64,000 nucleotides of DNA from Sphingobacterium composti (lineage in GTDB: Bacteria > Bacteroidota > Bacteroidia > Sphingobacteriales > Sphingobacteriaceae): positions 1 to 64,000 of the forward strand of contig NZ_WUQZ01000011.1 of NCBI RefSeq assembly GCF_009829075.1, given 5' to 3'. The notes beneath the pieces were generated by a model. The model ran no database searches, was not told the DNA's origin, and saw only the letters and a list, made by a program, of their open reading frames with translations. Positions 1 to 64,000 of the stretch are shown here, one piece after another. Position 1 is the first letter of the stretch. The number at the start of each line of letters is the position of its first letter. The translations under genes and the position numbers were made by a program.

Positions 1-892
1 AAGCCAATTCTAAGAAACCCAAAACTACCTTCACACTATTCAACCAACCTCCAGATTTTGGAAGTGATTTCAGCATAGATGGGAACATCGCGAATAGCAC
101 AAATGGAACAGCCAATGCTAATGAAAATCCTAACATACCGATAGCAGGGCCCAATCTTTCACCACGTGTTGCAGCTTCTACCAATAGCGTTCCGATAATA
201 GGTCCCGTACAAGAGAAAGAAACTACAGCTAAACTAGCCGACATAAAGAATAAACCTAAAAGACCACTTTTGTCCGAGTTAGCATCTATTTTATTGACAA
301 AAGAACTTGGCAAAGTAATTTCAAAAGCTCCCAGAAATGAAGTCGCAAATACCACTAACATTAAGAAGAAGAAGAAATTGAAAATACCGTTGGTAGAAAG
401 TTCATTCAGCGCTTCAGGTCCAAATGCAATAGTAATCAACATCCCTAAAGCCACATAAATAACGATTATAAACAAACCATACATAAAGGCTTGTGATACG
501 GCTTTAGAGCGAGAACCAGCTTTTTTGGTAAAGAAACTGACTGTCAAAGGTACCATCGGGAAAATACAAGGCATAAAGAATGCTGCAAAACCACCTAACA
601 GTCCCGCAATGAAGATTCCCCATAAGGAGGTGTCATTTTGGGAAGCATCTGTAGTCAAGTCAGTTGATGCCGTGTTCTGCGTTGAATCTTGAGAAGCGCT
701 ATCCTGCCCTAAAGCGACTTCCTCATTACCGTCAGAGAATTCAACATCGTTAAGATCAACAAAACTAGTATCAGCTGAATTACCATCGGAGAATTCGACA
801 TCATCAAAATTGACTAATGTGTCCTGAGCAATAGTTTGATTCTGAAAACTAATGAAAATTAGGAGGATTAAAGAAAACAAATAGGTTTTCAT
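1..892 (-). CDS. dsbD: DsbD-family thiol:disulfide interchange protein (partial, C-terminus off window)
   Basis: The reading frame is open from an ATG at 892 to the left window edge, so the C-terminal part is missing. It begins with a signal peptide (MKTYLFSLILLIFISFQNQT, then IAQ). An acidic Ser/Thr/Asp-rich linker follows, then a polytopic membrane domain with the DsbD/CcdA hallmarks MPCIFPMVPLT and SFSCTGPIIG, whose two Cys form the membrane redox pair. The family moves electrons from cytoplasmic thioredoxin to the periplasm. A C-terminal thioredoxin domain is expected outside the window but cannot be seen. The linker holds a near-duplicate octamer, DVEFSDGN, twice. The DsbD N-terminal domain seems to be carried by the separate upstream gene at 976-1428. 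Family assignment is secure. Confidence 0.9.
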   Translation of the reverse strand, partial: MKTYLFSLILLIFISFQNQTIAQDTLVNFDDVEFSDGNSADTSFVDLNDVEFSDGNEEVALGQDSASQDSTQNTASTDLTTDASQNDTSLWGIFIAGLLGGFAAFFMPCIFPMVPLTVSFFTKKAGSRSKAVSQAFMYGLFIIVIYVALGMLITIAFGPEALNELSTNGIFNFFFFLMLVVFATSFLGAFEITLPSSFVNKIDANSDKSGLLGLFFMSASLAVVSFSCTGPIIGTLLVEAATRGERLGPAIGMLGFSLALAVPFVLFAMFPSMLKSLPKSGGWLNSVKVVLGFLELA

Positions 893-929
893 CTTAAATG
901 ATAAACTTTGATAAGTTGTAAAAATAAAA

Positions 930-954
930 AAAAGGCAGTTATTAACTGCCTTTT
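930..954 (-). terminator. Rho-independent terminator between the two dsbD-type genes
   Basis: Inverted repeat AAAAGGCAGTTA / TAACTGCCTTTT. On the minus strand the stem ends in a T-rich tract. It lies between the stop of the DsbD-N-like gene and the DsbD start, so it would reduce readthrough into dsbD. It may be partial attenuation. Confidence 0.75.
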
Positions 955-975
955 ATAGTTGATATGTCTTAAATT

Positions 976-1428
976 TTACTTTATAGCAACAGTGAAGTTG
1001 TATTCATCTGGTGGCAAACATTGGTTTTTGTCACAAGCCATAAATTCAACTGTTCCGCTTACTGAAGCTTGTTTTCCATTAAGCTTTACTTTTTGTTGAA
1101 AAACAACTTCATTTGTGAAGTAAGGAACATTCATTTTAAATACTTCCTCATATTTAGTTTTTGCCTTTACATTTTCGACAGGCTTTCCGTTCAATGTGAA
1201 GTCTTTAGAATTTTTGAAGGCAAAAGTCGTCGGAAGTGGACCTCCGTCTTGAACATTTTGTCCATATATGTGCCATCCATTCTGGATAGTTGCTTTAATT
1301 AATACAACGGCTTCTTTACTGTTAATTTTTTTTGACGCAACTTGCCATTTAACTGGAGTTTGAACCTGAGCAAATGCTGCAGTCATTGTAATTACTAGGG
1401 CAACGATTAATAAACCTAATTTTTTCAT
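976..1428 (-). CDS. Secreted DsbD N-terminal-domain-like protein (150 aa)
   Basis: A signal peptide (MKKLGLLIVALVITMTAAFA) precedes one immunoglobulin-like domain of about 125 residues. The C-terminal part has the motif MACDKNQCLPP, a Cys pair spaced as in the periplasmic n-DsbD domain (DsbC/DsbD N-terminal family). Such a domain takes electrons from the membrane part of DsbD and passes them to periplasmic partners. Here it is a stand-alone protein just upstream of the dsbD gene instead of its N-terminus, with a terminator between them. The fold assignment is by motif; the partner assignment is inferred from position. Confidence 0.8.
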   Translation of the reverse strand: MKKLGLLIVALVITMTAAFAQVQTPVKWQVASKKINSKEAVVLIKATIQNGWHIYGQNVQDGGPLPTTFAFKNSKDFTLNGKPVENVKAKTKYEEVFKMNVPYFTNEVVFQQKVKLNGKQASVSGTVEFMACDKNQCLPPDEYNFTVAIK

Positions 1429-1535
1429 ATAAATACTAATTCTAAGTTACTATTTAATTTTAAGACTTCTCTTTTCTCAAAAAGTTTAATGCGAATTTAC
1501 GGTTAATAAAAAACACTTTACAAGTAAATTATTTG

Positions 1536-2306
1536 TTATAATATATAAGATATGCCTTTTAAATCAATCTTATAAGGATTTTTATCGATTTCTATTTTCA
1601 ACAATCCATCGCCTTCTACACCTAATATTGTAGCCTCTACCATATTTCCTTCAAAAAGATAAGTGTGTGATTCATCTTTTCTGAATAATTTTCGGTTATA
1701 TCTTATAAGGGATTCCTCGATATTCTGGAGGTAAAATGCGGAATATTCAGCTAATTTTTTTTGAATTATTTTTACGATTTGTAATATTTCTATATTGAAA
1801 TCTTGTTTTTCTAGAATCAAAGACGAGGTTTTAGCGGAAATATCTTTTGGAAATTGTTTTTGATATACATTTATACCTATACCTATGATGCTGTGATTGA
1901 TGTAAGTACCTGCAATTTTGTTTTCTATCAATATGCCAGCTACCTTTTTGTTTTCAATCATGATATCGTTAGGCCACTTAATCGACAGTTTTTGGAAACC
2001 CAAGGTCTTTAAAGTGTCATAAACAGCAAGACTTGCTAGGACGGTTAATGAAAATTGGTTTGAAATTTCTAACTTTTCAGGGGAAATTAGAAAGCTAGCG
2101 GTAAGATTTGAGTCTGGTTCGCTATTCCAAGTATTTCCGCGTTGTCCTTTGCCTGCTGTCTGGTTTTTTGCCATTATGACAGTGAATTGTTCTAGTGGCT
2201 TGAATTTTGACAATAGTTCTTTTAAATAATCATTCGTAGACGGTAATTCCTCAAAAACAATTATGCTATTTGGGTCAGAATCTTCAAAAAATGTGTTATT
2301 TTGCAA
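1536..2306 (-). CDS. birA: Biotin--[acetyl-CoA-carboxylase] ligase BirA, no DNA-binding domain
   Basis: Biotin protein ligase catalytic domain of 256 aa. Residues 52-57 (GKGQRG) are the biotinyl-AMP loop, KWPND at 110-114 carries the catalytic lysine, and KVAGILIE near 121-128 is the next conserved block. It joins biotin to the carboxyl-carrier protein of acetyl-CoA carboxylase. There is no N-terminal winged helix, so it is a ligase only and not a repressor of biotin genes. The only suitable start is TTG at 2306. The MQNNTF opening is what I recall for this family in Sphingobacteriaceae, which supports that start. It is divergent from rsfS across a 44-bp gap. Confidence 0.93.
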   Translation of the reverse strand: MQNNTFFEDSDPNSIIVFEELPSTNDYLKELLSKFKPLEQFTVIMAKNQTAGKGQRGNTWNSEPDSNLTASFLISPEKLEISNQFSLTVLASLAVYDTLKTLGFQKLSIKWPNDIMIENKKVAGILIENKIAGTYINHSIIGIGINVYQKQFPKDISAKTSSLILEKQDFNIEILQIVKIIQKKLAEYSAFYLQNIEESLIRYNRKLFRKDESHTYLFEGNMVEATILGVEGDGLLKIEIDKNPYKIDLKGISYIL

Positions 2307-2350
2307 AGGATAAAGATTAAAAATACGCAGTAAAACTATAATATTTCTTA

Positions 2351-2725
2351 ATGAGTAAAAAGAAAAATTCAGAATTGTCTAACAAATTGGCAGATATCGT
2401 GGTGCACGGGATGCAGGAGAAAAAAGCTTTGGATATAGTGAAAATGGATATGCGAGAAGTGAATTCGACTCTTTCTGATTATTTCGTTATATGCAATGCA
2501 GATAGTAATGTACAAGTAAATGCAATTGCTAAAAGTGTTGAAGATGAAGTTTACAAAGCATTAGGACAAGATCCATGGCATAAAGAAGGACAGGGAAATG
2601 GTGAGTGGATATTGTTAGATTTTGTAGACGTAGTTGTTCATATTTTCAAGACAGAGACACGCGATCGTTATCGTATTGAAGACCTTTGGGGTGATGCCAA
2701 AGTAGAAAGTTTTAAGAGTGCTTAA
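2351..2725 (+). CDS. rsfS: Ribosome silencing factor RsfS
   Basis: A 124-aa member of the RsfS/YbeB/Iojap family. Recognisable blocks are DIVKMDMREV, STLSDYFVICNADSNVQV, DPWHKEGQGNGEWILLDF and VVVHIF followed by the Arg/Tyr-rich C-terminus. The family binds ribosomal protein L14 and blocks subunit joining when nutrients are scarce. Length is normal. It lies 35 bp upstream of ftsH on the same strand, so co-transcription is likely; this rsfS-ftsH order is common in Bacteroidota. Confidence 0.95.
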   Translation: MSKKKNSELSNKLADIVVHGMQEKKALDIVKMDMREVNSTLSDYFVICNADSNVQVNAIAKSVEDEVYKALGQDPWHKEGQGNGEWILLDFVDVVVHIFKTETRDRYRIEDLWGDAKVESFKSA

Positions 2726-2760
2726 TATATTATTTTTAGATTAGAGACGTTTAATATATA

Positions 2761-4836
2761 ATGAAAAAAATTCCGAGTAAAAAGGTAACTCCCACACCAC
2801 CCAAGTTTAATATGATTTGGGTTTATGTCGCTATTATAGCGGGTTTCTTTGCCTTGAATTATATTTATAGTTCAAGTGCTACAAAGAAAATTAACTATGA
2901 AAAATTTGAAAAGGAAATGTTGCTTACGGGCGATGTTCAGAAAATAGTTGCTTTAAAAAATGGTAGTATCTATGAGGTTGAGGTTTATATAAAACCAGAT
3001 AAGTTAAAAGATGATCCAAAGTATAAAGATGTCGCTCCAGATGAAAATAAAATTGCTTTGAGTACCTCTACAGCCCCACAGTACTATTTTACAGAAGGGT
3101 CTGCTGATATTTTGAGTCAAAAATTAAGTGAATCTCAAAAATTATTACCTGAGGGGGCTTCAAAAGTTTCGATTGAATGGGGTGAAAAGACTAATCCATG
3201 GGGAAGTATAATTTCATTTATTCTTCCATTAATAATTATTATTGCTATCTGGATGTTTTTGATGCGTCGCATGGGCGGCGGTGGTGCAGGTGGTGGCGGC
3301 CAGATCTTCAATATTGGCAAATCGAAAGCACAGTTATTTGATAAAGAATCGCAAATCAACATTACTTTCAACGATGTGGCTGGGCTTGAAGAAGCAAAGA
3401 CAGAGGTGATGGAGATCGTGGATTTTTTGAAAAATCCTAAAAAGTATACAGATTTAGGCGGTAAAATTCCGAAAGGGGCATTGTTAGTAGGTCCTCCAGG
3501 AACAGGTAAAACCTTATTGGCTAAGGCCGTAGCAGGAGAAGCGCAAGTTCCATTTTTCTCTTTATCAGGTTCTGATTTCGTAGAAATGTTTGTGGGGGTA
3601 GGTGCATCTCGTGTACGTGACTTATTTAAACAAGCAAAAGAGAAGGCACCATGTATTATCTTTATTGATGAGATTGATGCAATAGGAAGAGCACGCGGCA
3701 AAAACTCTGTAATGGGAGGAAATGACGAACGTGAAAATACATTAAACCAATTATTGGTAGAAATGGATGGTTTCGGAACTAATCTTGGTGTTATCATCTT
3801 GGCTGCTACCAACCGACTTGATGTATTGGATCAAGCGTTATTGCGTCCAGGTCGTTTTGATAGACAAATTTCTATTGATAAACCTGATTTGATTGGTCGT
3901 GAGCATATATTTAATGTGCATTTGAAACCTATTAAGTTGGCAGAAGAAGTTGACGCGAAGAAGCTTTCTGCACAAACACCTGGATTTGCGGGAGCCGAGA
4001 TTGCCAATGTATGTAATGAAGCGGCTTTAATCGCTGCTCGAAAAGGAAAGCCAGCTGTAGAAATGCAAGATTTTCAAGATGCCATTGATAGAGTAATTGG
4101 AGGTCTCGAGAAGAAAAATAAAATTATCTCACCAGAAGAGAAAAAGATTGTAGCTTATCATGAGGCAGGGCATGCTATTGCAGGTTGGTTCTTGGAGCAT
4201 GCAGATCCTTTGGTAAAAGTTTCTATTGTTCCACGTGGTGTTGCTGCATTAGGATATGCGCAATATTTGCCCAAAGAGCAGTTTTTGTATACTACCGAGC
4301 AGTTGATTGATAGCATGTGTATGACGATGGGTGGACGTGTAGCGGAAGATATTACATTTGGTCGTATCAGTACGGGTGCTCAAAATGACTTAGAGCGTAT
4401 TACTAAATTAGCTTATGCTATGACTGCGGTCTACGGTATGAACGATAAAGTTGGTAATGTTTCATTCAATGATAGTTCGGGTGAGTCTCAATTCCAAAAG
4501 CCATATTCTGATCAAACTGCGCAATTGATTGACGAAGAAGTTCGCAATTTAATCACAGCAGTGTACGATCGTACAAAAGAATTGTTGTTGGAAAATCAAG
4601 ATGGACTTATTAAGATTGCGGAGAAGCTTTTGGAAAAGGAAATCCTATTTCAAGCAGATTTAGAAGAAATTCTTGGCAAGCGTCCTTTTGCGAATAGAAC
4701 CACTTACGATGAGTTTGTGAATGGTGGTGCGGACGGCGGTGGTGTTCCTCAAACGGAATTGCCCTTACCTCCATTACCAGAGCAAACCACACAGCCAGAA
4801 GTTAATTCGTCAACATTAAGCGACGAAGAAAAGTAA
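2761..4836 (+). CDS. ftsH: ATP-dependent zinc metalloprotease FtsH
   Basis: A 691-aa membrane AAA protease. Transmembrane segments lie at about 18-36 and 148-168, flanking a periplasmic domain. Walker A GPPGTGKT is at 244-251, followed by Walker B (IIFIDEID) and an arginine-finger region ([10 protein letters not shown]). The zinc site HEAGH is at 467-471. A Pro/Glu-rich tail ends the protein. It degrades unfolded membrane proteins and short-lived cytoplasmic regulators. Length and motif order are complete. A hairpin with a T-rich tail follows the stop. The downstream LUD-domain gene often accompanies ftsH in this phylum. Confidence 0.97.
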
Positions 4837-4842
4837 TTAATA

Positions 4843-4863
4843 AGGTGTGTCTATGGCACACCT
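4843..4863 (+). terminator. Hairpin after ftsH
   Basis: AGGTGTG / CACACCT stem with a 7-nt loop, followed by ATTTTATTG. It lies between ftsH and the next gene, whose start at 4878 is just past it. It fits a weak terminator or attenuator. Confidence 0.5.
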
Positions 4864-4877
4864 ATTTTATTGTTGAA

Positions 4878-5525
4878 ATGAATATCCGTAATACTACTGC
4901 AAAAGAACGCATGCTTAAAGGCATCAGACAAGCGCTGTTGGATAAGCGTGATAATCCTAATCCAGATTTCGAAGACTCTCCTTTGTATAATGATGAAGAG
5001 GATGGGTTGGATATCACTTTTGCGCGTGAATTCACCAATGTATCAGGCAAATTTGTTTATTGCGATGGCGAAATTGCGGTTATTGAAAATTTAATTGCAT
5101 TGGTAGAAGAGCTTGGTGTAAGTAAAATTTTTGCTTGGGAGCCTTCAGTTCAAGAGCTTTTAAATACTTACGGTTTCCCTTTTTTACGTACAGATACTGA
5201 TTTTCAAGCAGCAGAGGTTGGTATTACAACTTGTGAAGCACTTATAGCACGTAATGGTAGTATAATGATTTCAAATGCGAATGCAGGAGGGCGTCGCTTG
5301 AGTATATATCCACCAGTGCATATTGTATTTGCGAAAGCTTCTCAACTTGTGATGGATATTCGCCATGGGCTTTCTTTGGTTAAAGAAAAATATGGTAACA
5401 ATATGCCTTCCATGCTTACTACAATTACAGGACCGAGTCGTACTGCTGATATCGAAAAGATGTTGGTACTTGGTGCACATGGCCCAAAAGATTTATACGT
5501 ATTTCTGATTGAAGATCGATTCTAA
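4878..5525 (+). CDS. LUD-domain (LutC/YkgG-type) protein
   Basis: A 215-aa protein of the LUD family (DUF162), recognised by the C-terminal block with GITTCEALIARNGSIM, the Ala/Gly-Gly-Arg turn after it, and ITGPSRTADIEKMLVLGAHGP. In LutC the domain belongs to an iron-sulfur complex for lactate oxidation; no LutA or LutB partner is visible here, so its role is unknown. I chose ATG 4878 because the upstream in-frame start at 4845 would place the N-terminus inside the ftsH terminator hairpin and because MNIRNTTAKERMLKG is a normal start for the family. It is followed 6 bp later by the rhomboid gene. Confidence 0.85.
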   Translation: MNIRNTTAKERMLKGIRQALLDKRDNPNPDFEDSPLYNDEEDGLDITFAREFTNVSGKFVYCDGEIAVIENLIALVEELGVSKIFAWEPSVQELLNTYGFPFLRTDTDFQAAEVGITTCEALIARNGSIMISNANAGGRRLSIYPPVHIVFAKASQLVMDIRHGLSLVKEKYGNNMPSMLTTITGPSRTADIEKMLVLGAHGPKDLYVFLIEDRF

Positions 5526-5531
5526 TTTTTT

Positions 5532-6161
5532 ATGATTCAAGATTATATTCTACAAACTCCAGTAGCGAGTTTTATATTTGCTATTACAGTGGCATCTAGT
5601 ATTTATGCTTTTTCCAATCCTGAAATATTAGGGAGAATGATGCTACATCCATATAGTATTCATCGTGACAAAAGCAAATCATACACGGTGTTTACTAGTG
5701 GTCTTGTGCATGCAGATTGGGGGCATTTATTGTTCAATATGATTACTTTCTATTTCTTTGGATTTTCTTTGGAAAAGTATTTTGTAGCCGTAAATGGAGA
5801 AATTGGTCATCTGTACTTCGCGTTATTGTATATTGTAAGTCTGGTACTGAGTGATATTCCGACTATTATACAGCAAAAAAATAATCCAGGCTATTTTAGT
5901 TTAGGCGCTTCGGGGGCTATATCTGCAGTGCTATTTGGATTTATTTTATTTGAGCCCAAAGCGATGTTGGGTATATTTTTGATTATCCCTATGCCAGCTT
6001 ATCTATTCGCTGTATTGTACATTGGCTACTGCATGTGGGCTTCCAAAAATTCAAACGATCGTATTAATCACGACGCTCACTTATTTGGAGCTTTGGCTGG
6101 ATTATTAATCACTATACTTATTCATCCTTGGATTATCAGGCATTTTATTGATCAGTTCTAA
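5532..6161 (+). CDS. Rhomboid-family intramembrane serine protease
   Basis: 209 aa, six hydrophobic segments. Rhomboid signatures are present: HADWGHLLFNM (loop and second helix, ending in the oxyanion Asn region), GASGA at 125-129 with nucleophile Ser127, and NHDAHLFGALAG with catalytic His183. All catalytic residues are intact, so it should cleave substrates within or next to the membrane. Substrates cannot be predicted. It may be co-transcribed with the LUD gene (6-bp gap), and its end converges on yifB with a 4-bp gap. Confidence 0.88.
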   Translation: MIQDYILQTPVASFIFAITVASSIYAFSNPEILGRMMLHPYSIHRDKSKSYTVFTSGLVHADWGHLLFNMITFYFFGFSLEKYFVAVNGEIGHLYFALLYIVSLVLSDIPTIIQQKNNPGYFSLGASGAISAVLFGFILFEPKAMLGIFLIIPMPAYLFAVLYIGYCMWASKNSNDRINHDAHLFGALAGLLITILIHPWIIRHFIDQF

Positions 6162-6165
6162 GAGA

Positions 6166-7704
6166 TTATCCAGCCCAACTTTCGCGATCCAAACTTCTGA
6201 ATTGAATAGCTTCAGCTAGATGTTGATTTTCGATAGGTTCAGAATTTTCCATGTCAGCGATTGTATGTGCGACTTTCAAAATTCTATCATAAGCTCTAGC
6301 CGAAAGATTCAATCTTTCCATGGCATTTTTTAAAAGTTGCTGACCAGCATCCGAAATTATACAAACTTCACGTACTGCTTTAGAACTCATTTGTGCATTG
6401 CAATGCACATTCGGATTATTTTCAAACCGTCTCGCTTGAATTAATCTTGCTTGTATTACGCGCTCGCGTATATGTTTACTGTTTTCACTCTTTCTCGTCG
6501 AAGCTAATTCATTAAATTCTATTGGAGTTACTTCTACATGTAGATCTATTCTATCAAGTAGAGGACCCGAAATTTTGCTGAGATAACGTTGGACTAAAGC
6601 CATTCCGCAAATACATTCTTTCTCAGGATGATTATAATATCCGCAAGGGCAAGGATTCATAGCTGCTATGAGCATAAAGCTCGCTGGATAATCTACAGTA
6701 AACTTTGATCTTGAAATAGTAATGTTTCTGGATTCTAAAGGTTGCCGCATAACTTCTAATACTGTTCTTTTGAATTCAGGTAATTCATCCAAAAACAGTA
6801 CGCCATTATGTGCTAGGGATATTTCACCAGGCTGTGGATGAGTTCCGCCACCGACTAGAGCGACGTCCGAAATGGTGTGGTGTGGGTTGCGGAAAGGACG
6901 TGTAGTCATTAGAGATTCTGCCGTAGGCAAGGTGCCGGCAACAGAATGAATTTTAGTCGTTTCTAATGATTCATCTATGGTCAACGGTGGAAGAATTGTC
7001 GGCAACCTTTTAGCTAGCATTGTCTTACCTGCACCTGGTGGACCGATTAGAATTACATTGTGACCACCTGCGGCAGCAATTTCCAATGCTCTTTTGATAT
7101 TTTCTTGCCCTTTTACATCCGCAAAATCTACTTCATAACTATTGATATTCCGTTCAAATTCTTCGTTGATATTGACCAAGGTTGGCTCAACAGTAATTTT
7201 ATTTTCAAAAAAATCGACTACATCGTATAGATTGTCAATGCCATAAATATTTAAATCCGCTACGATTGCTGCTTATTTAGCATTCACCGATGGGAGAATA
7301 ATACCGCTAAATCCATCTTTCTTTGCTTGTACAGCGATAGGTAAAGCTCCTTTTATGGGCTGAATAGCTCCATCTAAGGATAATTCACCTAATATGATAT
7401 ACTTTTCTATTTCTTCTGCATTGATCTGATTAGAAGCGGCTAAAATCCCAATCGCGATAGACAAATCGTAAGAGGATCCTTCCTTGCGAATATCCGCTGG
7501 AGCAAGATTAACAACTATTTTTTGCCTTGGCATACGGTAACCTATAGACATAATGGCACTTTCAATGCGTTGTAAACTTTCTTTGACAGCATTATCTGGC
7601 AATCCTACAATATAGTACTTTGTTCCAGTGGACACATTTACTTCAACAGTTATTGTTGTTGCTTCAATACCATATACGGCACTTCCAAAAGTCTTTACAA
7701 GCAT
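6166..7704 (-). pseudogene. YifB/ComM-family Mg-chelatase-like AAA ATPase, interrupted by one in-frame stop
   Basis: The two halves, 7704-7276 and 7272-6166, are in the same frame. They are separated only by a TAA at 7275-7273 (codon 144). If that codon were GAA the product would run 512 aa, the usual YifB length, and would read NAKEAAIVADL as in the family. Domains in order: ChlI-like N-terminal domain, AAA module with Walker A GPPGAGKT and LFLDELPEF, then the C-terminal Mg-chelatase domain. In Haemophilus and Vibrio, ComM is a branch-migration helicase for natural transformation. An ATG at 7704 (MLVKTFG) is preferred. Either this is a real strain-level nonsense mutation (C to A at plus-strand 7275) or a sequence error. 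The C-terminal half still encodes a full ATPase with a possible TTG restart at 7179. Confidence 0.88.
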
Positions 7705-7911
7705 AGTGTGATTAATTGGTTTGTTAAATTTAAGGAAAATTATTTGCATTGAAATGATATTTCAAAATGGTTTTGGTCTTGTTTTTGATGATTTGTAATA
7801 AAAACCTTATTTTGACATAGAGCAGAAAAAATATTTTTATTTTTAAACGTTTTGGAAGTTTTAGTGTTTATATAGTAAGTGATTTATTTAAAAAATTAAT
7901 ACAACGAAATA

Positions 7912-8181
7912 ATGAAAGACAGCGGAAAAGTAGTTACAGCATTATTAGCTGGTTTGGCGGCAGGTGCAGTTTTGGGATTATTATTTGCACCAGAGAAAGG
8001 TTCAGAGACACGTGATAAAATTAATGATTCATTAGCAGATTTGGCAGATGCAATCAAAGAACGTGCGGAGCAGCAAATCGATTCATTGAATGATTTAAAA
8101 GATAAAGTAATGGCTTCTGTTAAAAATAAAGCAGCAAAGGCAGAAGAAATTATTGACGATGAGATCGTAGAACACGCGTAA
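7912..8181 (+). CDS. YtxH-domain small membrane protein
   Basis: 89 aa. One glycine-rich transmembrane helix (about residues 8-26, ending LGLLFAPEKGSETR) precedes a charged helical tail, the layout of the YtxH family, which is linked to general stress responses in Bacillus. It heads a three-gene run (YtxH, holin-like, unknown) that I take to be one operon. There is no catalytic motif. Confidence 0.85.
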   Translation: MKDSGKVVTALLAGLAAGAVLGLLFAPEKGSETRDKINDSLADLADAIKERAEQQIDSLNDLKDKVMASVKNKAAKAEEIIDDEIVEHA

Positions 8182-8253
8182 CTAGCAATTCTGTAATGGT
8201 AATTATACAAGCTGGAAGTAATAACTGGCTTCTAGCTTTTAAAAAATTAATGA

Positions 8254-8733
8254 ATGGAAGAACAAAAATTTTCCTTTTCGGGTAGTTTTCAGAAGACCAA
8301 AGAGTATGTAGATACACAGTTGGAGATTTTGAAGTTAAAAGCGATTTCGAAATCTTCACGTATCATAGGAGCGATAGTGCTTGATGTTTCAAAACTAATG
8401 CTTGCCTTAGCAATTATTTTCTTTTGGTCTTTGGCATTAGGATTTTGGTTGGGGGAGTTGTTAGGTAGTTATTCACTAGGCTTTTTAGCAACAGGCGGGA
8501 TATTTTTGATAATTCTATTAATTGTCAGAGCAATTGAGCCAAAGTTAGAAGCTAAATTTATGGATTTAACTATAAAGAAGATTCTTGGCAAATGGAACGA
8601 AGAAGAAGATTTTATTGCAGAAATGGAACGTGAAGAATCGCAAAGAAAACAAGAATACAAGGCTCCTGAAGGTGCTAGTACTACTGTAAAGGATATTTTT
8701 GAAAAAGAGATTGATCATGAAAGTAAATATTAA
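8254..8733 (+). CDS. Phage-holin-family-like membrane protein (superfamily III type)
   Basis: 159 aa: an amphipathic N-terminal segment, two strongly hydrophobic segments (about 45-70 and 78-98), then a charged C-terminus. The layout matches the small chromosomal membrane proteins labelled phage holin family protein or Actinobacteriophage holin superfamily III. No phage genes are nearby, so the holin name describes similarity only. It overlaps the next gene by 17 bp, which suggests translational coupling. Confidence 0.7.
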   Translation: MEEQKFSFSGSFQKTKEYVDTQLEILKLKAISKSSRIIGAIVLDVSKLMLALAIIFFWSLALGFWLGELLGSYSLGFLATGGIFLIILLIVRAIEPKLEAKFMDLTIKKILGKWNEEEDFIAEMEREESQRKQEYKAPEGASTTVKDIFEKEIDHESKY

Positions 8734-9232
8734 TAATTCTGAAGAGCTCAAAAATGAGCTTGTACGTCTTAGTCGATTGCGCCTAGAACAGGAACTATAT
8801 TTGGGTGATCAATACAAACTTCTCAAAAACAAGGTTCAAACCCCATCACGAATTGTAGGTGCCGTAGCTTCTAATCTTCCTGGTGTGAGTTTAATAAAAG
8901 GATTGTTCTCATCTTTTGGAAAGGACAAGGGTCATTCAGATTTTTCGGATGGTAAATCTGATTGGTTGACTAAAATAACACAGCTTGCACTTCCTTTAGT
9001 GTTAAATAGAACACTTTTGAAGAATAGCGGATGGCTCAAAAAATCTTTAGTTTTATTGGCATCGGAAGGCGCTGTAGGGCAACTTAACAAGGATAAAGTA
9101 AATTCTTTTGTTGGAAAAATTGCGGACTATATTCGTCCAAAAAAATCAAAGAAGAAACATAAAAATATAAAACCCATTGAAGAGCAGGATAATTTAAACT
9201 TTGGTATTCCTCCCGATAGTGAGACATATTAG
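8717..9232 (+). CDS. Conserved hypothetical protein, third gene of the YtxH operon
   Basis: 171 aa, not recognised by family. The N-terminus is a charged helix (MKVNINNSEELKNELVRLSR). The middle has hydrophobic stretches (GAVASNLPGVSLIKGLF and LPLVLNRTLLKNSGWL) and the C-terminus is Lys-rich. I chose ATG 8717; a TTG further upstream at 8699 is less likely. It overlaps the holin-like gene by 17 bp in another frame, so it is translationally coupled to a membrane protein. Function unknown, probably at the envelope. Confidence 0.75.
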   Translation: MKVNINNSEELKNELVRLSRLRLEQELYLGDQYKLLKNKVQTPSRIVGAVASNLPGVSLIKGLFSSFGKDKGHSDFSDGKSDWLTKITQLALPLVLNRTLLKNSGWLKKSLVLLASEGAVGQLNKDKVNSFVGKIADYIRPKKSKKKHKNIKPIEEQDNLNFGIPPDSETY

Positions 9233-9334
9233 TTCTTGCATTTTAAAATATGAACCATAAATACTGAATCTCTGTTAAAGAGATTTTTTATTTTAGATAT
9301 AGCATTAACTCTTTTCAATTTCCGTAGTAAATAG

Positions 9335-9365
9335 TTGAATAACTGCCAACATAAGGTTATTTTTG
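9335..9365 (+). promoter_or_regulatory. Bacteroidota-type promoter of trmB
   Basis: TTG at 9335-9337 and TATTTTTG at 9358-9365, a 20-bp gap, matching the TTTG-N19-21-TAnnTTTG consensus. The start codon follows 17 bp later. Confidence 0.6.
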
Positions 9366-9381
9366 CGACTTAATATATGTT

Positions 9382-10035
9382 ATGGGTAAGGATAAATTAA
9401 GAAAGTTTGCTGAGGTAGCGACATTTCAAAATGTGGTGCAACTCGATGCAGGATTTGAATATAAGGGAAAATGGGCTTCCAAGTTCTTTGATAATGATAA
9501 ACCAATTATCTTGGAATTAGCATGTGGAAAAGGGGAATATACGGTGAATCTTGCGAAGATGTTTCCTGAGTATAATTTCATTGGGGTTGATTATAAGGGT
9601 AATCGAATCTGGCGTGGTGCTAAAACTGCCTTAGAAGAAGGAATCAAAAATGTTGGTTTCTTACGTATTCAGATTGAAACAATTCTAGAACATTTTGACG
9701 AGAATGAAGTTACGGAGATTTGGATTACTTTCCCTGATCCGCAACCACAGGATAGTCGTGAGAAGAAGCGTTTGACAAATCCTAACTTCTTAGAGCGTTA
9801 TAAATTTATTTTGAAAGATAATGGTATTATGCATCTGAAAACTGATAATGATGGTTTCTATGCATACACTTTGGAGCAGATAGAGGCAATGGATCTGACG
9901 AAATTCAAAGAGACTACAGATTTATATAAATCAGATTTGGTGGATAATGTGCTTTCTATTAAGACTTATTACGAGCGGAAATATTTGGCTGTAGATAAAA
10001 ATATCAACTATGTCCAATGGACTTTTAAGAAATAG
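9382..10035 (+). CDS. trmB: tRNA (guanine-N7-)-methyltransferase
   Basis: A 217-aa class I SAM methyltransferase. The SAM site is LELACGKGEYTVNLAK with FIGVDYKGNR; the TrmB-specific block is EIWITFPDPQPQDSREKKRL, and LKTDNDGFYAYTLEQ lies nearer the C-terminus. It makes m7G46 in tRNA. Length is normal. It has its own promoter-like sequence upstream and a hairpin after the stop. Confidence 0.95.
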   Translation: MGKDKLRKFAEVATFQNVVQLDAGFEYKGKWASKFFDNDKPIILELACGKGEYTVNLAKMFPEYNFIGVDYKGNRIWRGAKTALEEGIKNVGFLRIQIETILEHFDENEVTEIWITFPDPQPQDSREKKRLTNPNFLERYKFILKDNGIMHLKTDNDGFYAYTLEQIEAMDLTKFKETTDLYKSDLVDNVLSIKTYYERKYLAVDKNINYVQWTFKK

Positions 10036-10045
10036 ATGACTAGTC

Positions 10046-10070
10046 CTGAAAATACGATACAGATTTTCAG
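10046..10070 (+). terminator. Hairpin after trmB
   Basis: CTGAAAAT / ATTTTCAG perfect 8-bp stem, 9-nt loop, directly after the trmB stop. The tail is only weakly T-rich, so confidence is moderate. Confidence 0.4.
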
Positions 10071-10165
10071 TGATTAAAATAAAAAAATGAGGGATTATTA
10101 CCTTATTTTTTATTTGGTAACTTTAAATGGATACGTTATTCGATTTAACAATATCCCTTAAACTA

Positions 10166-10200
10166 AAACGGGCTTCAATTTAATTAATTGAAGCCCGTTT
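10166..10200 (-). terminator. Terminator of the groESL operon
   Basis: AAACGGGCTTCAATT / AATTGAAGCCCGTTT, 15-bp perfect stem with a 5-nt loop. T-rich on either strand, so probably bidirectional, between groEL and trmB. Confidence 0.85.
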
Positions 10201-10221
10201 ATATATAGGATTAGAATAATA

Positions 10222-11862
<1,641 letters not shown>

Positions 11863-11933
11863 TTAATTGTTTTTTAAGAATTTGATAATAAAAATTACGA
11901 TCTCATCCTTTTTAAAGTAGATTGATTAATTGA

Positions 11934-12209
11934 TTAAAGAACTGCGTAGATATCAGATTCACGCATAATTAAATATTCTTTTCCTTCGTAAGTGATTTCT
12001 GTACCAGCATATTTACCGTACAACACTTTGTCACCTACTGCTACAGTCAAAGGTTCATCAGGTTTACCTGAACCAACAGCTACTACAGTTCCTTGAGATG
12101 GTTTTTCTTTAGCTGTATCTGGAATGTATAATCCAGAAGCCGTTTTTTCTTCTGCAGGAGCAGCTTCTACTACTACTCTGTCTCCGATAGGTTTAATATT
12201 TAACGCCAT
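11934..12209 (-). CDS. groES: 10 kDa co-chaperonin GroES
   Basis: A 91-aa co-chaperonin: [20 protein letters not shown], then the mobile loop ([16 protein letters not shown]) and [20 protein letters not shown] 12209 ([10 protein letters not shown]) is chosen; the in-frame extension to 12263 adds 18 residues unlike any GroES. The upstream 210 bp holds regularly spaced TGACA boxes. No CIRCE element (HrcA operator) is visible. Confidence 0.97.
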
Positions 12210-12253
12210 AATCTTATATAGTTTTTTAGTTTTATTATTTGTTTGCTTATAGT

Positions 12254-12272
12254 ACAACATCAACTATGCCAA
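12254..12272 (-). promoter_or_regulatory. Candidate groES promoter element with TTGGCAT core
   Basis: The minus strand reads TTGGCATAGTTGATGTTGT 45-63 bp upstream of the groES ATG. The GG-N10-GT layout is close to, but not, the sigma-54 -24/-12 form (GG-N10-GC). It could instead be a TTGGCA -35 box for a vegetative sigma factor. Weak call. Confidence 0.3.
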
Positions 12273-12322
12273 ATCAATTTTGTTCATATTCCTTGTCATT
12301 TTTTCATTTTGAAGCTATAAAT

Positions 12323-12360
12323 TGACAGATGAACCCACTGACACGGTGTCACGATGACAG
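12323..12360. promoter_or_regulatory. Three TGACA boxes at exact 16-bp spacing upstream of groESL
   Basis: TGACAG at 12323, TGACAC at 12339 and TGACAG at 12355. The middle box is half of a perfect 13-bp palindrome, TGACACGGTGTCA (12339-12351). The cluster lies 114-151 bp upstream of groES and past the secG terminator. It looks like an operator or enhancer for the chaperonin operon; the binding protein is unknown. Confidence 0.45.
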
Positions 12361-12377
12361 TATATTGTAAAACAAAA

Positions 12378-12400
12378 AAGCCTCGCGGTTTGCGAAGCTT
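12378..12400 (-). terminator. Terminator after secG
   Basis: On the minus strand AAGCTTCGC / GCGAGGCTT with one mismatch, followed by TTTTTTG. It separates the secG transcript from the groESL promoter. Confidence 0.75.
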
Positions 12401-12421
12401 AATATACTTTTTGTCCAATTA

Positions 12422-12772
12422 TTATTTACTTGAGTCAGGTGCTGATGTAGCAGGTGACGATTCTTGAACTGGAGCTGAATTTAAATTTAATCTTGGAGCA
12501 GTAGCAGGAGCTTCGATTTGATCTGATAAGCTACCTCTTGATGCACTGCCTGAAGGACCTAGAATATTAATAGCTAAACTAAATACCATTAATAAAATTA
12601 CTAATGTCCATGTTCCTTTTTCTAAAAAATCGCCTGTACGTTGTACCCCCATTAAATTGCTGCCACCTGCAAAACCTGATGATAAACCTCCACCTTTTGG
12701 ATTTTGGATTAACACGATTAGTGAAAGCAAAATACTAACGATAATAATTAAGACGATGAATAATGTAGTCAT
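12422..12772 (-). CDS. secG: Preprotein translocase subunit SecG
   Basis: 116 aa with two membrane helices: residues 1-22 (LFIVLIIIVSILLSLIVLIQ) and about 52-70. Between them is the SecG signature QNPKGGGLSSGFAGGSNLMGVQRTGDFLEKGTW. The Pro/Ser/Ala-rich C-terminal tail is longer than in E. coli, as is common in Bacteroidota. SecG helps SecYE/SecA export proteins. It is 18 bp downstream of the TPR-like gene and ends in a terminator. Confidence 0.93.
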   Translation of the reverse strand: MTTLFIVLIIIVSILLSLIVLIQNPKGGGLSSGFAGGSNLMGVQRTGDFLEKGTWTLVILLMVFSLAINILGPSGSASRGSLSDQIEAPATAPRLNLNSAPVQESSPATSAPDSSK

Positions 12773-12790
12773 TTCTTTATATGCTTTTAA

Positions 12791-14053
12791 TTATATGTTC
12801 TTTTCTAATTCTTCAATTCGGGTCGCAAAATACGATTTTTTTTCTGGATATTTCAAAATTAATTTTCTGAATACCTCAATGGCTTTTTGATTTAGCCCCT
12901 GATCTATATAAATGTTTGCTAGAGTTTCAGTCACTAACAAATAATTGTCCTCAGCACTCTGTCTTGCCATATTTTCATTGTTAATGTTTTCTGGGGAAGG
13001 AGGCTGAATAATAGGGTCTTTTTGTATAAACTTTTCAATAATATCAGAACCTTTCTTCGGAGGAACTGGCACTATAGGTTTTTTTTTAACTTCCTCGCTT
13101 AACTTTTCTTCGGGATCCTGAAAATGAATAATATTTTCCTTAATCTGTTGATCTAAAATAGAGTCTTCAATTTTTGTTACATCGATAGTTGGTTTTGCGG
13201 TTACAATTCCCAAGTTGGAAACAGCATAAGGTTGATAAGTGTCCGCATATTCCAAACGAGTCTTGTGCAGCCACCAACGGAAACTATATGGCATCAAATC
13301 GTCATTATAAAGACTGACATCATCTTTTTCTTCTAAAGCTGTAATTGCAGGTGATTCTTCTTTTGCATCAACTATTTCTTGAATGTCTTTGTTTTCAAAA
13401 GAATCAAAAACGAAGTAATTGCCCATTACACTACCTTCATGAACCAATCGGTCAAGTTCTAGGTCTTCATTTTCTTTTGAATCTTCTTCAAGATCGGGAG
13501 TAGAAGTTTCTTCTTCAGTTCTTGTTTCCTCTTCTACGAGATGACTATCCTTCTCTATTAATTCTTGATAGTTTTCAAAATCTTCGTCTACGTATGTATT
13601 ATTTGAAGATTCATCTGATGATTCAATAGGACAGTCTAAATTTACAATTTCACTAGTGAGTGTTCTCTCTTGCACAATTGGCTGAGCTTTCTCTTCTGTA
13701 ATTTCCTCTTGCGGTATATTATTCTCAAATGAATGGGCTTCCCCATGCTGAATGTTAGGAGAGTCTTTTTCAACAAAGTACCTTTCAGCAGGCTGAGCAT
13801 CTTGACGTACTGGTTTATTCACATAATTCATCAGCCAACTCTCACTATGCGCATATAATAATGCCAATTCCTTGTTTGGAGATTGCTGATTGAGTAGATT
13901 TTTACGACGTTCATATGCAAAAACCAAGGGCTGAGAATATGGATATTTGAGGAGCAGCTCTAACAATTCTTCTTCACTTAAGCGTGTAGGATCTTGTAGA
14001 GCTTGCTTGAATTGCGTGTGATAAGTCTTATTCAAGGTAGAAAGTGTATCCAT
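12791..14053 (-). CDS. Acidic TPR-like protein downstream of lptE
   Basis: About 420 aa. The N-terminal 100 residues are helical (MDTLSTLNKTYHTQFKQ onward). The middle, about 120-230, is very Glu/Asp/Ser-rich and probably disordered. The C-terminus has one TPR-like hairpin (TLANIYIDQGLNQKAIEVFR). There is no signal peptide. ATG 14053 is 2 bp after the lptE stop; the earlier TTG at 14062 would overlap lptE. It belongs to the miaB-to-secG run. Function unknown. Confidence 0.8.
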   Translation of the reverse strand: MDTLSTLNKTYHTQFKQALQDPTRLSEEELLELLLKYPYSQPLVFAYERRKNLLNQQSPNKELALLYAHSESWLMNYVNKPVRQDAQPAERYFVEKDSPNIQHGEAHSFENNIPQEEITEEKAQPIVQERTLTSEIVNLDCPIESSDESSNNTYVDEDFENYQELIEKDSHLVEEETRTEEETSTPDLEEDSKENEDLELDRLVHEGSVMGNYFVFDSFENKDIQEIVDAKEESPAITALEEKDDVSLYNDDLMPYSFRWWLHKTRLEYADTYQPYAVSNLGIVTAKPTIDVTKIEDSILDQQIKENIIHFQDPEEKLSEEVKKKPIVPVPPKKGSDIIEKFIQKDPIIQPPSPENINNENMARQSAEDNYLLVTETLANIYIDQGLNQKAIEVFRKLILKYPEKKSYFATRIEELEKNI

Positions 14054-14055
14054 GA

Positions 14056-14583
14056 TTACCAATTAGCAAATGCGCGATTGTAAATATCCTCTGTTAACAT
14101 TTTTATGATTTCTTCGTTCAATCTAGCCTCATAAGATGTGACGTCAGAACCCGGAAACTCTTTGAATTGTGTAAAACTTTCTTCAAAATCACTTTCTCCA
14201 GTTTGATCAAGCTTGTTTGTGTATTTTACTTTAACAGTTATAGTCAACCTACTGTTCTGCGCTCGATCATTATTTCCTGCACCGACTGATGCAGGCGTAA
14301 TATTATATCCGGTAATGACGCCTTCAAAAATAGCATCTCCATCGGCATTAACTTGACTCAAGGTTGATTGTGTACGAATTCGTTCTTTTAAACCTTCCGT
14401 AAAATTTTGACTTAATGTAGTATATACTAATGGAGCAAGATTTTCAAAATACAACACACTGTATGTCTTCATATCCTTAGGAATTGAACCTCCTGTAAAA
14501 CTGTATTTTACACCACAGCTCACTGTCAATAGACTCAAAAACGCACATATTGCTACTTGCAATTTTAATCGAATACGATACAT
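14056..14583 (-). CDS. lptE: LPS assembly lipoprotein LptE
   Basis: 175 aa. Signal peptide with lipobox LLTVSC and Cys near residue 23, then the Bacteroidota LptE block (CGVKYSFTGGSIP, MKTYSVLYFENLAP, TLSQNFTEGLKERI, LTVTVKVKYTN-like strands). LptE plugs the LptD barrel at the outer membrane for LPS insertion. Its place between a sigma-54 activator and a TPR gene is conserved in this phylum. Confidence 0.88.
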   Translation of the reverse strand: MYRIRLKLQVAICAFLSLLTVSCGVKYSFTGGSIPKDMKTYSVLYFENLAPLVYTTLSQNFTEGLKERIRTQSTLSQVNADGDAIFEGVITGYNITPASVGAGNNDRAQNSRLTITVKVKYTNKLDQTGESDFEESFTQFKEFPGSDVTSYEARLNEEIIKMLTEDIYNRAFANW

Positions 14584-14594
14584 AAATGATAGTT

Positions 14595-15866
14595 CTATTC
14601 TAAGTTTAAGTCTTTAATTTTTCTGTACAAAGTTCGCTCAGAAATGCCCAATTCTTGTGCTGCAGCTTTACGCTTACCTTTGTGTTTTTTTAGTGCCTTT
14701 TTTATAAGATCAGATTCTTTATCCACTAAAGATAAGGATTCTTCTACTTCTTCTACATCTTGTGTATCTAAAGAAACGTAATTCGACCCACTTGAAGTAT
14801 TATTTGAGGATGGATTATGAATTATTGTAGGGGTAACACCTATTTCCTCATGGGAATATAATTGTGTAGCCACTGGTTTTACTTCATTATACAGTTGGTT
14901 GATATACTGTGAGTTTTCGTCAAATGATGAAGGATTCACACCATTTTGTATTAACTCAACTACCAACTTTTTTAAATCCACCATATCCTTTTTCATATCA
15001 AAAAGGACTTTATATAGGATATCTCTTTCAGAAAAATCTTCTTTCGACTGATCTTTGACAAAAACAGGCAAAGACGATTTTGTGGCTTCAGTAGGAATAT
15101 ATCTGCTTAATATTGCAGCGTCAATCGTTCTTTCTTTCTCCAAAATAGCAATTTGCTCGGCAACATTTTTCAATTGACGAACATTTCCCGGCCATGAATA
15201 ATTTGCCAAAAGCTCTTGAGCATCTGGAGTTAGCTGAACCCCAGGTGTTCTATATTTGTCAGCGAAATCCACCACGAACTTGCGAAACAACAAGAAAATA
15301 TCTTCTTTGCGCTCACGCAATGATGGAATACGCAACGGAACAGTATTCAGACGATAATACAAATCCTCTCTGAATTTCCCTTTTTGTACGGCATTGAAAA
15401 CATCTACATTCGTAGCAGCGACTACACGAACATTTGTTTTTTGCACCTTTGAAGAACCAACACGAATATATTCGCCAGATTCCAAAATACGCAACAAACG
15501 TGCTTGTGTATTCAATGGCATTTCACCTACTTCATCCAAAAAGATAGTTCCGCCATCTACGACTTCAAAATATCCTTTACGTGCCTCATGCGCTCCTGTA
15601 AACGAACCTTTTTCGTGACCAAAAAGCTCAGAATCAATGGTTCCTTCAGGAATAGCTCCACAGTTCACCGCAATGAATGGCCCATGTTTACGCGCACTCA
15701 GTTGATGAATGATATGTGAAAAAACCTCTTTACCTGCACCACTTTCACCTTGAATTAATACAGAAATATCTGTAGGGGCTACTTGTCGAGCAATATCGAT
15801 GGCACGATTCAGCAACGGTGAGTTACCAATAATACCAAATCTATTTTTGATGTCTTGAATATCCAC
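14595..15866 (-). CDS. Sigma-54-interacting transcriptional activator without receiver domain
   Basis: 423 aa. The AAA+ domain starts at the N-terminus: Walker A GESGAGKE at 40-47 and the sigma-54 contact loop GSFTGA at 87-92 (usual GAFTGA). Walker B (GTIFLDEVGEM) and the R-finger region (LYYRLNTVPLRIPSLRERKEDI) follow. A linker of about 120 residues with no recognised sensor domain leads to a Fis-type helix-turn-helix (KAAAQELGISERTLYRKIKDL). It opens promoters bound by sigma-54. With no receiver domain, its activity must be set by level, by a partner or by the linker. It sits between miaB and lptE. Confidence 0.93.
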   Translation of the reverse strand: MDIQDIKNRFGIIGNSPLLNRAIDIARQVAPTDISVLIQGESGAGKEVFSHIIHQLSARKHGPFIAVNCGAIPEGTIDSELFGHEKGSFTGAHEARKGYFEVVDGGTIFLDEVGEMPLNTQARLLRILESGEYIRVGSSKVQKTNVRVVAATNVDVFNAVQKGKFREDLYYRLNTVPLRIPSLRERKEDIFLLFRKFVVDFADKYRTPGVQLTPDAQELLANYSWPGNVRQLKNVAEQIAILEKERTIDAAILSRYIPTEATKSSLPVFVKDQSKEDFSERDILYKVLFDMKKDMVDLKKLVVELIQNGVNPSSFDENSQYINQLYNEVKPVATQLYSHEEIGVTPTIIHNPSSNNTSSGSNYVSLDTQDVEEVEESLSLVDKESDLIKKALKKHKGKRKAAAQELGISERTLYRKIKDLNLE

Positions 15867-15886
15867 AGTTACTTTAACTTTTATAG

Positions 15887-17320
15887 TTAGTCAACGATTT
15901 TACCAATTAATGTTGCTGATGTACAGCTCTCGCCCAATACATTTACGTAGTCACCAACTTTGTAACGTGGGTCTACAGGGAAAACAACCATGGTATTTTG
16001 GTCATTACGGCCACAATAATCCTGATCCGAACGCTTTGAAAAACCTTCAATCAAAACTTTGTGTACTTTTCCAACATATTGCGAAATGCGCTCTAAACTG
16101 TGAATCTGTTGTTTATTAACAACTTCAGTAAGACGACGTTTTTTCACATCTTCCGGAATATCATCTTCATAACGTTTAGCCGCTAAAGTTCCCGGACGCT
16201 CCGAGTATGCAAACATATATGCGAAATCATATTTCACATAATCCATCATAGACAATGTCTCAGCATGTTCTTCCTCTGTCTCTGTACAGAAACCAGTAAT
16301 GACATCTGTAGAAATAGCACAATCTGGCATGATGCGACGAATAGCGTCCACACGCTCCATGTACCACTCTCTATCATAAGTACGATTCATCAATTCCAAT
16401 ACACGCGAGTTGCCCGACTGAACTGGTAAGTGAATGTATTTACAAATATTTTCGTATTTAGCCATCGTATACAACACTTCATCCGTAATATCTTTTGGAT
16501 GCGAAGTTGAAAAACGAATACGTAACTCTGGACTTACTTGAGCTACTAGTTCCAATAAGTTGGCAAAATTGATAGTAGCTTCCGGCTCTTGACCTTCTTC
16601 TACTTTTGGTGTGTATTTATACGAGTCAACATTTTGACCCAATAAAGTTACTTCTCTATATCCAGCATTAAATAAATCTTGTGCTTCTTTAACAATAGAA
16701 ACCGCATCACGACTACGTTCACGACCACGTGTAAAAGGCACAACACAGAATGAACACATATTGTCACAGCCACGCATAATAGATATAAATGCCGATACGC
16801 CGTTTGAATTCAAACGAATTGGGCTAATATCTGCGTAAGTTTCTTCTCTTGATAATAATACATTTACTGCTTTATTACCATCTTCGACTTTATTAATTAA
16901 GTTTGGAAGGTCACGGTAAGCATCTGGTCCTACAACCACATCCACCAATTTTTCTTCTTCCAAAAATTTAGATTTCAAACGCTCAGCCATACAGCCTAAA
17001 ACACCCACAACTAATCCTGGATTTTTTGCTTTGGCAGCTTCGAATTCTTTCAGACGATTACGTACACGTTGTTCTGCGTTTTCACGGATAGAACATGTGT
17101 TGATGAATACAACATCCGCTTCTTTGTAATCTTTAGTCGTTTCGAATCCTTGGTCTATCAAAATAGAGGCTACAATCTCACTATCAGAGAAATTCATCTG
17201 ACAACCATAGCTCTCAATATATAATTTTCTACCATCAGCTTTCCCAGTTGGAGCCAACTCCACCGCCTCACCTTGGCGAGCCTCATCATGCGTTTTAGTA
17301 GTATGCAATAAATCTAACAT
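15887..17320 (-). CDS. miaB: tRNA-2-methylthio-N6-dimethylallyladenosine synthase MiaB
   Basis: A 477-aa radical-SAM methylthiotransferase. The N-terminal UPF0004 domain holds three cluster cysteines ([29 protein letters not shown]). The radical-SAM motif is [18 protein letters not shown], and a C-terminal TRAM domain ends the protein. It adds ms2 to i6A37 in tRNAs reading UNN codons. Full length. It is first in the run leading to secG. Confidence 0.97.
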
Positions 17321-17339
17321 AGCTTAATATAAAAGACTA

Positions 17340-17347
17340 CAAAGTTA
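17340..17347 (-). promoter_or_regulatory. -7 element of the miaB promoter
   Basis: The minus strand reads TAACTTTG, an exact TAnnTTTG, 20 bp upstream of the miaB ATG. Confidence 0.55.
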
Positions 17348-17459
17348 TAAATAATATTTCAGAATGGATGACAGTTTGTCACCTAGAATCACACTTATCT
17401 GTAAAATTAGTGAAGTTGTAAAGAAAACCATTTACCTTAGCTTACGAATAACGAAGAAT

Positions 17460-18365
17460 ATGAGATTAGCTGCAATTGACTTAGGTTCGAATACTTTTCA
17501 TTTAATAATCGCTGATAGTAATTCACATGATTTGAAGGTAATATATAAAACAAATAGACCAATTAAATTAAGTGAAGATATTACTAAAAGTAATGAAATT
17601 ATTCCAGTCGCATTTGAAAGAGGAATTAACTGTTTGAAAGAGTACAAGGACATTCTAAACGACTATAATGTTGTTAAAGTGAAAGCGGTAGCTACTTCTG
17701 CTATTCGTAGCGCACAGAATGGCCAAGATTTCATAGTTACCGCTCGAGATTTAACAGGTATAGATATCCAAATAATTTCTGGCGAAGAAGAAGCCTCACT
17801 TATATATGAAAGCGTCAAAGCGAGTGGAGCTATACAAGGAAAATCACTCATCATGGATATTGGTGGAGGAAGCACTGAATTTATCTTCTGTGATGAGAAT
17901 AAATCCTACTGGAAAAAAAGTTTTGATATTGGCGCAGCAAGATTAATGCAGAAATTTTGGATGAATGACCCCATTTCAAATAATGAAATAAAAGAAATAA
18001 ACAATTATCTAGAAGATACTTTGTTGGAGCTGATAACGTTTAATCAAAGTTTTGGAGCTACTTGTCTTATTGGTTCTGCTGGCGCGTTTGAAACATTTAT
18101 TGAAATGATTAATCCCGCAACAAATTTAGATAATTTAAAAAGCGCCCCTCTTGATATTAACCAATATCGTACTCTTAGCGACACATTAGTTCAATCCACT
18201 CATAACCAACGTGCACAAATGCCAAATCTAATACCACTACGTGTGGATATGATTGTAATGGCTAGTGTACTCACAGATTTTATCATCCAAAATCTTAACA
18301 TTCAAGAATTGAGAATGACGACATATGACTTAAAATATGGAGTCCTTAACAGTCTTATATCTTAA
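17460..18365 (+). CDS. Ppx/GppA family phosphatase
   Basis: A 301-aa protein of the actin-like exopolyphosphatase / pppGpp phosphatase family. The start MRLAAIDLGSNTFHLIIAD is the phosphate-1 motif and MDIGGGSTEFIF near residue 138 is the phosphate-2 motif. AVATSAIRSAQNG lies between. It hydrolyses polyphosphate or pppGpp; the sequence alone does not tell which. ATG 17460 is used because the 32-residue upstream extension lacks family similarity. It lacks the C-terminal HD-like domain of long Ppx proteins. Confidence 0.88.
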   Translation: MRLAAIDLGSNTFHLIIADSNSHDLKVIYKTNRPIKLSEDITKSNEIIPVAFERGINCLKEYKDILNDYNVVKVKAVATSAIRSAQNGQDFIVTARDLTGIDIQIISGEEEASLIYESVKASGAIQGKSLIMDIGGGSTEFIFCDENKSYWKKSFDIGAARLMQKFWMNDPISNNEIKEINNYLEDTLLELITFNQSFGATCLIGSAGAFETFIEMINPATNLDNLKSAPLDINQYRTLSDTLVQSTHNQRAQMPNLIPLRVDMIVMASVLTDFIIQNLNIQELRMTTYDLKYGVLNSLIS

Positions 18366-18373
18366 CGAAAAAA

Positions 18374-18396
18374 GCGTTGGATTATTCATCCAACGC
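18374..18396 (+). terminator. Terminator between Ppx/GppA and the OmpA-like gene
   Basis: GCGTTGGAT / ATCCAACGC perfect 9-bp stem with a 5-nt loop, A-rich before and T-rich after. Likely bidirectional between two convergent genes. Confidence 0.75.
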
Positions 18397-18425
18397 ATTC
18401 TATATTTTTAGTTCAATAATTTTAA

Positions 18426-19115
18426 TTATTGACCTGCTTGAGCTTTAGCTGCCTCTTGCATTTTTTTACTTGCAACGATTACTACCTCAACACGACGATT
18501 TTCTGCACGACCTGCGTCAGTATCATTTGAAGCGATTGGTTCTGCGAAGTTTTTACCTTCAGTTTTTACACGAGCACCAGCTAATCCTTGAGATACTGCG
18601 TAATCTCTTACTGCTTTAGCGCGAGCTTCAGAAACTTTTTGATTTGCAGCTAATGTACCTACATTGTCCGTGTGACCTAAAACTAAAATTTCAGTATCTG
18701 GCTCTTTATTTAATGTTTCTACCAATTTAGCAATGTTAGATTTTGCATCACCTTTAAGAGCAGAGCTATTAAAATCAAACAAAATACCTGAATCAAATTT
18801 TACTAAGATACCTTCACCTACTTGCTCAACTTGTGCACCCGCTACAGAGTTTTCAATCTCTTTAGCTTGTTTATCCATTTTTTTACCGATTAATGTACCA
18901 GCAGCACCACCAATAACAGCACCAGCAATAGCACCAATAGCTGTATTCCCAGCTTTGTTACCAATCAATGCACCAATACCAGCACCAGCTGAAGTACCGA
19001 TTACAGCACCTTTAGTTGTACTATTTGTATTTTGGATAGTTTCACAACTAGCTAATAACATTGCAGATGTAGCCAACGATAGACCATATACTGCTAACTT
19101 TTTATTCACTTTCAT
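18426..19115 (-). CDS. OmpA-family lipoprotein with glycine-zipper segment
   Basis: 229 aa from ATG 19115. Signal peptide with lipobox (LLASC), then a Gly/Ala-rich glycine-zipper region (AGAGIGALIGNKAGNTAIG and following). The OmpA-like peptidoglycan-binding domain has ILVLGHTDNVG and AGRAENRRVEVVI. The layout is that of YiaD-type lipoproteins: anchored in the outer membrane and tethered to peptidoglycan. Another ATG at 19121 is also possible. A TAnnTTTG promoter lies 46 bp upstream. Confidence 0.92.
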   Translation of the reverse strand: MKVNKKLAVYGLSLATSAMLLASCETIQNTNSTTKGAVIGTSAGAGIGALIGNKAGNTAIGAIAGAVIGGAAGTLIGKKMDKQAKEIENSVAGAQVEQVGEGILVKFDSGILFDFNSSALKGDAKSNIAKLVETLNKEPDTEILVLGHTDNVGTLAANQKVSEARAKAVRDYAVSQGLAGARVKTEGKNFAEPIASNDTDAGRAENRRVEVVIVASKKMQEAAKAQAGQ

Positions 19116-19161
19116 AATCATATATTATATTCTTCAATATTGTATTTAGTTAAGAGGTAAT

Positions 19162-19169
19162 CAAAGCTA
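19162..19169 (-). promoter_or_regulatory. -7 element of the OmpA-like gene promoter
   Basis: Minus strand TAGCTTTG, an exact TAnnTTTG, 46 bp upstream of the start. The same stretch reads TTGGCATTAGCTTTGA, which also resembles a sigma-54 site (GG-N10-GA), but the vegetative reading is simpler. Confidence 0.5.
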
Positions 19170-19210
19170 ATGCCAAATTTTATGACTACCACATAAAGTT
19201 GATTTAAAAG

Positions 19211-19972
19211 CTAATTTTGTGGCGGTATATCTAATTTAGGTAATTTTTCTGGAACAGGACGACCTTTTGAATCCCATTCTTTGAATGACTTTGTAATATA
19301 ATTTAACAAATCATACTGACCCCATTTGGTGACTACTGCATGAGAGGGTCTGTATATTTCCATAAAATGTTCTAAATCTTGTCCTTCCAAACCTGTAGTA
19401 TTAGAAACTACTGATTTATTAAAAATTCGATCTACAGCAATGGCATCTAACTCTCTATCCATAAATTTTTCGAATCGCTTCATGTTTTTAGCTTCGCGGC
19501 CAAATAGATTGTATAATGCAGTAGCTGGACTTCCTAAATAAGTGCCTACTGAATTTTTGCCTCCATTGTAAATCCCTTTTTTAGAATAATCGTTTAGAAT
19601 ATCTTCCATTTCTTGTTGTCGCGTACGACGTGCGACTACTACTTCTTCAATAGATAGACCAGGCTGCATTTCAAGAACAATGTCTTCCATTGTGTATAAC
19701 ACAGTTTTTAACGGGCCATATCCAACTTTTGTAAAAGATAAACTATCTCCAATTGCTGCCTCAATGTAGAATACGCCAAAATTATTGGTAGTAACTGTTC
19801 TTTTCGTACGAATATTTATCACATTTACATCTGATAATCGCTTCCCATTGCCTTTTTCCAATACTATACCCGATACTTTAGGCATATCTGACACCTGCGC
19901 TTCTGCAAATTGTATTAGAAGCAACAAAGGTATCATTAAGGCTATATTTTTAAATATTATAGTCATAGGCAT
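19211..19972 (-). CDS. Exported carboxypeptidase-regulatory-like domain protein
   Basis: 253 aa. Signal peptide ending AEAQ, then a carboxypeptidase-regulatory-like / DUF4480-type beta-sandwich of about 85 residues (VSGIVLEKGNGKRLSDVNVI, VTTNNFGVFYIEAAIGDSL), ending in IEEVVVARRTRQQE as TonB-linked proteins do. A helical C-terminal part of unknown fold follows. There is no plug or barrel, so it is not a receptor. ATG 19966 is an equal alternative start. Envelope role unknown. Confidence 0.75.
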   Translation of the reverse strand: MPMTIIFKNIALMIPLLLLIQFAEAQVSDMPKVSGIVLEKGNGKRLSDVNVINIRTKRTVTTNNFGVFYIEAAIGDSLSFTKVGYGPLKTVLYTMEDIVLEMQPGLSIEEVVVARRTRQQEMEDILNDYSKKGIYNGGKNSVGTYLGSPATALYNLFGREAKNMKRFEKFMDRELDAIAVDRIFNKSVVSNTTGLEGQDLEHFMEIYRPSHAVVTKWGQYDLLNYITKSFKEWDSKGRPVPEKLPKLDIPPQN

Positions 19973-20030
19973 CTAAAGTAAACAAATATTGGACTAGGTT
20001 TTGTTAAAAAGTTTTAAGAGTACGTAATAT

Positions 20031-20438
20031 TTATTTATAAGGATAAAAAACAAAATTTGCGCCCTCAGGCACCACTACAAATAAGCACATATAGTCTTCA
20101 GACTTTTTATATGCCTTTTCAAAATTTGCCTTTTTGGACTCTTGCACTACACCTCTTTCGACAAATTCTTCTAAAGACGATGCATATACTGACCAATTAG
20201 TCCCTAATTCTGTTTTGTCTAATATGATTTCACCCAAAGAAACCTCGTGTTGTGTAGCCACAAATATAGGATATAACGTATACCCTTCTGTAACCATCTC
20301 TGTTGAAATTTCCTTGATAGACTCACTATAGAAGTCCAAATCAACTTTCAAACTTTGTAATGGACTTGATTTTTTCTGCTCCTTACCTGGAGACTCACCA
20401 CCCGCGGATGTGCCTGCTAATAAATCTGAAAAATCCAT
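20031..20438 (-). CDS. Hypothetical protein downstream of rlmD
   Basis: 135 aa, family not recognised. There is no signal peptide or membrane segment. The first 30 residues are Gly/Ser/Lys-rich and look disordered; the rest alternates strands and helices and ends FVVVPEGANFVFYPYK. Its ATG is 1 bp after the rlmD stop, so it is translated from the same mRNA. Codon use resembles its neighbours. Function unknown. Confidence 0.7.
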   Translation of the reverse strand: MDFSDLLAGTSAGGESPGKEQKKSSPLQSLKVDLDFYSESIKEISTEMVTEGYTLYPIFVATQHEVSLGEIILDKTELGTNWSVYASSLEEFVERGVVQESKKANFEKAYKKSEDYMCLFVVVPEGANFVFYPYK

Positions 20439-20439
20439 A

Positions 20440-21846
20440 TTACTTTAATTTTAGTAAAACCACATTTTCTACGTGCTGCGTTTGCGGAAACATATCCACT
20501 GGTTTAATACGTACTACGTCATATTTTGCAGCTAACATTTCTAAATCTCTAGCTTGTGTAGCGGCATTACAACTAACATATACAACTTTTGGCGATTCCA
20601 TTTCAAGAATTCTGTTCACCACATCTGCATGCATTCCTGCACGAGGAGGGTCGGTAATTACAACATCTGGTTTTCCGTGTTCAGCTACAAACTGAGCTGT
20701 CAACACATCTTTCATATCACCCGCGTAAAACTTGGTGTTATTAATGCCATTGATTTGTGAATTGATTTTGGCATCTTCAATCGCTGTCGGAACATACTCT
20801 ACACCCACGACTTCTTTGGCTTGGCGAGCAACAAAATTAGCAATGGTACCTGCACCTGTATACAAGTCATAAACCAACTCGTCCCCTTTTAGTTCTGCAA
20901 AATCACGTGTGATTTTGTACAATTCATACGCTTGTGCAGAGTTTGTTTGGTAAAAAGACTTTGGACCTACTTTGAATTTAAGCCCTTCCATCTCTTCATA
21001 GATGTAATCACGACCTTTGAAAGTAATTATTTCTTGATCGAAAATCGTATCGTTACGTTTTTGATTAATGATATAAAGAAGTGATGTGATATCAGGGAAT
21101 TTTTCATTCACAAAATTCATCACCAAATCCACTTGACCTTCTTCTGGATAAGCAAATACGACAACAACCATCACTTCACCTGTAGAAGACGTACGGATGA
21201 TTAAATTACGTAAAGCCCCTTCATGCTCACGTAAATCATAAAAGGTAATACCTTGCTCAATAGCAAAATCACGAATAGAATTACGTAAGCTATTTGATGG
21301 ATCTTGTTGTAAATAACAATGGTCAATATCCAAAATCTTGTCAAAGCGACCAGGAACATGAAAACCTAAAGCGTTCAAATTGTCTGGCTCCACTACTTCA
21401 TCACGATTAGTCAACCACCTTTTATTCGAAAAAGTATATTCTAATTTATTACGGTAGTAAGTCGTTTCAGCAGAACCTAAGATTTCTTCCATCGTAGAAG
21501 TATCTACTTTTCCGATGCGTGTCAATGCATTATCTACTGATTGCTGTTTAAATTTCAATTGCGCATCATAACTCATGTGTTGCCACTTGCAACCACCACA
21601 AACGCCAAAATGCGGACAGAATGGTTCGATACGATAAGGTGATGCTTCATTAAGTTTGGTAACACGTCCTTCTGCAAAGTTTTTTTTCTTACGTTGCAAC
21701 TCTACATCCACCACATCCCCAGGAATAGCCTTTTCAATAAAAAGCACCATATCCTCATGTCTTCCTACACCTTTTCCTTCTTCAGCGATGTCGAAAATCT
21801 CAATATTTTGTAATTGTTTTTTGTCTTGCGGTATTCTTCTGCCCAT
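20440..21846 (-). CDS. rlmD: 23S rRNA (uracil-5-)-methyltransferase, RlmD/RumA type
   Basis: 468 aa from ATG 21846. An N-terminal TRAM domain comes first, then the iron-sulfur cysteines (CPHFGVCGGCKWQHM) and a SAM-binding methyltransferase domain (DLYTGAGTIANFVARQAKEV). VITDPPRAGMH and the catalytic VSCNAATQARDL are near the C-terminus. It makes m5U in 23S rRNA (U1939 in E. coli); family members can also target U747 or tRNA, so the exact site is inferred. The 14-residue upstream extension to 21888 is not family-like. Confidence 0.93.
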   Translation of the reverse strand: MGRRIPQDKKQLQNIEIFDIAEEGKGVGRHEDMVLFIEKAIPGDVVDVELQRKKKNFAEGRVTKLNEASPYRIEPFCPHFGVCGGCKWQHMSYDAQLKFKQQSVDNALTRIGKVDTSTMEEILGSAETTYYRNKLEYTFSNKRWLTNRDEVVEPDNLNALGFHVPGRFDKILDIDHCYLQQDPSNSLRNSIRDFAIEQGITFYDLREHEGALRNLIIRTSSTGEVMVVVVFAYPEEGQVDLVMNFVNEKFPDITSLLYIINQKRNDTIFDQEIITFKGRDYIYEEMEGLKFKVGPKSFYQTNSAQAYELYKITRDFAELKGDELVYDLYTGAGTIANFVARQAKEVVGVEYVPTAIEDAKINSQINGINNTKFYAGDMKDVLTAQFVAEHGKPDVVITDPPRAGMHADVVNRILEMESPKVVYVSCNAATQARDLEMLAAKYDVVRIKPVDMFPQTQHVENVVLLKLK

Positions 21847-21900
21847 AGGATACAAAAATACACTTTTTAATTGCATTTTGGAATGCAAGAAATAGTCTGT

Positions 21901-22476
21901 TTAAGCTATAGTTGCCTGAACTAAATAGGGAAGAATTTCTTTTTGAAAAGAAATAAAATTTTTGCGAACATCAGCTTCTGTTACTGCCGTAAAAGCAAAG
22001 GAGAAAACAATATTTTTGCTTGATTTTATCAGAAATGTAAGTTTTTCTTCAGGTATAGTAGCACCTATCAATTCATTTTTGATAAATGAACTCAATAATA
22101 AAAACTCTAAATCATCAGAAAGCGTTTTTAAATATTCCTGCGCATTGGTTGATTCGCGAATAAATTCCCAACCGATGAATTCATTGCACACGGTATATGT
22201 GACACGGCTCACCTTTGCAATAGTCTTAAATAAGTAATTTTCTAATTCTTGATCACGAAAGTCAGATGACAATATACCTTCTAGATTTTCGCGGATATAA
22301 TCCATTAAAACTTCATGTAGAATTAATTCTTTGGAGGGAAATATTTTGTAAAAAGTTGCTTTTGAAATTTGAGATTGTTTAGCCAATTCATTGACACTAG
22401 TTTTATTGTAGCCGTATTTGCGAAACAAATCACGGGCAGCTTTTTTTATCACATGAACAATATCTTCCTGACTCAT
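21901..22476 (-). CDS. TetR/AcrR-family transcriptional regulator
   Basis: 191 aa. An N-terminal helix-turn-helix (ARDLFRKYGYNKTSVNELAKQ, SKATFYKIFPSKE) is typical of TetR. The C-terminal ligand domain is not diagnostic. TetR proteins usually repress a neighbouring transporter or enzyme when no ligand is bound; no such target is adjacent, so it probably acts in trans. It starts 1 bp from the stop of the lipoprotein gene upstream. Confidence 0.9.
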   Translation of the reverse strand: MSQEDIVHVIKKAARDLFRKYGYNKTSVNELAKQSQISKATFYKIFPSKELILHEVLMDYIRENLEGILSSDFRDQELENYLFKTIAKVSRVTYTVCNEFIGWEFIRESTNAQEYLKTLSDDLEFLLLSSFIKNELIGATIPEEKLTFLIKSSKNIVFSFAFTAVTEADVRKNFISFQKEILPYLVQATIA

Positions 22477-22477
22477 A

Positions 22478-22876
22478 TCAATTGCTTATAATGATTAATT
22501 CTCCAGAGGTCTGTACACCATATTTTTTAAGTGAACATTCTGAAGATTGGGTGGGGGTTCCATCCATTAATAGCCACTTTGCTCCTGATTCTTTGTCGAC
22601 AATCTCGAAACCTTCTACTAAAAGTTTGGTGTTGGATATTGGAACGCAACGATCATAGGCAACTAACTGCTTTCCTGTGTTATAAACTATTATACCACAC
22701 TTTCCCCCATCAGCATAAGACCAGCCATTCGTTACCCTAACAGGTGTGGCTTGATCAGGGTTTAGTGTGGTTTTAAAACTAACACTATTTAAAACAATAT
22801 TGCATCCTCCATCTTTGCAACTGCTCGCTAGGAGAGTGAAGAATAAGAATGCAATACCATTTATATATTTAATCAT
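22478..22876 (-). CDS. Small lipoprotein of unknown function
   Basis: 132 aa. Signal peptide with lipobox LLASSC. The mature part is Cys-rich (CKDGGCNIVLNSVSF, YADGGKCGIIVYN, AYDRCVPI, SECSLKKYGV), so disulfides are plausible. The pattern resembles the small Rieske-like or SH3-like secreted proteins of Bacteroidota, but no Rieske ligand set (CxH...CxxH) is present. It directly follows pheS (adjacent stop and start). Function unknown. Confidence 0.78.
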   Translation of the reverse strand: MIKYINGIAFLFFTLLASSCKDGGCNIVLNSVSFKTTLNPDQATPVRVTNGWSYADGGKCGIIVYNTGKQLVAYDRCVPISNTKLLVEGFEIVDKESGAKWLLMDGTPTQSSECSLKKYGVQTSGELIIISN

Positions 22877-23914
22877 CTAGATGATTTCAGTTTCAAATTG
22901 AGATAAGAAACGAGTGTCGTTTTCTGAGAACAAACGTAAATCTTTGATCTCATATTTTAAGTTTGTGATACGTTCAATACCCATACCGAACGCGAAACCT
23001 GAATATTTCTTGCTGTCAATACCACAGTTTTCTAATACATTCGGATCGACCATCCCGCATCCTAAGATTTCCACCCAACCCGAACCTTTACATAAGTTGC
23101 ATCCAGCACCTTTACAGATTGTACACGAAATATCCATTTCTGCCGAAGGCTCCGTAAATGGGAAATATGATGGGCGGAAGCGAACTTTTGTACCTTCCCC
23201 ATACAATTCTTGCACGAAGTGAAAAAGAGTTTGTTTTAAATCTGCAAAAGAAACATTTTCATCAACATACAAGCCTTCTACTTGATGGAAGAAACAGTGC
23301 GCTCTAGCCGAAATTGCCTCATTGCGGTATACGCGCCCTGGCATAATCGCTCTAAATGGCGGCTTTCCAGCCTCCATCAAACGAACTTGTACAGACGATG
23401 TGTGTGTACGCAAAGCAATATCATTTCCTTCTTGTTTCTTGATGAAGAAAGTATCTTGCATATCACGAGCAGGATGTTCAGGAGGGAAGTTTAAGGCTGA
23501 AAAATTATGCCAATCATCTTCAATCTCTGGACCTTCTGCAACGATAAATCCTAATTTTTTGAAAATCTCCACAATCTCTTTGCGCACGAGCGATAGAGGA
23601 TGACGAGATCCTAATTGAAAACCTTCACCTGGTAGAGTTAAATCTTCTTCTTCGCGTTTATGACTTTTAGCAGTATTCGCAAACTGAGCTTGAGAATCTT
23701 GAAATTTAGTCTCCGCTAATTGTTTGAACTCATTCAATACTTTACCCAAAACACGTTTTTCATCTGCTGAAACGGTTTTGAATTCTTCAAACAATTCTTT
23801 AACGATTCCTTTAGAAACTAAAAATTTTAATCTAAAATTCTCTACATCCGCAGCAGATGCCGGCGTAAATTGCTCAATCTCTTTGGTATACTGCGCTATT
23901 TTATCTTGCAACAT
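22877..23914 (-). CDS. pheS: Phenylalanyl-tRNA synthetase alpha subunit
   Basis: A 345-aa class II aminoacyl-tRNA synthetase alpha subunit. An N-terminal coiled coil (first about 90 residues) precedes motif 2 (FRAIMPGRVYRNEAISARAH), the block with PSYFPFTEPSAEMDISC, and motif 3 (GFAFGMGIERI). With PheT it charges tRNA-Phe. A Cys-rich insert, CTICKGAGCNLCKGSG, may bind zinc. ATG 23914 is used because the codon at 23923 is TTG. A TAnnTTTG box lies 16 bp upstream. pheT is not in the window. Confidence 0.97.
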   Translation of the reverse strand: MLQDKIAQYTKEIEQFTPASAADVENFRLKFLVSKGIVKELFEEFKTVSADEKRVLGKVLNEFKQLAETKFQDSQAQFANTAKSHKREEEDLTLPGEGFQLGSRHPLSLVRKEIVEIFKKLGFIVAEGPEIEDDWHNFSALNFPPEHPARDMQDTFFIKKQEGNDIALRTHTSSVQVRLMEAGKPPFRAIMPGRVYRNEAISARAHCFFHQVEGLYVDENVSFADLKQTLFHFVQELYGEGTKVRFRPSYFPFTEPSAEMDISCTICKGAGCNLCKGSGWVEILGCGMVDPNVLENCGIDSKKYSGFAFGMGIERITNLKYEIKDLRLFSENDTRFLSQFETEII

Positions 23915-23930
23915 AATTGCCAAAGATACG

Positions 23931-23938
23931 GCAAAAAT
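23931..23938 (-). promoter_or_regulatory. -7 element of the pheS promoter
   Basis: Minus strand TATCTTTG, exact TAnnTTTG, 16 bp before the ATG at 23914. It also argues against the TTG start at 23923. Confidence 0.55.
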
Positions 23939-23979
23939 TAAACTTTTAGTGAATGGTTACTCAAAAATATTCTTGCTAT

Positions 23980-24441
23980 TTAGAACGGTAAACCGTCGTC
24001 AGTTTCATTTTCTGTAAAATCTACACTTTGCTCTTGTGTCGCATTATTCGTCGCAGTAGCAGAATTTGCGTTGCTAGTTGAGTTATTACTATTAGAGGTG
24101 TTTTCAAAATCTGATTTACGCCCTAAAATATTAAAGCTTTCTGCTACGATCTCCGTTGTATATCGTCTTACACCTTCTTTGTCTTCGTATGATCGTGTAC
24201 GAAGTTTCCCTTCAATATACACTAGTCTTCCTTTAGTCAAATATTTGGCTGCAACATCTGCCAAACCTCTCCACATGACAATATTGTGCCATTCGGTTTG
24301 TTCGACTTTCCTTCCATCTTTGTTAAATGTTTCTGAAGTAGCTAACGGAAAACTGGCAACGCTTACATTCCCTTCTAAATAACGTAATTCTGGATCTTTT
24401 CCCAAGTGACCCACTAAAATAACTTTGTTAACGCTCGACAT
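23980..24441 (-). CDS. ssb: Single-stranded DNA-binding protein
   Basis: 153 aa. OB-fold N-terminus (VNKVILVGHLGKDPELRYLEG, TEWHNIVMWRGLADVAAKYL, KGRLVYIEGKLRTRSYEDK) and an Asn/Ser/Thr-rich linker. The acidic tail ends DDGLPF, the hydrophobic tip that docks SSB partners. It protects single-stranded DNA in replication and repair. It is 26 bp downstream of mutY on the same strand. Confidence 0.96.
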   Translation of the reverse strand: MSSVNKVILVGHLGKDPELRYLEGNVSVASFPLATSETFNKDGRKVEQTEWHNIVMWRGLADVAAKYLTKGRLVYIEGKLRTRSYEDKEGVRRYTTEIVAESFNILGRKSDFENTSNSNNSTSNANSATATNNATQEQSVDFTENETDDGLPF

Positions 24442-24467
24442 AATAATTTAGAGTTTTAATTGATTAG

Positions 24468-25514
24468 TTACACCAAATACTTATTAATGAAAGAAAAAAT
24501 AAGCTTGTGCTTAGCTAATTTATCTAAATTATCTGAATTATAATAATTCCATGATGGTTTTTTTTTGATATTATTTTGCTCATCTACAACACGATAAAAT
24601 TTTGCATAGATATTTTGATGACTCAGAATATGCTTTATAGGTTCTCCAATAGATAATATTTTGACATCTTCAAATTCTTGTTTGAACTTCCCATGCAGTT
24701 GTAACTCCTCGGTACTAAGATCAGATTCTGTCTCTATAAGTGGAAATTCATACATATTTGCCCACACATCATTAACACCTCTTTTTGTAAAGACATATGC
24801 ATCATTTTTCTCTATTATAAAATAGTTAAAATAACGATTTCTGCTGGCTTTACCTTTTGTTTTGACTGGGAGCAAATTGACCAATCCATTTTTTGAGGCT
24901 GTACATCCTAATCTTAAAATACAATTTTCACAGGCTGGATTTTTAGGTTTACAAATTGTTGCTCCAAAATCCATTATAGCTTGATTAAATAATCCGGGCT
25001 GAGTGTCTGACACTACCTCATTTGCCAATGCTTGAAATTGTTTTTTACCAACTGAGGAATTGATGGGAGTGTCAATACCAAAATAGCGTGATAATACCCG
25101 GAATACATTTCCATCTAATACAGCTTTTTTCTCATTTTTAGAAAATGAAGCAATTGCTGCTGCGGTATACTCACCGACACCCGATAATTTAATAACATCA
25201 TCATAGGTATTGGGGAAAATCCCATCGTAGTCAGCCATTACAATTTTGGCAGCTCTATGCATATTACGTACTCTGGAATAATAACCTAATCCTTGCCAAA
25301 GGCGCAGAAGATCGTCTTCGTCAGCGTTCGCAAAATCCTTAACAGTAGGGTAGTTTTCTGCAAATCTGTAAAAATATGGCAGGCCTTGTTCTACACGAGT
25401 TTGCTGTAATATGATCTCCGACAACCAAATGATATACGGGTCTTTGGTGTGTCGCCAAGGTAGGTCTCGACCGTTTTTTTTATACCAGCTAATTAGCTCA
25501 TCTGCTATAATCAT
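24468..25514 (-). CDS. mutY: A/G-specific adenine glycosylase MutY
   Basis: 348 aa. Helix-hairpin-helix LSGVGEYTAAAIASF with catalytic Asp in NQAIMDFGATIC. The 4Fe-4S motif is CKPKNPACENCILRLGC. A C-terminal NUDIX-like domain reads 8-oxoG. The glycosylase removes A paired with 8-oxoG. Full length. It shares its transcript with ssb. Confidence 0.96.
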   Translation of the reverse strand: MIIADELISWYKKNGRDLPWRHTKDPYIIWLSEIILQQTRVEQGLPYFYRFAENYPTVKDFANADEDDLLRLWQGLGYYSRVRNMHRAAKIVMADYDGIFPNTYDDVIKLSGVGEYTAAAIASFSKNEKKAVLDGNVFRVLSRYFGIDTPINSSVGKKQFQALANEVVSDTQPGLFNQAIMDFGATICKPKNPACENCILRLGCTASKNGLVNLLPVKTKGKASRNRYFNYFIIEKNDAYVFTKRGVNDVWANMYEFPLIETESDLSTEELQLHGKFKQEFEDVKILSIGEPIKHILSHQNIYAKFYRVVDEQNNIKKKPSWNYYNSDNLDKLAKHKLIFSFINKYLV

Positions 25515-25579
25515 AACACAAATATGAAGATAATTTAACAGTTTTTAACAACAACATGCTGATAGTCAATAACAACAAG

Positions 25580-25659
25580 TTGACTGTTAGTCAAATAAAT
25601 TGTAACTTTGCAAGCATCCTATCGAAAAACGAAAACAACTAAACTACAAAGGGAGGAGT
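25580..25659 (+). promoter_or_regulatory. Promoter and strong RBS of the M23 peptidase gene
   Basis: TTG at 25580-25582 and TAACTTTG at 25603-25610 (20-bp gap) form a good Bacteroidota promoter. The leader ends in GGGAGGAG at 25651-25658, a Shine-Dalgarno sequence rare in this phylum, only a few bases from the ATG. Confidence 0.65.
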
Positions 25660-26514
25660 ATGTTTAAGAAAAAATCTGCTATACAAATTCGTATAGAAGG
25701 AAATCATGACAAGAGTTTAGAAATACCTACAGTACTATTAAAGTATTGGAAGCAAATTTCTATTTCTGCTGTGGCATTAGTAATCACCCTAATAGGTTCT
25801 ATTGCTTATTTTGCGGCTATTAAAAAAGCGGAAGATGTCAGTGCTAAATATCAAGCTGCACTAGACAAGATTAATCAAAAAAATGAAAAACTTAATTCTA
25901 CACAGTTAGAAACTCAGCAAGATATATTAGAAGCCAAGAAATCTTTCATGAAAATTGATTCTACCATTCAAAGTATAAATGGGAAGATGAAAAAGCGTGG
26001 TATTAATACCAAATTGGCAATTGCTAATACTGGAGGTCCTGTAGAAATTGATGAAGAGAATATTGTAATGTTAAGCGAATATTATGAAAATCTATTGGCG
26101 AATGTAGAGAAAAAAATGTCTAGTATTCCGCTTGGTAAACCTCATAATGGATCTATCACTTCTAGATTCGGTTATAGAGTCAATCCTTTTACGCGTAGAG
26201 GTAGAGAAATGCATTCAGGTATTGATTTCAAAGGTAGAATGGGGGATCCTATTCGCGCTACAGCAGATGGTGTAATTACTTTTGCAGGATATGAAGGTCA
26301 ATATGGTTATGTCGTAAAAGTAAAGCATAAACATGGTTATGAAACACGCTATGCACATTTGGTACGTACGCAGGTGAAAAAGGGACAACGTGTGGAAGCG
26401 GGGACTGTTGTAGGGTTGTTAGGAAATACTGGACGCAGTACAGGGCCACATCTTCACTATGAAATTTTAAAAGATAACAAAAAGATTAATCCTGAAAAAT
26501 ATTTCGAATTATAA
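25660..26514 (+). CDS. M23-family metallopeptidase (LytM-type), membrane-anchored
   Basis: 284 aa. One transmembrane segment at about 34-52 and a periplasmic coiled coil (about 60-110), then a LytM/M23 peptidase domain: GYRVNPFTRRGREMHSGIDF carries the first zinc His and Asp, RYAHL is present, and THLHYEI-type GPHLHYE carries the last zinc His. All zinc ligands are in place, so it is probably an active cell-wall endopeptidase, not an EnvC/NlpD activator. It has its own promoter and terminator. Confidence 0.92.
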   Translation: MFKKKSAIQIRIEGNHDKSLEIPTVLLKYWKQISISAVALVITLIGSIAYFAAIKKAEDVSAKYQAALDKINQKNEKLNSTQLETQQDILEAKKSFMKIDSTIQSINGKMKKRGINTKLAIANTGGPVEIDEENIVMLSEYYENLLANVEKKMSSIPLGKPHNGSITSRFGYRVNPFTRRGREMHSGIDFKGRMGDPIRATADGVITFAGYEGQYGYVVKVKHKHGYETRYAHLVRTQVKKGQRVEAGTVVGLLGNTGRSTGPHLHYEILKDNKKINPEKYFEL

Positions 26515-26518
26515 GATT

Positions 26519-26538
26519 AGGCAGCCCAATGGCTGCCT
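26519..26538 (+). terminator. Terminator of the M23 peptidase gene
   Basis: AGGCAGCC / GGCTGCCT stem, CAAT loop, followed by eight T. Confidence 0.9.
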
Positions 26539-26608
26539 TTTTTTTGTTAAAATTTTATCCTTTTGATTTGGTTTATTTTCTACATATTTGTCGTAAACAT
26601 AAACTCAA

Positions 26609-28066
26609 ATGAAAAGTATTTTAACGCTTAATTTATTGTTATTTTTGATATTGCCTGTTTTTTCACAATATCCAACATTTAAGATTGACTATAAATTTAT
26701 TGTCGACGAATCTCTGTTACAAATGGATGAAGATGAGTTGGATGATGAACAGAAAATACTGATGGCAACAGCAGCCTTAGCATTAGCATTTCAGGATGAA
26801 GACAAACCAATTGCTCAAGTTTGGACAAGCAACAAATTTGTGCGTGCAAAAACTAGTCTCTATGGTGATAGCTATGAGATTAATGATAAAGAAAATAATA
26901 GGCATATAGCTATTTATCCAGAAAGTCAGCAGTATTATATAAACAGTGTTTTACAGGACAAGTTGTTAGATTTGGAAGATTCATTTCAGCTAGCTTCAGA
27001 GCTCCCAATCTCGTACATTGAGGGTCAAGAAAAATCAATCGCAGGCTACACATGTAAATTGGCTATATTAAAAGTGGTTGGGGTTGATGACAATTCTGCA
27101 AGTATTAATGTTTGGTATACAGAAATGCTTCCTTCTACTTTTTGGGGTGAATATGCATATCTAAAGAATATACCTGGTGCTGCTTTGGAGATTTCGACAT
27201 CTGGACTTGGAATTCAAGCGTCAAGTGTTGTGACTGAGGGAGATGCGAGTATTTTCGAAATTCCTGCAAATTATGTGCAAATCGATAGCCCTTTGGCATT
27301 AGATTTTTCTTTCAACACGGAGGATTATGAATCAGAAAAGTTAGATGAATATTATCTAAATGATTCATTAGTTGCTTTTTTGGATAAAGAAATCAATCAA
27401 TATGGTATCAAAACTTATGATGGTGATATTGTTGTAAATCCACAGTTTTTAGATATCTATCAATATGATAATGGACTGGCAATAGTGTCGAATGATGGAT
27501 ATAATTATGGTGCTATAGACTTAAAAGGCAAAATTGTAATTCCTCTTATGTACGATGCACTTACTTACAATAGTGTGGACGATACATTTATTTTTTTAAA
27601 AGATGCTAAATATGGCATAATTAGTTCGACTAATCAAATTGTTATTCCTAATGAATACGATTATATCTCATTCATCGTTAATGAACGAGCAATTGTAAGT
27701 AAAGAGGATGCATACGGAATAATTGACAGTAAGAATCAAATCGTGGTTCCGCTAAAGTATGATTACATAATGGACGTAGTAGGTGATTATTTTATTTCCT
27801 TTGAAAATGATGATGTGTGTGTACTTTATTCATTTAAGGGCGAAAAGAGAGCAACCTACCCATATATTTCTAACGCGTATGCAGAAAATCTTTTTGTGGT
27901 AATGAAAGATGAAAAATATGGCTATATCAATTCAGCGGGAAAAGTAATCATACCTATAATTTATGAATACGCCTCCGCATTTACTAATGGACTTGCAACA
28001 GTATTACAAGAAGGATCAGAACAAACAATAACAATTAATACGAGAGGAGAAATTGTACAAGAGTAA
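26609..28066 (+). CDS. Exported GLPGLI-like and WG-repeat protein
   Basis: 485 aa with a signal peptide ending FSQ. Residues 20-220 resemble the GLPGLI family (YYINSVLQDKL, SIAGYTCKLAILKV, VWYTEMLPSTFWGEYAYLKNIPGAALEI), in which a metal or cofactor export role is suspected but unproven. Residues 250-485 are four to five WG-type repeats (for example YGAIDLKGKIVIPLMYD and YGIIDSKNQIVVPLKYDY). The joining of these two families in one chain is the notable part. Function unknown, presumably periplasmic or surface. Confidence 0.75.
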   Translation: MKSILTLNLLLFLILPVFSQYPTFKIDYKFIVDESLLQMDEDELDDEQKILMATAALALAFQDEDKPIAQVWTSNKFVRAKTSLYGDSYEINDKENNRHIAIYPESQQYYINSVLQDKLLDLEDSFQLASELPISYIEGQEKSIAGYTCKLAILKVVGVDDNSASINVWYTEMLPSTFWGEYAYLKNIPGAALEISTSGLGIQASSVVTEGDASIFEIPANYVQIDSPLALDFSFNTEDYESEKLDEYYLNDSLVAFLDKEINQYGIKTYDGDIVVNPQFLDIYQYDNGLAIVSNDGYNYGAIDLKGKIVIPLMYDALTYNSVDDTFIFLKDAKYGIISSTNQIVIPNEYDYISFIVNERAIVSKEDAYGIIDSKNQIVVPLKYDYIMDVVGDYFISFENDDVCVLYSFKGEKRATYPYISNAYAENLFVVMKDEKYGYINSAGKVIIPIIYEYASAFTNGLATVLQEGSEQTITINTRGEIVQE

Positions 28067-28084
28067 ATTTTGTATTTTTGGCAA

Positions 28085-28516
28085 ATGAATCAATCTTTTG
28101 AAATAAATACTCTTCATAGGGGGAAATATATGCTCAGTTTTTTCTCTTTATTGCTATTAGCTGGGATTATTTCATCACAGATACCTACTTCAGAAATGGC
28201 AAAGGTTATTATAATATTATTTACGATTCCTATTATACTATTTTTGTCCGTCAAATGGAGTAAAAATAAATCTATTTGGGAGCTATCAGATGAGGAGGTG
28301 CTCATTCATTTTCCGGATAGATCAGACAAATATCTTATTAGCGATATTGATCATATCAAAAGTCTTACCCGGTCTGGGGGTAATTTGTACGTATTTCATC
28401 TCAAAAAAAAATCACCAAAGCGGTATTGGCGAAATAAGTTGTTTTCATCGGATGATGATAATTTAATGTTACATCATGCACTTATGAATCATTCTGTCGA
28501 ATATTATAAAATGTAA
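28085..28516 (+). CDS. Small two-TM membrane protein, PH-domain-like
   Basis: 143 aa from ATG 28085; a start at 28070 is also possible. Two membrane helices (about 15-32 and 40-58) and a C-terminal soluble domain with a strand pattern (WELSDEEVLIHFPDRSDKYLISDIDHI) like bacterial PH-type membrane proteins. The family is not certain. Its 3' end overlaps that of the next, convergent gene by 13 bp. Confidence 0.65.
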   Translation: MNQSFEINTLHRGKYMLSFFSLLLLAGIISSQIPTSEMAKVIIILFTIPIILFLSVKWSKNKSIWELSDEEVLIHFPDRSDKYLISDIDHIKSLTRSGGNLYVFHLKKKSPKRYWRNKLFSSDDDNLMLHHALMNHSVEYYKM

Positions 28517-28896
28517 CTTATATTACGCCAAATCGTAAAAATCAATATGATGCTAACTACGATTATTAGTGCATTCTTACCATATAGCTTATTATATATA
28601 TTCAATTCTGTTTTTGAGGGATTTTTAATTAATCTGAGGTATATCCAGAGCAAAATATAAGGAGTGAATATAAATATTAATGGATTTTGATTAAACGCTG
28701 CTTTGAATTCTCCATTCAAAAACAGATGAGCTGCACGTTGTGTACCACACGTTGGACAATCTAATCCTGTGACATGTTTTATAGGACAAGCAGGGAAAAA
28801 ATTATACAACATTGGGTTGTATAGCTTGTAAATTAGTCCTACAATGCCTGTCATTAATAGTATGCTAAATCCTATAAAAACTCTTTTTAAACTCAT
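28504..28896 (-). CDS. DUF2752-family membrane protein
   Basis: 130 aa with three hydrophobic segments. The DUF2752 signature CPIKHVTGLDCPTCGTQRA holds three Cys, two of them as CPTCG, then a tail of hydrophobic helix. The function of the family is unknown. Its end overlaps the convergent upstream neighbour. Confidence 0.85.
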   Translation of the reverse strand: MSLKRVFIGFSILLMTGIVGLIYKLYNPMLYNFFPACPIKHVTGLDCPTCGTQRAAHLFLNGEFKAAFNQNPLIFIFTPYILLWIYLRLIKNPSKTELNIYNKLYGKNALIIVVSIILIFTIWRNISYIL

Positions 28897-29108
28897 ACTT
28901 AACCTTTATACAATAGCTAATGTACTGAATTATTCGTTTGGAAAGTTTAGGCTACACTTTAATATCGCTTAGTTATATTTTTAGTAACCAAATATGACGT
29001 TATTAAATACTTAATTATGCTCTATAAATTTTGAAATAATTGTAATTTAAAGTTATTATTGTTTCTTGTTTTGTTCGGATGTTATTTAAAATTCACTAAA
29101 TTATTTAG

Positions 29109-31272
<2,164 letters not shown>

Positions 31273-31299
31273 GTTTAGATAGCTTAAATATGAGGAGTA

Positions 31300-31330
31300 G
31301 GTGGTAGCAGAAATGTTGCCACCTTTTTTT
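31300..31330 (+). terminator. Terminator of the GH97 gene
   Basis: GGTGGTAGCA / TGTTGCCACC (10 bp with two wobbles), 4-nt loop, then seven T. Confidence 0.8.
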
Positions 31331-31341
31331 ATTTTAAAAAT

Positions 31342-31368
31342 AAAAGCGACTCTTTTGAAGTCGCTTTT
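31342..31368 (-). terminator. Hairpin next to the left att copy, probably the ancestral tRNA-Glu terminator
   Basis: AAAAGCGACT / AGTCGCTTTT stem with a 7-nt loop, directly left of the 17-bp tRNA-end copy. T-rich on both strands. Before island insertion this would have lain just 3' of tRNA-Glu. Confidence 0.65.
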
Positions 31369-31370
31369 TC

Positions 31371-31387
31371 GTAGCCCGTAGGGGAAT
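31371..31387. repeat. Left 17-bp direct repeat (attL core, tRNA-Glu 3'-end remnant)
   Basis: GTAGCCCGTAGGGGAAT, identical to the tRNA-Glu 3' end at 42516-42532. The next bases (AACACC) no longer match the tRNA (CGAACC). Confidence 0.85.
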
Positions 31388-31443
31388 AACACCTACTAAA
31401 CATTAATCTCTTTATCAGATTTTTACAAACTTGCCTTTTTCCA

Positions 31444-31461
31444 ACTCACCGAATTACTCAC
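31444..31461. repeat. Left copy of the 18-bp motif inside the island end
   Basis: ACTCACCGAATTACTCAC: two ACTCAC units 12 bp apart. It differs by one base from the copy at 42396-42413 and is in the same orientation. Position fits a recombinase arm-type site. Confidence 0.6.
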
Positions 31462-31623
31462 TGGTTTGACATACATTTTAGCTGCAATTGCTTATTGAGC
31501 AAAGATAACATAAATCGAATAGATTGGCCCTGCAAATTAATCGACTTCTAGAAAACAGGATTTTTTAATAATATGGAATTTGGTGATAGAAGTTACTAAG
31601 TGAATCACTGTATAAGAAAATCT

Positions 31624-31651
31624 AAAACCCCATCGAATCCGACAGGGTTTT
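31624..31651 (-). terminator. Terminator of the PUL operon
   Basis: AAAACCC / GGGTTTT with an internally pairing loop. On the minus strand it ends in GGGGTTTTAG, 14 bp after the last PUL gene. Confidence 0.6.
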
Positions 31652-31664
31652 AACAAGTTTATTT

Positions 31665-32762
31665 TTACGGATTAGCGGATCTTGTGAGCGACCGAATAAC
31701 CTGCAATTCAGCTTCCTGATAGGCTGTTCCATCTTTTCGGAAAATATCATGAAACCATAATGTAGGTTCGGACATATGAGGAAGTGGTGTGTCCCACGCA
31801 AATATAGTATTTGTTTTACCAGATACGAGTCCCCAATTTATAGCACCTATATTTTCTTGCATAAGCAGAGGCATGATGTCTTGAAATGTACTTTTCTGTG
31901 TTCTGGCCATATATTCTGTACATATTAGCGGCCGTCCATATTGCTTGAGAGAATCAATCAATTTCTTGTGTTCGTTTAAAGGTTCATAAGTATGATAGGT
32001 GATGATATCTGAATTTTCTAATTGAAAAATGTTCAATTCATGTAGGTTTAGATCCCAGATACCTGCTGTGATAGGCTGCGATGGATTTATGGATCTTGCC
32101 CAGCTAAAAATCTTTTGCAGTAAAAAAAGACTTTTCTCGTTGTAACGATAAGGACCTGATCCGCCTGGCTCATTGTACAGATCCCACATTAGAATTCTTT
32201 CATCGTTTTTGAAGGTGATGAGTATATCTTTTACATATTCCTCTAATTTTGGTAGAACAGCGGTGGTATCGCCTTTGTAGTACAGGTCTCCAGGATCTCT
32301 TAACCAACCCGAATTGTGTACTCCTGGTTTAGGACTGGGTTGCTTACCAACTTTGAAATCCGGGTTCCAACAATCGTCAAAGAATACGAACATGGAGGAT
32401 ATCTTGTGCTTGTGGGATATATCTAGATATTGATTGATACGTTTCTTAAAGCCATCTTTGTCAGATTCCCATAATGCATGATGTAAAAAGACGCGCATGG
32501 TATTCATACCGATAGCTGCAGCCCACCCTAATTCACGATCTATGGTGACGGGGTCAAAGGTATCTGCTTGCCACATCTCCAACTGATTGATGGCATTGCT
32601 AGGTATATAATTGGCACCACTCAACCAGCCTTGTTGGTCATACCATTCGTTGGATTGCTTCTCCGTCCAGCGATCGCGGGGCTTCTGCTCTGTGGAGCAA
32701 GAAAGCACCAAAACCGCCAAAATCAATAACAAGCTACTTGCTGATATTATTTGTTTCGCCAT
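31665..32762 (-). CDS. Clan GH-A glycoside hydrolase lipoprotein (GH5-like), last PUL gene
   Basis: 365 aa. Signal peptide with lipobox VLSC (Cys22). The TIM-barrel has the clan-A catalytic pair: acid/base Glu198 in LYNEPG and nucleophile Glu283 in CTEYMA. NTMRVFLHHALWE and FVFFDDCWNP line the N-terminal part of the barrel. It retains configuration and is anchored to the outer membrane or periplasmic face. Substrate cannot be read from the sequence; annotation pipelines often label such proteins cellulase-family or xylanase-like. Last gene of the sigma-FecR-SusC-SusD operon, so it should act on the imported glycan. Confidence 0.82.
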   Translation of the reverse strand: MAKQIISASSLLLILAVLVLSCSTEQKPRDRWTEKQSNEWYDQQGWLSGANYIPSNAINQLEMWQADTFDPVTIDRELGWAAAIGMNTMRVFLHHALWESDKDGFKKRINQYLDISHKHKISSMFVFFDDCWNPDFKVGKQPSPKPGVHNSGWLRDPGDLYYKGDTTAVLPKLEEYVKDILITFKNDERILMWDLYNEPGGSGPYRYNEKSLFLLQKIFSWARSINPSQPITAGIWDLNLHELNIFQLENSDIITYHTYEPLNEHKKLIDSLKQYGRPLICTEYMARTQKSTFQDIMPLLMQENIGAINWGLVSGKTNTIFAWDTPLPHMSEPTLWFHDIFRKDGTAYQEAELQVIRSLTRSANP

Positions 32763-32855
32763 GATACTCTTCGTTTTGTTTTTGTTAAAAATATTTGTTT
32801 TATTTTATACTATATGGTGCTACCCTTATCGGGCTACACCATATAGGTTGATCCA

Positions 32856-34394
32856 TTAATCCAAGAAAACGGTTGGTTCCGTTGTTATCCCATAATCAGC
32901 GAGTCGGTAATGGCGGTCTTTGGATGGTGTTATCATAAATGATCCATTACCCAACAGATCATTGATAACCGGATAATAATTAGTAGCCGTTTTCGGGCGG
33001 AATACTAATACACAATAGTCTCCCCTAACTACATAGCCCATTTCAAGCGTGGCATTATTCAAAGAGCCGATGAGCTTGCGATCTATAACCTTCAACGCAC
33101 CTCCTTCAAACTTCATATCCAATTCGATGGCCTCATTATCTGATAGATCGATCCGCAACTTGCTTCTATAGGGTGATACGACCAGCGCTCCAACCACATG
33201 CCAATCAGTGTCGAAATGGTTAAAGTTGGTAAAAATCAACGCATCAGACGACATATTTCTTACTTTTTGCAGCAGAGACAGATCATAAGGACTTACCAGA
33301 TGTGGATTGTGTACCGTACTGTTAACAAATGTATAAAAGTTGCTCACATCATATCCAACTATCGCCGTGTTTATATCAAACACTTTAAATCCGGTATTCC
33401 GCGCCGTAATCATCGCATTTGATATTTTTAGCTGCAGTGGTGTAGTAAAAGCATTATCCCGGTATATAAATGCAGTACCGAAATTATCCAAATAAGAATA
33501 ATAGATATTCTGGTCCAATACCAACGTCGGTCCATGATTACCTACGATCATAATACCTTTATCGACCGTATCGTAGTAAATCTGGTTAAATACAAAGAAA
33601 CCACCACAATCGATACGTATCCCTTCTGTTTGCCGGTAATTGTCTCCTCCTATATCCGTACCTCCCGTCGTATTTTTTGAAAGAATATGTACATTGTTGA
33701 TAACATGACCTGGCGATTTGGTAACAATAGCCCATTTTGTAGAATAAATGAATGTATTTGAAATTTTTACATCTGCACACGATTCATCGATATAGATACC
33801 GTAGATATCCTCATTAGAAGACATTCCCTGGATTGTTATATTATCAATCTTTGTATCACAACTACCCGTTCCCAAAAAATCATCGGTTACGTAAATACGC
33901 AGATGCGTATCCCGTCCTCTCACCAAACTCATATTTTTTAATGAAACAAGCTGCTTCAGTCCATTTACGACAATACCATTATCTGAGTTATAGCAATCAA
34001 AAACGCCACCTTCCACATACGAAAATCGCCGGTGACTGCGGTCTACGATTGATACGTCGGAAAATCCGATTTTCAACAATGCTTCCAATTGCCCATCACT
34101 TTTAACATAAGCGCTAGGGTCTAATTTCAGGTTGACACTTTTGGTGTAATCCAAGGGTAAAACCATGGGCTCTGTGAGGTTATACACACCCGCTGGAAAG
34201 TATAATGTTTTACCGTACGATCTACGCACCAATGCATTTAGTTCCGATCCGATAGGCGAACCATCATTTTTCACACCATGTTCAATCACCGATACAAAAT
34301 CTTCGGTAGTTTCGTAATTATTTCCCATCACATTTTCCTTTTTACACCCCAGAAAAAGGATAATCACAAATATATAGGCTAACTTTGTCGACAT
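32856..34394 (-). CDS. Right-handed beta-helix lipoprotein, pectate-lyase-3-like
   Basis: 512 aa. Lipobox LFLGC (Cys about 17), then an N-terminal cap as in pectate lyase superfamily 3 / GH55 and tail-spike proteins (EHGVKNDGSPIGSELNALV, KTLYFPAGVYNLTEPMVLP). A long run of beta-helix coils follows (INNVHILSKNTTGG, KISNAMITARNTGF). The last 120 residues form a separate beta domain. The fold suggests a polysaccharide lyase or hydrolase, or a glycan-binding protein; no catalytic set could be assigned. It lies 56 bp after susD. Confidence 0.75.
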   Translation of the reverse strand: MSTKLAYIFVIILFLGCKKENVMGNNYETTEDFVSVIEHGVKNDGSPIGSELNALVRRSYGKTLYFPAGVYNLTEPMVLPLDYTKSVNLKLDPSAYVKSDGQLEALLKIGFSDVSIVDRSHRRFSYVEGGVFDCYNSDNGIVVNGLKQLVSLKNMSLVRGRDTHLRIYVTDDFLGTGSCDTKIDNITIQGMSSNEDIYGIYIDESCADVKISNTFIYSTKWAIVTKSPGHVINNVHILSKNTTGGTDIGGDNYRQTEGIRIDCGGFFVFNQIYYDTVDKGIMIVGNHGPTLVLDQNIYYSYLDNFGTAFIYRDNAFTTPLQLKISNAMITARNTGFKVFDINTAIVGYDVSNFYTFVNSTVHNPHLVSPYDLSLLQKVRNMSSDALIFTNFNHFDTDWHVVGALVVSPYRSKLRIDLSDNEAIELDMKFEGGALKVIDRKLIGSLNNATLEMGYVVRGDYCVLVFRPKTATNYYPVINDLLGNGSFMITPSKDRHYRLADYGITTEPTVFLD

Positions 34395-34449
34395 GTTATC
34401 TATTCATTATATTTTAATCTTCTGTTAATTTTAGGTTCTTGACCTCGAA

Positions 34450-36153
34450 TTAATTCCATCCTGGATTTTGTGACAAGACACCATCTGTTTTGTCAATTTC
34501 CAGTTGTGGTATAGGGAATAAATAGTTTCGTGCAGGGTCAAATCTCCGCTGGTGATATATCGGGTAGGTAAACTCACCATTTGCTGATACTTCCACTTTC
34601 CTTACCGGGCCATTGTCCGTAATTTCTGCAATCTTCCACCGTCTTACGTCCCAAAAACGTTGGTTTTCCACCGCAAACTCTATCCGCCGTTCATGCCTTA
34701 TCCGCTCACGCATCTGATTTTTGTCCAATCCGGTTGGCAAACCCGGCATGTCCGAACGGCTACGGATTTCGTTTACCGCATCATACACACGGTTATCCGG
34801 TGCAGATAGCGACTCATTAAGTGCTTCTGCGTAATTCAGATACAATTCTCCCAACCGGAACAACACAAATTTTTTAGGTACAAAACCAGAGTTGGTTGTC
34901 AAGTTATAGGATTCGGTACAGTACTTTCGCCAGTAGTAGAGTATACGGGGTCTATCCTCATTAAAATCTCTTCCTCCACGTCTGATATCCACTGCCCTTC
35001 CTTTCCATTGCGCACCATGGTACAGTATCGTTTGATAAAACCGGGGATCGCGATGGGCGTACGGTTCTTGCGGGTTATAGTCCGATTCCGGATTCACCAA
35101 CTGCTTATTATTTGCATCATATCCTAAAACCGGCGATACGCCCTTATCTGTTTCATATGCATCTACAAACTCCTGGATAGGGGCCTCCACGTGCCACCCT
35201 CCGTAACCCAGAGAATGTGTATAATGTTCCCAGCCCCAGAAGTTATCTTCGAAAGAAAAATCCACACTATGCATAATCACTTCGGGATTATCCAACTGCA
35301 AGAAGATACGCTCGTAAGCCTGCAAACCATTGCTTTCACCTCTGGAAAGTGTGAAATTATTGTTTTCCGCGAACTGCATGGCAGTTTCTGTAGCTTGTAA
35401 CGCGGCCTGCCAACGGGCAACATCATTGTTGGGGTTGAACAGTGGCGAAGCATAGTAAAGCAATACACGCGACAGCAACGCATGGCAGAAGGTGGCATTC
35501 ATCCGTCCATTGTTGGCTGCATCCAGCCTTGCAGGCAGAATTGCCACTGCTTTAGCCAAATCTTCTTTAATGAGATCAATAACGTTCCCAATAGGTTCCC
35601 GTGGATAAAAAGTCTCTTCCCCACCAGGATCTATTACATGGGTGATGATAGGTACCTCCCCCCACATCTTGAAGAGCTGGAAATAAAAAAGAGCACGGAG
35701 CGCATACGCCTCGCCCAGGAGCCGTTCTTTTATACGCACGGTGGTGCTCCCTTCCTGCGCTTCGTTTGGAATCAGGTGATTATTTTCAATAAACATATTG
35801 ATTCGGCGGATGGAACGATAGTACTGCGCCCAGCGTGATTGCATTGGGAATGCCGACGGGTTCCAGTCGTTATAATTAAACTTTGTTGTTCCCAACACTG
35901 CCTCATAGAGCATGCTCACACCTTCGTCTGTACCTGCACCCAGATTGAATAAAGTGTTACCTGGAGATTCGATATAAATTGACGGGACATCACGGTAAGC
36001 ATTGGTTAAGAAGGCTTCCGCATTTGCAAGACTGCTGAAAACTTCTTCTTTTCCGATAAAATCACTTGGAGCCCGCTCTAAGAAATCCTTGCTGCACGAG
36101 GTAAAAAGGAAAAGCATCCATATGGGCAAATATATTATTGTATTTCGTATCAT
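34450..36153 (-). CDS. SusD/RagB-family outer-membrane glycan-binding lipoprotein
   Basis: 567 aa. Lipobox LFTSC, then CSKDFLERAPSDFIGKEEVFSS, the common SusD opening. The TPR-like scaffold (AYRDVP..., GEAYALRALFYFQLFKMWGEVPII) and the C-terminal block (RIRHERRIEFAVENQRFWDVRRWK) are diagnostic. It forms the lid of the SusC channel and binds the glycan. Its ATG is 10 bp after the susC stop. The sugar specificity is unknown. Confidence 0.95.
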   Translation of the reverse strand: MIRNTIIYLPIWMLFLFTSCSKDFLERAPSDFIGKEEVFSSLANAEAFLTNAYRDVPSIYIESPGNTLFNLGAGTDEGVSMLYEAVLGTTKFNYNDWNPSAFPMQSRWAQYYRSIRRINMFIENNHLIPNEAQEGSTTVRIKERLLGEAYALRALFYFQLFKMWGEVPIITHVIDPGGEETFYPREPIGNVIDLIKEDLAKAVAILPARLDAANNGRMNATFCHALLSRVLLYYASPLFNPNNDVARWQAALQATETAMQFAENNNFTLSRGESNGLQAYERIFLQLDNPEVIMHSVDFSFEDNFWGWEHYTHSLGYGGWHVEAPIQEFVDAYETDKGVSPVLGYDANNKQLVNPESDYNPQEPYAHRDPRFYQTILYHGAQWKGRAVDIRRGGRDFNEDRPRILYYWRKYCTESYNLTTNSGFVPKKFVLFRLGELYLNYAEALNESLSAPDNRVYDAVNEIRSRSDMPGLPTGLDKNQMRERIRHERRIEFAVENQRFWDVRRWKIAEITDNGPVRKVEVSANGEFTYPIYHQRRFDPARNYLFPIPQLEIDKTDGVLSQNPGWN

Positions 36154-36163
36154 GGTTACTAGC

Positions 36164-39100
36164 TTAAAATTTTACATTCAATCCGATATTGAATACCCTT
36201 TGTATCGGGTAGGGTATAGCCGTGCCGCCCCATGTTTCAGGATCCCGGTCTTTAATCTTCAAACGATCGAAAACCAGCAAGTTTTGCCCGTTCAAGAATA
36301 ATCGTCCGGATGTAAGGTTGGCAAGCGCTGTCCATCTGTTGGGGATCGTAAAACCGATTTCCATGTTTCGCAGTTTCAGGTAATCCGTGTTTTCCAAGTA
36401 GAATGTGGAGCTTACTTTGTTGTTTTCTGCATTCGATGCCACAACGGCTTCGGCATTCTCTCGATTTTCGTCTGTCCAGCGTTTCAATTGTATCGGGTCG
36501 AGATCCCTCGGTTGCCTAAAAATTGTACCACCTGCGGCACCGTTAAACAACATACTGATATCCAAATTTTTATAATTCATTCCTAAGGAGATTCCCCCCA
36601 TTAGGTTCGGGATATTAAAAACGCGGATGGGCACCCGATCATAGGTATTAACTTCCCCATCGCCGTTTGTGTCAGCATATTTCAGATAACCCGGCAATAC
36701 AGTGGACGAAAAACGCTGCACAGGACTATTGGCGATGTCCTCCTCGCTTGAAAAAAAGCCTATAGCCTCGTATCCCAGCTCATACCCGATCGGGTATCCT
36801 CTCAAACCCTGATAGGGGAACATCGGAGTGGGCTGATCGTTTCGGATGATCTTATTCTTGGTGTACGTGAGGTTTAAGTTTGTAAAAAAGCCCACATCGC
36901 CCCATTGCTGCTTTAAGCGTATTTCACCGTCTATTCCTCTATTCACCACTTCCCCACTGTTCCGCGGTGCTAAATTCACTATACCAATATAATCCGGTAC
37001 AGTCCCCGGTGTTGTGAGGATATTGGTACGCCGTTCGTGGAAAACATCCAACGATAGGAATAATGTCTCTCCATCAAACAGTCCTGCTTCAAAACCGATG
37101 TTCGATTTTTTCGCTCGTTCCCAGGTAATGTAGCTATTGCCAACCCTGTTTTCATGGTATCCCGGTGCCCAGCGGAATGCATTGCCGAACGGGTAGCCGT
37201 CGCTTGGGCCAAAATCTGAAATATACAACCAGCGCTGACCGCCAATATTATCATTTCCTACTACACCGTACGATCCGCGCCATTTTAGGTATTTCACCAC
37301 ATCCTGGCCTGCCATGAAACGCTCGTTACTCATGAGCCAAGCTAACGAAAAACTAGGGAAAAAACCGTAGCGCTTATCGGGCATAAAATTTTCGGACCCG
37401 TTAAATCCAAGGTTAGTTTCGAGAAACAGTTTCTGGTTATATCCATATACAAACCGACCGCTCACTCCTTGATACGCATAAGGCAATTCATCATTCAATA
37501 CACGGAGGGTTCGATTAGCCAACAACTGTGCCGTAATGGCATTTCTGCCTACTTGTTTATCGTAGTTCAGCCTTACATCAAAGTAATTGGATCGCTCTAT
37601 GCTGCTCGAGCCCCACGTGGACAACCTGGAATATACTTGATATTGCTGATAAAGGGGATTTTTATGTATATCCAACCCACGGTACCAATAGGAATCGAAG
37701 TTCTGCGTCCGCCCGGTATGCTTGTAGTTATTATTCTCAAAGCTAAAATACGATTGGATGGTAAGCCCATCTGTGATGAAATCGAGATCATGCTTCGCCG
37801 ACAACGTACCATACAATACATTTGTAAACCCTTGGTAATAACCCGCTCGGGTTATCATTCCCAATGGATTAGGCGTATATGGGTGTAGCACTTCGCTACC
37901 ATTCCCAAAACTTCCATCCGGATTATATATAGGCATGGCAAAACGTGGCAGCGTTGATATGGTGCCAAAGGTATTGGCAAAACCTTGGGCTGGTCCTACA
38001 CGTTCTTCGAGCCGTCCAGCAAGGTCAATTTGCACGGCTAGCCTTTTTGTAGCATCGATATCAATATTGGAACGGAAATTATAACGATCAAATTTAGGTG
38101 TCTGCCGGTAATTTTCTTTAAATACATCACCATGATTCAACAACGTACTTTGTTTCAGATAACTTCCCGATGCAAAATATCGCACCTTGTTGGACGATCC
38201 CGATATATTCACATTATACTGATTTTGATATGCTTGATCTCGCAATATTTCATCCAACCAGTTCACATCGGGATAAAGAAAAGGTTCAGAACCATCACGA
38301 ATACTCTGCAACGCAGCTTCCGTAAACCGTGGGGTCAGCCCCATATTTTTATCATTCTCATTGTAAAATAACGCCGCATCGTATAGGTTTATCATTTCGG
38401 GAAGCCTAATAGGCTGCATTGCTGAAACCTGGCCTGTAAAGTCAATCACATTCTTTTGGTTTGCCGCCCCACGTTTGGTTGTAACAACGATGACACCGTT
38501 GGCGCCCTGTATACCATACAAAGCAGACGATGATGCGTCTTTGAGTATCGCTACCGATTCGACTTCGTTAGGGTCGATCTGGCTAAAACTCCCCATCCCT
38601 CTCGGCAAACCGTCTACCACAATGAGCGGTGCTGTATTGGAACTGTAACTCCCTATACCTCGGATATACAGGTTCGCTGCATCGGCCCCCGGTTCGCCGG
38701 TACTTTGCACACTGATCAGTCCAGGCAAGCGACCGGCAAGCGCATTGTTGAGGTTAGCTACCGGGCTTTGCTTCAATTCCTTTGTCTCTATACGTGACAT
38801 CGCTCCCGTAACCGATCTTTTGGTCTGGCGGATGTTCATCCCTACCACCACAACCTCGTCCAAAGTACTTTCCGGTTCAAGTTTGATATCGATAAAGTCT
38901 AGTTTCCCGACAGCTATCTCCCAAGTTTTATACCCGATAAAAGATACCTGCAAAACTGAGCGGTTATCACAATCCTCCAACGTGAATAATCCTTGTTCAT
39001 CCGTGGTTGTACCATTTGTTGTCCCTTTTTCCACAACGCTTGCACCGGCGATGGCCTCTCCGCTTTCATCTGTCACTTTTCCCTTGACTTGTCGCAGTTG

Positions 39101-39496
39101 CTTCTTAATTTCTGCCGCAACACTAGATTCACTCCGCTTCACAACATAAATCTGCCTATCGGAGACAAAATAGGTGTTCCCTATAGGCGTCAGGATTTCG
39201 TCTAAAACATCAGCCACCTTCCGGTTATCGGTATTCACCGTTACCTTTCGGTTACCATCAAGAACATTGTCCTGATAGAAAAAAACATATTCCGTTTTTT
39301 TCTCTATTTCCGAAAGGACCTGCTGTACCGTTTTGTTCTTTAGATGTAGGGATACTCTTGCCGTCTGAGAGTAATTGTCATTGGAATAGCATATACCAAT
39401 CCCCAAAGCAAAACATAAAACAAACAACTTCATAATTCGACATGTTCTTCTAATACCTAGCCGAAAAGAGCTAAGTTTCTCAAAATTATCATACAT
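36164..39496 (-). CDS. SusC/RagA-family TonB-linked outer-membrane transporter with STN domain
   Basis: 1110 aa. After a signal peptide comes an STN domain (about 45-125, TVQQVLSEIEKKTEYVFFYQ). A carboxypeptidase-regulatory-like domain (about 135-215, VKGKVTDESGEAIAGASVVE) and a plug (RETKRSVTGAMSRIETKEL-type, with the SusC box GADAANLYIRGIGSYSSNTAP) follow. The beta barrel ends in KF. The STN domain signals substrate binding to a FecR anti-sigma factor, which is encoded upstream, so this is the sensor as well as the importer. Its 335-bp upstream gap must hold its promoter. Length is typical. Confidence 0.95.
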   Translation of the reverse strand: MYDNFEKLSSFRLGIRRTCRIMKLFVLCFALGIGICYSNDNYSQTARVSLHLKNKTVQQVLSEIEKKTEYVFFYQDNVLDGNRKVTVNTDNRKVADVLDEILTPIGNTYFVSDRQIYVVKRSESSVAAEIKKQLRQVKGKVTDESGEAIAGASVVEKGTTNGTTTDEQGLFTLEDCDNRSVLQVSFIGYKTWEIAVGKLDFIDIKLEPESTLDEVVVVGMNIRQTKRSVTGAMSRIETKELKQSPVANLNNALAGRLPGLISVQSTGEPGADAANLYIRGIGSYSSNTAPLIVVDGLPRGMGSFSQIDPNEVESVAILKDASSSALYGIQGANGVIVVTTKRGAANQKNVIDFTGQVSAMQPIRLPEMINLYDAALFYNENDKNMGLTPRFTEAALQSIRDGSEPFLYPDVNWLDEILRDQAYQNQYNVNISGSSNKVRYFASGSYLKQSTLLNHGDVFKENYRQTPKFDRYNFRSNIDIDATKRLAVQIDLAGRLEERVGPAQGFANTFGTISTLPRFAMPIYNPDGSFGNGSEVLHPYTPNPLGMITRAGYYQGFTNVLYGTLSAKHDLDFITDGLTIQSYFSFENNNYKHTGRTQNFDSYWYRGLDIHKNPLYQQYQVYSRLSTWGSSSIERSNYFDVRLNYDKQVGRNAITAQLLANRTLRVLNDELPYAYQGVSGRFVYGYNQKLFLETNLGFNGSENFMPDKRYGFFPSFSLAWLMSNERFMAGQDVVKYLKWRGSYGVVGNDNIGGQRWLYISDFGPSDGYPFGNAFRWAPGYHENRVGNSYITWERAKKSNIGFEAGLFDGETLFLSLDVFHERRTNILTTPGTVPDYIGIVNLAPRNSGEVVNRGIDGEIRLKQQWGDVGFFTNLNLTYTKNKIIRNDQPTPMFPYQGLRGYPIGYELGYEAIGFFSSEEDIANSPVQRFSSTVLPGYLKYADTNGDGEVNTYDRVPIRVFNIPNLMGGISLGMNYKNLDISMLFNGAAGGTIFRQPRDLDPIQLKRWTDENRENAEAVVASNAENNKVSSTFYLENTDYLKLRNMEIGFTIPNRWTALANLTSGRLFLNGQNLLVFDRLKIKDRDPETWGGTAIPYPIQRVFNIGLNVKF

Positions 39497-39831
39497 TTGT
39501 AATGGTTTATACGTTTATAACTATAACTAAATTCTTAACCGGATGACATTGGCCTGTTGTCCGGTTTCTTGTTTTGTAGGTTTACATTTATCTCATAGGC
39601 ACTTCTTTTTGAATTAGGTTTTTCGTTTATTTGGTCTCATTCGTTAGTTAAAACTATGTACTTTCATTGCAAGACTTTCAGTTTCTATAAATATCACTCA
39701 AGAATAATTGTATCTTGATCTTCGTTATCAGGTGCTCTATTCTCCAAATATTAAAATTTACATTTTTATACATAGAGAAAGAATTTCATTCTTTCATCAA
39801 GCAAACCTATGGACTTTCAGTTCATAGTGGT
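39497..39831. other. Regulatory gap between susC and fecR
   Basis: 335 bp without a gene. It should carry the sigma-factor-dependent promoter of susC, but no TAnnTTTG box was found on the minus strand. It contains two hairpins near fecR (listed) and nothing else recognised. Confidence 0.5.
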
Positions 39832-39833
39832 TT
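39777..39833 (-). terminator. Two hairpins at the end of fecR
   Basis: GAAAGAAT / ATTCTTTC (39777-39795) and an imperfect AAACCTATGGACT / AGTTCATAGTGGTTT stem (39803-39833) that overlaps the fecR stop. They may separate the sigma-fecR transcript from susC. Confidence 0.45.
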
Positions 39834-41016
39834 AGTAATAAATGGTATAATCACCATCCGCATTTTTCAGATAATTGATCGGTAACGCACGGGTCAAGTC
39901 GGTCAGCAAGATATCTAAATTGTCTTTAAGATCCAGTTTACCAGAACATTTTAGATGAGCAGCTTGATCATCACATACGATTTTCGCACCATAATAACGT
40001 TCCAGCCGTTTAATGATATCGCCTAGGGCTTCGCTTTCAAAACGGTATAGCCCTTGCTTCCATAATGCGTACATGCTCGCATCCACCGTCTTAATAGACG
40101 GCGTACCTTCTGTATTGGAATACAATTGGTTTGGTTTCAATACGACATCCTTCTTATGTGTGGCAGAAGCAATATTAACGGAACCCGATAGTAGTGCGAC
40201 ATTGTTTATGTGATCGACTTCGTATGCAGAAACATTAAACTTTGTCCCTAACACCGATATATCCATCCGCTTCGTTTTGACAATAAATGGACGGTTCTTA
40301 TCTTCAGCAACTTCAATATAAATTTCACCATTGACATAAATCTCCCGGTTTTCTTTACTGAATTGGTTCGGGTAGACTAGCTTAGTGCCCGCATTGACCC
40401 ATGCTTTTGTACCATCCGAGAAGATAATAGTCGAACGCTTGCCATGGGGTGTGATTAATTGATTATAAGAAGTCATCACTTTCTCTTGAAGAATGATATT
40501 ATCATCCGCCACGATATCATCGACTCCATATTGAACAGACGATTCTGTATTGTGCAATGTAACAACCTGATCCTCTCCTAGAACAAGCCGTGTATCTACA
40601 GCATTAAAATCCACTTCCGGTAATGCTTGTGCATACGTTGTAATATCCCTCTGCTGAACATCTTCACTTTTTTTCCACAAAAAAGGCAATATAGCCACCA
40701 TAATACAAGCAGCAACGGCAATCGCTCGCAACATGATATACCTTGCATTTTTCTTTTTCTTTTGGCCAATCACATACTGTAGCTGTTCTCTACCTTCAGA
40801 AATTTCAGCCGGTGTCATGCTAAATTTGTTAAATCGAACACTGGTTTTATATAGCGAGATGGCTTCCTCTATGATAGGCGCTAGATCCGGATGCCGATTG
40901 ATAACATTCTTCCAGAAAAGGGCATCCTCTTCGCTCTTTAGAAGCTGCCAACGCAGAAAATCTTCGTCCTTAAGAAGGTCTATAACTGTATATCCTCGAA
41001 ATTGGTTATCGCGCAT
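39832..41016 (-). CDS. FecR-family anti-sigma factor
   Basis: 394 aa. The N-terminal cytoplasmic domain binds sigma. One membrane helix lies at about 95-111 (RYIMLRAIAVAACIMVAILPF). The periplasmic FecR domain has LITPHGKRSTIIFSDGTKAWVNAGTKLVYP and RPFIVKTKRMDISVLGTKFNVSAY. The C-terminal DUF4974-type domain folds like STN (LGDIIKRLERYYGAKIV). It passes the SusC STN signal across the inner membrane to release the ECF sigma factor encoded upstream. Gap to the sigma gene is 117 bp. Confidence 0.94.
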   Translation of the reverse strand: MRDNQFRGYTVIDLLKDEDFLRWQLLKSEEDALFWKNVINRHPDLAPIIEEAISLYKTSVRFNKFSMTPAEISEGREQLQYVIGQKKKKNARYIMLRAIAVAACIMVAILPFLWKKSEDVQQRDITTYAQALPEVDFNAVDTRLVLGEDQVVTLHNTESSVQYGVDDIVADDNIILQEKVMTSYNQLITPHGKRSTIIFSDGTKAWVNAGTKLVYPNQFSKENREIYVNGEIYIEVAEDKNRPFIVKTKRMDISVLGTKFNVSAYEVDHINNVALLSGSVNIASATHKKDVVLKPNQLYSNTEGTPSIKTVDASMYALWKQGLYRFESEALGDIIKRLERYYGAKIVCDDQAAHLKCSGKLDLKDNLDILLTDLTRALPINYLKNADGDYTIYY

Positions 41017-41133
41017 TTATCTTGTTTGCTTTCCGTATATACAAACGAGTTATTCTTTTATACCCACTTTTTGGGAAAAATATTTTTTTAGCTATAAACA
41101 TGACATCCCTAAGGGATGTGTATGTTTGATACA

Positions 41134-41739
41134 TCAAGAACAGAAATGTTTCAATAGGTATATCAACAGCAATTGCTCCTCGCTCCTCAATCTTTTTAAT
41201 GACCGCGAAATTAGTTTTCGTGCACCATGCTGTGTTGTCCCCAATATATCTGCAATTTCTGCATACTCCAGTTCTTGTATGAAACGTAGATAGATCGCTT
41301 CCTTTTGGCGAGCGGTCAATTTAGTAAGAAGGTTATCTATCTTTTGCTGTATGATAATGCGATCTTCTTCATTAATAATCGAATCCAAGACGGTCGTCGA
41401 AATAGAAAAATTTAAGACGTCGGCAGTGAATGGTGCTGCGGTACTAACTCTTTTGGAGGCGTAGATATTGTATAGTTTATTTTTAAGGGATTTGAGCAGA
41501 AAAAATTTTAAATGATCAATAGAAGAAAAATTCTTTGCACCAGCATGAATATTGACAAATACATCCTGGACAGCATCTCTCACGACATCCTTATCACCGC
41601 CAAGACTTATCCCGTATGCATACAGATCATTTATAAAAACGGTATAAAAGTATGAAAAAGCCTCGTTACTTCCCTTTAGGAATTCCATAAGCATGGTATT
41701 CTCATATTCATCATAAGTGCGAGCGGTCGTATTGGTCAT
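41134..41739 (-). CDS. ECF RNA polymerase sigma factor of the island PUL
   Basis: 201 aa from ATG 41739. Region 2 (MEFLKGSNEAFSYFYTVFIN, DAVQDVFVNI) and region 4 (LTARQKEAIYLRFIQELEYAEIADILGTTQHGARKLISRSL) are typical of the Bacteroidota sigma-FecR class. It should drive the susC promoter when SusC binds its ligand. The start at 41760 is TTG and lies next to a promoter box, so ATG 41739 is preferred. It is the rightmost gene of the island. Confidence 0.92.
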   Translation of the reverse strand: MTNTTARTYDEYENTMLMEFLKGSNEAFSYFYTVFINDLYAYGISLGGDKDVVRDAVQDVFVNIHAGAKNFSSIDHLKFFLLKSLKNKLYNIYASKRVSTAAPFTADVLNFSISTTVLDSIINEEDRIIIQQKIDNLLTKLTARQKEAIYLRFIQELEYAEIADILGTTQHGARKLISRSLKRLRSEEQLLLIYLLKHFCS

Positions 41740-41761
41740 AAATATCGAAATTCTATTCAAA

Positions 41762-41769
41762 CAAAGATA
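41762..41769 (-). promoter_or_regulatory. -7 element of the island sigma gene
   Basis: Minus strand TATCTTTG, exact TAnnTTTG, 22 bp upstream of ATG 41739. Confidence 0.5.
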
Positions 41770-41987
41770 GTCGATTTTTTTAATCTCGAAAAAAGAAGTG
41801 TCGAGGGAGGTTTGCTTTGTAAACGTTTCAGAGCAAGCGGAAGTTGGGCAGAGCCCTACTTTGCTTGCCGTATCCGCTGCAAACGGGGTTTTGGGTATCC
41901 TCCGTTGATACCCTTATGGCCTAACGGCATGGTAGAGGTCGGTTTCGGTATACTCTTGGGTATACCGGACAGACATTCCCAGATATA

Positions 41988-42027
41988 CCGATATGTCATG
42001 ATGCCGATATGTCATGATGCCGATATA
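41988..42027. repeat. 16-bp tandem repeat, about 2.5 copies
   Basis: CCGATATGTCATGATG at 41988-42003 and 42004-42019, both exact, then a partial CCGATATA. Confidence 0.8.
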
Positions 42028-42369
42028 CATATAGATGTATATACCATGTTTTTAACGACGTCTGTTCTGTATCTTTTTAGTAAATTTGGTCTATGTCGTC
42101 AAAATACTTTAAATACCGCACAGCATTCCAACTTAAGGTACATCCTTATGATCTGGGGGTATTGACCGGTCTGAAAAGAGGCAGTGACGACAACCATTTC
42201 CTTTTGAAAGTCTATAAACTCGTTTTGGTTTCTTCAGATAGAAGAGTAAGGAATAATTCGTACTCATGATTTTAACCATTTAAGTGTAACAAACTTAGCC
42301 TTGCAGCTTAACGAAATCAAGATGTTCAATATCTGAACAAGTTGTCAATCAAAAAATTAACCCCTTTCC

Positions 42370-42414
42370 AGTGAGTCATGTATTTTGAAAAAGCGACTCA
42401 CCGAATGACTCACT
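42370..42414. repeat. 10-bp inverted repeat containing the right 18-bp motif
   Basis: AGTGAGTCAT (42370-42379) and ATGACTCACT (42405-42414). The second arm overlaps ACTCACCGAATGACTCAC (42396-42413), which matches the left-end motif at 17 of 18 bases. Confidence 0.65.
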
Positions 42415-42461
42415 TTTTTATTGGGAATAATCGAAAGTTATTGTAGATACTGAAAAACAAA

Positions 42462-42494
42462 AAAGCTTGCAATCATTTGATTTGCAAGCTTTTG
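42462..42494 (-). terminator. Hairpin now following tRNA-Glu, supplied by the island
   Basis: AAAAGCTTGCAA / TTGCAAGCTTTT, 12-bp perfect stem with a 9-nt loop, 22 bp 3' of the tRNA. Since it lies inside the island, the element brings its own terminator for the tRNA it interrupts. Confidence 0.75.
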
Positions 42495-42515
42495 AATGTT
42501 TTGATCTCAAGATCT

Positions 42516-42532
42516 GTAGCCCGTAGGGGAAT
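42516..42532. repeat. Right 17-bp direct repeat (attR core within tRNA-Glu)
   Basis: GTAGCCCGTAGGGGAAT. It covers the tRNA T-arm 3' side, acceptor strand and discriminator base plus one flanking base. Identical to 31371-31387. Confidence 0.85.
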
Positions 42533-42588
42533 CGAACCCCTGTTTCCAGAATGAAAATCTGGCGTCCTAACCCCTAGACGAACGGGCC
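42517..42588 (-). tRNA. tRNA-Glu (anticodon TTC)
   Basis: 72 nt without an encoded CCA. Acceptor GGCCCGT / ACGGGCT, D arm GTCT...GGAC, anticodon stem CCAGA / TCTGG around the loop TTTTCAT (anticodon TTC), T arm AGGGG / CCCCT with loop TTCGATT. Positions 8-9 are TC, as in E. coli tRNA-Glu. The gene is complete even though its 3' end is the integration site. A consensus promoter lies upstream. Confidence 0.96.
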
Positions 42589-42606
42589 GTTATCTGTTTC
42601 GGTGTG

Positions 42607-42637
42607 CAAATATAGTTTTAATTTTTTGTTGAACAAA
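42607..42637 (-). promoter_or_regulatory. Promoter of tRNA-Glu
   Basis: On the minus strand TTTG (42637-42634), 19 bp, then TATATTTG (42614-42607): a perfect TTTG-N19-TAnnTTTG, 18 bp from the tRNA 5' end. Confidence 0.8.
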
Positions 42638-42687
42638 AAAAAGTGAAAAAAAATTAGTATTTATGTATAGAACAAACATTTCTAGTT

Positions 42688-45159
42688 ATGATTAAACGCC
42701 AAAGTATACATCTGTTTATATTAATATTTATGATATCACTATTTTCTGGGGTAAGCTATAGTCAAAATAAAAGTGTGGATTTAGCTTTGCATTGGAAACC
42801 ATCATCTTCTTATGATGGAAAAGAAAACTTAGAATTGATTTTAACTCTTAAAAATAAAAGTAACGTAAATATCCATTTGGATGAATGGAATTTGTTTTTT
42901 AATTCTATGTATCCAGCAGTAGAGCTTTCAAATGATTCATATAAGCTGGTAGATCTGCGAGGGAATCATTTCAAAATTGAATTTTTTAACCAAAATTTGA
43001 TGCCAAATGATTCGATTGAAATCACCTACACTACAAAATATGCAATATCAGGAATTTCTACAGTTCCTAATGGGTTCTATTTATTGAATAAATCGGATCA
43101 AAAAACTTTTGTCGGGATCGAAGATGTTACTTATGAGCCTTTAAAAATTACTCATGCAGACAATAAGACATTTTTAGAAAAATTGTATGCTAAAAATGAA
43201 TCGTTTAAAAAGTCTGCGCCACAAATTCATATTTTTCCATCACCTAAGTATCTGAAGGAATTATCGGGTCAATTTTCGATCAATAGAATTTTAAAAGTAA
43301 GTGGTGATGATAAAGAAGTTTCATTATTCGAGCACGAGCTTAATAGAATATTAGTGTTTGAGAGAGCTAATTCTTCAAATGCTGACATAAGATTGATTCA
43401 TAAAGAATCGCTATCGAAAGAAGCTTATAATATGCTCATTTCGAAAGAATCTATTACTCTTGAATATTCAACAATGTCAGGTTTATTTTATGCATTGCAA
43501 AGTATTAAATCATTGCATAAGGGATTAATAGATAAGAGCCATTTTCCATGCATGGAAGTAAAAGATGAACCAAGATATACTTATCGCGGATTTATGTTGG
43601 ATATTGCTAGAAACTTTAGAGACAAATCTGTTATTTTGAAGTATCTAGATTTGATGGCTGAAAACAAACTCAATGTTTTTCATTTTCATTTCATAGAAGA
43701 TGAAGCGTGGCGTATAGAAATACTTGGATTGCCTGAGTTGACAGAAGTAGGATCGTGGCGTTCACCATTACATCATTTTGGAAATGCTTTAAAACCAGCC
43801 TATGGTTCTGGAGTGAATGAAGCGAAACAATATCTAACTCGTGAAGACTTTATTGAAATTTTAAAATATGCAAAGGAAAGACATATTCGGGTTGTTCCTG
43901 AAATTGAGACGCCAGGGCACGCACGTGCTTCTATTAAGGCAATGGAATATCGCTATCATAAATATATGCAAGCGGGCAATAAGCAAGCTGCAGAGGAATA
44001 TTTGCTCCATGATTTAGACGACGCATCTGAATATAATACAGCTCAAAACTTTGGTGATAATGTCTTAAATCCGGCATTGCCTTCTGTTTATAAATTTCTT
44101 GATAAAGTATTAACTGAGTTCAAATCCATGTATGTGGAAGCTGGAGTTCCGTTCGAAAAGGTTTCTTTGGGAGGCGATGAAGTACCGCCTGGAGTATGGG
44201 AAAAATCTCCGAGAATTCAAGAATTAATGAAAAGGGAAGGTTTGGCAAATGTATATCAAATCTGGACATATTACATCTCCAAAATCAATGAATTATGTAC
44301 TTCAAAAGGTCTACAAATGGCAGGCTGGGAAGAAATAGGGATGGTGAATAATGGTACTGGAATGGTCGTAAATCACGATATGCCAAACAAGCAAAATATG
44401 CAACTCGATGTTTGGAATAATATTATCGGAGGAGGACAAGATGATCTTGTCTATAGACTGGCAAATGCAGGCTATCCGACGGTGTTAATTAGTGCTTCTA
44501 ATACCTACTTTGATATGATGTGGGACACGTCATTTGAAGAGCCAGGTCTGAAGTGGGCAACTTATGCCGATTTATATCATTCTTACTCTTTATTTCCAGA
44601 GGATTATTTTGCGAATATTCATACATACTATAGTGGAGCAAAGCTAAATAAATCTTATATAAATAAACTTGTGCGTATCAATGAGAAAGGTAGGTCGAAT
44701 TTCTTAGGTATTAAAGGTGGGGTTTTTGCCGAAACTTTATTAAAGGATGAAAATTTAGATTATTTGGCATTTCCAAGATTCTATGTGCTAGCGGAGAGAG
44801 CTTGGTCGCCTAGAAGAGTTTATGAAAACGAAAATAGCTATGACAAAAAGAAGTTTGATGTAGAATATATTTCTTTTTTAAATAGAATAGCAAAAGTGGA
44901 GTTACCTTCGATTGCTAATAGAGTGAAGTTCCGTTTACCACGTGTAGGGTTGAAATTGGATAAAAACGTTTTAAGCGCAAATTTGGAGTATCCTGGATTT
45001 AGTGTCTATTATACGACAGATGGGACAACTCCTAGTTTAAAGAGTAATTTGTTTAATACCAAAAATGGCATTATCGTAAACGAGGGACAGGTAATTTCTA
45101 TTGCTGTTGTAGATGAGTGGGGAAGAACGGGGGTAGTATCAACATTAAATATTTATTAA
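42688..45159 (+). CDS. Beta-N-acetylhexosaminidase, GH20
   Basis: 823 aa. Signal peptide (SYSQ). An N-terminal carbohydrate-binding-like domain (about 25-170) and a GH20b domain (about 195-285) come before the GH20 barrel: YRGFMLDIARNFRDKSVI, NVFHFHFIEDEAWRIEI, VVPEIETPGHARA and the catalytic pair SLGGDEVPPG. The C-terminus is the CHB_HEX_C domain (GFSVYYTTDGTTPSLKSN). It removes terminal GlcNAc/GalNAc residues from glycans, probably in the periplasm. It is the first chromosomal gene right of the island. Confidence 0.95.
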   Translation: MIKRQSIHLFILIFMISLFSGVSYSQNKSVDLALHWKPSSSYDGKENLELILTLKNKSNVNIHLDEWNLFFNSMYPAVELSNDSYKLVDLRGNHFKIEFFNQNLMPNDSIEITYTTKYAISGISTVPNGFYLLNKSDQKTFVGIEDVTYEPLKITHADNKTFLEKLYAKNESFKKSAPQIHIFPSPKYLKELSGQFSINRILKVSGDDKEVSLFEHELNRILVFERANSSNADIRLIHKESLSKEAYNMLISKESITLEYSTMSGLFYALQSIKSLHKGLIDKSHFPCMEVKDEPRYTYRGFMLDIARNFRDKSVILKYLDLMAENKLNVFHFHFIEDEAWRIEILGLPELTEVGSWRSPLHHFGNALKPAYGSGVNEAKQYLTREDFIEILKYAKERHIRVVPEIETPGHARASIKAMEYRYHKYMQAGNKQAAEEYLLHDLDDASEYNTAQNFGDNVLNPALPSVYKFLDKVLTEFKSMYVEAGVPFEKVSLGGDEVPPGVWEKSPRIQELMKREGLANVYQIWTYYISKINELCTSKGLQMAGWEEIGMVNNGTGMVVNHDMPNKQNMQLDVWNNIIGGGQDDLVYRLANAGYPTVLISASNTYFDMMWDTSFEEPGLKWATYADLYHSYSLFPEDYFANIHTYYSGAKLNKSYINKLVRINEKGRSNFLGIKGGVFAETLLKDENLDYLAFPRFYVLAERAWSPRRVYENENSYDKKKFDVEYISFLNRIAKVELPSIANRVKFRLPRVGLKLDKNVLSANLEYPGFSVYYTTDGTTPSLKSNLFNTKNGIIVNEGQVISIAVVDEWGRTGVVSTLNIY

Positions 45160-45209
45160 CATAAAACAGAAAGGATAGCAAAGGCTATCCTTTCTGTTTT
45201 ATGTTAATA
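45154..45209. terminator. 26-bp perfect-stem bidirectional terminator
   Basis: Arms 45154-45179 and 45184-45209 pair without mismatch around an AAAG loop. The core arms contain AGAAAGGATAGC and GCTATCCTTTCT. It overlaps the stop codons of both convergent genes (GH20 and ribH). Confidence 0.85.
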
Positions 45210-45692
45210 TTTTTTGCTTATATGCGACATCTGAATAGCAGTGATTGCAGCTTCTTCTCCTTTGTTGCCATGCTTGCCGCCAGCACGATCCATGGCTTGC
45301 TCTAAGTTATCTGTTGTCAAAACCCCAAAAATAACAGGTTTATTGTGTTTTATCGCTACGTTACTAATTCCATTAGCGACAGCGTCACAGATAAAATCAA
45401 AATGTCTTGTTTCACCTTGAATAACGCAACCTAAACATATTACTGCATCAAAATCTTTATTGCGAAGGGCAATATCTGCACCAGATATCAGTTCATAACT
45501 TCCAGGTACTTCGATAATATCAATATTCTCTTCTTGTCCTCCGTTTTTCAAAATACCTTCAATAGCTCCATTTAATAAAGCGCCTGTTACTTGTGCATTC
45601 CATTGGGAGACTACGATTGCAAATTTGAATTTTTCAGCATTTTGAACTTGGATATGTGAGAAATCCGATAAATTTTTAAGCGAACTTGCCAT
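45204..45692 (-). CDS. ribH: 6,7-dimethyl-8-ribityllumazine synthase
   Basis: 162 aa. FAIVVSQWNAQVTGALLNGA, the GSYELISGA block and CLGCVIQGETRHFDFICDAVANG are the active-site segments, and HGNKGEEAA is near the C-terminus. It condenses the aminoribityl-uracil with dihydroxybutanone phosphate to give lumazine for riboflavin. Full length. It follows the TPR gene, but a terminator lies between them. Confidence 0.97.
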   Translation of the reverse strand: MASSLKNLSDFSHIQVQNAEKFKFAIVVSQWNAQVTGALLNGAIEGILKNGGQEENIDIIEVPGSYELISGADIALRNKDFDAVICLGCVIQGETRHFDFICDAVANGISNVAIKHNKPVIFGVLTTDNLEQAMDRAGGKHGNKGEEAAITAIQMSHISKKY

Positions 45693-45713
45693 GATATTTT
45701 TTGTTTTAACTTA

Positions 45714-45739
45714 AAAAGGCTGCTTGATAGCAGCCTTTT
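45714..45739 (-). terminator. Terminator between the TPR gene and ribH
   Basis: AAAAGGCTGCT / AGCAGCCTTTT perfect stem, TGAT loop, T-rich on both strands. Confidence 0.75.
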
Positions 45740-45763
45740 ATATGTAATGATTTGTTAATTCAA

Positions 45764-46420
45764 TTATTGTTTAGCTTGTACACGAGCTAATGGACCATCA
45801 ATAGTCGAAGCTTCTGCACTTTGAGGAAAGTCTGTCTTGATTCTTTGGTAAGCTTCCTCAGCTTTTTTGTATTCATTTAATTGCTCGTATACTAAACCTA
45901 ATTTTTTCAAAAATAAAGGTGTAGTATATGAGTTTTTGGATTTGCCTACAGCTTTTTGATAATAATCTGCTGCATTTTTATAATCGTGACTATCAGAATA
46001 TGCGTCACCAATTAAACCTACTACAAGCGGGTCTAAGATTTCACTACCTGTGTCAGAGTATTTTTTCAAATAGTTAATTGCTTCTTGGAAGTTGCCTTCA
46101 CGTAAATATAATCCACCTAAGTAAGCATTAGCAATGTTTGCCGAAGGAGTATTAGAATATTCATCAGCTATTTCTTTCAATCCAGTGAAACTTCCGTCAC
46201 CTTCGATTGCTTTCTTTTGTAATGAATCAATTAAAACGTATTCTTCAGCTTGATACATAGCATCTGCAGCTGTTTCGGCTCGAGGCGCTAAGTATAATTT
46301 TTGGTAGCCTATATATAAAAGAATTAATACGACAACAGCGCCTAAAATGAATAATAGACTTTTTTGATTGTCTTGGAAAAAAGATCCTTTTTGATCTGTA
46401 GAATTAATATTTGTTGACAT
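45764..46420 (-). CDS. Membrane-anchored tetratricopeptide protein (YfgM-like)
   Basis: 218 aa. One membrane helix at about 22-42 (SLLFILGAVVVLILLYIGYQ) near the N-terminus, then periplasmic TPR units (ANAYLGGLYLREGNFQEAINYL, GLIGDAYSDSHDYKNAADYYQKAV, FLKKLGLVYEQLNEYKKAEEAY). The layout resembles YfgM and the Bacteroidota TPR proteins next to ribH. It probably scaffolds envelope proteins; no partner is known here. Confidence 0.85.
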   Translation of the reverse strand: MSTNINSTDQKGSFFQDNQKSLLFILGAVVVLILLYIGYQKLYLAPRAETAADAMYQAEEYVLIDSLQKKAIEGDGSFTGLKEIADEYSNTPSANIANAYLGGLYLREGNFQEAINYLKKYSDTGSEILDPLVVGLIGDAYSDSHDYKNAADYYQKAVGKSKNSYTTPLFLKKLGLVYEQLNEYKKAEEAYQRIKTDFPQSAEASTIDGPLARVQAKQ

Positions 46421-46512
46421 TAGTTTATATTAAATATACTATGGAACGCAAAAATACACTTTTATTGAAAACTTACAACACTAAAAACTATAAAAAGCTA
46501 AATTGATGCAAA

Positions 46513-48432
46513 TTAACTAATTGGTATAGTAGGGTGGTCTAATGACTCGTATACAGAATTCTGGCTTTTAAATTCTGGTACAATAGCCTTCATCTGACGT
46601 ACTATATTCGTGCTTTGTTGTGTGTTAACCATTTCGAATAAAATATCTAATTGAGATTTTACCTCCTCAAAACAATTTTCTCTCACCTTAGCAATCATAA
46701 TTTTCTCGTGATGAGTAGGTAACGTGTTCTCTAGGTCATTAAGCAATTCTTCGTAAAGTTTTTCACCAGGTCTAAGTCCAGTGAATTTTATCTCAATATC
46801 CTTATTAGGCTCAAAACCTGAAAGCTTAATCATTTTCTTTGCTAAATCAACGATCTTGACAGATTTACCCATATCAAAAACAAAAATTTCTCCACCAGTA
46901 CCCATACTTCCAGCTTCAATTACAAGCTGACAAGCTTCTGGAATAGTCATGAAATAGCGTGTGATATCAGGATGTGTTACTGTAACAGGGCCACCCTTTT
47001 CGATTTGTTCTCTGAAACGTGGAATTACTGATCCGTTAGAACCTAAAACGTTTCCAAAGCGAGTGGTAATAAATCTTGTTCTACCTTCTGTATTATCTTG
47101 TTCCAGTTTGTTATTCAATGCTTGTACATATATCTCGGCAATACGTTTTGTCGCTCCCATGACATTTGTTGGGTTCACGGCTTTATCTGTAGAGACAAAT
47201 ACAAACTTTTTAGTTTTGAATTCAACGGCTAGATTTGCGATGTTCATTGTTCCCAATACATTGGTATTCACCCCTTCAATTGGGTGATTTTCGACCATAG
47301 GAACGTGTTTATATGCTGCTGCGTGATAAACTATTTGAGGTTTAAATTCTTCAAATAAATAATGCATACGATCATAATTCTTCACGTCAGCAATAAATGT
47401 ATGGTATATTTGATCTTTGAATTTTTCTTGAAGATCAAGATGTAAATTATGAAGAGGGGATTCGGCCTGATCACAAAGTATGATAACTTGAGGGCCAAAT
47501 TTGCTTATTTGCGTGGCAATTTCGCTACCTATTGAACCTGCGGCACCAGTTACCAAAACGCGTTTGCCTCTCAATTGATCAGAAATTGACTCATTGTTTA
47601 TTTGAATTGGTGCACGTTCTAATAAATCCTCAATTTTAACATTTTTGATGTGATTTACTGAAAAATCACCGTTCATAATTTGTTTTGCGGGAGGAATAGT
47701 AAGAACAGAGATGTTATGTTCTAAACAAATTTCAATTATTTGTGCTTTTTTATCAGAAACTAATGATGGGGTAGCAATTATTAATTCATCCACAGCCAAT
47801 CTGTTAATGACATTGACTAAATATTCTGATTTGAAAATACGAACACCATCAATAGACTTTCCTACTTTAGTCGGATTATCGTCTAAAAATCCTACAATGA
47901 CTTTATTAGTTGTAAGGTCATGGTCAAATGTCCTTTTTACCGCAATACCTAATTCTCCAGCACCAAAAATTAGGACACTTTTCTTAATCTTTTTAGCCGT
48001 CCTTGAGTATTGGAAAAACACTTTTATTGATGTACGGTATATTACAAGACCTACAAACAGTAATAAAGAATAAATTATTATTAATGAGCTATCAATAACG
48101 ATTGGTAGGCGAAGTGCTAATACGAATAATTTAGCACCTAAGAGAAGGATAACAGTTAATAAATTACTTGATAATATTCGAATAGAATCTGTCGAACTTG
48201 TGTACCTAACAATTCCTGAGTAAAGTCTAAAAACCCCAAAAGAAAAAATAGTCGCACCTATACATAATAGAAATGCTGTAGCAAAATCATTTGGACTAAA
48301 AGGTAAATTTTTAGTATCTTGATACAGATAATATGCAATCAGAAAAGCAATGATTGCAGCTGTCAGGTCAAGAAAAAATATAACCCATCTCGGTAATATT
48401 TTAACGTGGTTAATAACTTTTAAGAATTTCAT
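46513..48432 (-). CDS. Membrane nucleotide-sugar 4,6-dehydratase, CapD/PglF/WbpM type
   Basis: 639 aa. Four N-terminal membrane helices (about 17-135), then a CoA-binding-like Rossmann segment (SVLIFGAGELGIAVKR). The extended SDR domain has VTGAAGSIGSEIATQ, VYHAAAYKHVPMVE, FVFVSTDKAVNPTNVMGATKR and RFGNVLGSNGSVIPRF. The active site uses Met in place of Tyr (MGATK), as in PglF-type UDP-GlcNAc 4,6-dehydratases. It opens the path to deoxy-amino sugars for surface glycans. No other glycan genes flank it. Confidence 0.92.
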   Translation of the reverse strand: MKFLKVINHVKILPRWVIFFLDLTAAIIAFLIAYYLYQDTKNLPFSPNDFATAFLLCIGATIFSFGVFRLYSGIVRYTSSTDSIRILSSNLLTVILLLGAKLFVLALRLPIVIDSSLIIIYSLLLFVGLVIYRTSIKVFFQYSRTAKKIKKSVLIFGAGELGIAVKRTFDHDLTTNKVIVGFLDDNPTKVGKSIDGVRIFKSEYLVNVINRLAVDELIIATPSLVSDKKAQIIEICLEHNISVLTIPPAKQIMNGDFSVNHIKNVKIEDLLERAPIQINNESISDQLRGKRVLVTGAAGSIGSEIATQISKFGPQVIILCDQAESPLHNLHLDLQEKFKDQIYHTFIADVKNYDRMHYLFEEFKPQIVYHAAAYKHVPMVENHPIEGVNTNVLGTMNIANLAVEFKTKKFVFVSTDKAVNPTNVMGATKRIAEIYVQALNNKLEQDNTEGRTRFITTRFGNVLGSNGSVIPRFREQIEKGGPVTVTHPDITRYFMTIPEACQLVIEAGSMGTGGEIFVFDMGKSVKIVDLAKKMIKLSGFEPNKDIEIKFTGLRPGEKLYEELLNDLENTLPTHHEKIMIAKVRENCFEEVKSQLDILFEMVNTQQSTNIVRQMKAIVPEFKSQNSVYESLDHPTIPIS

Positions 48433-48533
48433 TTATAATTTGAGCCTTCGTATATGCAAAGCTATTAAAAATTGGAATATAACTGAATATTCTTTTTTAT
48501 AATCGATGTATATATTGGCTAAATATTCAAAAT

Positions 48534-49736
48534 ATGACTAAAATTAGTGAGAATGTATTCGGGCAAACGAAAGAATTATTAAAATCAAAAGGTCAGAGTA
48601 AGCGAGAATTAGTTATTGGCATACCTAAAGAGACAGTTTTTCAAGAAAAGCGAATAGCTTTAACTCCCCTTTCTGTCGCGCTATTGATAGAGTACGGACA
48701 TCAGGTAGTCATTGAGTCGAATGCAGGGGCTAGTTCTAACTTTCTGGATCACCATTACAGCGAACAAGGAGCGCAAATTGTCTACGAGAAGGAGCGTGTA
48801 TATAATGCAGATGTAATTATCAAGATTGCAGGTCCAACATTAGAAGAAGTTCGTTTAATGCGCAATAAGCAACTACTAATGTCCTCACAACAGCCTAGCT
48901 TGTTGGATAAAGAGGTCTTGAGTGCCCTAATGAAAAAGCAGATTACAGCCTTATCTTATGAATACCTTCAAGATGAAGGGGGACATTTGACTGTAGTACG
49001 TGCAATGAGTGAAATAGTAGGAGCTACTTCTATTCTTATAGCTGCAGAATATCTTTCTAATGTATTTGATGGAAAAGGATTGATGTTAGGAGGTATCACA
49101 GGTGTTCCTCCTACTGAGATTGTGATAATTGGTGCTGGTACTGTCGGTGAATTTGCAGCACGCACAGCAATTGCTTTAGGTGCCCAAGTTAAAGTCTTTG
49201 ATAGTTCTGTATATAGACTTCGAAGGTTGCAAAATAACGTAGGTTCTAGAGTATATACATCCGTTATTCAACCAATTATTCTAAATAAAGCTATCAAGTC
49301 TTCTGATGTAGTAATTGGTGCTTTGCGCGCTAAAAATGGACGTTCTGCCTGTCTTATTTCGGAAGATACAGTCGCTGATATGAAGCCCAATTCTGTAATT
49401 ATCGATGTTTCTATAGATCAAGGAGGGTGCTTCGAAACTTCAAAAATAACTACCCATGATAAGCCTATATTTCGTAAATATGATGTAATACATTATTGTG
49501 TGCCAAATATTGCATCACGTGTGGCTCGTACAGCAACCTATGCTTTAACGAATATTTTTACGCCTATACTTTTGCAAATAGGCGAATGCGGCAGCTTCAG
49601 TAATCTTATATGGAGTCATGCTGGTATTCGTAATGCAGTGTATCTTTACCAAGGAAGCCTAACAAATAAAGATATGGCGGATAGATTTGATATTCCATAC
49701 AAAGATTTATCTTTGATGATAGTCGCAAATCAATAA
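48534..49736 (+). CDS. ald: Alanine dehydrogenase
   Basis: A 400-aa AlaDH/PNT-family enzyme. The N-terminal catalytic domain has VIGIPKETVFQEKRIALTP and VIKIAGPTLEE. The NAD domain carries IVIIGAGTVGEFAARTAIALGAQVKVFD. VDVSIDQGG-type IIDVSIDQGGCFETS is followed by HYCVPNIASRVARTATYAL. It interconverts alanine and pyruvate with NAD. This longer form, with a 25-residue N-terminal extension, is the common Bacteroidota type. It starts a plus-strand run of three genes with gaps of 2 to 4 bp. Confidence 0.92.
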   Translation: MTKISENVFGQTKELLKSKGQSKRELVIGIPKETVFQEKRIALTPLSVALLIEYGHQVVIESNAGASSNFLDHHYSEQGAQIVYEKERVYNADVIIKIAGPTLEEVRLMRNKQLLMSSQQPSLLDKEVLSALMKKQITALSYEYLQDEGGHLTVVRAMSEIVGATSILIAAEYLSNVFDGKGLMLGGITGVPPTEIVIIGAGTVGEFAARTAIALGAQVKVFDSSVYRLRRLQNNVGSRVYTSVIQPIILNKAIKSSDVVIGALRAKNGRSACLISEDTVADMKPNSVIIDVSIDQGGCFETSKITTHDKPIFRKYDVIHYCVPNIASRVARTATYALTNIFTPILLQIGECGSFSNLIWSHAGIRNAVYLYQGSLTNKDMADRFDIPYKDLSLMIVANQ

Positions 49737-49740
49737 ACCT

Positions 49741-50601
49741 ATGAAATTTTATTTAACATTACTTATGACACTTATTGTCGGGGCATTATCAGCCCAAGAA
49801 CAAATATCTATGTATAATGTGTTACCCAATACTAAGGACACAGCAAAATTAGATAAGAATACTCCAGAGCTTTATTTTTATTCTCCAGAAGTTGTATCCA
49901 AAAATAAAGTTTTTTTGATATTGCCTGGCGGAGGTTATCACCATTTGGCAATGGATCATGAAGGGCATGCCATGGCTAAAAGATTATCCGATCTAGGCTA
50001 TTATGCGTTTGTATTGAAATATCGATTACCAACTTCAAAACAGCAATTGGAAAAAAAGATAGCACCAATACAAGATGCACAAAGGGCTTTATATTTAGTT
50101 AGAGAAAAGGTGAAAGATCTGAAATTGAAAAATCCTAAGGTAGGCGTAATGGGATCATCGGCTGGAGGACATTTGGCTTCTACATTGTCTACTCACTACG
50201 ATATGGATTATCACAATAAAAATATTAGTGCAAAGATTTTAAGACCAGATTTTTCTGTGTTAATATATCCAGTAATTTCAATGGAAGATGGGGTTACGCA
50301 TAATGGTTCTAAAAATAATTTATTAGGTCCAGATGTCAGTGAAGAAGATTTAATTAGATTCTCGAATGAGAAGAATATTAATAAGAAGACACCTCCTGCA
50401 TATCTAATACATGCCAAAGATGACAAAGTTGTACCGATTGAAAATAGTCTTCGCTATCAGCGAGAGCTAATAAAATATAATATCCCTAATTATTTATTTA
50501 CATATGAATTGGGGGGGCACGGTTTTGGTATGAACAACAAGCAAGAACCACGTGAATGGTTCGAGTCTATGTTAGAATGGTTAGAAAGTATTAAATTGTA
50601 A
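49741..50601 (+). CDS. Exported alpha/beta-hydrolase esterase
   Basis: 286 aa. Signal peptide (LIVGALSA). Oxyanion motif LPGGGYHHLA, nucleophile elbow GSSAGG, Asp in HAKDDKVVP and catalytic His in GGHGFG: all of the triad is present. It belongs to the BD-FAE / acetyl-xylan esterase-like exported hydrolases. Substrate unknown; deacetylation of a sugar is plausible. It is 4 bp from ald and 2 bp from the TlpA gene. Confidence 0.88.
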   Translation: MKFYLTLLMTLIVGALSAQEQISMYNVLPNTKDTAKLDKNTPELYFYSPEVVSKNKVFLILPGGGYHHLAMDHEGHAMAKRLSDLGYYAFVLKYRLPTSKQQLEKKIAPIQDAQRALYLVREKVKDLKLKNPKVGVMGSSAGGHLASTLSTHYDMDYHNKNISAKILRPDFSVLIYPVISMEDGVTHNGSKNNLLGPDVSEEDLIRFSNEKNINKKTPPAYLIHAKDDKVVPIENSLRYQRELIKYNIPNYLFTYELGGHGFGMNNKQEPREWFESMLEWLESIKL

Positions 50602-50603
50602 GT

Positions 50604-51113
50604 ATGAAGAATATTTTTTGGATGCTAGTGTTATTGTTGAGTATTACATTGCCTAGTTACGCCCAAGAATGGAAAGTCGAAGTTGGGGAACAAACTCCAA
50701 AATTTGTAGTTAAAGGCAAAAAGGATAAAGTTTTTTCATCAGAAAGCCTGAAAGGGAAAGTGGTCCTTTTAAATTTTTTTGCAACTTGGTGTCCTCCTTG
50801 TAGAGAAGAGCTTCCAAGGTTGCAAAGGGAAATTTGGGATGAATTAAAAACTGAGAAAGATTTAGCCGTCTTTGTATTAGGAAGAGAAGAAGGTTGGGAT
50901 AAATTGGACCCATTTATGGAAAAGCATAATTATACTTTTCCAATTTTCCCAGATTTGAAAAGAGAAGTTTTCGGATTGTTTGCTGATCAGTCTATTCCTC
51001 GTAATGTAATTTTAGATAGAACAGGAAAGATCATTTACCAATCTATTGGATTTGAAAATGAAGAATTCTCAAAAATGGTTAAACTTATAAAAGCTGAGCT
51101 TCAAAAGAAATAA
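50604..51113 (+). CDS. TlpA/ResA-type exported thioredoxin
   Basis: 169 aa. Signal peptide (LPSYAQ). The redox motif FFATWCPPCREELPRL has Cys63 and Cys66. FPIFPDLKREVFGLFADQSIPRNVILDRTGKII gives the cis-Pro block. It is a periplasmic disulfide reductase, as in cytochrome c maturation or repair of exported proteins. Its C-terminal 29 bp overlap the end of the convergent ABC ATPase gene. Confidence 0.92.
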   Translation: MKNIFWMLVLLLSITLPSYAQEWKVEVGEQTPKFVVKGKKDKVFSSESLKGKVVLLNFFATWCPPCREELPRLQREIWDELKTEKDLAVFVLGREEGWDKLDPFMEKHNYTFPIFPDLKREVFGLFADQSIPRNVILDRTGKIIYQSIGFENEEFSKMVKLIKAELQKK

Positions 51114-52140
51114 AATTCAAAATCTTAATATCAACTCCTGTTCCTATTGGAATAGGAGTTTCTGTTTTAACAATAGCATGCAAAGCTATTTCTTTATTAC
51201 CAACTACATATTCACTATAAAAACCGCGAAACTTAATATCAAGAATACTAAAATTTGAGTTTTGATTTGCGATTACATCTATCCATTCTTGATGAATGGC
51301 AATAGTATTGTTTTGATGAATATTTAATTTACTAGCTTGGGGTGGAGTTAGAATGTTGCTTTTTGCTAATAAAATCGCTGTATAAGGATGTTTAGGTTTG
51401 TAATACAGATTTTTTGGATTCCCGGCATCAACAATTTTTCCATTTCGCATTACTATCAAAGTATCCGCCATAGCTAAAACTTCTGCTGGATCGTGAGAAA
51501 TTAACACTACTGTCAATCCAGTTTCTACTACGATCTGCTTTATATCTTGTTGCAAGCCATCACGAAAAGCAGCATCTACCTGATTGAAGGGTTCGTCCAT
51601 CAACAATACCTCAGGATCATTGATTAAAGCACGCGCTATAGCCACACGTTGACGCTCACCTCCGCTCAAATCGGCTACCCGCTGCTGAGTAAGATGGTCA
51701 ATTTTTAACTTCTTTAAAGTTTTTTCAGTGCGTTCCTTTTTATATTCTATATTGGTGTTAGGCAATTGAGAAGCTATATTATCCCATACTTTAGCGTACA
51801 AATTGAGGTCATCAAAGCCTTGCGAAACCATTTTCATGGCATCATGTCCTGGAATGAGTTTGTCCTTGCGTGTTGGGACTAACCAACCTTTATAGCGCAC
51901 TTCACCATCATTAGGTTCTAACAAACCATAAATAAGCTTCAATAATGTGCTTTTACCACTTCCTGATTCGCCGATTATGGCTGTTATTTTTTTTTCTTCT
52001 ATATCAAAAGAGATATTGTCTACCGCAATAACTTCTTTTTTACCTGTAAAAATAGAAGTTAAATTTTCGCCGTGAATAGCAGCAACGTCCAATTTTTGAG
52101 TGTCTGTAGGAATATATTTGCAAGATGAAGTAGTAGCCAT
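51085..52140 (-). CDS. ABC transporter ATP-binding protein, FbpC/PotA-like
   Basis: 351 aa. Walker A GESGSGKSTL, Q-loop MVSQGFDDL, signature LSGGERQRVAIARAL, Walker B VLLMDEPF and H-loop LISHDPAEVLAMADT: a complete ATPase. A C-terminal TOBE-like domain of about 90 residues (DIKFRGFYSEYVVGNKEIALHA) matches metal or polyamine importers. No permease or binding protein is adjacent, so the partner is elsewhere or the gene is a lone ATPase. Its end overlaps tlpA by 29 bp. Confidence 0.85.
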   Translation of the reverse strand: MATTSSCKYIPTDTQKLDVAAIHGENLTSIFTGKKEVIAVDNISFDIEEKKITAIIGESGSGKSTLLKLIYGLLEPNDGEVRYKGWLVPTRKDKLIPGHDAMKMVSQGFDDLNLYAKVWDNIASQLPNTNIEYKKERTEKTLKKLKIDHLTQQRVADLSGGERQRVAIARALINDPEVLLMDEPFNQVDAAFRDGLQQDIKQIVVETGLTVVLISHDPAEVLAMADTLIVMRNGKIVDAGNPKNLYYKPKHPYTAILLAKSNILTPPQASKLNIHQNNTIAIHQEWIDVIANQNSNFSILDIKFRGFYSEYVVGNKEIALHAIVKTETPIPIGTGVDIKILNFISFEAQLL

Positions 52141-52149
52141 ATAATAAAA

Positions 52150-52172
52150 ATGCCGAAATTTTCTTTCGGCAT
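52150..52172 (-). terminator. Terminator of the OM-barrel gene
   Basis: ATGCCGAAA / TTTCGGCAT, TTTTC loop; the minus strand continues TTTTTATT. Confidence 0.8.
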
Positions 52173-52203
52173 AAAAATAGGGTTTAAAAATGAATTATTT
52201 GGA

Positions 52204-53031
52204 TTAAAATCCTAATGTAAGACCAAAAGCTAAGTTGTTAAGGTTTTTCTGCGCTGGACTCTTCTCGAAGAAATCATTCACATAATATTTAGCAAATATT
52301 CCAAAATCATCGTAGCCAAATCTAATGAATGGACCATATTGAAATGAGGCTAAACTGTAATTGTCTTTAAATTTTTGCTTGCCATTTTCTTTACTTTTCA
52401 AACGCTGTGTACCTTTTAATAAAACCCCCGTCATAGCACCGAAAGCTACTTTGACACGTTCTCCCTTTCTGTTTTTATCACTTCTCCATTCGAATGTCAA
52501 CGGCATACGCAGGTAAGTAGTTGTAAAAACATTCTTCTTATATTCTATATCCCCATCTTCGTAAGAAATTGGCGAAGTATTCTCATTTAGCAAAATGTTA
52601 TTTTCTAAACGGAGGTAGTTCCATTCGAAGCCAGCTGAAATGTATGTTTTGAAATTATCACTCGCACGGACACCAAATTGAGCCACATCGAATCCGAAGT
52701 TTGAAGCTTTTTTGTACTTCAAAAATTGATTCTCATCCGAAAGTGAAAAAGCACCATCATCCATTATTCTTGAAAATCCCCAATCTATACGTGAAAATGT
52801 AATTCCTCCAAATGCACGGGGGTATTTAGAATCTTCTTTGTCTTTTGAACCTATTGACAAATCAATTTCTGTTTTCTTTTTCACTACAGTAGAATCTGTA
52901 ATTTTGGTAGTAATTATTGTAGAATCATTCAGTTTTGTGGTCGTGGTGGTTGTCTTTACCTGTGCATTTGAATTATTAAGTATTAAAATGGATAAACCTA
53001 CTGCACTTACTATTTTGTAAAAAGTTTTCAT
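52204..53031 (-). CDS. Outer-membrane beta-barrel protein
   Basis: 275 aa. Signal peptide (LNNSNAQ), then a Thr-rich segment (VKTTTTTTKLNDSTIITT) and alternating strands of a small porin-like barrel ending FGLTLGF, with a terminal aromatic as in OM barrels. No enzyme motif. It lies 22 bp after the anti-sigma-like gene, and the three genes look like one operon. Confidence 0.78.
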   Translation of the reverse strand: MKTFYKIVSAVGLSILILNNSNAQVKTTTTTTKLNDSTIITTKITDSTVVKKKTEIDLSIGSKDKEDSKYPRAFGGITFSRIDWGFSRIMDDGAFSLSDENQFLKYKKASNFGFDVAQFGVRASDNFKTYISAGFEWNYLRLENNILLNENTSPISYEDGDIEYKKNVFTTTYLRMPLTFEWRSDKNRKGERVKVAFGAMTGVLLKGTQRLKSKENGKQKFKDNYSLASFQYGPFIRFGYDDFGIFAKYYVNDFFEKSPAQKNLNNLAFGLTLGF

Positions 53032-53053
53032 ATCTATTTAAATTTAATTATTG

Positions 53054-53803
53054 TTATTTTCTTGCTAATGAATTGAATATGTTTAATGAAATAGATCCTT
53101 CTTCGTCGTTTTTGAATTCTATTTCTTTATTATCTTGAATATCAATGCTTTTTGTGATAATGTTTTTTGTAATGCCATTCAGTACGCGAGTTACTATTGA
53201 CGATTTTATTTCTTCTTGGGGGACACTATATGCATAGTTGCTTCTTATATTATCTAATGGCTCTATTGTTATAACTTCATCTTTGTGCGGTTTTGAAATT
53301 TCAACATTTGCATCCACATAAGCTAGCCTATCTTCAATGTCCACGACCTCATTTATTGGATTAATTTCGTCAGGATAATTCATGTTATATTCCGATCTGC
53401 CAGTGGTTGCTTCCTTTTCTTGTATTTCTTCTGTAGTAAACGCTAGCATTTCTTCGTCAATATGTTTAGATACTGTATTCATTGAAGATTCTGCTAGGAT
53501 TTTATCAACAGGTGCTTGTGGGTTTGAATTCGGTACCGCTTTTTGTTCAATAGAGCTCAAAACTTTTTCGATTTTTTCTTTTCCTGAAGGAATCGGTTTT
53601 TTGTAAAATGTTAATCCGATACCAAAGCACAATAAAAACATTGCGGCAATTGAAAGTTGTGTTCTGTATTTAAGGTAGAAAGGAATTACCTTTTTATCTT
53701 GCTTAAGTTCTTTTTCAATACCTTCCCAAACACGGTTACTTGGTGTCTCTTCCGCTTGCTCAAAAGCTTCGCGAAATAATTTGTCTAAATCTTTTGACTC
53801 CAT
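53054..53803 (-). CDS. Probable membrane anti-sigma factor
   Basis: 249 aa. The N-terminal cytoplasmic part (LDKLFREAFEQAEETPSNRVWEGIEKELK) is typical of proteins paired with ECF sigma genes in Bacteroidota. One membrane helix lies at about 48-66 (LSIAAMFLLCFGIGLTFY), and a low-complexity periplasmic tail follows. It directly follows the sigma gene (1-bp gap). The role is inferred from position and layout; no known anti-sigma motif such as a zinc site is visible. Confidence 0.7.
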   Translation of the reverse strand: MESKDLDKLFREAFEQAEETPSNRVWEGIEKELKQDKKVIPFYLKYRTQLSIAAMFLLCFGIGLTFYKKPIPSGKEKIEKVLSSIEQKAVPNSNPQAPVDKILAESSMNTVSKHIDEEMLAFTTEEIQEKEATTGRSEYNMNYPDEINPINEVVDIEDRLAYVDANVEISKPHKDEVITIEPLDNIRSNYAYSVPQEEIKSSIVTRVLNGITKNIITKSIDIQDNKEIEFKNDEEGSISLNIFNSLARK

Positions 53804-53804
53804 C

Positions 53805-54344
53805 TTATATAGTGTTTTCTTTAATTAATCTTTGTTGTAATACCTGTCTTGCTCTTGATAGCTGAGATTTCGAATTCCCTTCTGATATATGCAACATTTC
53901 TGCTATTTCTTTGTGGCTATAACCTTCAATAGCATACAAGTTAAAGACAGTTCTGTATCCAAGAGGCAATTCTTTAATCAATTTCAATAAGTCTTTGTAC
54001 GAAGTGTTGTCACTTGGAAAATAGCTGTGAAACGTATTCTCATGGTGCTCTTTAATACTGTCTGTAATTTTATCTTTGCTTTGACGATAGCATTCAATAG
54101 CTGTATTGACCATGATGCGTTTTATCCAACCTTCCAAAGAACCTTTGCCATCGAATAAATGGTGCTTCGAAAAAACTTTTATGAAACCATTTTGAAGAAT
54201 GTCTTCAGCTTCAAGTGTTGTCTGCGCATAACGCAAACAAACTACGTACATCTTTTTGGAGAAATAATTATAGAGTTGCGCTTGAGCCTTCTTGTCGTGC
54301 GTACAGCAACCTTGCCATATTCTATCTAAGTTAAAATTCTCCAA
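53805..54344 (-). CDS. ECF RNA polymerase sigma factor
   Basis: 179 aa. Region 2 (LYNYFSKKMYVVCLRYAQTTLEAEDILQNGF) and region 4 (LPLGYRTVFNLYAIEGYSHKEIAEMLHISEGNSKSQLSRAR) are complete. It belongs to the general Bacteroidota ECF type rather than the FecR-coupled type of the island. The following gene is the likely anti-sigma. Confidence 0.92.
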   Translation of the reverse strand: MENFNLDRIWQGCCTHDKKAQAQLYNYFSKKMYVVCLRYAQTTLEAEDILQNGFIKVFSKHHLFDGKGSLEGWIKRIMVNTAIECYRQSKDKITDSIKEHHENTFHSYFPSDNTSYKDLLKLIKELPLGYRTVFNLYAIEGYSHKEIAEMLHISEGNSKSQLSRARQVLQQRLIKENTI

Positions 54345-54407
54345 TTGATGTTAGTTTAATAGGAAGACGCAAGGAATTGGAGAAAGGTTGCATGTGGTTA
54401 GAAAAAA

Positions 54408-54824
54408 TTATATTTTTTCTATAGTAATTAATCGGTTTTGATTTTCTAGTACCTCTATAGCTACTTTTATATAATTAAGTGGCAATAGGTTAGGGATTTT
54501 TTCAGACCATTCTACAAAACAGTAATCTCCTGAATAAAAATATTCTTCATAGCCCATATCCAAAGCTTCCATTTCATTTTTTAATCTATAAAAATCAAAA
54601 TGATAAATACTGCCTTGCGGAATGCTATATTCATTTACTATTGAAAATGTAGGGCTAGAAGTATGTTCGGTTACGCCAAGCTCAATGCAAAGTGCATTAA
54701 TAAAAGTAGTTTTACCTGCACCCATATTTCCATAAAACAAGAAAATTCGTTCCTCAGGATATGTGCTTATAACTTGATGCGCAGCTTCTTTTAATTCACT
54801 TAAATCTTTTACCTCTATTTTCAT
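54408..54824 (-). CDS. tsaE: tRNA threonylcarbamoyladenosine biosynthesis ATPase TsaE
   Basis: 138 aa. Walker A FLFYGNMGAGKTTFINALC, SSPTFSIVNEY (switch region), HFDFYRLKN and CFVEWSEKIP are the TsaE signatures. With TsaB and TsaD it makes t6A37 in tRNA. It is 12 bp after porX, a conserved pairing. Confidence 0.95.
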   Translation of the reverse strand: MKIEVKDLSELKEAAHQVISTYPEERIFLFYGNMGAGKTTFINALCIELGVTEHTSSPTFSIVNEYSIPQGSIYHFDFYRLKNEMEALDMGYEEYFYSGDYCFVEWSEKIPNLLPLNYIKVAIEVLENQNRLITIEKI

Positions 54825-54836
54825 GGTGCAAAATTA

Positions 54837-56390
54837 TCATTTTGGAATGTAAGTGGCATAAGGAATAATCATTTCTTCGAGAGAAATGCCTCCGTGTTGG
54901 AATGTGCCAAGAAAATAATTAACAAATTGATTGTAGTTATTAGGATAAACAAAGTATACATCGTCTTTGGCAAAAACGTAAATCGAACTCATATGTAAAA
55001 GAGGGAGCTGAGCATCTAATGGATTTTTTACTGTAAAAACGTCTTTACCTATGAAATTTAAGTTTTTGCCTTGCTTGTAGCGAAGATTCGTATTTGTATT
55101 TTTATATCCAACGATTTTACTTGGTTTTTTCACACGAATGGTTCCGTGATCTGTGGTGATTACTATGCGAACATTTCTCTGTGAGAGCCACTTGAGTGCA
55201 TCAAGCAACGGTGAATGTTCAAACCAGGAAAGTGTAAGCGATCTATAAGCCGCTTCATCATTCGCTAGCTCTCTAATCATTGCCATATCCGTACGTGCAT
55301 GAGACAACATATCAACAAAATTGTATACGAGCACGTTGAGGTTGTTGTTCATTAAATTGCTCAAATTCTCAACAACATCACGACCTTGATCCAATGTCAA
55401 AACCTTGGTATAGCTGTGCTTGATTTCTTTGCGATACAATCTTTTTATTTGATCAGCTAGGAATTTGTCTTCATTCAAATTTTTGCCGCCTTCATCTTCA
55501 TCATTTTGCCATAAATCTGGAAATCTTTTTGACATTTCTAATGGAGTGAGACCACTAAAAATCGAATTACGGGCATATTGCGTTGCGGTAGGTAAGATAC
55601 TATAGTAATTATCTTCTTCTTCTAAGCGATAATAATCAGTTATGACGTCATTAATCTGCTTCCATTGGTCGTAACGTAAATTGTCAATAAGGAAAAAAAA
55701 TGTTGGTCTTTCATCTGATAATGATGGTAATACTTTCTTTCGGAATAGCTGGTGCGAAAGAATAGGTCCATTTTCCGGATTTTTCATCCAGCTTAAGTAA
55801 TTCTTTTCAATGTATTTGAAGAAAATGTTGTTGGCTTCCGACTTCTGTGTACGCAAAATTTCATGCATACTTTCGTCCTCTAATTTTTCTAAGGAGAGTT
55901 CCCAATAAATTAGTTTTTTATAAGCTTCTACCCAACCTCTAAAATCTAATCCATCATTGATTAGTAAACCTAGATTTTGAAATTCTTGCTGGTAAGCCAT
56001 CGATGTTTTTTCATTAACGATACGCTTATTCTCGGTGAATTTTTTTATGGTGAGTAGTATTTGTCGAGGGTTAACAGGTTTTATCAGATAATCATCGATT
56101 TTGGCACCAATAGCTTCTTCCATTAGATGCTCTTCTTCATTTTTGGTGACCAATACGTTTGGAATGGTAGGATTGATTGATTTTAAAATACTAAGTGTTT
56201 CTAAACCTGTAAGCCCAGGCATATTTTCATCTAAGAAAACTAAATCAAAAGGTTCGTTGCGAAAAGCTTCGACAGCATCGGTTCCATTATTGACAGTTTT
56301 AACTTTATATCCTTTATCTTCTAGAAGTAAGATATGTGGTTTAAGGAATTCAATTTCATCATCCGCCCACAATATATGTGTTTTTGCCAT
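54837..56390 (-). CDS. porX: PorX: response regulator with PglZ domain
   Basis: 517 aa. The receiver domain (1-125) has ILWADDE, phosphoacceptor Asp54 in LVFLDENMPGL and Lys in LIKPVNP. A helical linker leads to a PglZ / alkaline-phosphatase-like domain (about 200-515: FFLIDNLRYDQWKQI, YNFVDMLSHARTDM, RIVITTDHGTIRVKKPS). In Porphyromonas PorX controls type IX secretion genes and its PglZ domain acts on nucleotides. The sensor PorY is not in the window. This indicates a type IX secretion system or gliding elsewhere. Confidence 0.93.
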   Translation of the reverse strand: MAKTHILWADDEIEFLKPHILLLEDKGYKVKTVNNGTDAVEAFRNEPFDLVFLDENMPGLTGLETLSILKSINPTIPNVLVTKNEEEHLMEEAIGAKIDDYLIKPVNPRQILLTIKKFTENKRIVNEKTSMAYQQEFQNLGLLINDGLDFRGWVEAYKKLIYWELSLEKLEDESMHEILRTQKSEANNIFFKYIEKNYLSWMKNPENGPILSHQLFRKKVLPSLSDERPTFFFLIDNLRYDQWKQINDVITDYYRLEEEDNYYSILPTATQYARNSIFSGLTPLEMSKRFPDLWQNDEDEGGKNLNEDKFLADQIKRLYRKEIKHSYTKVLTLDQGRDVVENLSNLMNNNLNVLVYNFVDMLSHARTDMAMIRELANDEAAYRSLTLSWFEHSPLLDALKWLSQRNVRIVITTDHGTIRVKKPSKIVGYKNTNTNLRYKQGKNLNFIGKDVFTVKNPLDAQLPLLHMSSIYVFAKDDVYFVYPNNYNQFVNYFLGTFQHGGISLEEMIIPYATYIPK

Positions 56391-56534
56391 TTGAATCTAC
56401 AAGTTTTATATTATCAGAACAAAAATTCGATGAAAATGATTATTCTGAATCTAAATTATCATGTATTATAGTCAGAATAATGTCTACAATCTAAATAACT
56501 GCCTTTTTTTAACATTAATTAACGGTAATCTTGG

Positions 56535-56542
56535 TATCTTTG
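56535..56542 (+). promoter_or_regulatory. -7 element before the HD-domain / lpx run
   Basis: TATCTTTG, exact TAnnTTTG, 81 bp upstream of the TTG start of the HD gene. Confidence 0.55.
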
Positions 56543-56623
56543 CATTTATCTTAGATTAGGTGTTTTTTCGAAAGAAAACCGTAGCATAAGTAAAGATAAC
56601 AAACTTCATAAGGTATAAAACTG

Positions 56624-57880
56624 TTGAATAAGAAAAAAATCATTAATGACCCTGTGTACGGTTTTGTTTCAATCCCGTCTGGTTTTATATTCGATCTCAT
56701 TCAGCATCCCTATTTTCAGAGACTGCGTTATATCAAGCAGGTGAGTATGACGCATATGGTTTATCCAGGAGCGTTGCATACAAGATTTCAGCATGTGATT
56801 GGTGCTATGCATCTAATGCAATTGGCTATTGATACATTGCGCAGTAAAGATGTTATTATTTCTGATGCTGAGGAAGAGGCAGTTTTGGTTGCTATTCTTT
56901 TACATGATATAGGTCATGGCCCTTTCAGCCATTCTTTAGAGCATACGTTAATAGAGGGAGTATCTCATGAAGTGATTTCTTCGATGTTAATGGATCGACT
57001 GAACGATGAGTTTGGTGGTAGATTATCTTTAGCAATTACGATTTTTAATGATAATTATTCTAGACATTTTTTTCATCAACTAGTATCTGGTCAATTGGAT
57101 ACGGACAGAATGGATTATTTGAATAGAGATAGCTTTTTTACGGGAGTGTCTGAAGGAGTAATTTCCTTTGATCGTATCATAAAGATGCTGACTGTAGTAA
57201 ATGATGAGCTGGTAGTTGAGGCGAAAGGAATTTATTCAGTTGAAAAATTTTTGATTGCACGACGTCTAATGTATTGGCAGGTTTACTTACACAAGACGGT
57301 TATTGGTGCGGAACAAATGCTTATAAAGGCACTCAAAAGAGCCAAGGAATTGAGTAATCTAGGAGTGAAATTGTTTTCTACACCAGCTCTTCAGCATTTT
57401 TTACAAAATAGAATAAATGCTGAAAATTTTATTGCAGACGAACAACATTTGATTTGGTTCACAAAATTAGATGATACAGATATCTTATCCGCATTGAAAT
57501 GTTGGGTGGATCATGAAGATTTTATACTCAGTACGCTTTGTCAAAAAATATTAGATAGGAATCTATTTAGGACAGAATTGCGTTCCACAGCATTTCTTCC
57601 AGAGGAAATTGCTGCGTGCAAGGAAAGGATACAGAAATTTTTTAGTGTGAGTGAAGAGGAAGTTGAATATTTTATCTATGAACAAGTGATTTATAATTCT
57701 GCGTATAATGCTGACAAAGAGCCTATTCGTATAATTAATAATAAAGGACAATTAGTAGATATTGCTGAAGCGTCAGATTTATCCAATTTGGAGGCATTAT
57801 CACGTAAGGTGGTGAAATACGCATTGACATATCCGAAAGAAATCGGATTTTTAGAAGAGCGTACGAACGTAAAATTTTAA
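56624..57880 (+). CDS. HD-domain phosphohydrolase (dGTPase-like)
   Basis: 418 aa. The metal site includes H in HTRFQHVIGAMHLM and HDIGHGPFSH, with Asp in DTDRMDYLNRDSF: a full HD site like dNTPase/SAMHD1-type proteins. It may hydrolyse dNTPs or another phosphoester. The start is TTG (56624): a stop lies just upstream and no ATG comes before the HD motifs, which begin by residue 50. It precedes lpxD by 34 bp, a conserved order in the phylum. Confidence 0.88.
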   Translation: MNKKKIINDPVYGFVSIPSGFIFDLIQHPYFQRLRYIKQVSMTHMVYPGALHTRFQHVIGAMHLMQLAIDTLRSKDVIISDAEEEAVLVAILLHDIGHGPFSHSLEHTLIEGVSHEVISSMLMDRLNDEFGGRLSLAITIFNDNYSRHFFHQLVSGQLDTDRMDYLNRDSFFTGVSEGVISFDRIIKMLTVVNDELVVEAKGIYSVEKFLIARRLMYWQVYLHKTVIGAEQMLIKALKRAKELSNLGVKLFSTPALQHFLQNRINAENFIADEQHLIWFTKLDDTDILSALKCWVDHEDFILSTLCQKILDRNLFRTELRSTAFLPEEIAACKERIQKFFSVSEEEVEYFIYEQVIYNSAYNADKEPIRIINNKGQLVDIAEASDLSNLEALSRKVVKYALTYPKEIGFLEERTNVKF

Positions 57881-57900
57881 ACTATTTTCAGAAAAAAAGA

Positions 57901-57908
57901 TACATTTG
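57901..57908 (+). promoter_or_regulatory. -7 element directly before lpxD
   Basis: TACATTTG, exact TAnnTTTG, ending 6 bp before the lpxD ATG at 57915. If used, the transcript would be nearly leaderless. Confidence 0.4.
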
Positions 57909-57914
57909 TAATAC

Positions 57915-58943
57915 ATGCAATTTACAGCGGAGCAAATAGCGACATTATTAAACGGGACAGTAGAGGGAAATCCAGAAGCTTTGGTATCTCAATTAGCCAA
58001 AATTGAAGAGGGTTTTGAGGGAGCATTGTCTTTTTTGTCTAATCGCAAATATGAGCCTTTTTTATACGATACTGCATCAAGTATTGTGATTGTTAATCAG
58101 GATTTGATACTACAAAAACCAGTTAAATCAACATTGATTCGTGTGGAAGATGCTTATACATCTTTTTCAGAATTACTAAAAATTTATCATGCATTGCGTG
58201 TAGAAAGAGCAGGTCGAGAAGATCATGCTTTTGTACATGAAACAGTACAAATTGGTGAGGGTGGGTATATAGGAGCATTCGCATACATTAGTAGAGACGT
58301 TAAAATAGGTAATAACGTAAAGATTTATCCTAGAGTCTATATTGGAGATAATGTTACAATTGGAGATAATTCAATTTTGTTTCCAGGCGTTACTGTATAT
58401 TATGATTGTATAATTGGAGCAAATGTGACAATTCATTCTGGAGCTGTAATAGGTAGTGATGGATTTGGATTTGCACCACAGTCGGACGGCTCTTATGAAA
58501 AAATTCCGCAAATCGGAAATGTAATTCTTGAAGATAATATAGAGATCGGTGCTAATACCGTAATTGATAGAGCAACTTTGGGATCGACGGTGATACATCA
58601 AGGTGTAAAATTGGATAATCTTATTCAGATTGCGCACAATGTAGAGATTGGTTCTAATACAGTTATTGCTGCTCAAACTGGTGTGTCAGGAAGTGCAAAG
58701 GTTGGTAAACAGGTTGTTTTAGGTGGCCAAGTAGGTGTAGTAGGGCACATTAGTATTGCAGATGGAACACAAGTTCAAGCGCAGTCTGGTATTAATCGTA
58801 GTATAACAGAGGCGTTCAAAAAATGGGGTGGGACTCCTTTTGCTCCATATACGAGTCAATTGCGTTCGCAGGTAGTATACACGAGATTACCAGAGTTGGA
58901 AAAGCGTGTGGCTGAATTAGAAAAACTTTTGAAAGACAAATAA
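57915..58943 (+). CDS. lpxD: UDP-3-O-(3-hydroxyacyl)glucosamine N-acyltransferase LpxD
   Basis: 342 aa. The N-terminal uridine-binding domain (about 1-100, GALSFLSNRKYEPFLY) is followed by about ten left-handed beta-helix hexapeptide coils (IGDNVTIGDNS, GANTVIDRATLGSTVI). The catalytic His lies in IQIAHNVEIG. A C-terminal helix (LPELEKRVAELEKLLK) ends the chain. It adds the second acyl chain in lipid A synthesis. First of lpxD-lpxC/fabZ-lpxA. Confidence 0.97.
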   Translation: MQFTAEQIATLLNGTVEGNPEALVSQLAKIEEGFEGALSFLSNRKYEPFLYDTASSIVIVNQDLILQKPVKSTLIRVEDAYTSFSELLKIYHALRVERAGREDHAFVHETVQIGEGGYIGAFAYISRDVKIGNNVKIYPRVYIGDNVTIGDNSILFPGVTVYYDCIIGANVTIHSGAVIGSDGFGFAPQSDGSYEKIPQIGNVILEDNIEIGANTVIDRATLGSTVIHQGVKLDNLIQIAHNVEIGSNTVIAAQTGVSGSAKVGKQVVLGGQVGVVGHISIADGTQVQAQSGINRSITEAFKKWGGTPFAPYTSQLRSQVVYTRLPELEKRVAELEKLLKDK

Positions 58944-58958
58944 ACTATTTACCATAAT

Positions 58959-60359
58959 ATGGATGAAATGAACACAAAGCAAAGGACAATAAAATCTGAG
59001 GTTTCAATTTCAGGAATCGGTTTGCACACAGGTAAATCGGTAACCTTAACCTTAAGACCAGCTCCCGAGAATCATTGGTTCAAATTTAGACGTGTTGATC
59101 TTGATGGTCAACCCCTAGTAACGGTTGATGCGGATAACGTAACAGATACTTCAAGAGGAACTACCATATCAGAAAATGGGGCTTCTGTAAGTACTATAGA
59201 ACATTTGATGGCAGCATTAATAGGCTTACAAGTGGATAATGTGCTTATTGATTTAGATGGACCTGAGGTTCCTATCTTGGATGGAAGCTCTAGTATTTTC
59301 ATTGAGAAATTAACAGAAGTAGGATTTGCTGATCAAGAAGCAGATCGTGATTTCTACGAGATCAAAGAAAATATTCATTATTCCGAACCTGATCGTAAAG
59401 TTGAGATCGTAGGTATGCCTTTGGACGGATACCGCTTGACTTGTATGATTGATTTCAATTCTCCAGTATTAGGGAGTCAACATGCGTCTATAAGTAGTAT
59501 TGATGAATTCGAGAAAGAGATTTCTTCTTCACGTACTTTCTGTTTCTTACACGAGCTAGAAGCTTTGGTAAATAATAATTTGATCAAAGGTGGCGATTTG
59601 TCTAATGCTATCGTTATAGTTGATAAAGAAGTTTCTACAGAAGAGTTAGACAAGCTTCAAGATTTATTCAATAAGCGTGTGACTGTTGCTGACGAAGGAA
59701 TATTAGACAATATACAGTTGAGACACCAAAATGAGCCTGCGCGTCATAAGCTTTTGGATATGATTGGTGATTTGGCATTGGTTGGTCGTCCTATCAAAGG
59801 TCATATTATGGCTGCAAGACCTGGTCATGCTGCTAACGTAGCCTTTGCTAAGCGTATTAAAAATCAATTTAAGAGAGATAAAAATAAGAAGAAAATAAAT
59901 ACGTACGATATCCACGCAAAACCTGTGTATGATACTGTACAAATAATGAAAATCCTTCCTCATCGTCAACCTTTTTTGATGGTAGACAAGATTTTGGAAT
60001 TGTCTCAAACACATGTTGTAGGCTTAAAGAATGTGACTATGAATGAAGATTTGTTCATGGGACATTTTCCTGGAGCGCCTGTATTTCCTGGGGTATTGCA
60101 GATTGAGGCAATGGCACAGACGGGGGGTATTTTGGTTTTAAATACTGTTCCTGATCCAGAGAATTGGTTGACATTGTTCTTAAAAATTGAAAATGCAAGA
60201 TTTAAAAATCAGGTGCAACCTGGAGATACTATTATATTCAGTTGCGAATTGTTAGAACCAATTCGTAGAGGTATAGCTCGTATGAAAGGTGTGGGTATGG
60301 TAGGAGAGAAAATAGTGAGCGAAGCTGAATTAATGGCTCAAATTGTCAAAGTGAAATAA
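58959..60359 (+). CDS. lpxC/fabZ: Bifunctional LpxC deacetylase and FabZ dehydratase fusion
   Basis: 466 aa. Residues 1-310 are LpxC: IGLHTGKSVTLTLRPA, zinc-ligand His in STIEHLMAALIG, and RHKLLDMIGDLALVG, which carries the other zinc ligands and catalytic His. Residues 320-466 are FabZ: HRQPFLMVDKILEL with catalytic His, and GHFPGAPVFPGVLQIEAMAQ with catalytic Glu. The fusion is the normal Bacteroidota form. It deacetylates UDP-acyl-GlcNAc (the committed lipid A step) and dehydrates hydroxyacyl-ACP, so both enzymes competing for the hydroxyacyl pool are made in equal amounts. Confidence 0.97.
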   Translation: MDEMNTKQRTIKSEVSISGIGLHTGKSVTLTLRPAPENHWFKFRRVDLDGQPLVTVDADNVTDTSRGTTISENGASVSTIEHLMAALIGLQVDNVLIDLDGPEVPILDGSSSIFIEKLTEVGFADQEADRDFYEIKENIHYSEPDRKVEIVGMPLDGYRLTCMIDFNSPVLGSQHASISSIDEFEKEISSSRTFCFLHELEALVNNNLIKGGDLSNAIVIVDKEVSTEELDKLQDLFNKRVTVADEGILDNIQLRHQNEPARHKLLDMIGDLALVGRPIKGHIMAARPGHAANVAFAKRIKNQFKRDKNKKKINTYDIHAKPVYDTVQIMKILPHRQPFLMVDKILELSQTHVVGLKNVTMNEDLFMGHFPGAPVFPGVLQIEAMAQTGGILVLNTVPDPENWLTLFLKIENARFKNQVQPGDTIIFSCELLEPIRRGIARMKGVGMVGEKIVSEAELMAQIVKVK

Positions 60360-60369
60360 TCAACATATA

Positions 60370-61164
60370 ATGATACAACCTTTATCGTATATACATCCTG
60401 AGGCAAAAATTGCCGAGAATGTCGTGATTGAGCCATTTAGCACGATACACAAGGATGTGGTAATTGGCGAGGGTACGTGGATAGGGTCAAATGTGACCAT
60501 TATGAACGGCGCTCGCATCGGAAAGAACTGTCGTATCTTTCCTGGCGCGGTAATCTCAGGTGAGCCTCAAGATTTGAAATTTGAGGGCGAGGTTACGACA
60601 GCCGAAATAGGAGATAATACAACAATACGTGAATGTGTCACAATCAATAGAGGTACTAAAGATAGATACAAAACTGTTATTGGGAAAAATTGCTTGATAC
60701 AAGCGTATAGCCATATTGCGCATGATTGTATCATCGGTGATCATTGTGTTTTTTCTAACTCAAGTACATTAGCTGGTCACATCACAGTTGGCGATCACGT
60801 GGTATTAGCAGGATTAGTTGCGGTGCATCAATTTTGTAAAATTGGATCACATTCATTCGTGACAGGTGGTACATTAGTCCGTAAAGATGTACCTCCATTC
60901 ATCAAAGCAGCACGTGAGCCGATTTCTTATGCTGGAATCAATTCTGTAGGTCTTCGTCGTAGAGGATATTCTTCAGAGCAAATTTCGGAGATACAAAATA
61001 TATATCGCGTACTTTTTGTTCAGAATAGAAATTTGGCTAAAGCCTTGGATATCGTTGAAGCTGAGTTTGAAGCGACAGAAATTAGAGACGAGATCTTAGG
61101 TTTTGTTCGTAGTTCAAATCGTGGCGTAGTTCGCGGTTTCAATACTGGAAAAATTGGCGTTTAA
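60370..61164 (+). CDS. lpxA: UDP-N-acetylglucosamine acyltransferase LpxA
   Basis: 264 aa. Left-handed beta-helix hexapeptides (IHPEAKIAENVVIEPF, IGEGTWIGSNVTIM), the catalytic His in GLVAVHQFCKIG and a helical C-terminal domain (GYSSEQISEIQNIYRVLF). It performs the first acylation of lipid A. It is 10 bp after lpxC/fabZ. Confidence 0.97.
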   Translation: MIQPLSYIHPEAKIAENVVIEPFSTIHKDVVIGEGTWIGSNVTIMNGARIGKNCRIFPGAVISGEPQDLKFEGEVTTAEIGDNTTIRECVTINRGTKDRYKTVIGKNCLIQAYSHIAHDCIIGDHCVFSNSSTLAGHITVGDHVVLAGLVAVHQFCKIGSHSFVTGGTLVRKDVPPFIKAAREPISYAGINSVGLRRRGYSSEQISEIQNIYRVLFVQNRNLAKALDIVEAEFEATEIRDEILGFVRSSNRGVVRGFNTGKIGV

Positions 61165-61185
61165 TTTTTTAAAGAAGGAATATTA

Positions 61186-61806
61186 TTGAATATAACTTTA
61201 CATAATATCGGGAGAAGGTTTAATCAAGAATGGATTTTTAAAGGTATTGACTATACCTTCTCTTCAAATAAATCATATGCCATATTAGGACCAAATGGAT
61301 CAGGTAAATCGACACTTATCAAAGTGTTGACTGGCCAATTAACACCTAGTGAAGGGAAGATTATATTTACAGATAATTCCAACACCATTGATGTCGAAAA
61401 CATCTATCAATACCTTTCTATTGCAGCACCTTACATTGAATTGATCGAGGAATTTACACTTAATGAATTACTCGATTTTCATTTCAAATACAAAAAACCG
61501 CTTGCAGATTTTCAAAATAGTCAAATCATTGAATTATTAGGTATGGAAAAATCTGCAAATAAGGGTTTAAAGTTTTTTTCTTCTGGAATGAAACAACGAG
61601 TTAAATTAGCTTTGGCATGTTGTAGTGATTCTAAAATATTATTTCTGGACGAACCTACCTCAAATCTTGATACTTCTGGCGAAAGTTGGTACTTAGAATT
61701 GCTTAAAAAAACATTTATCTCCGAGAGATTACTCATAATCGGTTCTAATCAAGAAAAGGAGTATGGTTTTTGTGACGAAAAATTTTCTATAACCTCTTAT
61801 AAGTAA
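61186..61806 (+). CDS. ABC transporter ATP-binding protein after lpxA
   Basis: 206 aa. Walker A GPNGSGKSTLI, a signature FFSSGMKQRVKLALA (SSGMKQ in place of LSGGQ) and Walker B ILFLDEPTSNLD. Short, with ATPase domain only. The start is TTG 61186, supported by an AAGAAGGA ribosome site just upstream. The position after lpxA is conserved; partner permease and substrate are unknown. Confidence 0.85.
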   Translation: MNITLHNIGRRFNQEWIFKGIDYTFSSNKSYAILGPNGSGKSTLIKVLTGQLTPSEGKIIFTDNSNTIDVENIYQYLSIAAPYIELIEEFTLNELLDFHFKYKKPLADFQNSQIIELLGMEKSANKGLKFFSSGMKQRVKLALACCSDSKILFLDEPTSNLDTSGESWYLELLKKTFISERLLIIGSNQEKEYGFCDEKFSITSYK

Positions 61807-61838
61807 TTCTTCAGTTTTTTTAAGCGCTTTGTTTTTTC

Positions 61839-61846
61839 TATTTTTG
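61839..61846 (+). promoter_or_regulatory. -7 element of the efp promoter
   Basis: TATTTTTG, exact TAnnTTTG, 27 bp before the efp ATG. Confidence 0.55.
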
Positions 61847-61873
61847 CATTTGTAAACAATAATATAAATCAAA

Positions 61874-62434
61874 ATGGCTAAAGCTTCAGATGTAAAATCA
61901 GGAAATGTTTTACGTTTCAATGGTGAATTAGTAACTGTTGAAGAATATATACACCGTACACCAGGTAACTTACGTGCTTTTTATCAAGCGAGAATGCGTA
62001 ATGTTAAGACTGGTAAATTAGTAGAATATAGATTTCGTGTAGACGAGGCGGTAGAGATTGCACGCGTAGAGACAAATGATTACCAATATTTGTATGAAGA
62101 TGGTGATTTTTTTGTTGTAATGGACAATGACTCTTACGAACAATTTAATATTCCAAAATTTTTATTTGGAAATTCGGCACGCTTTTTGAAAGAAGGTATG
62201 AACGTGGTTGTAGCGTTTGAAAGTGATGAACCAATTATGGCTCATGCACCTAAAAATGTGGAATTAGAGATTACGTATACAGAGCCAGCAGTGAAAGGTG
62301 ATACATCTACAAACGCATTGAAAAAAGCAACTGTTGAGACAGGCGTTGAAATCAATGTTCCGTTATTTATCAATCAAGGTGATAAGGTAAAAGTAGATAC
62401 AACGTCTGGTGATTATATCGAACGTGTAAAATAA
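61874..62434 (+). CDS. efp: Elongation factor P with Asn at the modification site
   Basis: 186 aa, three OB-like domains: KOW-like N-terminal domain, a middle domain (VETNDYQYLYEDGDFFVVM) and the C-terminal EF-P signature (NVELEITYTEPAVKGDTSTN, INVPLFINQGDKVKVDTTSGDYIERVK). It helps the ribosome pass polyproline. The loop that carries modified Lys34 in E. coli (PGKGQAF) reads PGNLRAF here (Pro30 to Phe36), so Asn32 is in the Lys position and Arg34 is two residues on. It cannot be lysylated or hypusinated at that site. Confidence 0.95.
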   Translation: MAKASDVKSGNVLRFNGELVTVEEYIHRTPGNLRAFYQARMRNVKTGKLVEYRFRVDEAVEIARVETNDYQYLYEDGDFFVVMDNDSYEQFNIPKFLFGNSARFLKEGMNVVVAFESDEPIMAHAPKNVELEITYTEPAVKGDTSTNALKKATVETGVEINVPLFINQGDKVKVDTTSGDYIERVK

Positions 62435-62468
62435 TACATATAAAGAATTAGGTTTAGGTTGATTATTT

Positions 62469-62506
62469 CGGTCTTGTTAGTACTCAAACTACAAGGCCGT
62501 TTTTTA
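62469..62506 (+). terminator. Terminator after efp
   Basis: CGGTCTTGTTAGT / ACTACAAGGCCG stem with one wobble and one bulge, then TTTTTT. Confidence 0.8.
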
Positions 62507-62522
62507 TTTAGCATCATTAGAA

Positions 62523-63107
62523 ATGACCAAATCTGAATTGCGGAAGATTTTTAGGGAAAAACGTAATCGTCTATCCATTGAGGAACAACGGTTATTAAAC
62601 GAAAACTTATTAGAACAGTTCAAAACAATTGATTGGTCTAATTATTCTTATGTGCATGTATATTTACCCCTTACAAAGTTTAATGAGCCCGATACTTCCA
62701 ATTTGTTAAATTGGCTTCGTCAATATCATCCTCATTTAAAGCTGGTCATCTCCAAATCTAACTTTGATACAGGCGAACTACTTCATTATGAACTTAAAGC
62801 TGAAACAAAATTAGTAGAAAACAACTACGGTATTTTAGAGCCGATGAATGGGGTGTTAGTAGATGAAAAGTTGTTAGATGTTGTTCTTGTACCATTGTTA
62901 GTGGTAGATTGTTTTGGTAATCGAATAGGATATGGAAAAGGTTTTTATGATCGGTTTTTATTGAAATGTAGAAAAGATGTTAAGTCATACGGTGTAAGTT
63001 TTTTTGAACCTGTTGAGCTTATAAGCGATGTTGGAGAATGGGATGTACGGTTGACTAATCTTATTACACCTGAGAGATTATATTCTTTTAATAAAAAGCA
63101 GCCTTAG
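62523..63107 (+). CDS. 5-formyltetrahydrofolate cyclo-ligase
   Basis: 194 aa. N-terminal KSELRKIFREKRNRLS, central VHVYLPLTKFNEPDT and the C-terminal GNRIGYGKGFYDRFL (ATP-binding glycine motif) are typical of the family (YgfA/MTHFS). It converts 5-formyl-THF to methenyl-THF with ATP. Single gene ending in a strong terminator. Confidence 0.94.
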   Translation: MTKSELRKIFREKRNRLSIEEQRLLNENLLEQFKTIDWSNYSYVHVYLPLTKFNEPDTSNLLNWLRQYHPHLKLVISKSNFDTGELLHYELKAETKLVENNYGILEPMNGVLVDEKLLDVVLVPLLVVDCFGNRIGYGKGFYDRFLLKCRKDVKSYGVSFFEPVELISDVGEWDVRLTNLITPERLYSFNKKQP

Positions 63108-63132
63108 AATCAAAAATCTAAGGCTGCTTTTT
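63093..63132. terminator. Bidirectional terminator between the cyclo-ligase and MFS genes
   Basis: AAAAAGCAGCCTTAGA / TCTAAGGCTGCTTTTT, 16-bp perfect stem, 8-nt loop. The cyclo-ligase stop lies in the left arm. Confidence 0.88.
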
Positions 63133-63155
63133 ATTAATATAGTGTTACAAAGTAA

Positions 63156-64000
63156 TTATGCTTTTTTACCAACTTTGTGACCTTTTGTAGCGAAATATAA
63201 GATGTATAAATATGGTGGAACCATTGCTACTAGGAATGCGATTTGGAAATTCATACCGACAGTATCCTTTAAGAATCCATATAGCAAAGGCCAAATAGCA
63301 CCACCCGCAATACCCATTACCATAATAGCTGAACCAGTTTTTGTGAATCTACCTAGCCCTTTGATTCCAAGAGGGAAAATAGCTGGCCACAATAAAGCAT
63401 TAGCAACACCTAACAAAGCCAAGGCGATATACGAAGTTAATCCGGTAGTAAATACAGAGAATATTGTTAAACCAATACCAACAAATGTACAGATACGTAA
63501 AGCATATTGTTGGGATACATATTTAGGAATGGTGGCAATACCAATAAAATAACCTAAAAGCATACACGAAAGTGTAAATGCAGTACCGTATTTGACAAAA
63601 AACTCAGGCAATGCTAATTGTTGTCCGTAAGTACCAATGATATCACCAGCCATAACTTCTACTGCTACAGTTGCAAAAATGGCTAATGAACCTAAGAACA
63701 AATGAGGGAAATCAAATACGCTTTTCTTTTTATCTGCAGGGCTTGCCGCTAGTTCAGCGTCATCCTCTTTGTCTACATCAACAGGAGGCATTTTTGCTAA
63801 TTTGATGACCAAAGCAAAGAAGCAAACAACCACTGCTAAAATAATATAAAGTGTGTCAACACGGCTTAACAATGATTCTAGTAACGCATCTTTTTCAGCA
63901 CCAGCAGGAAGAGTTTGGATTTTTTCTGAAATTTCGGCCGAACCTTTTAATAGGATTCCACCTAAGATAAATGGAACAATAATCCCAGCACCTTTGTTAA
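63156..64000 (-). CDS. Sugar MFS transporter, FHS/FucP-type (partial, N-terminus off window)
   Basis: The frame is open to the right edge; the last 281 residues are present. Visible are the middle loop (NKGAGIIVPFILGGILL, then KIQTLPAGAEKDALLE), a cytoplasmic charged linker (KMPPVDVDKEDDAELAASPADK) and six to seven hydrophobic segments. The pattern fits the fucose:H+ / glucose-galactose symporter branch of the FHS family. No first-half motifs can be checked. It ends converging on the cyclo-ligase gene. Confidence 0.8.
   Translation of the reverse strand, partial: NKGAGIIVPFILGGILLKGSAEISEKIQTLPAGAEKDALLESLLSRVDTLYIILAVVVCFFALVIKLAKMPPVDVDKEDDAELAASPADKKKSVFDFPHLFLGSLAIFATVAVEVMAGDIIGTYGQQLALPEFFVKYGTAFTLSCMLLGYFIGIATIPKYVSQQYALRICTFVGIGLTIFSVFTTGLTSYIALALLGVANALLWPAIFPLGIKGLGRFTKTGSAIMVMGIAGGAIWPLLYGFLKDTVGMNFQIAFLVAMVPPYLYILYFATKGHKVGKKA

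Follow-up and report, generated by a model that had tools for sequence, protein, structure and literature searches.

Hairpins and gene remnants beside a tRNA-Glu gene

The window, a stretch of 64,000 nucleotides from a contig of Sphingobacterium composti, holds a dense cluster of inverted repeats close to a tRNA-Glu(ttc) gene. The last 17 nucleotides of this gene (42516-42532) recur at 31371-31387 as an exact direct repeat (17/17), and the two att sites enclose an island of 11.2 kb. The features of the island and of the cluster are listed in Table 1. Pfam searches with three of the cargo proteins returned Cellulase and Sigma70_r4_2 in two of them, and the names SusC, SusD and FecR given to other cargo genes are presumptive. 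The SusC/SusD-type cluster within the att repeats (31371-42532) has a higher GC content, reaching 0.47. This, together with its place inside the repeats, indicates that it was probably brought in by a mobilizable island. An integrase (as a remnant), att repeats and a tRNA target, the features by which an integrative mobilizable element is recognised, are all found here.

Table 1 Features of the island and of the hairpin cluster in the window.
Feature	Position	Strand	Sequence or remark
attL, proposed left island border	31371-31387		17-bp copy of the tRNA-Glu 3' end
Cargo between the att sites	31665-41760	-	GH5-like, 512-aa protein without Pfam match, SusD-like, SusC-like, FecR-like, ECF-type sigma factor
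Conserved part of the probable degenerate MOB_B origin of transfer	41831-41967	+	from the GAGC edge to the end of H4
H1, near-invariant hairpin	41833-41868	+	GCAAGCGGAAGTTGGGCAGAGCCCTACTTTGCTTGC; proposed relaxase recognition hairpin
H2, variable imperfect hairpin	41868-41886	+	between the first two hairpins; fifth hairpin of the cluster
H3, palindrome	41893-41913	+	GGGTATCC-TCCGT-TGATACCC; two proposed BfmA half-sites
H4, palindrome	41946-41967	+	CGGTATACTCTTGGGTATACCG; two more proposed half-sites, same kind as in H3
16-bp tandem repeat	41988-42026	+	CCGATATGTCATGATG; private to the window copy
AT-rich hairpin (fourth of the preliminary description)	42023-42042	+	
Promoter motif just before orfA	42081-42088	+	TAAATTTG
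orfA, first 43 codons	42093-42221	+	88% amino acid identity to L042:9737 (S. cellulitidis)
Island tyrosine integrase, first 15 codons	42223-42267	-	MSTNYSLLFYLKKPK; fused to the orfA remnant by internal deletion
tRNA-Glu(ttc)	42516-42588	-	3' end 42516-42532 = attR

A preliminary description made from the letters of this DNA had pointed out four hairpins and a 16-bp tandem repeat. All four hairpins lie where it had placed them, and the tandem repeat is present in 2.4 copies, with the top score among the 26 tandem-repeat rows of the window. On the plus strand, positions 41800-42060 are predicted to fold with -92.5 kcal/mol, compared to -74.5 ± 4.9 kcal/mol for dinucleotide shuffles (z -3.7, 0/200); folding of the minus strand gave a z of -3.1 (0/200 shuffles). 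Perfect 7-bp inverted repeats have five starts in 41831-42042, against 0.12 in mononucleotide shuffles (0/1000). The same description had stated that no gene explains the cluster, which holds for the most part, although a gene remnant of 43 codons starts at 42093. It is preceded by TAAATTTG, which we take to be a Bacteroidetes-type promoter motif of the consensus TAnnTTTG.

The remnant is the start of orfA, in S. cellulitidis the first gene of the mobilization operon (L042:9737-10489, 251 aa). Neither Pfam nor NCBIfam gave a match over cut-off for OrfA, and the name RteC was dropped, as no family matched at cut-off. In S. cellulitidis, the order is hairpin element, orfA, HTH gene, a fourth gene, bfmA, mobB, cargo, integrase and tRNA-Glu, with the intact gene set beside tRNA-Glu in both loci inspected (L042 and L043); the 40 kb searched there yielded no left att repeat. 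The window presents the element, the orfA remnant, the reversed start of the integrase, the integrase upstream region and the tRNA, the integrase-side flank through the tRNA being 88% identical to L048. Compared with the S. cellulitidis order, the window has thus lost everything between orfA and the integrase start.

Searches of the source genome G000 (3.6 Mb, 82 contigs, 99.4% complete) with NF041495, PF18976 and NF041200 gave no match to MobB or BfmA, i.e., neither the cognate relaxase nor the accessory protein that would mark an origin of transfer as functional in this genome was detected. In one of the relaxase searches of G000 the control genomes were matchless too, and the same model matches the relaxase of L042. 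The window copy of H3 has begun decaying, its innermost pair being lost (CTCCGTTG as compared with CTCCGGGG in S. cellulitidis).

A different fusion at the same tRNA-Glu is seen in S. alimentarium (G166, L053, around 9616), where the element runs into the integrase gene at about its codon 178. It is an independent internal deletion.

Copies in Sphingobacteriaceae and their neighbouring genes

The preliminary description had counted on a comparison with relatives to tell the cluster from ordinary intergenic filler without copies or conservation, and both copies and conservation were found. BLASTN of 41790-42070 against 399 genomes of the Sphingobacteriaceae (E ≤ 0.01) gave matches in 148 of them, which typically begin at 41831 and end near 41911 or earlier. 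The best-matching relative, Sphingobacterium cellulitidis (G232), matched over 41831-42011 at 86% identity, and conservation in relatives spans 41831 to about 41967. We collected 121 distinct copies, which correspond to 119 places because L063_4998- and L137_5046- are opposite-strand matches of the same place. A tandem duplication that is near-perfect and has a unit of at least 12 is seen in this region only in the window copy (1/121). The AT-rich fourth hairpin is unaligned in the nearest relative, and some perfect 7-bp hairpin occupies its region in 20 of the 121 copies.

A 26-nt pattern of H1, searched in 84,980 species genomes, occurred in 86 stretches. Among the 80 stretches listed, 77 are named Pedobacter, Mucilaginibacter, Sphingobacterium, Parapedobacter, Pelobium or Sphingobacteriales, and the other three belong to metagenome-assembled genomes (MAGs) labelled Dyadobacter, Bacteroidetes and Neobacillus. 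The contig of the Neobacillus-labelled MAG (L237) carries the element and a BfmA gene, and its label is probably a binning error. Viral contigs contained no exact H1 pattern; by DNA similarity, the window stretch matched neither plasmids nor phages and the S. cellulitidis element matched no plasmid. On these grounds a phage or plasmid relic was rejected. A covariance model (R1) built on 60 copies, the window being one of these 60 rows, scores the window at 132 bits. Among 395 genomes across the phylum it found matches in five, each belonging to the window's family; seven candidates per listed genome were scored, which makes absence elsewhere in the phylum a weak result.

The copies stand in a constant relation to mobilization genes. 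Downstream and on the same strand, bfmA was found in 90 of the 121 copies, a relaxase gene in 88 and both in 88, while neither gene was found upstream (to 3.5 kb) or in reversed orientation (-3.5 to +5 kb) in any of the 121. The first recognised downstream gene in 90 contexts was bfmA (62), the HTH gene (18), orfA (7) or the fourth operon gene (3). In 25 contexts, equal to 23 of the 119 places and including the window, neither bfmA nor mobB was present despite at least 3.5 kb of downstream sequence; six further contexts were too short to judge. The S. cellulitidis relaxase is a MobB protein (NF041495, 6e-79; PF18976, 1e-95), and its accessory protein belongs to BfmA/BtgA (NF041200, 2.5e-12). 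In intact elements, the hairpins thus lie beside both a relaxase and an accessory gene.

This arrangement also bears on a REP- or MITE-like dispersed repeat, or chance filler, as the nature of the cluster. Relatives do carry one to three copies per genome, but the source genome has one full copy, and 88 of the 121 copies in relatives precede mobilization genes in one orientation. The whole 341-nt query matched only itself in the source genome, the seven other matches measuring 17-26 nt; the many dispersed copies within one genome that define a REP-like repeat, an option of the preliminary description, are not seen. We give this reading practically no credence.

The association was also approached from the relaxase side. 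Searched alone, the relaxase family matched in 71 of 251 genomes (taken to be G000-G250), and 30 loci were fetched. The covariance model matched in 25 of these, all at E ≤ 2e-10; L160 and L162 gave no match because the locus ends before the known element, and L149, L150 and L173 were without a match as well. Element and relaxase occurred together in 57 genomes, the element only in 16 (of the 73 bearing it), the relaxase only in 14 and neither in 164 (Fisher p 2.5e-28, kinship being ignored). Some of the 14 relaxase-only genomes do carry the element by the covariance model (L157 of G145 and L164 of G174).

Co-variation of the half-sites with BfmA

For a closer view of the hairpins, an alignment (A1) of 60 copies was chosen from 76 non-redundant ones; the 16 omitted copies looked decayed or had no mobilization genes, so that high pairing is favoured. 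Paired cells amount to 87.8% as compared with 76.9% in shuffled alignments, and 183 cells show double changes versus 45.5 after shuffling (0/500, the shuffles ignoring kinship). The co-variation that the preliminary description had proposed to look for is therefore present in the stems. Free prediction by RNAalifold returned H3, H4 and parts of H1 and H2, whereas the full pairing of H1 and H2 was assigned by hand, that of H1 after a single-sequence fold.

H1, and not the palindromes H3 and H4, is the most conserved part: its sequence is nearly fixed, double changes occur in 6 of its 14 pairs, and 89.6% of its cells pair. H2 is paired in 68.9% of cells and has double changes in all six pairs. 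In H3 all eight pairs vary and 97.5% of cells are paired, the five core pairs (columns 69-73) being Watson-Crick in 300 of 300 cells without a single wobble; H4 is paired in 89.4% of cells. The H3 7-mer matched within the H4 region of its own copy at 5.92 of 7 positions, compared to 5.26 ± 0.08 after permutation (0/5000, kinship ignored). By this sequence comparison H3 and H4 share one half-site and vary together, the H4 half-sites standing in reverse order in some lineages of A1. Unlike the variable half-sites, the H3 spacer (columns 75-79) is nearly fixed, reading TCCGG or TCCAG in most copies, and may serve a separate function.

Co-varying stems and strong hairpins, with fold z-scores of -3.7 and -3.1 on the two strands, are also what a structured RNA, a leader or a small RNA encoded beside the mobilization genes, would show. 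A precedent exists in SGI1, whose self-encoded small RNA is needed for mobilization according to the accessible part of PMC9299015. Moreover, 61 bfmA-first and 22 HTH-first contexts have no TAnnTTTG motif between element and gene, and a transcript could therefore include the element there. Against this, such a motif follows the element in five of six orfA-first contexts, the H3 core is free of wobble pairs, and a half-site shared by H3 and H4 is needed by a DNA-binding protein and not by RNA folding. Rfam gave no match over 41831-42042 at E ≤ 5, which assigns the stretch to no known RNA family. With the tracking of the half-site by a BfmA residue described below added, we regard the RNA leader that the preliminary description had offered as quite improbable. 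H1 to H4 look like DNA-level binding sites more than RNA.

An association scan was run over 174 BfmA columns and six half-site columns. Residue 6 of BfmA (the R in KSVRY), which lies in the proposed ribbon strand, and column 70 scored 0.55, the next best pair 0.28; the best scores for the relaxase and the fourth gene were 0.25 and 0.22. The HTH protein was rejected as half-site reader, since its top score of 0.81 (G57 with column 71) stems from one copy, L084. With L084 left out, no HTH score exceeds 0.22, and BfmA residue 6 with column 70 stays at 0.54 (next 0.34). Among the 88 copies considered, one of which was without the motif, an R at residue 6 goes with T (70 copies) or G (3) and a K with A (9) or C (5), with no exception in 87. 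Of 23 further copies, 13 could be scored and all agreed with this rule (12 R, 1 K). Seven of the 13, including the one with K, are 93-99% similar to copies of the first set, and the six distinct ones all combine R with T, so the further copies add little on K.

On the relaxase tree, which was built quickly and leaves 27 of its 84 inner branches open, residue 6 and the half-site base each change six times. The four independent pairs on well-supported branches all agree (sign test p 0.125), and the best tree yields six pairs. This suggests that one BfmA residue, R or K, tracks which transfer site BfmA reads.

The predicted structure of BfmA (mean pLDDT 81, pTM 0.37) has an extended segment at 24-29, helices at 30-42 and 47-61 and then a long helix, with no strand assigned in the monomer. 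Weak sequence matches were to RHH_1, NikA-like and TraY families; RHH_1 matched the L229 protein at E 0.097, below cut-off, and 3 of 26 members. Sequence comparison with solved structures gave no convincing relative. Foldseek with the model returned no match at E ≤ 0.001, its best seven PDB matches including ParG, Arc and CopG at a weak E of 0.7-4.4. On this modest evidence, BfmA is taken as a probable ribbon-helix-helix accessory protein.

A probable degenerate origin of transfer and its counterparts

A related hairpin was looked for on 14 stretches of Bacteroidota MOB_B plasmids picked for variety, five of 10 listed (112 records) and nine of 40 listed (104 records). An AGCRAG-hairpin-CTYGC arrangement at most 500 nt upstream of bfmA or btgA occurs in eight of the 14 (L265, L267, L268 and L270-L274), compared to 12 hits in 1400 shuffles and 8 in 464 other windows, by a criterion that was fixed after the first five plasmids had been seen. 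By the same criterion it is absent from six plasmids with bfmA and relaxase (L266, L269 and L275-L278). The eight are not independent, as L272 and L273 share one hairpin and the other Bacteroidales ones are related. With filters off, the covariance model had its best hits upstream of bfmA in L265 (E 6e-4), L267 (0.014) and L268 (0.11). L265 gave two more hits, at E 0.12 and, on the opposite strand, at 0.34; no hit was obtained in L266 or L269.

L270 is annotated with btgA and btgB, and its hairpin (AGCAAGAGGAAACCGGGCTTTACCC...) aligns with H1. With L270 among the eight, the element has a hairpin homologous to that of btgA/btgB plasmids. In L270, the similar AGCAAG...CTTGC hairpin lies 130-170 nt before btgA. 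Binding of BtgA to the oriT of the Bacteroides plasmid pBFTM10 was reportedly described in 1998. That oriT is a site beside btgA and btgB, as the present element is beside bfmA and mobB, but the element sits on chromosomal islands of Sphingobacteriaceae and not on plasmids, and its H3/H4 half-sites differ.

Palindromes directly upstream of the first gene could also be no more than an operator or promoter through which BfmA or the HTH protein autoregulates the mobilization operon, the oriT lying at another place. In RA3, MobC controls its own expression from a site of this kind, as stated in the portion of PMC4175270 available to us, and the element does precede different genes of the operon. 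Against this stand the stronger conservation of H1 than of the palindromes and the H1-type hairpin in common with the btgA/btgB plasmid L270. BtgA is, moreover, stated to bind the oriT of pBFTM10 in the accessible text of PMC10865816. We therefore think an operator alone improbable.

The cluster is best explained as the degenerate oriT of a MOB_B / BfmA-BtgA integrative mobilizable element at tRNA-Glu, whose mobility genes were lost by internal deletion; we put the probability of this reading at roughly 0.88. The origin of transfer had been one option of the preliminary description, and position, conservation and protein co-variation, all read from sequence, strongly support it. In relatives with an intact element, the relaxase MobB would recognise H1, which is near-invariant, and nick at or near it. 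BfmA, judged by co-variation, would bind the half-sites of H3 and H4, help relaxosome assembly and possibly act as a repressor of its own operon. Between lineages the half-sites change along with BfmA, with H1 nearly fixed. The site in the window is an orphan, as no MobB or BfmA gene was found in its genome.

More tentatively, MOB_B origins might form transfer-compatibility groups, in which H1 is fixed and the half-sites switch with the BfmA residue, R reading T/G and K reading A/C, and orphan origins might stay docking sites for mobilization in trans by an incoming MOB_B element with matching BfmA. If this rather doubtful extension were true, such an element could mobilize the neighbouring polysaccharide-use genes or the chromosome from an orphan origin. 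Apart from this extension, the co-variation leads to the prediction that one BfmA residue sets one half-site base.

The same logic applies to the oriT subtypes of staphylococcal pWBG749 plasmids, for which the available part of PMC8136818 rests on experiment where we have co-variation. There, the ribbon-helix-helix accessory protein SmpO is encoded between oriT and relaxase and has two binding sites that differ between oriT subtypes. A single substitution (F7K) switches its specificity, which has switched more than once in evolution (PMC8136818, same part). The SmpO system belongs to a different phylum, and its sites are GNNNNC motifs.

Apart from oriT sequence, the island can be compared with Tn4399, Tn4555, NBU1 and NBU2 of Bacteroides and Tn6031 of Sphingobacterium, which in the accessible text of PMC5704250 are likewise integrative mobilizable elements with a tyrosine integrase, some of them at tRNA 3' ends. 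Unlike the MOB_B relaxase here, Tn4399, Tn4555, NBU1 and NBU2 have MobP relaxases, and tRNA-Glu, the target of the present island, is not among the sites given for these elements in that text. Among the literature matches listed, a scope mostly outside subscription journals, there was no paper on oriT in Sphingobacteriaceae. The covariance model offers a searchable description of the probable origin of transfer of MOB_B elements in this family and links the Sphingobacteriaceae site to the btgA/btgB plasmids of Bacteroides. The island itself suggests how a mobilizable element, by later losing its transfer genes, left a SusC/SusD-type cluster stranded at a tRNA gene.

In the Sphingobacterium copies L011, L012, L020, L021 and L037, repeats like TGTAAACCTATTTCAGGAC, which presumably resemble transposon-end repeats, lie immediately left of GAGCAAGC. 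At the corresponding place, about 41819-41832, the window reads TGTAAACGTTTCAG.
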